DNA of 21,766 bases from a virus. The DNA lies in IMG/VR virus record IMGVR_UViG_3300028025_000375, positions 1 to 21,766 of that record. One strand, 5' to 3'. Each line of letters opens with the position of its first letter. Position 1 is the first letter of the stretch. The translations under genes were made by a program, and so were the position numbers. The notes beneath the pieces were generated by a model. That model did not search any database, was not told the origin of the DNA, and worked only from the letters and a program-made list of their open reading frames with translations. Shown here piece after piece: positions 1 through 21,766 of the stretch.

Positions 1-605
1 AGAGCAGAGCGTGGTTGACACGGTGTACCTGTGTAGGACTCCTTCGTATGATGAAGTACTACAACAGCAGCGTTTGTATCTCTTGCGAGGTACTTGAGTT
101 CTTTCAATGTGGAGCGCATGTTCGCAAACTCTTCTCCCCCATCATTAGAGATATCCATAAGGTTATCAATAACAATGAGTGTTGGCGAACAACCCCACAA
201 TTCTTCAAACGCAGCAACCTCTTGGTCTAGGTCATCTAGCGTAGGGCTAGAATCAAAAGACCAAAAGATATGCTGAGCATGTTCGTTAATAACTTTGCGA
301 GAAGTAGCAACCTCAGTTTCAAGTAAAACTTCTACATCAGATTGAGGCTTGCCAGTAATCATAGAGAGTAATCGCATAGCCATAGTGTGTGCATTGGTAT
401 CAGCACTGACATACAGTGTTGGCACCTTTGCTCGCAACGCTAGGGCTAATGCGACAGAAGACTTGCCAGCACCAGGTGTACCAGCAATCATCGAGATTTC
501 GGCACGCCGAAACACGACTTTGTTTAATTCGAAGGTACGAAAGACAGTTGGTAGCGGTTCGCCACCTATGTCCTTACTACCTACTGCGCGGGCAAGTGTT
601 CTCAT
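1..605 (-). CDS. RecA/DnaB-like ATPase (replicative helicase candidate), C-terminus cut by window edge
   Basis: The reading frame is open from an ATG at 605 to the left edge, giving about 201 residues of a longer protein. Residues 42-50 read GTPGAGKSS, a Walker A loop. Residues 143-147 (LIVID) form a Walker B strand, and a later strand (VVVLHHTKE, about 178-186) matches the sensor strand of RecA-fold ATPases such as RepA and DnaB helicases. The family couples ATP hydrolysis to movement on single-stranded DNA, so a phage replication helicase or recombination ATPase is the likely role. The gene starts 3 nt after the stop of the 142-aa gene, in the same frame, so it belongs to the leftward replication operon. 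The missing C-terminus prevents a choice between helicase and recombinase. No N-terminal primase or zinc domain precedes the ATPase core. Confidence 0.8.
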   Translation of the reverse strand, partial: MRTLARAVGSKDIGGEPLPTVFRTFELNKVVFRRAEISMIAGTPGAGKSSVALALALRAKVPTLYVSADTNAHTMAMRLLSMITGKPQSDVEVLLETEVATSRKVINEHAQHIFWSFDSSPTLDDLDQEVAAFEELWGCSPTLIVIDNLMDISNDGGEEFANMRSTLKELKYLARDTNAAVVVLHHTKESYTGTPCQPRSA

Positions 606-608
606 CTC

Positions 609-1037
609 TTAGAAAGATTCCCATTCTGCATCGTTACGACGGATGAATACAGGTTGGCACTGGTCGGGAGTACCCTTTGGAGATGGGCACATGTAGCCCT
701 TCCAAGGTCCCTTAGCCCCTGAACCCTGTCGCTTTGTCATAATTCCATGGCTACAACGCTTAGCCTCTGGTCCTAGTGTGCTGCTAGCAGTTTGTGTTGG
801 ATGAGCAGTATGGTCGACTTGTGCGTTTGGATACGCCTGACGAACATTCTCAACCGCTTGTGATGCATTCTGTGGTGCACCTGCAAGTGACTGTGCCATC
901 TGCTTAAGGACATCTTGCGATTCCTCAATGCCTACGGCTTGCTCTAAAGCCTCGCAGAATCCTGCGTAGGTCTCTGATGCTACAACGAAGATTCGTCCGT
1001 CGTAGAGTTTGCTACTGACTTGGAAGTTACCAGTCAT
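609..1037 (-). CDS. Hypothetical protein with C-terminal zinc-binding motif (142 aa)
   Basis: The start is the ATG at 1037, preceded by GAGGGGA about 8 nt upstream. Residues 1-70 look like a mixed alpha/beta domain. Residues 71-92 form a low-complexity linker rich in Thr, Ser, Ala and Pro. The C-terminus carries C95, H97, C117 and C127 around the segment GYMCPSPKGTPDQC, which would suit a single zinc site as in zinc ribbons that bind nucleic acid. It lies between the Cas4-like nuclease and the RecA-like ATPase, so a DNA-handling accessory role is plausible. I recall similar short zinc-tailed proteins beside nucleases in actinobacterial phages, but cannot name the family. Function is inferred from motif and position only. 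Confidence 0.75.
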   Translation of the reverse strand: MTGNFQVSSKLYDGRIFVVASETYAGFCEALEQAVGIEESQDVLKQMAQSLAGAPQNASQAVENVRQAYPNAQVDHTAHPTQTASSTLGPEAKRCSHGIMTKRQGSGAKGPWKGYMCPSPKGTPDQCQPVFIRRNDAEWESF

Positions 1038-1073
1038 TTGTTTATCCCCTCTTGATGTGTTCGAGTTTGAACT

Positions 1074-1835
1074 CTAGTGTACGTTGCCATTAACGTATTT
1101 GCAGGAAGATGTTATACCACATCGACCACAGTTGGATAAGTTAGGCAGGAAGATTGTCTCCTTACGAGCCTTATCAAAAGTATTAAGAATATCTTCTACG
1201 CGTTCAGGGTACAAGTTGGACAGACTCCATAAGGAGATATGACCAGTACGTGCATCCCAGAAGCCTGCCTTGTCGACAGAAATCCCTTGCTTCCCGAGGG
1301 CCCACGCATAGACCGCAAGTTGCAAAGGATGCCTCTGGGATGACGCACCAGTTTTGATATCGAGGAGCACCCGATTCCCCTCGAAGTCCACCATCACACG
1401 GTCAATTGCCATCTTGACTGTGGCATCATCAATCTCAATCTCGTATTCTTTTTCAACAAAGTCTTCGTAGACAGACCAGCCGTTGCTACGGAACTTAGCC
1501 CAGTTCTCTAGCATCCAGCGACCTTCGCCATACCACCATGACATGTCTTCCTTCTTGGCGTACTGCCAAGTGTTCATGTCACCGTTGATTTCTTCATCAA
1601 TCTTAACCTGCTCAAACCAAGCAGTGTTCCAGACCTCATCAAGGTACTTGGAGTCAAGTGATATCTCACCTGCGTTGTCATAGTTTTCAGTAGCCTTATG
1701 AAGGGCAGAGCCACCAGTAAACCACACTGCGTGTGCCTCTTTAGCACCTTCGACCTTTTGTAGATAATACTTCCAGCCACACTCTTGCCAAGTGGTAAAA
1801 CTGGAATAGGAAATATGCTTAGGTAATTCGTTCAT
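1074..1835 (-). CDS. Cas4/RecB-like PD-(D/E)XK exonuclease with putative Fe-S cluster
   Basis: The 253-aa protein shows the layout of the Cas4/AddB-type nuclease family. The N-terminus SYSSFTTWQECGWKYY supplies C19. Residues GSALHKATE (42-50) hold the active-site H46. D145, the D159-I-K161 motif followed by TG, and Q172 with Y176 complete the nuclease core. The C-terminal cluster NCGRCGITSSC gives C236, C239 and C245, which with C19 would bind a 4Fe-4S cluster as in Cas4 and AddB. The family degrades DNA ends, generally producing 3' overhangs, and in phages serves recombination or replication. The start ATG overlaps the previous stop (ATGA, 1832-1835), and there is no clear ribosome binding site, so translational coupling is likely. 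Length is normal for a single-domain member, and all key residues are present. Confidence 0.88.
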   Translation of the reverse strand: MNELPKHISYSSFTTWQECGWKYYLQKVEGAKEAHAVWFTGGSALHKATENYDNAGEISLDSKYLDEVWNTAWFEQVKIDEEINGDMNTWQYAKKEDMSWWYGEGRWMLENWAKFRSNGWSVYEDFVEKEYEIEIDDATVKMAIDRVMVDFEGNRVLLDIKTGASSQRHPLQLAVYAWALGKQGISVDKAGFWDARTGHISLWSLSNLYPERVEDILNTFDKARKETIFLPNLSNCGRCGITSSCKYVNGNVH

Positions 1836-2023
1836 GGCTGTACTATAACACAGTCGTGAGGACTATGTGGGTCGAATCCACAGAAGTAACAATCCATTGT
1901 TTCACTGCAGATACGGCATAGATACTTAAACTGTACAGAATCACAGCAGAAGTGTGTGATATCCATGATGAAGTAGTGTTCGGTTTCGTCTATAAATTTC
2001 GTCATACGGAGACGGTACCACAC
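1832..2023 (-). CDS. Small Cys/His-rich protein, first gene of the leftward replication operon
   Basis: This protein has 63 residues from a GTG at 2023, or 57 from the ATG at 2005. Neither start has a convincing ribosome binding site. From the ATG it carries C20-C21, a C30-x-x-C33 and a C39-x-x-C42 pair, then H47, H50 and C52 in the segment GFDPHSPHDC. Two closely spaced CxxC pairs suggest a small zinc-binding fold. It overlaps the Cas4-like gene by 4 nt (ATGA), so the two are probably co-translated. I do not recognise the family. As the first gene after the divergent intergenic region it could be a DNA-binding or regulatory protein, but that is inference. The density of Cys and His and the overlap make it unlikely to be a chance frame. 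Confidence 0.65.
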   Translation of the reverse strand: MWYRLRMTKFIDETEHYFIMDITHFCCDSVQFKYLCRICSETMDCYFCGFDPHSPHDCVIVQP

Positions 2024-2025
2024 GG

Positions 2026-2064
2026 GTTTCTTAAAAATCTGCCTGAATCCCGATTTTAAGAAAC
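2026..2064. promoter_or_regulatory. 11-bp perfect inverted repeat in the divergent intergenic region (operator or hairpin candidate)
   Basis: GTTTCTTAAAA at 2026-2036 is matched by TTTTAAGAAAC at 2054-2064, with a 17-nt spacer; allowing one bulged A adds two more pairs. It lies between the leftward replication operon and the rightward FmdB-like gene, and its left arm ends 2 nt before the GTG at 2023. No T-run follows on either strand, so a terminator is unlikely. An operator for a dimeric repressor, or an RNA hairpin covering the ribosome binding site of the first leftward gene, fits better. Confidence 0.45.
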
Positions 2065-2211
2065 GCCCCCCTACCCCCCATTAAATTCAATGGTGGTTCA
2101 GGGAGACAGTTCAGGATAGGCACTTGCCGTCATCCGTCATTTGAAGTTTCCGCCCCACGGTTACCCGCACTTCTATGTTACACTATGAGTCTAATCTTGG
2201 AGGGTTGGATA

Positions 2212-2388
2212 ATGGCTAGTTACGAATACAAGTGCGAGAACGACTCAGAGACCATAATCATTACCAGAGGTATGACAGAGGATGAGATTATCCCATACTG
2301 CGATGCCTGTAATGACCCTATGGTCAGGGTGTACAACCCTGCTCCAGTCAAGTTCAACGGCTCAGGATTCTATTCAACTGGAGGGTGA
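2212..2388 (+). CDS. FmdB-like zinc-ribbon protein (58 aa), only rightward gene in the window
   Basis: The start at 2212 is chosen over the ATG at 2185 because GGAGGG at 2199-2204 sits 7 nt before it. The N-terminus MASYEYKCEN and the C-terminal stretch VKFNGSGFYSTGG are hallmarks of the FmdB family of small zinc ribbons, named as putative regulators. The family normally has two CxxC pairs. Here the second pair is present (C30, C33) but the first is reduced to C8, with Asp at position 11 where Cys is expected, so zinc binding may be altered. It is transcribed against all its neighbours and flanked by non-coding DNA on both sides, as expected for a moron-type gene with its own promoter. Its role in the phage is unknown. 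Confidence 0.8.
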   Translation: MASYEYKCENDSETIIITRGMTEDEIIPYCDACNDPMVRVYNPAPVKFNGSGFYSTGG

Positions 2389-2396
2389 ACTGTACG

Positions 2397-2435
2397 GGGT
2401 GTACTCAGGGTGGATTTAGTGGGTTCAGTACACCC
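2397..2435. repeat. Inverted repeat (9-bp arms, 21-nt loop) just downstream of the FmdB-like gene
   Basis: GGGTGTACT at 2397-2405 pairs perfectly with AGTACACCC at 2427-2435. It begins 9 nt after the stop of the rightward gene. No T-tract follows, so it is not a classical intrinsic terminator. It could act as a weak terminator, a 3'-end stabilising hairpin, or a protein site. The rest of the convergent interval 2389-2662 contains the short direct repeat AAGTAAAT near 2444-2460 and the leftward terminator; I see no gene in it. Confidence 0.4.
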
Positions 2436-2574
2436 TTAGCAAAAGTAAATAGAAGTAAATTGACCTTGAGTTGAGGCCAAAAGTACCCTCGACCTATACA
2501 TTATGACCTGGACGCCCTGAAAGTGTCCCAACTCCCAGGTTTTCCTGCCTGTTTGGGATATCGTAGAGCCTACT

Positions 2575-2623
2575 AAAACAAGAAAAAACCCCTCGTCCCT
2601 AGTATTTCTACTAAGGAGAGGGG
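2575..2623 (-). terminator. Rho-independent terminator of the leftward structural/lysis operon
   Basis: On the minus strand GGGGAG (2623-2618) pairs with CTCCCC's complement at 2594-2589, and the stem continues inward through GGA/TCC and the TAGT/ACTA pairs around 2598-2614, with one bulge and one mismatch. It is followed by a T-rich tract (TTTTTTCTTGTTTT, 2588-2575). This is a strong intrinsic terminator about 40 nt after the last lysis gene and reads only leftward. Confidence 0.88.
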
Positions 2624-2662
2624 TAATCTCGTCTCTATGGGGCTGCTAGGGGCCTAAATGGC

Positions 2663-2848
2663 CTACTTAGAGCCACGACCAAACTCAGTTGCAGATGGGT
2701 CTAACCACTTTAGGATAGGTCCAGCAGCACCAGCAAGGGCTGCGTATGCAAGAGTCTTAAGGTCCGTTTCGCCAGCAAGGTAAAGTGCTACCGCAGCAGA
2801 TGCTGCAGCGCGGAACCATGTGGCTGCTACTTGCTTAAATTGTTCCAT
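2663..2848 (-). CDS. Small membrane protein, holin candidate (61 aa)
   Basis: This is the last gene of the leftward operon, with an excellent ribosome binding site (AGGAGG, 5 nt before the ATG at 2848). Residues about 13-26 and 30-49 are hydrophobic and Ala-rich (ending AGAAGPILKWL), consistent with one or two membrane helices, followed by a polar tail DPSATEFGRGSK. It lies directly after the endolysin gene. Phage holins form membrane pores that release or activate the endolysin, and size, topology and position all fit. Two other small membrane proteins are encoded in the same cassette, so which is the true holin is undecided. Confidence 0.7.
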   Translation of the reverse strand: MEQFKQVAATWFRAAASAAVALYLAGETDLKTLAYAALAGAAGPILKWLDPSATEFGRGSK

Positions 2849-2863
2849 TGTATCCTCCTAGGA

Positions 2864-3361
2864 TTACTTCACACCGTGTAATTTACAGCAGGTGCAAACT
2901 TCTGTCTTGTATGCCTTCTTAGCAGGCACAGGTACCACCTTAGCAGCAACCTGTGATACGATGCTAGGTTGATTGAGCCACCAGAACCAAGGACTTGTAT
3001 CCTTGCCCATGTCATCATTGATGGAAATATGTAGGTGCTTGTTGTGCTTGTTGCTACCTGTATACTCGCGGTCACCCTCATTGGCACGCTCTTTTGACCA
3101 AATTTTGCCCTTGAAAATCAGGTACTTGACTCGCTTGTCTTCCTTTAACTTCTGGAAGATGTCATCGCAATCAATCTTGTGCTTAGGGTCATGAGTCAAG
3201 TCAACTGCAAACCCTGTATTATGGTCGCTAGTTGGACTCTGTTTGATATGCGCTTGGGAAGGGAGAAGTCCATCGCTGGCTTTCATACGCAATGGTGCTA
3301 TCGCTGTGGCCTGGCGCAGGACAGCAATGGCTGCAGGCGTGGCTTTCTTTACAAGTTTCAT
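2864..3361 (-). CDS. Endolysin, M15-like D-Ala peptidase (165 aa)
   Basis: The ATG at 3361 is chosen because GGAGAA lies 6 nt upstream and the preceding gene stops at 3364; an in-frame start at 3451 would overlap that gene by almost 90 nt. The segment SDHNTGFAVD supplies H47 and D54, and HLHIS supplies H109 and H111, the zinc-ligand pattern of M15-type and related D-alanyl peptidases that cut peptidoglycan stem peptides. There is no signal peptide, so release would depend on a holin. The body up to about residue 130 is the catalytic domain. Residues 131-150 form a Val/Pro/Ala linker, and the tail ends in C156, C158 and C159 (VCTCCKLHGVK), which may bind metal or be a remnant of a wall-binding domain. 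Confidence 0.82.
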   Translation of the reverse strand: MKLVKKATPAAIAVLRQATAIAPLRMKASDGLLPSQAHIKQSPTSDHNTGFAVDLTHDPKHKIDCDDIFQKLKEDKRVKYLIFKGKIWSKERANEGDREYTGSNKHNKHLHISINDDMGKDTSPWFWWLNQPSIVSQVAAKVVPVPAKKAYKTEVCTCCKLHGVK

Positions 3362-3363
3362 AG

Positions 3364-3639
3364 TTATTCTCCATCTTTCTTTTCCTTTGGTTTTGACTTT
3401 AATCCATTTCCTGCAAGTACGCCAGCAAGAGAACCAGTAAGAAACACACACAAGGTACTAACAAGGTCAATAAATGCAGCATCGTTGGGTGCCTGTTCTC
3501 CTAAAGGCTGTGTGATAAACAGCAAAGCGTATAACAATGCAAAAACAGAACCAGCAAACACAATGGCTAGTATGATGCCAATCGTCACTATCAATCTTGC
3601 ATGTAGGTCTTCTGGGCTAAATTTATTTCTTGGGCTCAT
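3364..3639 (-). CDS. Two-helix membrane protein, holin-like (91 aa)
   Basis: The ATG at 3639 has AGGAG 7 nt upstream. Residues 16-42 and 55-77 form two long hydrophobic helices joined by a short polar loop, and the C-terminus is strongly basic and charged (KSKPKEKKDGE), as expected of a cytoplasmic holin tail. The gene ends 2 nt before the endolysin start and overlaps the upstream lipoprotein gene by 17 nt. By position and topology it is a holin or antiholin candidate. I cannot tell which of the cassette's membrane proteins sets the lysis time. Confidence 0.75.
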   Translation of the reverse strand: MSPRNKFSPEDLHARLIVTIGIILAIVFAGSVFALLYALLFITQPLGEQAPNDAAFIDLVSTLCVFLTGSLAGVLAGNGLKSKPKEKKDGE

Positions 3640-3844
3640 CTAATACTCCTGGAAGGATGTCTTTGGTACAAGTTCCTGTGGGTAGACATTGAGGTGGATT
3701 ACACTCAGGTTTTTCCCAGTTTTCATACTCTTGGCAGGGATAGCGAACCCAGCCTTGGTAACCGCAACTAGTTATTGCGCTCGCAGATAATACGATAGAT
3801 ATCATCAATCCTAGCCTCAAGGCGATTAACTTGGTCTTTGACAC
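3623..3844 (-). CDS. Small lipoprotein (73 aa), o-spanin-like candidate
   Basis: The GTG at 3844 is chosen over the ATG at 3871 because GGAGG lies 5 nt before it and it yields a proper signal peptide: a Lys/Arg n-region (SKTKLIALR), a hydrophobic core, and the lipobox ITSC with the acylated Cys at 27. The mature part is about 46 residues, rich in Cys and Pro (C27, then YPCQEY, PECNPPQC, GTC). The first 77 nt lie out of frame within the upstream 66-aa membrane protein gene. I recall similar 'YPCQ...C.PP.C' lipoproteins in marine phages. In phages of Gram-negative hosts, a short Pro-rich lipoprotein overlapping a membrane protein is typically the outer-membrane spanin; in an actinobacterial host it would need another role. 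Confidence 0.7.
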   Translation of the reverse strand: MSKTKLIALRLGLMISIVLSASAITSCGYQGWVRYPCQEYENWEKPECNPPQCLPTGTCTKDILPGVLDEPKK

Positions 3845-3968
3845 TTCCACCTCCATTAGGTTTGAGTTCATAAAGGTAATGTTTAACTAACCATCTCACT
3901 GAGCCAGCAAACGCTGATACAATTGCAACAATAGATACGATTAAGCCAGCCCAGTTTGCTGCTGTCAT
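3768..3968 (-). CDS. Single-helix membrane protein with short coiled coil (66 aa)
   Basis: The ATG at 3968 overlaps the stop of the 735-aa gene by 1 nt (TAATG). Residues 6-28 form one membrane helix (WAGLIVSIVAIVSAF...). A basic, aromatic stretch and a Gly-rich linker (about 36-42) follow, then a heptad-like segment around 43-63 (VKDQVNRLEARIDDIYRI). It resembles small holin-like or inner-membrane-spanin-like proteins. The basic residues just after the helix (RWLVKH) suggest the coiled coil stays in the cytoplasm, which would not suit a spanin. Its 3' end is overlapped out of frame by the lipoprotein gene. Confidence 0.72.
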   Translation of the reverse strand: MTAANWAGLIVSIVAIVSAFAGSVRWLVKHYLYELKPNGGGSVKDQVNRLEARIDDIYRIICERNN

Positions 3969-6175
3969 TATAAGACGGTCCTAACTGTGATAGAGAGAAG
4001 ACCGCCAAATCCGTCAAACTTACCTGATGGTGGGGTCCTGCGCGAGAAGTTGATTCTTTCAATAAGTCCTTGAATACGTTCACCAGTAGTAAAATCTTGC
4101 ACGTTCACAATATCACCCGCTGCTTCGATTGCTTCAAGGATTTGAATACGCTCCCACGCACGATTCTCATAGCCAGTTTGTACACCGTAACGGTCAGTTT
4201 CTACGTCAAAGCACCAGACAGGAAACTGAATCAATCTCTGTCTCTTGGTGGCAGGTAGAGCCTTTGCTTGATAACCCTTAAAGATAGGGCCTAGACTGGT
4301 ATTGCTTGCGCTGCGTGAGAGCGTAAACTTGTATGAGATATACTCTTGTGCATTCTCTGGGTATGTGGTTGCTGCCTCTGGAGTACCTGCAGTAGCACTG
4401 TAAGTAATTACTGTATAGATAGTTCCATCAGGACCAACGGTTTGGATATCCATAGCACCATTAGTAAAGTCACCACGACCACGGATAAACTTAAAGTTTT
4501 TAGGCTCAAGTGTTCCATAACGGATAGCACCAGTGGTTAGATATCCACTAGAACGTAGCACAGTTGGTGACTCAAGATAGATAGCACCATTGGTAGAATT
4601 GTGAGCAGTTGTAAAGGACAATTGATTGGTTGTTCCAATAAAGGCTACAGAAGTCGTGTAATGAGTTTCTGACTGAGAAACCTGTAAGTCATTAGCATAA
4701 GCAAAACGCAATGGCTCATCTAGAATAGTTTGACCTAAGTCAATGCGGACTAAACCACCATCAATAGAGCCAATCCCAGAGGCACACCAAACGAAACGGT
4801 CACGCCCACAAAAGTCATAAACTGGTTGATGGGATTCAAAGATAACTGGTCCGTAGGCAAGAGAACCATCTTGGTCATTAACTGTAGATACACGAACACC
4901 ACGGCTAGTTCCAATAAGCATGTAACCTAGGTAGTAGTAGAGTCTTTCAATAATCTCTCCTGGTGGCAACTCGGCAGCAACAGATGCCTGTGAAAGTGTA
5001 GGCATAGCACCACCAGTAGTAAGAGTATACTTCTGGATAGTGGAGTAGATACCTGAGTGACCAGCAGTGTAGATAGCAGGACCTGATGCTGAGATACTTG
5101 TATAGTGATAATTAGTATTAGGGTTTGTATATACAGCAGTAGGCAACGATGTTGCGTTAGGAGATACCTCGTATACTGCGTTATTAACGCATAGTACAAT
5201 ACGGTCTTTTACAAACTCCATAGTAGCATATGTAATAGTAATACTGTTTGCAGTAAACATAGGCGATGGAACGGTTGTTGTGTTATCAGTCAGTAACTTC
5301 TTGTACATATGAAGTCTTGGAGTACCACTGACATCAGCATTAGTTACCCAGTATGCATATACGCCGTCATCACAGATAGCATAAACAGGTTCAGCACTTC
5401 CAGTGTTATAATCAATAAAGTGAATAATAGAAGCAACGCCAGTGCCAACTGGAGATACTGCAGCAGATGGAACATCGCTAGCAGTTTTTGCATAGGTAAA
5501 GGTAGTAGTTGTTGGTACGCTAGTAATGCGGTATTCACCGTCAAACGGTGAACCTACCCCACTAATTGTAATTTCCATGCCAATAGATAGACCGTGTACT
5601 GCAGTAGTAGTCAGTGTAGCCACATTAGAAGTCAATGCTTTATTACTGATAGATACTGTGATAGTAGGGAATACCTTATCTACATCGTATTCATCATGTA
5701 AAAGAATACCGTTGGTGCTATTCCATTGAATAGAACGAGCATGTTGATTAACGTGCTGATGGTCTGAACCTGTTACAGGTCCTGTAGTAATATGAGTGCT
5801 AACTACATCCTTAAGTAGTGTTACCTGTCCTTTAGTCCAGACATCTACACCTTGTGAGTCAGCAAAACGGTATGGGCTTGACTCGCCTGTAGATGGGTCA
5901 TAGAACTTAATACCATTACCTACGTGGAAAGATGACTGTGAACGAATCCACCAGCCAGTCAATGATTGCTCACCTGGCTCCTTGCCATTATCAAACTGGT
6001 CCTTACGATAAGGAGCAGTCTCACGTTGGTAAGGGTTCTGGTCTGTAGGTGCTAGGAAGAAAGGTTCTCCACCAACAGCAACGTCATAATCCTCAGCGGT
6101 ATTAGTCCAAAAGCCAGAGACTCCAGGGTTACCAATGTTTAAGGGGATATTTTCCGTAATATCTGGCGTTGGCAT
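3968..6175 (-). CDS. Large tail structural protein (735 aa)
   Basis: The ATG at 6175 follows a strong ribosome binding site (AAGGAG, 4-5 nt away). The N-terminus (about 1-125) is rich in aromatic and polar residues (PFFLAPTDQNPYQRE, TGWWIRSQSSF). Residues about 172-247 look like an inserted Ig-like beta domain (GLSIGMEITISGVGSPFDGE, then TTTTFTYAK). The remainder is a long beta-rich region with repeated VYAICDDGVYAYWVT- and IYTAGHSGIYS-like strands suggestive of a beta-propeller-like fold. The C-terminus ends in a compact domain with FPVWCFDVETDRYG. It lies between the adhesin genes and the lysis cassette. A tail knob/nozzle or minor tail protein is likely; exact function is not established. 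Confidence 0.7.
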   Translation of the reverse strand: MPTPDITENIPLNIGNPGVSGFWTNTAEDYDVAVGGEPFFLAPTDQNPYQRETAPYRKDQFDNGKEPGEQSLTGWWIRSQSSFHVGNGIKFYDPSTGESSPYRFADSQGVDVWTKGQVTLLKDVVSTHITTGPVTGSDHQHVNQHARSIQWNSTNGILLHDEYDVDKVFPTITVSISNKALTSNVATLTTTAVHGLSIGMEITISGVGSPFDGEYRITSVPTTTTFTYAKTASDVPSAAVSPVGTGVASIIHFIDYNTGSAEPVYAICDDGVYAYWVTNADVSGTPRLHMYKKLLTDNTTTVPSPMFTANSITITYATMEFVKDRIVLCVNNAVYEVSPNATSLPTAVYTNPNTNYHYTSISASGPAIYTAGHSGIYSTIQKYTLTTGGAMPTLSQASVAAELPPGEIIERLYYYLGYMLIGTSRGVRVSTVNDQDGSLAYGPVIFESHQPVYDFCGRDRFVWCASGIGSIDGGLVRIDLGQTILDEPLRFAYANDLQVSQSETHYTTSVAFIGTTNQLSFTTAHNSTNGAIYLESPTVLRSSGYLTTGAIRYGTLEPKNFKFIRGRGDFTNGAMDIQTVGPDGTIYTVITYSATAGTPEAATTYPENAQEYISYKFTLSRSASNTSLGPIFKGYQAKALPATKRQRLIQFPVWCFDVETDRYGVQTGYENRAWERIQILEAIEAAGDIVNVQDFTTGERIQGLIERINFSRRTPPSGKFDGFGGLLSITVRTVL
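5435..5662 (-). other. Ig-like beta domain inserted in the 735-aa tail protein
   Basis: This interval encodes residues about 172-247. The pattern is short beta strands, then HGLSIGMEITISGVG, then an ITSV...TTTTFTY strand pair. It resembles the insertion in the major capsid protein and looks like a mobile surface domain of the kind often found in virion proteins. Confidence 0.4.
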
Positions 6176-6191
6176 TGTGCTCCTTAGTTAG

Positions 6192-6222
6192 AAAAATTGG
6201 CGAGCAGTTTGAATCCTTGCTC
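6192..6222 (-). terminator. Weak hairpin with T-run between adhesin cassette and 735-aa tail gene
   Basis: On the minus strand GAGCA (6222-6218) and TGCTC (6206-6202) form a 5-bp stem around an 11-nt loop, followed a few bases later by TTTTT (6196-6192). The stem is short, so at most partial termination is expected. It lies in the longest gap (58 nt) of the tail region. Confidence 0.3.
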
Positions 6223-6233
6223 AGGGATAAGTA

Positions 6234-6506
6234 TTAATTTTCTATTGCTGGTGTTTCAATTGCCGTTGATTCAACATCAAACACATCAAGTGCTGGTGAA
6301 TAGAACTCATCATTGACTTCATCATAAATGTCACCAACGCCAGCAAATTTTCCACGGATATTTCCATTATAAGATGTCTTTACCCAGGTGCCACCAAGAT
6401 TATCAATTAACCATTGATATCCTTCATCCCCTGCTGGGTCATTATTGTCTCCAACAGTTACGCGAAGAACAACATTATTCTCATCAATTTCTGCCCAATG
6501 AGACAT
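6234..6506 (-). CDS. Small tail-associated protein paired with glycine-rich adhesin (90 aa)
   Basis: The ATG at 6506 begins 2 nt after the stop of the 324-aa glycine-rich gene. The N-terminus MSHWAEIDENNVVLRVTVGD, the middle DEGYQWLIDNLGGTWVKTSY and the segment GVGDIYDEVNDEFYSP recall a small protein that is common beside tail-fibre genes of cyanophages and other marine phages, where its function is undefined. The opening strand and the GVGDIYD motif match the 62-aa protein at 8068-8256, so the two look related. Possible roles are assembly chaperone or minor structural protein. Confidence 0.75.
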   Translation of the reverse strand: MSHWAEIDENNVVLRVTVGDNNDPAGDEGYQWLIDNLGGTWVKTSYNGNIRGKFAGVGDIYDEVNDEFYSPALDVFDVESTAIETPAIEN

Positions 6507-6508
6507 AA

Positions 6509-7483
6509 TTAATCTACCTGCACTTTCGTGTAACGAATAATTACAATACCTGAACCACCTGGTGACGCGGGGTTGTTATATGTTTGATATCCTGCGTTGT
6601 AAGAATTTCCACCACCGCCAGAGCCAGTATTAGCAAGACCTGCGCTAGAACCATTTGTGGTTCCAGCATCGTTACCGTCTCCACCTTTACCACCGCCACC
6701 ATTGGTAGCACCTCCTGGTGTTTGTCCTTTTCTTCCAGCACTTCCTCCGCCAGCAAACCAATAGGTGCCACCAACGTTTTGACCACTAGAAGTTATAGAA
6801 CCAATACTGCTATATGCCGTTGTTCCCGCACCACCAATACCAGTTCCTGGTGATGTAGTTCCTGCTGTTCCTACAGCACCTGCACCACCACCACCTCCAC
6901 CTGTAACATCATAAGAAGCAGAGCCGACATAGTTTCCATAACCGCCAAGATTTCCTTGAGTTGGAGATGCTGCCGTTAAGGACTGGTACCCACCAACTCC
7001 CCAACCACTTCCATCATTGTAGGCATAACTACCACCACCACCAGATGAACCGCCAGATTGACCTAGCAGTCTTGAGTCATAACCTGCACCACCACCGCCA
7101 CGACCACCACCAGTTGATGTCACAGAACCAATAACAGAGTCACTTCCGTTTGCCGTGTTTGCTCCACCTGCACCTACAGTAACTGCTAAATTAGTATTAG
7201 ATGATTGAGAGGTTACAAAACGAACACCACCTGCACCACCTCCACCGCCTGCGGTATAAACAACTGGGAAACTAGCGGTTTGATTGTATCCAGAACCACC
7301 ACCTCCACCACCTGCAATAACTAAAGCGTCATATGTAAGTGCTGAACCAGTGATGCCTAAAGTTCCATTAGCGGTAAACTTACGATAGTAGTATGTTGCA
7401 TCTGAATAAAGAGTTCCTCCAGTTACTACTGGTTTTAACTTTATAACTAACGCGTGAGACGCAGTAGTTCCTAAAATAGGCAT
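6509..7483 (-). CDS. Glycine-rich tail-tip adhesin candidate 2 (324 aa)
   Basis: The ATG at 7483 has AAGGAG about 5 nt upstream. Residues 1-55 form a beta-rich N-terminal segment (YYYRKFTANGTL). From residue about 56 onward the protein is built of many Gly tracts (GGGGGG, AGGGGGAGG, GGGRGGGG and so on) separated by short variable loops, ending in GGSGIVIIRYTK. Such layouts occur in phage receptor-binding tips; gp38-type adhesins of T-even phages stack polyglycine helices that present variable loops. The gene lies among fibre genes and is followed by the 90-aa protein. Receptor binding is inferred. It is a probable paralogue of the 313-aa glycine-rich protein. Confidence 0.75.
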   Translation of the reverse strand: MPILGTTASHALVIKLKPVVTGGTLYSDATYYYRKFTANGTLGITGSALTYDALVIAGGGGGGSGYNQTASFPVVYTAGGGGGAGGVRFVTSQSSNTNLAVTVGAGGANTANGSDSVIGSVTSTGGGRGGGGAGYDSRLLGQSGGSSGGGGSYAYNDGSGWGVGGYQSLTAASPTQGNLGGYGNYVGSASYDVTGGGGGGAGAVGTAGTTSPGTGIGGAGTTAYSSIGSITSSGQNVGGTYWFAGGGSAGRKGQTPGGATNGGGGKGGDGNDAGTTNGSSAGLANTGSGGGGNSYNAGYQTYNNPASPGGSGIVIIRYTKVQVD

Positions 7484-7492
7484 AGTTTCTCC

Positions 7493-8071
7493 TTATGCTG
7501 ATAAGTCGCCGACAAGTACCCAAGTATCTGTAGCACGTTTAATAAGTGTGGCTGATGACCATTGTGTACGTAGTTTAAGTCCTGGGGTTGCGTTAATTGT
7601 TACCCCAGCGCCGCCTACAGTAATCTGTCCTGCTCCAGTTTGAAGCAAATTGATTTGCGTTCCCGTAGGAAAGGCAACAGATGCATTAGTAGGAACTGTC
7701 AAAGTAATAGCAGAAGCATTACTTATTTCTACAAGTTTACCATTATCTGTCAAAACAAGTGTATACGCTGTACCAGTTTGCGGATTACTTGCCAAGTTAA
7801 CAACTGGTGCAGTAAGAGTCTTATTGGTTAATGTCTGCGTATCAGTAGTTCCTACAATTGAACCCGTTGCACCGTGTACTCCAGATGAAGCACCAGTATG
7901 AGTAGTTAAATTTGATGCAGTTGCGTACGTAGATGCTGCAGTAGCAGTTGCTAACTTAGCATCAATCTGTGTCTGCACAGCAGAAGTTACGCCATCTAAG
8001 TAGCCTAACTCTGTAGCAGATACTGTAGTTAAGGCTGTACCAGCATTGGCTAGGTCACGGGCTTTAGTCAT
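7493..8071 (-). CDS. Tail-fibre-like protein (192 aa)
   Basis: The start overlaps the stop of the 62-aa gene by 4 nt (ATGA, 8068-8071). The N-terminus MTKARDLANAGTALTTVS is followed by ATELGYLDGVTSAVQTQIDA, both common in marine-phage tail fibres. The segment GTTDTQTLTNKTLTAPVV is another typical fibre element. The C-terminal half (about 100-190) is a beta domain with LTVPTNASVAFPTGTQI and ends KRATDTWVLVGD. The alternation of short predicted coiled coil and beta strands suggests a trimeric fibre or collar fibre. It sits between the two glycine-rich cassettes. Confidence 0.75.
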   Translation of the reverse strand: MTKARDLANAGTALTTVSATELGYLDGVTSAVQTQIDAKLATATAASTYATASNLTTHTGASSGVHGATGSIVGTTDTQTLTNKTLTAPVVNLASNPQTGTAYTLVLTDNGKLVEISNASAITLTVPTNASVAFPTGTQINLLQTGAGQITVGGAGVTINATPGLKLRTQWSSATLIKRATDTWVLVGDLSA

Positions 8072-8256
8072 TCAGTTACCTCTGGTTCTGCTGCTTTGAT
8101 AAATTGAGTTCCATCATATGAATCACCAATACCAAATTCTGTTGGTGGCAACTCTACACAATTTGCGTTAGTAGCGGCAGTTGCTATTTCCAAAGAGTCA
8201 GCCACAATGATATTAATAATTTCATTTTCTTCATTAAGTACTGCAAAATTAACCAT
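8068..8256 (-). CDS. Small tail-associated protein paired with glycine-rich adhesin (62 aa)
   Basis: The ATG at 8256 follows AAGGAG with normal spacing, 11 nt after the 313-aa glycine-rich gene. The protein opens MVNFAVLNEENEIINIIVAD and has GIGDSYDGTQFIKA near its C-terminus. This pattern is common in small proteins next to phage tail-fibre genes, and the YDGTQF-like motif also occurs in fibre assembly proteins. It resembles the 90-aa protein at 6234-6506 in its first strand and its G(I/V)GDxYD motif. Chaperone or minor fibre subunit is an inference from the repeated pairing with a glycine-rich gene. Confidence 0.72.
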   Translation of the reverse strand: MVNFAVLNEENEIINIIVADSLEIATAATNANCVELPPTEFGIGDSYDGTQFIKAAEPEVTE

Positions 8257-8267
8257 TTAATTTCTCC

Positions 8268-9209
8268 TTAGTAATAAATCAATACGCATCCAGCGCCACC
8301 GTTGCCTGCTTGGCTTGCACCAAATCCAGCACCGCCACCACCACCACCTGAGCCACCGTTACCACCAGTAGTTCCAGAACCGCTACTACCTGCTGCTAAA
8401 AATCCTGCACCACCACCAGAACCACCGCCACCTGCACCTGTTCCTCCTGCAAAGGTTGCTGTTATTCCACCGTCTCTAAATGAACCTCCGCCATTTCCAG
8501 AAGAAGCACCACCTCCTGCGGTAAATCCAGAACCACCAGTGTTTCCCCAAGGAGCATCCGCTGACCAAGCACCCGCGCCGCCGCCTAAATAATTATGTTG
8601 GCGTACATTAAGAAGATTTGAAACAGAAGTAACGGTGCTTGAACCTGAAGCCTGTGACCAGTTACCTTTATTATTTCCCCAAGGTGCACCACAAGGCAAT
8701 GTAAGTATTTTATTTGTATTTGGAAACACAGGAGTAGCAGCGTTGCCACCATAGCCAGGTACACCATCGCCGTGAATAGGTACTGCAGTGCCAGTGTCAA
8801 GTTGAGCGTTACCATTACCACAACCACCACCACCGCCATTTGCAAAAACTGTACCAAAAATAGTTGTTCCACCTCTGCCGCCATTGCTTGATGCGGTTAC
8901 ACCACCTGCGCCAATGGTTGCAGTGATTCCAGTAGACGGAACATCTACCCAACCAATTACTACACCACCACCACCGCCGCCGCCATTTGCTGAAGTTGAG
9001 CCATTGCTGCCACCTGCACCACCTGCGCCAACTATTACTGCCCATACTTGTGCGGGTAACTGACCAGCAGTAAATGTGGTTGTAGAAGTAACTGTATTTT
9101 GTAAACTTAATCCAGCAGGAATGTTAAATGGCATATTTGATGCAGCAGGAAAACGACCAACCGATAAACCACTTGCTGCTGTAGGAACAGGAAATACTGA
9201 TAGACCCAT
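8268..9209 (-). CDS. Glycine-rich tail-tip adhesin candidate 1 (313 aa)
   Basis: The ATG at 9209 is chosen because the preceding gene stops at 9211 and GAGG lies about 10 nt upstream; the longer frame from 9290 would overlap that gene by 80 nt. The N-terminal 65 residues (MGLSVFPVPTAASG...TTTFTAG) form a beta-rich anchor. From about residue 75 the sequence is dominated by Gly tracts with intervening variable loops, ending GNGGAGCVLIYY. The C-terminal motif and the overall plan match the 324-aa protein. Adhesin function is inferred from glycine-rich phage tips and from position after the fibre gene. Confidence 0.75.
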   Translation of the reverse strand: MGLSVFPVPTAASGLSVGRFPAASNMPFNIPAGLSLQNTVTSTTTFTAGQLPAQVWAVIVGAGGAGGSNGSTSANGGGGGGGVVIGWVDVPSTGITATIGAGGVTASSNGGRGGTTIFGTVFANGGGGGCGNGNAQLDTGTAVPIHGDGVPGYGGNAATPVFPNTNKILTLPCGAPWGNNKGNWSQASGSSTVTSVSNLLNVRQHNYLGGGAGAWSADAPWGNTGGSGFTAGGGASSGNGGGSFRDGGITATFAGGTGAGGGGSGGGAGFLAAGSSGSGTTGGNGGSGGGGGGAGFGASQAGNGGAGCVLIYY

Positions 9210-9210
9210 A

Positions 9211-9516
9211 TTAAGATACCTCAATTCCGCTGATGTGGAAGTTAATTGATGTTGCTGATGCTCCACCAGTAATGGTCTGAGTTGCGGCAAGTACCTGCTT
9301 TAGGTCAATGTATGCTGTTGTGTTTGCAGCAATGGCTGCAGTTGTGTGCAGTGCAGTACCAGCAAGTCCTAGTGTAAATGTACCTGCAGTTCCTGCTGTG
9401 TTAGTCACAGCAATGTTAGTTACAATTGTTGTTGTAGAAGAAGGAACTGTATAAAGAGTTGTTCCTACTGTAGTTGTTGCTGCTCCACGGAACAGCGCCT
9501 TGGTTGTTGTTGGCAT
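9211..9516 (-). CDS. Small beta-rich structural protein (101 aa)
   Basis: The ATG at 9516 follows AAAGGGAG with good spacing, 15 nt after the 798-aa fibre gene. The sequence is almost entirely Thr, Ala, Ile, Val and Gly in alternating strands (TLYTVPSSTTTIVTNIAVTN, then AIAANTTAYIDLKQVL), typical of a small beta sandwich. I recall similar 90-110-aa proteins in tail and decoration regions of phages. It may be a minor tail or capsid decoration protein; the exact role is unknown. Confidence 0.68.
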   Translation of the reverse strand: MPTTTKALFRGAATTTVGTTLYTVPSSTTTIVTNIAVTNTAGTAGTFTLGLAGTALHTTAAIAANTTAYIDLKQVLAATQTITGGASATSINFHISGIEVS

Positions 9517-9531
9517 TACTTACTCCCTTTC

Positions 9532-11928
9532 TTAGAGTGCGCCCATTAGGATTAGTGCCAGTTCATCTGCCACGCTTCCTGGACCGTTAAGTACTACGTC
9601 GGTTAATCCTGAAATTGTTGTTACTGTTGCACCTGATGCAATAGTTGTTGAACCCAAAGTTGGTGCTGAGTAGCCAGATACTGCTGCCCATTTGATACCA
9701 GTAGCAGTTGATGAGTCAGCCTGTAGGTAGTACCCATCAGTGCCAAGTGTTAATTTTCCTGGTGTGTCTGCAGCAGTTGCTACTAAGATGTCACCTTTAG
9801 CATCAAATAAACTCTTGTCAATTGCTGTTGCCAGTTCAAATGATGTGAAAGTAATAATCTCCACAATGTCTCCAGCAACCAGCGCTGCAAGAGATGTGAT
9901 GCTTGTACCATTAGATGCTGTGTAGTCAGATGTGCGAGCAAGAAGTACACCATTGAGGTATACCTGCTCTTTACCTGGTAGATAACTTAAAGTTACGCCA
10001 TTAGCATCAGTTCCTGTAAGTGATGTTTCTCCGCCAGATGCATCAAAGCGGTAGCGGAAGATTGCAGCAGTTGAGGAGATTGAACCCCATTCTGTTCCAG
10101 TCCAGGCATACATTGCATTGGTTGTTGAGTTCCAGTAGATAGCACCTGTGATAAGTGAGTTACCATCATTGTCTACAGATGGAGCAGATGACTTGGCACC
10201 TAAGTAACGGTCATCAAAGTTATCATAAGTTGTAGCAGCGGCAGCAGCACTTGCTGCAGCAGCGGTAGCAGAACCTGCAACTGCGTCTACGTATACCTTA
10301 GTAGCAGCATCTGCATCGCTTGTAGGTGTTCCTAAACCAGTTACCTTGAAACCACCAGCAGCAAGATTGCCAAGTAGTGTTCCAGTTGTTCTATTTAGGT
10401 ATGTACCAGAAAGACTAATTGCTCCAGTGTTACCGTCAACAGATAGAACTGCATCTGTTGGAGTAAGCAATTCTTGCCAGTTGCCAAGGGTAGAGGCTGG
10501 AGTTGCTGTAAGAATAAATGACTTGTTAACATCTGTGCGAACTGCAACGTCACCAATCTGTGCAGTCAAAGCAAGCATTGCAGCCTGCGAAATAACCACT
10601 GATGTTTCGGTAATTGCTAATGCAGGTAATTGATTAGTAGGAATTAATCCAGAACCATCTAGAGATGCAATACCATTTACTGCACCCTTTTGAGTTGTAA
10701 TGTAGTTAAGAGTTACTGCATCTTGAGCATTAGTTGGGTCTGCAAGTCCTGTAATCTTCTGAGCATTCAAGGCAACGGCTGCAGTAGGTGCTGCCATCTG
10801 GTCTAGGCGAGATGTACGAACCTGTGTATCAAAGTCTGAGATAGTAGATGCTGTCTGTGTACCTGTGTGGTTAGCACGAGCCAGTGGGTCTACCGCCAAC
10901 TTAGATAGGGCAATAGCAGCAGATGCGTTGATGTCTGCATTAACAATAGTTCCGTCAACCAAGTCAGCAGAGGTAATAGTTCCGCCAAGGTCTAACTTAG
11001 TTTTAGCAATTGCTGCGGTAGCAGATACGTCAGCATTGACAATAGTACCGTCTAGAATCTTGGCAGATGTAACTGCTCCGTCTGCTAGGTCACCAGCAAC
11101 GATAGTGCCATCAGCAATCTTAGCCGAAGTAATAGCACTGTCAGCAATATCTCCAGTAGCAATTGTTCCATCAAGAATCTTTGCTGATGTAATGGCTCCA
11201 TCTGCAATGTCGCCAGCAACAATTGTTCCGTCTGCAATCTTAGCGCTAGTTACTGCTGAGTCTGCAATCTTGGCAGTAGCAACTGCGTTAGGGGCTAATT
11301 TTCCTTCTGTAACTGATAGGTCATCAATCTTAACTGTTCCTACAGCACCTGTTGCAATCTTACCGCTTGTGATAGCAGAGTCTGCGATATCACCTGTAGC
11401 AATAGTAAGGTCTGCGATTTTGGCAGATGTAATTGCGCTATCAGCAATCTTTGCAGTGGTTACGTTAGCATCTGTAATTTTAGCAGTAGTTACAGCGTTT
11501 GCCTGGAGCATTGCTGTAGTAATCATGTTTGTGTCGGTTGTCTCTAGGACGTTGGCAATAGTCAATCCGTGAGCAGTTGTGACATTCTCAATGTGATTGT
11601 TAGCCTCACGGAAGTCCACGGCGATAGCCATGTGACGAACCTTGGCACCTGCTGAGTGAGCAATACCAGAGACACCTTCTGTACCAGTTCCATCTACACC
11701 ACGAATAATTGTGATTGTTGTGCTAGCAGGAGAAGTAGGAGAAACAGCATAGACAATTTCTTCAAGTGCTGTATCTGGGTCAATGACAAGTGTAAAGCGC
11801 TCACCAGAACCAGGAGTAATGCCACCCAGTACGTTTGCTGAGTTGACAGTCATAGTCGTAGCGGTAGCGTTAAGAGCGGTTTGTAAGTAGGTCTCTTGTG
11901 AGATAGAGGAATAGCGGCGAACTGTCAT
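9532..11928 (-). CDS. Long tail-fibre protein with decapeptide repeats (798 aa)
   Basis: The ATG at 11928 follows GAGG with acceptable spacing and lies 3 nt after the connector gene. Residues 1-110 form an N-terminal domain with a TIIRGVDGTGT motif, probably the virion anchor. Residues 141-300 are sixteen consecutive 10-residue repeats, roughly (I/L)-(A/L)-D-x-(A/T)-I-x-(S/T)-A-(K/D), expected to form a beta-helical or spiral fibre shaft. Then come HTGTQTASTISDF, two VTGLG/ITGLADPT-type elements, GAIYWNSTTNAMYAWTGTEW, a domain with EQVYLNGVLLARTSDY, and a C-terminal tip. These elements are widespread in T7-like and cyanophage fibres. The role is host recognition or positioning of the adhesins encoded downstream. 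Confidence 0.85.
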   Translation of the reverse strand: MTVRRYSSISQETYLQTALNATATTMTVNSANVLGGITPGSGERFTLVIDPDTALEEIVYAVSPTSPASTTITIIRGVDGTGTEGVSGIAHSAGAKVRHMAIAVDFREANNHIENVTTAHGLTIANVLETTDTNMITTAMLQANAVTTAKITDANVTTAKIADSAITSAKIADLTIATGDIADSAITSGKIATGAVGTVKIDDLSVTEGKLAPNAVATAKIADSAVTSAKIADGTIVAGDIADGAITSAKILDGTIATGDIADSAITSAKIADGTIVAGDLADGAVTSAKILDGTIVNADVSATAAIAKTKLDLGGTITSADLVDGTIVNADINASAAIALSKLAVDPLARANHTGTQTASTISDFDTQVRTSRLDQMAAPTAAVALNAQKITGLADPTNAQDAVTLNYITTQKGAVNGIASLDGSGLIPTNQLPALAITETSVVISQAAMLALTAQIGDVAVRTDVNKSFILTATPASTLGNWQELLTPTDAVLSVDGNTGAISLSGTYLNRTTGTLLGNLAAGGFKVTGLGTPTSDADAATKVYVDAVAGSATAAAASAAAAATTYDNFDDRYLGAKSSAPSVDNDGNSLITGAIYWNSTTNAMYAWTGTEWGSISSTAAIFRYRFDASGGETSLTGTDANGVTLSYLPGKEQVYLNGVLLARTSDYTASNGTSITSLAALVAGDIVEIITFTSFELATAIDKSLFDAKGDILVATAADTPGKLTLGTDGYYLQADSSTATGIKWAAVSGYSAPTLGSTTIASGATVTTISGLTDVVLNGPGSVADELALILMGAL
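11029..11508 (-). repeat. 30-bp-period coding repeat array (16 units) in the fibre gene
   Basis: These 480 bp encode residues 141-300 of the fibre as sixteen in-register 10-residue units. Alternate units differ (ADSAITSAKI versus ADGTIVAGDI types), so the higher-order period is 60 bp. Such arrays can change copy number by recombination. Confidence 0.75.
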
Positions 11929-11931
11929 TTA

Positions 11932-12837
11932 TTAGTACCTCGTATAGTGGATGCGAATTGGGTAAACGTCACGGAGTTTCTTGGTTTCCTCATTCAAGCG
12001 TTGTTGATAGAGGGCAAGAAGGAATCTAGTTGTAGAAGCACCAGAGCCATACTGAATCTTGCTATCGGCTTGGTCTGCTTCTGCAGATGAATAGTTAAGG
12101 CGACCTGGGTCAATAAATGATGCCAAACGATATGCTGCACCATAAAGGATTACATCCTTACAAGATGAAGGCAATCCTGTAATAGACTCAAATGTGTCTG
12201 TAGGTGCTGCAGCATTTAACGTAGTCGGTTTCTTAGTATAATAAACTTGAACAGTACGACCTGCTTCAATGCGGTCATAGATTGAAATAGTGTTAGCGGT
12301 TGTAAATGCAGTAGAGTTTGCAAGAGGGTCATGACGCCATCCTTTAACTGGTAGCCACTCGTCTGTAGGTCCTGTGGTCTTCCAAGAAACGTATAGAACT
12401 GTCTGTGCTTCTGCTGGGATTGAGTATGCTGTCTTGACTGAGTTATAGTTAAATGTGTAAATTCCTATGCCAAACAAGTTAGGAAAGACTGCATCGATAG
12501 TATCGTTAATAGCCTTCTTAACTGTAGCCTTAGGAAATGTTGGAGCAACTGTAACCTTGGTATTTGTTGTATGAGCAGCATTGGTTGTACCGTGGTATCC
12601 ACGGCCATAAGGTGCTACGATTGCAGTTGATGAAACTCTGTCATAAGAATCTAACCAAAGTAGTTCATCATCAATTTCGACAACACCTTTACCAATATTG
12701 GTAGTATTACCAAGATTTAAGATAAGACCAGTAGAGGTCACATCTTGTGTGAGGTGCGTTGTACGGTCTTGCCTCAATGTGTAGCCTGATAGGTTGAGGA
12801 TAACCTCATCTACCAAATTGGCGTAGGTGGTTGTCAT
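11932..12837 (-). CDS. Head-tail connector/adaptor candidate (301 aa)
   Basis: The ATG at 12837 has AAAGGA 5 nt upstream. The N-terminal 95 residues carry a beta module with DDELLWLDSYDR and PYGRGYHGTTNAAH. The remaining two thirds include IPAEAQTVLYVSWKT, VQVYYTKKP and a helical C-terminus (SCKDVILYGAAYRLASF to QQRLNEETKKLRDVY). A helical C-terminal bundle and the place between head and fibre genes are typical of head-completion or tail-tube adaptor proteins of short-tailed phages. The family is not certain, and a minor tail protein is the main alternative. No portal or terminase lies in the window. Confidence 0.6.
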   Translation of the reverse strand: MTTTYANLVDEVILNLSGYTLRQDRTTHLTQDVTSTGLILNLGNTTNIGKGVVEIDDELLWLDSYDRVSSTAIVAPYGRGYHGTTNAAHTTNTKVTVAPTFPKATVKKAINDTIDAVFPNLFGIGIYTFNYNSVKTAYSIPAEAQTVLYVSWKTTGPTDEWLPVKGWRHDPLANSTAFTTANTISIYDRIEAGRTVQVYYTKKPTTLNAAAPTDTFESITGLPSSCKDVILYGAAYRLASFIDPGRLNYSSAEADQADSKIQYGSGASTTRFLLALYQQRLNEETKKLRDVYPIRIHYTRY

Positions 12838-12856
12838 TTTTGTCCTTTAGGTTGAA

Positions 12857-13345
12857 TTACTTGCTCTTCTTATTCTTTGAAGTAAATGGTTCTTTAAGTG
12901 CGCGAGGAATATCAAATACAAATTTAGCGAATGGGTCAGTTGTTCCTGACTTCTTAGCCATTGGCTTTGATGACTTACTTGATGTCTTGTTCATTGATGA
13001 ACGAGCAGAGTCTGCTGACTTGTACTTAGCACCAGAGGACTTGCTTGCGCTAGAACGTGCTGCATCTGCAGAACCTGACTTGACTACTGCTGCCTTCTTT
13101 GCTGCTGCTAAACGCTCAGCACCATACATACGCTTTACACCTTGAACGAAAGATGCGTCCTTTGATGTTGCTGCCTTCTTAAGAGAAGCAGCCATTCCTG
13201 CCTTTTTGATTGAATCAATTGTTGCCTGACTTACAGGTGTGTATAGGTTAGAACCCTTAAGTCCCTTGCCTCCACCTTTTGGAAGTCCACGCTTTGGCTT
13301 CATCGCTTGTGCGCGAGCCTCATCTGCTGATTTTGCCATTACCAT
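12857..13345 (-). CDS. Lys/Ser/Ala-rich basic protein (162 aa)
   Basis: Two ATGs are possible, at 13345 and 13339; AAGG lies 4 or 10 nt upstream respectively. The protein is very basic and of low complexity, with Gly-rich PKRGLPKGGGKGLKG early, DSIKKAGMAASLKKA in the middle, repeated (S)ADxARSSxxK segments at about 90-120, and a hydrophobic segment KFVFDIPRALKEPF near the C-terminus. It may bind DNA, like histone-like internal head proteins, or be a minor head protein, but no family is recognised. It belongs to the run of small genes between capsid and connector. Confidence 0.65.
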   Translation of the reverse strand: MVMAKSADEARAQAMKPKRGLPKGGGKGLKGSNLYTPVSQATIDSIKKAGMAASLKKAATSKDASFVQGVKRMYGAERLAAAKKAAVVKSGSADAARSSASKSSGAKYKSADSARSSMNKTSSKSSKPMAKKSGTTDPFAKFVFDIPRALKEPFTSKNKKSK

Positions 13346-13617
13346 TTCACCTTATCTGCCCAATATGCGGCACTCATTTTTCCTTTGGATATATTCTTTG
13401 CATGTCTTGCTTTGAAAGATTTACGACGTGCTGCATATGATGCAGATTCTCCTGCTTTTTTAGGTGAGCCAGAAACGCCTTGTTGTCCAAAACGTATGGT
13501 CTTGACCTGGCTACCTACCTTAGCCACAACTACGTGTGACTTAGTAGGGTGACTCGGAGTGCGCTTAGGCTTGTTATAGCCTGCCACTCCTGCCCGTGTT
13601 AATCGTGAGTCTTTCAC
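13339..13617 (-). CDS. Small conserved basic phage protein (92 aa)
   Basis: The start is a GTG at 13617 that overlaps the stop of the 51-aa gene (GTGA). The sequence MKDSRLTRAGVAGYNKPKRT, the centre KTIRFGQQGVSGSPKKAGES and the end FKARHAKNISKGKMSAAYWADKVKW match a conserved small protein that I recall from cyanophages and other aquatic phages, without assigned function. It is strongly basic and has two alpha-helical stretches in its second half. Nucleic-acid binding or head assembly are possible. The recognisable motif makes the gene call secure despite the unknown role. Confidence 0.78.
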   Translation of the reverse strand: MKDSRLTRAGVAGYNKPKRTPSHPTKSHVVVAKVGSQVKTIRFGQQGVSGSPKKAGESASYAARRKSFKARHAKNISKGKMSAAYWADKVKW

Positions 13618-13769
13618 TTCTTCTTCCTTACTGCTGCATTGTCCACTAGATTTGGATAAGGACGACCTGCTGCTTTAGCACGTGCCTTAGCCCTAGCCTT
13701 CTGTGCTGGTGTTAAAGGAGTTGATTTCTTCTTTGGGTTCTTTTTCTCCCAGAATGGTTTAGCCTTCAT
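13614..13769 (-). CDS. Very small basic protein (51 aa)
   Basis: The ATG at 13769 overlaps the preceding stop by 1 nt (TAATG) and the gene ends within GTGA shared with the 92-aa gene. The sequence starts MKAKPFWEKKNPKKKSTPLT and continues PAQKARAKARAKAAGRPYPN, ending LVDNAAVRKKK. I recall close relatives in metagenomic phages, always tiny and of unknown function. It is extremely basic (Lys/Arg about one third), with an Ala/Lys helix in the middle. DNA or RNA binding is plausible. Confidence 0.72.
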   Translation of the reverse strand: MKAKPFWEKKNPKKKSTPLTPAQKARAKARAKAAGRPYPNLVDNAAVRKKK

Positions 13770-13834
13770 TAGCACTTACACTTATTATCTGGCTTGCTAC
13801 ATAAGCGACAATTGCCTGGCTTACGAATTGGCAT
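13769..13834 (-). CDS. 21-aa Cys-rich microprotein
   Basis: The ATG at 13834 directly follows the TAA (13835-13837) of the 77-aa gene, and its own TAA overlaps the next ATG (TAATG). The peptide is MPIRKPGNCRLCSKPDNKCK plus a final C, with Cys at 9, 12, 19 and 21, giving CxxC and CxC pairs that could hold one zinc ion. The exact tiling between two genes argues for translation, but a chance frame of this length cannot be excluded. Confidence 0.5.
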   Translation of the reverse strand: MPIRKPGNCRLCSKPDNKCKC

Positions 13835-14068
13835 TTACTTCTTCTTTGCTTTTACTTGCTTCGCAGTCTTGTCACTATAACGACGACCCTGTAGAAGCGC
13901 ACCAGCAAGTTGTCCCACTTCTTGCTTTATATTTGATGGACCAAGTTTCATTCCCTTAGGAAGAGGACGGTTTCCATTCAAATACTTATCGATAGCGTTG
14001 CTTGTATTCTTTGCTGCTTGGCCTAGTTCCTTTTGTAGGTTATCTAGGTATGATACTTTCTTAGCCAT
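13835..14068 (-). CDS. Small basic protein (77 aa)
   Basis: The ATG at 14068 overlaps the preceding stop by 1 nt (TAATG). The protein is basic at both ends (MAKKVSYL, then KTAKQVKAKKK) with a predicted helix at about 8-30 (DNLQKELGQAAKNTSNAIDK) and a second at about 49-62. I recognise no family. It lies in the micro-gene run between capsid and connector, so a minor head or DNA-packaging role is an inference from place. Confidence 0.65.
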   Translation of the reverse strand: MAKKVSYLDNLQKELGQAAKNTSNAIDKYLNGNRPLPKGMKLGPSNIKQEVGQLAGALLQGRRYSDKTAKQVKAKKK

Positions 14069-14268
14069 TACTTGCCACCAAACAATCCACGCTTTACGGC
14101 CTTCTTCTTGGCAGTCTTTTTAGCGGTCTTCTTCATGACCTTCTTTGAGCCGTATTCGACTTCGCGCTCCATCTTGCCCTCTGTCTTTTCGTGCTTCTTA
14201 GAAGCCTTCTTTGCTGCCTTCATTCCTGCTGCTGTGTATGGAAACTTCTTTCCTTCTACCATTGGCAT
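14068..14268 (-). CDS. Small Lys-rich protein with GKKFPYTAAG motif (66 aa)
   Basis: The ATG at 14268 overlaps the previous stop by 1 nt (TAATG). The N-terminus MPMVEGKKFPYTAAGMKAA is a motif I recall from short cyanophage and pelagiphage proteins in the head region. The remainder is almost all Lys, Ala and Glu, ending KKAVKRGLFGGK. This composition suggests a DNA-binding or charge-neutralising protein packed in the head, but no function has been established. Confidence 0.7.
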   Translation of the reverse strand: MPMVEGKKFPYTAAGMKAAKKASKKHEKTEGKMEREVEYGSKKVMKKTAKKTAKKKAVKRGLFGGK

Positions 14269-14582
14269 TATATTGCTCCTACTTCTTTGAGTGTGGCTAC
14301 TGTTTTCTTTTGAATTGTTCTACTATCACCCATGGTGTTGGCATCAAATGCCTTACCCATGACATCAGAGGCACGACGTGCTTCCTGAATTTTTTTCATG
14401 CTAGTTCCAGCAGGTTGAATCCCATCGGCACGTGCTGCACGATAGGCTTCTAACTCACCGTCCCACTTCTTATTGCTTACCATCTTCTGAGATGATGCAT
14501 CTCCTGGACTCATTTGAAGTCCAATAACCTTGCACCCAAAGCAACCTTCAACATCCTCTGGGTGGTCTAATCTGTGTCTCAT
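14268..14582 (-). CDS. Conserved small head-region protein with CxxC motif (104 aa)
   Basis: The ATG at 14582 overlaps the previous stop by 4 nt (ATGA). The N-terminus HPEDVEGCFGCKVIGLQM holds C14 and C17 and is a pattern I recall from actinobacterial-phage proteins next to capsid genes. The middle (KKWDGELEAYRAARADGIQP) and the end are helical and charged. A second pair of metal ligands is not obvious; H7 and H3 could take part. The role is unknown. Confidence 0.72.
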   Translation of the reverse strand: MRHRLDHPEDVEGCFGCKVIGLQMSPGDASSQKMVSNKKWDGELEAYRAARADGIQPAGTSMKKIQEARRASDVMGKAFDANTMGDSRTIQKKTVATLKEVGAI

Positions 14583-14830
14583 ACCGTCTCCACTGTGTAT
14601 CCTGCAGCCTCAAGGTCTGCCTTCTCCCCTGGGCTGACTTCATATGAATATCCGCCGATATAGGCAATATCTGCATCCTCAATCTCCTCTGATGAGGGAT
14701 AGCGAAGTTCAAAGTATTCGCCATTTATCTTGAGAACTGTGACGCCTCTTACGAGCCTGTAACGGCTGAATAAGCGACCTTCGCCTGCAGGGCCTTCGCT
14801 CACTGTAGGTGTTGTGAATCTATATGCCAT
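14579..14830 (-). CDS. Small head-tail region protein (83 aa)
   Basis: The ATG at 14830 follows AGGAGG with 4-nt spacing. It opens MAYRFTTPTVSEGPAGEGRLFSRYRLV... as two short beta elements, followed by GVTVLKINGEYFELRYPSSE and IAYIGGYSYEVSPGEKADLE. I recall similar 80-110-aa proteins directly downstream of capsid genes in actinobacterial phages. A head-completion or decoration role fits the place but is not shown. Confidence 0.7.
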   Translation of the reverse strand: MAYRFTTPTVSEGPAGEGRLFSRYRLVRGVTVLKINGEYFELRYPSSEEIEDADIAYIGGYSYEVSPGEKADLEAAGYTVETV

Positions 14831-14859
14831 TTAGCCTCCTAAGCCGTTTTATGGATAGA

Positions 14860-14900
14860 GCAGGAGTTACCCCCTGCCCCACCCATCTAATTACTTAGAT
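14860..14900 (-). other. Two hairpins in the gap after the capsid gene
   Basis: ATCTAA (14885-14890) and TTAGAT (14895-14900) form a perfect 6-bp stem with a 4-nt loop starting inside the capsid stop codon. GCAGG (14860-14864) and CCTGC (14873-14877) form a second short stem. No T-run follows on the minus strand. They may protect the 3' end of a capsid mRNA or reduce read-through into the small genes. Confidence 0.35.
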
Positions 14901-16087
14901 TATGCACGAACTGATGAAGCAGTTTCGATGCGGTATAGAGCCTCTGGACGGTAGATAGACCAGTTGATGATTCCATGCCAGCCGACTGGACGGAAACGGT
15001 TCAACTTGTCAACAACGTTACCAAACTCAATGCCTGGTTCCTTCCATACTGCCTCAGCAAGTGCTTGCTGTCCTAGTACGTAAGTGTTGTAAACACGTGC
15101 CTTTGGAGTAACTGTAAGTGTGTTTGTTCCAACAGTTCCTGAGTTAGCAACAGACACTGTAAGTGTTGTGTTTGTTGTTCCAACTGAGATTGCTGTAATC
15201 AAAGCACCTGAACCTACGTTAGTTCCTGAGATAGCATCGCCAACCTCAGCAAGACCACCAAATGCGCCGTTTGCAACGACGATTGTGAACTCACCTGAAA
15301 CTCCGCTTACTGCTGGAGCAGTAGCAAGTGCTGTTAGCGCCTTACCTGAAACTGTGTTTGTCATGCGTGGTGTCTCGATGAAACGAACACCTTCCCATGC
15401 GCCAAGTTCGCCAGCAAGTAGAGGACCAGCATTCTGGTACTCATGTGGTGTACGCCAGATGTTGTTACCTGTCTCTGTACGGAGGTCATGTGAAACTTCT
15501 GGGTGGATGTATGAAACATACATTCCGCCACGAGTTAGAACATTAGCAGCACGCAACTTTGTTACAGCGTAACGTACGTCGCGTCCCTTGAATGTGTCTG
15601 TTGTGTCAATTGTTGACTTAGCAGCAGTTGTTGAAAGTGCTCCACCAGATTCGCGGATAACATTTGTACCTGCATCTAGAACAGCGGCAATACCGTTGTC
15701 TAGTGTGGTTGCCATGTTGAACGCAACTGCGTTAGCAATCCATGGGTCAACATCAGCAAGAGTCATTAGTGACATCTTACGTGTTGGGAGTACTACGCGA
15801 CCTAGTTCTGTCTGTGAGACATCTAGAGTTGTTGTTGCTGGTAGTGCTACTGCATCTGGGTCTACAGTCTCAGTGAGTGTTGCACCAGCAATTGTGGTGT
15901 CAGCAATATCATTGTGGAACTGGAAACGAATTGAAGAACCGTCGTGAGTTGGGTTTCCGACCTTCTTGTCCGCAATTGCGCGGAACTGTGGTGTTGAACG
16001 CAAGTTGATTTCAATCAACTTGTCGTACGCCATAGTTACAAGATTGGAACCTAACCCAGAGGTTGAAGTGGTAAAGACATCGGCCAT
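14900..16087 (-). CDS. Major capsid protein, N4 gp56-like (395 aa)
   Basis: The ATG at 16087 follows AGGGGA about 10 nt upstream, just after the scaffold gene. The N-terminus (YDKLIEINLRSTPQFRAIAD, with a following TIAGATLTETV strand) and the core motif YVSYIHPEVSHDLR at 190-203, then GELGAWEGVRFIETPRMTN at 226-244, are typical of the N4-gp56 family of HK97-fold capsid proteins. The end, VLGQQALAEAVW to YRPEALYRIETASS, fits as well. Residues about 247-329 are an insertion, with beta-rich, Ser/Thr/Gly-rich sequence, between two conserved blocks. The neighbouring scaffold and many copies expected per virion make this the best-supported structural call. Confidence 0.9.
   Translation of the reverse strand: MADVFTTSTSGLGSNLVTMAYDKLIEINLRSTPQFRAIADKKVGNPTHDGSSIRFQFHNDIADTTIAGATLTETVDPDAVALPATTTLDVSQTELGRVVLPTRKMSLMTLADVDPWIANAVAFNMATTLDNGIAAVLDAGTNVIRESGGALSTTAAKSTIDTTDTFKGRDVRYAVTKLRAANVLTRGGMYVSYIHPEVSHDLRTETGNNIWRTPHEYQNAGPLLAGELGAWEGVRFIETPRMTNTVSGKALTALATAPAVSGVSGEFTIVVANGAFGGLAEVGDAISGTNVGSGALITAISVGTTNTTLTVSVANSGTVGTNTLTVTPKARVYNTYVLGQQALAEAVWKEPGIEFGNVVDKLNRFRPVGWHGIINWSIYRPEALYRIETASSVRA
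15101..15349 (-). other. Ig-like beta domain inserted in the capsid protein
   Basis: This interval encodes residues 247-329 of the capsid protein, with GEFTIVVANGAFGG, VGDAISGTNVGSGALITAIS and TTLTVSVANSGTV strands. It separates two conserved blocks of the HK97 fold and would probably project from the capsid surface. It resembles the domain in the 735-aa tail protein. Confidence 0.5.
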
Positions 16088-16120
16088 TTGGCGATATCCC
16101 CTTTCTGGTTAGTGTGCGGT

Positions 16121-16594
16121 TTAGTTACCGCTTAGAATGGATAAAATCTCATCCTCTGAACCTGCATTCGCAATGCGATTTAGCAAGTCATCTGATGAGG
16201 CTGGTGTCTCAGCACCTGTGAGTGCACTATCCATACGTTGCATCGCTGCGATATCCTGTTGGGCAACCTTTGACTTTTCTAATGGCTTATATCCGAAGAC
16301 ATCACCATTACTGTCTAGCCAGGCCCCGATAGCATCTTCAGATGCTTCGATATCTGATGGTATGAATTGTGCAATCTTAGGATTGACACCTCGGGATGCA
16401 AGTGCATCCTTCAAAATCCGCTCTTTCTGGGAATTAGTTAGGTCACCCAAAGTTGACTCTAACTCCTTGTTTCGCTTCTGTTCAGCCTTTAGAGCCTTAC
16501 GAAGTTTCTTTACCAAGTCGGTATCTGAATCAAACGATGCATAAGTATCGTCGTCTTCTTCGTCATCCCATATGTTATCGCGGTTATCGCTCAT
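16121..16594 (-). CDS. Capsid scaffolding protein candidate (157 aa)
   Basis: The ATG at 16594 follows GGGAG about 9 nt upstream. The N-terminus is very acidic (DDEEDDDTYASFDSDTD). Residues about 27-60 form a charged coiled coil (KKLRKALKAEQKRNKELEST), and the C-terminal third is helical with low complexity. It lies directly upstream of the capsid gene. Acidic, helical, coiled-coil proteins immediately before the capsid gene are usually scaffolds that guide procapsid assembly. Sequence alone does not name a family. Confidence 0.75.
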   Translation of the reverse strand: MSDNRDNIWDDEEDDDTYASFDSDTDLVKKLRKALKAEQKRNKELESTLGDLTNSQKERILKDALASRGVNPKIAQFIPSDIEASEDAIGAWLDSNGDVFGYKPLEKSKVAQQDIAAMQRMDSALTGAETPASSDDLLNRIANAGSEDEILSILSGN

Positions 16595-16714
16595 AGCGAT
16601 TTTCTCCCTTTGTTAGTAGTTGTCGCACACCTCAATCACAGACGGGGTATCTGCTCTTGGCTTGTACTATCGGTCTTGTACACTTCACGGGGCCGATGGG
16701 TCCGCAAAGGATTT
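16595..16714 (-). promoter_or_regulatory. 120-nt gap ahead of scaffold and capsid genes
   Basis: This is the longest gap in the structural operon. It contains a repeated CTTGTAC (plus strand, near 16662 and 16675) and a short CAGA/TCTG hairpin, but no clear -35/-10 pair or T-run terminator that I can defend. A separate promoter or processing site raising capsid expression is plausible by position only. Confidence 0.25.
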
Positions 16715-18997
16715 TTATATTAGGCTGCTAGCGCTTCCGCTAGTTAGGCCGTAACGGCTCATACCTGATTGACCTTGGAAGGCCTTGATGTTCTGTTCAG
16801 CAAGTTTCTTACGACGCTGTGAAGCCATTCCTAAGAACTGCTCTGATTCAAGTTCCTTCTGAATAACTGGAGCAAGTGCGCTTGCACTCTCACCAGTCTT
16901 CTCATAGATACCTGATAGGGCTGTAACTGGATTCAACTGCTGAGCAATATTCTCATATCCCTCACCAGCAAGGCTAGTAACTTGTGCTTCTGAGTATCCC
17001 AGTGCTGTTAGACGAGCAGCGTTAGCCTGAGCAGATGCTGTATCAAGAGTGATACCTGCATTACTACGGCGCATTGCTTCTGTAGCAAATGCTGCAGTCT
17101 TACGGCGAGACTCAAGTTCCATAGTACCAATTGAAGGGTCTAAGAAGAAACTTGTTAGGTCTGCACCATCTGAGATATAACCCATCTCCTTAAGAGTATT
17201 AAGGTAAACAGGGTCAGCACTAAGTCCACGAAGTCGTGAAGCATTCATGCGCTCATCTAATTCAGATACAGAAACATCGTTTTTTAGATATTGTTGGATA
17301 GCATCTCTCTGAGCAAACTTGCTAGATACTTGATACTTATCAACTAATTTTTCATATCCAAGAACCAATGGAACTAAATCCTTTGGCTGCTTTGGTACCT
17401 TGAGGTCATTATTATATGAACCAAAGTCACGATAGTAAGGTGATGTAATAGGTTCCCCACCACCCTTAGGTGTGTATGTAGGGAGATAGAGATATTGGTC
17501 AACCATGTTACTAATCTCATTTGTATCCCCTGCGAATACACCATCCTTTATCATTTGACGGAAATAAGTAACACTGTCATCAACAGTCTTTGTTGGAAGT
17601 CCTGCAGCAATTAACTTTGCACGAAGGATTAACCAAGTCTTGTCAAAAGTATCTGTTGCAGCAGGAGTATCAGCAGGAGGTTCATCTTCATTTTCTTCTG
17701 TACCATCGTTGAAGTCGCCATCGCCTGGAATGAAATCTCCTGGAGGAGGCTCTTCATCAGGCGGCGGCGGCTCCTCTGTTGGAGGAGGTGGCTCCTCTGT
17801 TGGAGGAGGAGTTACAGTAGGAGGTGGTGTCACCACAGGAGGCTCACTTGGAGGAGGTTCCACTGGAGGTGGTTCTACAGGTGGAGGTTCCACTGGAGGT
17901 GGTTCCTCATCTGGAGGAATTACATCTGGGTCTATAATCTTAGGTGTAACAGTTTTTGGAGTAACCGCAGCGGCTTCTTCTTCGGCTTTCTTTATTTTAG
18001 CCTCTTCACGAGCCTTAGCCTCTGCTTCACGCTTAAGTCTTAAATCTTCTTCGCGCTTAAGTCGTGCATCTTCAAGTTCTTTTAGACGCGCTTGTTGCTT
18101 AGCAGTTAATTCTTCTTTACGTTTAAGAGCAGCCTCTTCACGTGCTCTAACCTTAGCCTCTAGGTCAGCCTTACGTGCTGCGGCAGCATCTTCACTTGCT
18201 TTTCTTTTTGCATCAAGTTCATCTTGACGTGCTTTAGCATCTGCATCGCGTTTTGCTTGAGCCTCTGCGTCAGCCTTGGCTTCGGCTTCTTGTTTTGCCT
18301 TAGCAGCAGCAGCCTTTTCGGCTGCAGCCTTCTCGGCAGCCAGTGCCTTATCTGCAACTGCTTTCTGCTCTGCTGCTTTCTTTGCTGCAGCAACAGCGGC
18401 CTTTGCCTCTTCATCGGCTGCTTTCTTAGCAGCAGCGGCTTGCTTGGCTTCTTGCTCAGCCTTTAACTTAAGTTCATTAGCCTTCTTAGCAGCCTCTGCG
18501 GTCTTAGCCTCAGCAGCCTTTTTCGCTGCTGCTTCAGCAGCCTTCTTGGCTGCAGTTGCTTCTTCAGCGGCTAACTTTGCAGCGGCTTTTGCATCATCAG
18601 CACTCTTAGTAGTTTTTGTAACATTCTTGCCAGCAGTAGTAGATAAAACCTCTGCCTTAGTTGCCTTACCACTAATAGTAGCGCCAAGTTTTTCACCTAA
18701 TGCTACTACTGGTCCTTTTGTTGTTAATTTTGATGCTGATGTTGCTACTTTTGCTTTTGGGTCAAAGTTCATAAGTGCTGTACCTGCACCAATAACACTC
18801 TGTCCTACACCAACGCCAATATCCTTTACATAAGAAGGGAGAGCGCTTAATGCCTTACCTACATCACCATCTACTGCATTTTGGGTGGCTTGTGCACGCT
18901 TAAAGGCATCTGCAGCATTCTGAAAGTTAGTAACACCAGTAATATCTTTTGCTAAATCGAGAGCAAACTCTCCAATGTCTTCTAAACTCCAAGGCAT
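16715..18997 (-). CDS. Virion protein with long Ala/Lys/Glu helix and proline-rich linker (760 aa)
   Basis: The ATG at 18997 lies directly after the 411-aa gene, with only a weak GGGAT site. Residues 1-130 contain amphipathic helices and a Gly-rich stretch (GVGVGQSVIGAGTALM). Residues 133-344 are nearly all Ala, Lys, Glu and Arg in TolA-like order and should form one very long helix or coiled coil. Residues 355-421 are proline-rich with repeated EPPPVEPPP units, 422-445 are acidic, and 450-760 form a helical C-terminal domain ending QSGMSRYGLTSGSASSLI. Size and place before scaffold and capsid suggest an internal or ejected virion protein. The family is not recognised; a membrane- or wall-spanning injection role is speculative. 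Confidence 0.75.
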   Translation of the reverse strand: MPWSLEDIGEFALDLAKDITGVTNFQNAADAFKRAQATQNAVDGDVGKALSALPSYVKDIGVGVGQSVIGAGTALMNFDPKAKVATSASKLTTKGPVVALGEKLGATISGKATKAEVLSTTAGKNVTKTTKSADDAKAAAKLAAEEATAAKKAAEAAAKKAAEAKTAEAAKKANELKLKAEQEAKQAAAAKKAADEEAKAAVAAAKKAAEQKAVADKALAAEKAAAEKAAAAKAKQEAEAKADAEAQAKRDADAKARQDELDAKRKASEDAAAARKADLEAKVRAREEAALKRKEELTAKQQARLKELEDARLKREEDLRLKREAEAKAREEAKIKKAEEEAAAVTPKTVTPKIIDPDVIPPDEEPPPVEPPPVEPPPVEPPPSEPPVVTPPPTVTPPPTEEPPPPTEEPPPPDEEPPPGDFIPGDGDFNDGTEENEDEPPADTPAATDTFDKTWLILRAKLIAAGLPTKTVDDSVTYFRQMIKDGVFAGDTNEISNMVDQYLYLPTYTPKGGGEPITSPYYRDFGSYNNDLKVPKQPKDLVPLVLGYEKLVDKYQVSSKFAQRDAIQQYLKNDVSVSELDERMNASRLRGLSADPVYLNTLKEMGYISDGADLTSFFLDPSIGTMELESRRKTAAFATEAMRRSNAGITLDTASAQANAARLTALGYSEAQVTSLAGEGYENIAQQLNPVTALSGIYEKTGESASALAPVIQKELESEQFLGMASQRRKKLAEQNIKAFQGQSGMSRYGLTSGSASSLI

Positions 18998-18998
18998 A

Positions 18999-20234
18999 TT
19001 ATAATCCCAACTTAGATGTCAAAACATCACCAATATTGCTGTATGTTGAATAGGCATCAGGACTGGTATCCCAGTCACTGCTGTTTCTAATAATTCCGTA
19101 TGCTTCCCAGTTTGTCGCTGAGCGGATAGCACCCTTATCATCCTTCATGTTTACCATTTGCTTGATGATGGGCGAATCAATTGTGTACTTCTTCTTAGTT
19201 ACTGACTCAGCAAGTTTTATATATTGCTCAGAAATTGTACTCATGTCTTCACCTGCTGCAAGGAGGTCAGCAGCACCAGGATTCAACTTGGCTGCAAGGT
19301 TACGAATCTTTTGCTTAGCCTCTGCAATCTTTTGCTTAGCCATCTCAGAATCACCAGTTCCAATAACATCCTTGGCTATCTTAGCCATTGCCTCAAATGC
19401 TGGTTCCTGCAAGCCATTGTTCTTGTAAGTATTGCGAATCTCGTCTAGGATTACCTTTGCAGCGCCGCCTACTTCTGGAGTAACCTCAGTGTAATAAGAA
19501 AGATACTTGGCAAGGTAGTTGGATTGCTCTTGGTCTGTAAATCCTAGTCCGCTGCGAGTAGTTGTGCTCTTGCCAGTAGAACCACCCTTAGAGGTAGTTG
19601 AAGTACCACTATAGGTGGTTGTAACTGCCTCTTGCTTAGCCTTGGCGTTGAACTTATTCATGAAGGCTGTGATTTGAGTTTCTGATGGCATCATGCCAAA
19701 GGCTGTATAGAATCCTTTGCTAAAGGTTGTTGTAGCATCTGACTTATCAATTAGGTTGATAGCAGTAGATGCATCCTTGCTGAACTTAGTCTTAGGGCCA
19801 CCAGTGCCAATACCGTTCTTGCTCATATCCTCAAGGAATGTGAAGTACTCAACTCCATTAAGGCGAGAAGCAACTAAAGCCTCGCGTAGAGCCTTAGTAT
19901 CTGATAGGTCAAAAGAACCTAGTGGAGTAGTTCCCTTAGAACCACCTGCTGAACGCAATAGAGCCTGTAGGTAGTTAGCGTTGTTTCCGTATCCATCTGA
20001 ACGCTGTTGAGCACGAAGGCGGTCTAGTTCTGGAGCAAAGATATTACTAAATGCAACTGCATCTGCTTGTGCAAGTGCTTGGGTATAAAAAGAGTTAGGT
20101 CCTCTAACCTTTGCAGCAATGGCTGCAGCATTAGAATTGGCCATCTGACCCATTGAGTAGTAGGCAGTGTTTGACTTTGACGTCGCTGCTGCTCTAGCCT
20201 CATCTGCTGTTCTGTATACTACTTTCTCAGCCAC
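18999..20234 (-). CDS. Internal virion protein candidate (411 aa)
   Basis: The start is a GTG at 20234, 1 nt after the preceding stop, with AAGGA 6 nt upstream. The N-terminal half is mostly helical (TADEARAAATSKSNTAYYSM; APELDRLRAQQRSDGYGNN), with the segment AFGMMPSETQITAFMNKFN at 178-195. Residues 204-230 are a Ser/Thr/Gly-rich linker (TTTYSGTSTTSKGGSTGKST), followed by a helical domain with NPGAADLLAAGEDMS and a C-terminal module ending TYSNIGDVLTSKLGL. It is encoded between the large protein and the 760-aa protein, so it is probably part of the same virion-interior set. No enzymatic motif is visible. Confidence 0.7.
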   Translation of the reverse strand: MAEKVVYRTADEARAAATSKSNTAYYSMGQMANSNAAAIAAKVRGPNSFYTQALAQADAVAFSNIFAPELDRLRAQQRSDGYGNNANYLQALLRSAGGSKGTTPLGSFDLSDTKALREALVASRLNGVEYFTFLEDMSKNGIGTGGPKTKFSKDASTAINLIDKSDATTTFSKGFYTAFGMMPSETQITAFMNKFNAKAKQEAVTTTYSGTSTTSKGGSTGKSTTTRSGLGFTDQEQSNYLAKYLSYYTEVTPEVGGAAKVILDEIRNTYKNNGLQEPAFEAMAKIAKDVIGTGDSEMAKQKIAEAKQKIRNLAAKLNPGAADLLAAGEDMSTISEQYIKLAESVTKKKYTIDSPIIKQMVNMKDDKGAIRSATNWEAYGIIRNSSDWDTSPDAYSTYSNIGDVLTSKLGL

Positions 20235-20235
20235 T

Positions 20236-21766
20236 TTAGTCCTTCACTTTCATAGTTCCTGCAAATACACGGTAATACATTGGTGCAAATGCTGGATTCT
20301 CTAGCACTAACTGGTTACCTAGTGCCTCTAGGTTTGTACGTAAAGATGTTGCATACCAGTGTGAACTACCTAAGTCTGGGTCTGCAGTTACTCTTGCGGT
20401 CTTTAACAACTCAACAGCCTCTGAATATGCTCTGTAGAATTGCAGTGTTTCTTCATAGATAGGTGAATCCTGGAAGCGTTCATCTGCTAAAGCCTTACCG
20501 ACATTAGCAATACGCTCTTGGTCAGTACCAACTGTTACTAATGATGCAGGTGCTGCACCACCAAAACGCTGGTTCAAAGCATTAATTTCCTGTGCATACC
20601 AAACATCTGAGTATCCACCAGCAGCCTGCATATCAGAAATCTGAGACTTAGCCATCTTGTAGACAAGTTCTTCTGCTGCTCCTGCTAGTTCTTCGCGGCT
20701 TAAAGCCTCACGACGTCCTGTAGCCTTCTGCCATGAGTAGTAGGCTGTAGCAGCCTCTCCACCAGGGAAGAAGAACGGAATAATGTCACCGCTCTTTGTA
20801 GCATAAGTATCTGCCACTTCTGGGTTCTGATTCAAGAATGTCCATGCATCAGCAGTACCAGTAACAGAACGAGAAGAACCACCCATAATCGCAAGAAGGT
20901 TATCCTCACCGAACTCATCTGAGAACTCAGTAACAGCCTTCATGTAATCACCAGGATGCTTCTTGCTAATCTGGTCCCACATGCTATAGAGCATTGTCAT
21001 GCTAGCAAAGTCCAACTTACCCTTGTTTGTAGGAATCTTTGTAAAGATTTCGCTAGAAGGTGTAGCAGGTGCAATGTTCTGGAATAGTGCTTGTAGTAGT
21101 CCTACACCACGAGACATCTTTGATGCGTCATCAAATAGTTGATTACGGGCAGTATCATCAGCAAGTGGATTCTCTCCATACTTGCCAGTAGATGCTAGGT
21201 ATGATGCCCAGTCCTTGATACCACGCTCAACTGTCTTCTGGTCATTGATTGCATAGTAGAAAGTCTTACGCAACCATGCTGGGGCAAGTCCACCGATTGC
21301 ATCTTGTGACTCACCAAAAGGCATTACAACTGTGCGAATAGTCTCCCATACAGGACCAAATGCTGCTGACTTGCCAGTTGCTTGGAAAGCAAACTGTGCA
21401 GCAGGACCGAATCCAGGAACACCAGGGTTCACGTTACCAAATGCAAGGTTAAGAGACTGTACAGGCGCTGTGATTTCCAACTTAGACATAGAGCCATTCT
21501 CAACGCCAATTAGTTGACCAGCCAAACCGCCAATGAAACTACCAGCAATTGGATAGCGGAAACGCTTCTCGCCAAACTCATCTTCGTAGATAAAACCTTG
21601 TCCTTCGTCATACTCGACACCAGTGATGTCGTAGATGGCGCTAGAACCTTCTTTAGTAAGTGAGTTGTATGCACGACCCAACTTGTAGAAGTTTGCAGGG
21701 TTCTGTACGAACAGTTCGCCCCATTTCTTAATGGTGTTAAACTGTGCCTGAACGAATGGGAATACC
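20236..21766 (-). CDS. Large virion protein, C-terminal part, cut by the right edge
   Basis: The frame stays open to the right edge; the TTG at 21681 is internal, since in-frame codons upstream (ending NPANFYKL before GRAYNSL) have no stop. About 510 residues are visible. They are helical and aromatic-rich, with a hydrophobic Gly-rich segment (FRYPIAGSFIGGLAGQLIG) near the start, MSMWDQISKKHPGDYM-like helices in the middle and a long helical C-terminus. I recall similar C-terminal regions in very large phage proteins described as internal virion, ejected or polyvalent proteins. The upstream part would be needed for any enzyme activity, such as virion RNA polymerase or lytic domains. Confidence 0.72.
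   Translation of the reverse strand, partial: VFPFVQAQFNTIKKWGELFVQNPANFYKLGRAYNSLTKEGSSAIYDITGVEYDEGQGFIYEDEFGEKRFRYPIAGSFIGGLAGQLIGVENGSMSKLEITAPVQSLNLAFGNVNPGVPGFGPAAQFAFQATGKSAAFGPVWETIRTVVMPFGESQDAIGGLAPAWLRKTFYYAINDQKTVERGIKDWASYLASTGKYGENPLADDTARNQLFDDASKMSRGVGLLQALFQNIAPATPSSEIFTKIPTNKGKLDFASMTMLYSMWDQISKKHPGDYMKAVTEFSDEFGEDNLLAIMGGSSRSVTGTADAWTFLNQNPEVADTYATKSGDIIPFFFPGGEAATAYYSWQKATGRREALSREELAGAAEELVYKMAKSQISDMQAAGGYSDVWYAQEINALNQRFGGAAPASLVTVGTDQERIANVGKALADERFQDSPIYEETLQFYRAYSEAVELLKTARVTADPDLGSSHWYATSLRTNLEALGNQLVLENPAFAPMYYRVFAGTMKVKD

Follow-up and report, generated by a model that had tools for sequence, protein, structure and literature searches.

In phage Mu, the gene of the fibre chaperone Tfa lies beside the fibre that it serves. 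The closest described counterpart of the locus presented here is the gp24/gp25 pair of cyanophage Pam3 (PDB 7YPX), in which a glycine-rich fibre with a TNF-like base and an N-terminal helical shaft, gp24, has its chaperone encoded under the next gene number (PMC9608196). The chaperone, gp25, has 162 residues, made up of an N-terminal beta-sandwich and a C-terminal helical trimerisation domain; it binds gp24 in a 3:3 ratio and raises its solubility, and the contacts of gp25 on gp24 mainly involve β2 and α1 (PMC9608196). By mass spectrometry gp25 was undetected in Pam3 virions, and Mu Tfa stays in the mature phage (PMC9608196). Glycine-rich loops with a variable receptor-binding tip are also present in gp38 of Salmonella phage S16 (PDB 6F45, T-even type), the terminal piece of a fibre that other genes encode (see also PMC9608196).

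We analysed a stretch of 21,766 nucleotides of an aquatic phage, referred to below as the window, in which a unit of a glycine-rich gene and a small gene occurs twice on the minus strand (Table 1). This doubled cassette had been described in a first-pass annotation, of which the open reading frames, their coordinates and the named motifs were all confirmed: the 62-aa and 90-aa proteins carry the motif pairs NFAVLNEEN/HWAEIDENN and GIGDSYDG/GVGDIYDE, and the two adhesins carry GGAGCVLIYY and GGSGIVIIRY, respectively. The frames are closely packed, with gaps of 11 nt between adhesin 1 and the 62-aa gene and of 2 nt between adhesin 2 and the 90-aa gene, and the 192-aa and 62-aa genes share 4 nt. 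The 101-aa gene recurs 5' of glycine-rich cassettes of the 62-type, since similar genes of 100-104 aa are found in five relatives (L222, L231, L248, L214 and L224). The presence of two cassettes sets this phage apart from Pam3.

Table 1. Features of the two-cassette region (6234-9516), in window positions
Feature	Position	Strand	Remarks
101-aa gene	9211..9516	-	immediately 5' of cassette 1; conserved flank, final gene ahead of the hypervariable module
Gly-rich adhesin 1, 313 aa	8268..9209	-	C-terminal end GGAGCVLIYY; PF21722 match
Adhesin 1, first ~8 codons (MGLSVFPV)	9187..9209	-	conserved N-terminal segment; most flank alignments end at 9187-9190
62-aa partner, 62-type small protein	8068..8256	-	phrog_14370 match
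192-aa tail-fibre-like protein	7493..8071	-	between the cassettes; phrog_8780 minor tail protein, 1.2e-20
Gly-rich adhesin 2, 324 aa	6509..7483	-	C-terminal end GGSGIVIIRYTKVQVD; PF21722 match; predicted TNF-like base and Gly-rich tip
90-aa partner, 90-type small protein	6234..6506	-	phrog_7759 and phrog_14370 matches; predicted fold β-β-α-β-β-β
90-aa protein, N-terminal ~35 codons	6402..6506	-	strands β1 and β2 and most of helix α1; differs in relative L150

Pairwise BLASTP of the two small proteins gave a match of 7 residues only (E 0.035), and none was obtained between adhesin 1 and adhesin 2; because this pairwise signal is so weak, the shared motifs by themselves could be due to chance. 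However, each small protein matches almost the entire phrog_14370 profile (8.8e-14 for the 62-aa and 9.7e-7 for the 90-aa protein), and hhalign of the 62-type against the 90-type family profile gave a probability of 97.1% with an E-value of 5.8e-11 over 58 columns. Since both proteins match one profile and their family profiles align, we regard their kinship, which the motifs had only hinted at, as settled: on profile evidence the two small proteins are homologues, and it is barely credible, against these results, that they are unrelated and share their motifs by accident. When the whole window was searched, phrog_14370 matched in only two places (2.6e-15 and 8.9e-9). The 90-aa protein also matches phrog_7759 and has at least 588 relatives in one viral collection; both phrog families are annotated as 'unknown function'. 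No chaperone or Tfa family was found for the small proteins in Pfam, either with the window proteins at E-values up to 1 or with 54 and 73 members of the small-protein families at E 0.1, and weak, isolated Pfam matches to Orbivirus VP2 and to the xanthine dehydrogenase a/b hammerhead domain were dismissed. NCBIfam yielded no useful name, and a tblastn search of 50,697 phage records with the 62-aa protein and the 62-type consensus found nothing. When the PDB was searched by sequence, neither the small-protein profiles nor adhesin 2 gave a credible match, the SV2C matches at E 0.1 being pattern noise.

Both adhesins exceed the gathering cut-off (24.3 bits) of the Pfam family PF21722, Gly_rich_2, with scores of 34.9 and 33.8 bits (E-values of 4.6e-8 for adhesin 1 and 2.1e-8 for adhesin 2). 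The AF2 model of adhesin 2 (pLDDT 85.4, pTM 0.87) found gp24 of Pam3, 7ypx_A, as its best fold match in the PDB with a Z of 14.3, residues 29-323 being placed on gp24 residues 76-279 with 184 residues aligned at 27% identity. The model contains the TNF-like domain and the multilayer glycine-rich domain of gp24-type fibres; unlike gp24, it has no predicted N-terminal helical shaft, residues 1-18 containing no helix and the first ten having low pLDDT. Adhesin 2 also matched the tail-tip protein of mycobacteriophage Bxb1 (PDB 9D93, chain Qa; Z 13.5 over 189 residues), which, however, belongs to a siphophage tail tip. S16 gp38 has a beta-helix where adhesin 2 has the TNF-like base, and 6F45 is not among the adhesin 2 fold matches listed, to which we give no weight either way.

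The 90-aa protein was modelled with AF2 on an alignment of 73 sequences. The model has a pLDDT of 81.4, about 90 through most of the core; its predicted fold comprises residues 1-71, and residues 72-90 form a low-confidence tail without helix (pLDDT about 63). In a Foldseek search of 350,542 PDB chains the top match was 7ypx_a, the Pam3 chaperone gp25 (probability 0.90, E only 0.46), and VIA-align superposed the model on gp25 residues 3-60 with a Z of 6.0 and an rmsd of 2.2 over 58 residues, a modest score for a domain of this size. Second came Mu Tfa (5yvq_B; PDB 5YVQ), another fibre chaperone, the N-terminal domain of which has a similar strand-helix layout (Z 3.0, 55 residues), and the one remaining row was unrelated (Z 2.2). 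As gp25 and gp24 are the top matches, both partners of cassette 2 independently select two chains of one complex, 7YPX. From these modest scores, the small protein is predicted to correspond to the N-terminal beta-sandwich, fibre-binding domain of the gp25 type, the 62-aa protein being so assigned by homology only. In sequence, the small proteins showed no resemblance to gp25 or Tfa, and at just 62 and 90 aa they lack the C-terminal helical trimerisation domain of gp25; Mu Tfa likewise differs in being larger, with extra helices, and in serving another type of fibre.

Like gp25, the small genes lie directly downstream of a fibre gene, the product of which they would serve. Among relatives, a 90-type frame stands directly 3' of a glycine-rich frame in 100 of 106 loci, mostly at a spacing of -4, -1 or +1 nt, compared with a share of glycine-rich frames of 6.4% among the gene-like frames of these loci. 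The 62-type small genes directly adjoin a glycine-rich gene in 49/73 cases, and in at least 7 further loci such a gene lies one gene further up. In further annotated records the gene directly upstream was glycine-rich in 10 of 14, and in one more of the 14, Pontimonas phage phiPsal1, it is an unannotated frame. Pelagibacter phage HTVC008M and Synechococcus phage S-RSM4 are, like phiPsal1, cultured relatives with the cassette. Some small domains looked as if fused to upstream sequence, but this was out-of-frame read-through of the glycine-rich gene. Thus, the small gene is seldom found away from a glycine-rich gene, as the first-pass annotation had expected, and adjacency is kept in podo-like as well as T4-like phages, which infect several hosts; exceptions occur in T4-like cyanophages, where the small gene can adjoin ferrochelatase or 2OG-Fe oxygenase genes.

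DNA similarity to relatives ends at 9173-9232 and at 6145-6237, with nearly none within either cassette. Adhesin 1 had no DNA similarity in any of 80 syntenic relatives, and a search of viral contigs found no relative of it, as expected of a hypervariable protein; its MGLSVFPV segment is possibly an anchor peptide. The flanking similarity covers the 101-aa gene in 22 of the 80 relatives, and the N-terminal part of the 192-aa gene forms an island of conserved DNA, its N-terminal half being covered in 9/80. In relative L089 the second cassette is exchanged for another glycine-rich gene together with another small protein, and in L150 the adhesin differs together with the first ~35 codons of the 90-aa gene while residues ~36-90 are shared. 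The cassettes are hypervariable, swappable units, both genes of each being exchanged together between phages. Within one subfamily, residues 20-38 of the small protein, which correspond to part of the gp25 fibre contact, are almost invariant (mean p-distance 0.06), whereas roughly every second position differs among the adhesins of the same subfamily. In the 90-type clade, the divergence of the small protein and that of the adhesin are almost uncorrelated (r 0.13-0.17), and since distance correlation thus gave only a weak signal of residue-level co-evolution, we abandoned tight one-to-one matching; from these comparisons, specificity appears to lie at the level of subfamilies at best, not tip by tip. 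Of the 'cognate chaperones' proposed earlier, the chaperone idea is supported independently by the fold matches to Pam3 gp25 and Mu Tfa, but the close individual fit was not supported.

We consider it probable that the two genes of each cassette specify a tail adhesin and the chaperone for its assembly. Judged from the model, the small proteins would most likely be minimal Tfa-like assembly chaperones, consisting of the fibre-binding domain alone without the trimerising helices of gp25. The missing helices, the lack of sequence similarity to gp25 or Tfa, the modest Z, the almost uncorrelated divergence in the 90-type clade and the ferrochelatase and oxygenase neighbours in some relatives were counted against this model. 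The small proteins could instead be virion parts, a permanent cap, collar or adaptor that remains on the adhesin, as Mu Tfa does on its fibre, and aids receptor recognition or tail fixing; the second fold match does remain in the mature phage, paired and closely packed genes fit a 1:1 complex, and a domain without trimerising helices could sit on each adhesin subunit. We hold such a role to be unlikely, as the closer match, gp25, is not found in virions and the near-invariant, putatively adhesin-facing segment gives no sign of a diversifying receptor contact. There is only a slim chance that the pair merely hitch-hikes in a host-range island while the small protein works elsewhere, such as in a general accessory role in the tail or in lysis: hypervariability marks the region as an island and the homologue in T4-like cyanophages adjoins ferrochelatase and oxygenase genes, but adjacency persists over diverse phages and hosts, and the structural match is specific to two fibre chaperones.

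In the chaperone model, the glycine-rich protein would consist of a TNF-like beta base and of glycine-rich loops that extend from it to a variable tip, which may bind the host surface. The small protein, a stand-alone beta-sandwich like the one that serves Tfa-type chaperones as a fibre-binding 'tentacle', would bind the base of the nascent adhesin beside the glycine-rich domain, shield it and allow its folding and presumed trimerisation, and would then probably be released. Swapping of the whole cassette between otherwise conserved tails would allow receptors to be altered or combined without parting an adhesin from its matching helper. There is about an even chance that the small proteins represent a widespread minimal class of fibre chaperone, a single beta-sandwich acting on the conserved TNF-like base and not on the variable tip, and that adhesin and helper form a portable, plug-in host-range unit common to many aquatic phages.

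The chaperone reading would explain why the small genes travel with glycine-rich adhesins, and it provides a testable function, proposed here for both phrog_14370 and phrog_7759, which the small proteins match by sequence, for two families of 'unknown function' that are highly abundant among aquatic viruses. A further suggestion is that a fibre chaperone may be able to do without trimerising helices. The finding is relevant to receptor prediction and to the soluble expression of such adhesins, and the adhesin with its helper may be the unit by which uncultured phages swap host range.

Gene calls on the window, a 21,766-base record of a tailed phage and probably a fragment of a genome, bore out the coordinates and motifs of the first-pass annotation, which had described two cassettes, each of a glycine-rich adhesin followed by a small protein, of 62 aa in cassette 1 and of 90 aa in cassette 2. 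The relevant genes all lie on the minus strand, and the nearest relatives of the major capsid protein, from an unassigned tailed phage and Streptomyces phages, are less than 50% identical. Pairwise BLASTP could not demonstrate relatedness of the two small proteins or of the two adhesins. In a profile search, both small proteins matched phrog_14370 almost end to end (8.8e-14 for the 62-aa and 9.7e-7 for the 90-aa protein), at these two sites only within the window. Profile-profile comparison of the family alignments, built from 73 sequences of the 90-aa type and 54 of the 62-aa type, gave 97.1% probability and E 5.8e-11 over 58 columns; it paired the two elements noted in the first-pass annotation, the first strand and the GIGDxYD motif. 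Both adhesins pass the curated cut-off of Pfam Gly_rich_2. Annotation of the small proteins' sequence families reads solely 'unknown function', and our literature search found no publication describing them; one may exist elsewhere.

Coordinates of cassette genes in the window and of features in loci of relatives (L-numbers)
Feature	Position	Strand	Remark
Tail fibre, 798 aa	9532-11928	-	first of the genes listed
101-aa gene	9211-9516	-	after 798-aa fibre
Gly-rich adhesin 1	8268-9209	-	after 101-aa gene
62-aa gene	8068-8256	-	after adhesin 1
Fibre-like 192-aa gene	7493-8071	-	between cassettes, after 62-aa gene
Gly-rich adhesin 2	6509-7483	-	after 192-aa gene
90-aa gene	6234-6506	-	after adhesin 2
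735-aa protein	3968-6175	-	after 90-aa gene
Tandem Gly-rich arrays with single small partner	L123:13032-15711, L125:13059-15762, L126:8307-11010, L162:14279-16991
Extra short family members	L198:3777-4001, L201:3657-3845, L209:1213-1401, L231:2165-2365, L248:1306-1506
Permuted-looking adhesins	L048:3864-4748, L080:5104-5979		also L100, L102, L123, L148, L157, L167; phages Melnitz-2 (L259), HTVC008M (L260), ctn9Y15 (L261)

The viral collection holds at least 588 relatives of the 90-type, the best 80 of which were retained. A Gly-rich ORF lay directly upstream of 100 of the 106 90-type family ORFs with upstream sequence, the two ORFs mostly overlapping by 4 nt or 1 nt or lying 1 nt apart, and Gly-rich ORFs make up about 6% of the gene-like ORFs of these loci; the binomial value for this adjacency treats related loci as independent and is not to be read literally. 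For the 62-type, the Gly-rich gene was directly upstream in 49 of 73. Those of the remaining loci that were traced further upstream include seven (L198, L201, L209, L222, L224, L231 and L248) in which one short gene separates the two; another seven (L186-L191 and L221), probably one single virus, carry an identical small protein behind a 739-aa gene that is not Gly-rich. In L198, L201, L209, L231 and L248 the extra short proteins of these three-gene cassettes form a family that starts MWALL/MFALL and ends like NSPAYxxGxYxxGKFYPPKG, and the two members searched gave no clear family match. Among 14 further records, mostly of cultured phages that infect Pelagibacter, Roseobacter, Synechococcus and Methylophilales, ten have a Gly-rich gene directly upstream (HTVC023P, CRP-207, CRP-143, HTVC033P, HTVC025P, Melnitz-2, HTVC008M, ctn9Y15, S-RSM4 and S-SM1); Bellamy, a record of the first search, adds an eleventh case. 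In phiPsal1 (L256; MG835450.1; host Pontimonas salivibrio) an unannotated Gly-rich ORF exists at about 15.9-16.75 kb, where the deposited annotation places phiPsal1_022 and _023, both short and hypothetical; the one examined, _023, occupies a different frame of the open Gly-rich frame.

The exceptions to this linkage are real. P-RSM4, S-SSM5, S-CAM8 and S-MS29 have ferrochelatase or its counterpart upstream, DSL-LC04 has an oxygenase upstream of the small gene, ct2KA10 is a further case, and Greip is listed with its view restricted by the record edge. The first four are T4-like cyanophages (L087, L083, L258 and L262, respectively) whose 90-type homologue sits amid ferrochelatase and 2OG-Fe oxygenase genes without a Gly-rich neighbour. 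Conversely, as read here, the locus table contains Gly-rich genes without a small partner, for example in L137, one of the two in L154 and one of the two in L101. Some adhesins of relatives carry at their extreme C-terminus the strand TGGTxxxSGGYxYHxFTxNGTF, which is N-terminal in most, placed, where visible, behind a GSGxVIxRY-like strand; these look circularly permuted, and the small partner is still downstream.

Structure models cover the 90-aa protein and adhesin 2; the 62-aa protein and adhesin 1 are assigned by homology. The 90-aa model has a b-b-a-b-b-b fold with a low-confidence tail; pLDDT is about 90 for the greater part of residues 1-70 and falls to 64 in residues 21-30. Its top Foldseek match in the PDB was gp25, the fibre chaperone of cyanophage Pam3 (probability 0.90, E 0.46), and VIA-align superposed it on gp25 residues 3-60 (Z 6.0, rmsd 2.2, 58 residues), with Mu Tfa as runner-up (Z 3.0) and just one further chain reaching Z 2; its matches among predicted viral structures were uncharacterised phage proteins. 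By sequence, the small proteins are not members of the Tfa family. The adhesin 2 model (pLDDT 85.4, pTM 0.87) matched the Pam3 fibre gp24 at Z 14.3 over 184 residues with 27% identity, partly common glycine, followed by the Bxb1 tail tip and then ALK/LTK Gly-rich domains. The small protein's own fold scores are modest; that two independent searches with models led to both chains of one complex, with a further fibre chaperone second, is hard to ascribe to chance. Since the adhesin 2 model has no helical shaft, this adhesin is more likely a tip carried on another fibre protein.

In the exchange analysis, window DNA was compared with 80 syntenic relatives. Right-flank similarity ended at 9173-9232 (22 alignments), most commonly at 9187-9190, within codons 1-8 of adhesin 1. 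In 27 alignments left-flank similarity broke off at 6145-6237, which puts its limit between the 90-aa stop codon and the beginning of the 735-aa gene. Neither adhesin nor the 62-aa gene was half covered by DNA similarity in any of the 80 relatives, and the 90-aa gene in only one. Over its N-terminal part the 192-aa gene keeps an island of conserved DNA (7923-8077), amid sequence that cannot otherwise be aligned; the island may serve as an anchor for recombination. In L089, a close relative whose neighbouring structural protein is 96% identical, cassette 2 is swapped for a different Gly-rich gene and an 82-aa protein, ending just short of the common flank; the family of this protein aligned with the 62-type at 92.8% probability and not significantly with the 90-type. 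In L150 similarity breaks off inside the small gene, with residues ~36-90 like those of the window and a different stretch of ~35 residues before them; the adhesin is different too. Thus, in this single case, the N-terminal part of the small protein travels with the adhesin, and in the 90-aa protein that part holds the strands and helix matching, in order, the gp25 contact elements.

In Pam3, gp24 and gp25 are reported to form a 3:3 complex in which the gp25 beta-sandwich binds the flank of the gp24 TNF-like and Gly-rich domains via b2 and a1 and the C-terminal helices of gp25 mediate trimerisation; gp24 without gp25 was mostly insoluble, and gp25 was not detected in virions (PMC9608196). The window's small proteins correspond to the beta-sandwich only and lack one defining domain; from this and the Pam3 precedent we infer that the cassettes work like gp24/gp25, the small protein being a minimal chaperone that would shield the adhesin base while the adhesin folds. 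A tight one-to-one reading of the cognate pairing proposed in the first-pass annotation was not supported: residues 20-38 of the 90-type (loop and helix) are nearly invariant within the clade (mean p-distance 0.06), half of all positions differ between the adhesins, and small-protein and adhesin distances are almost uncorrelated. This pattern suits binding to a conserved base, not to the variable tip, and matching would be at the subfamily level at most. In some loci (L123, L125 and L162 in the locus table) two or three Gly-rich genes stand in tandem with only one small gene between them all, which suggests that several adhesins may be served by one helper.
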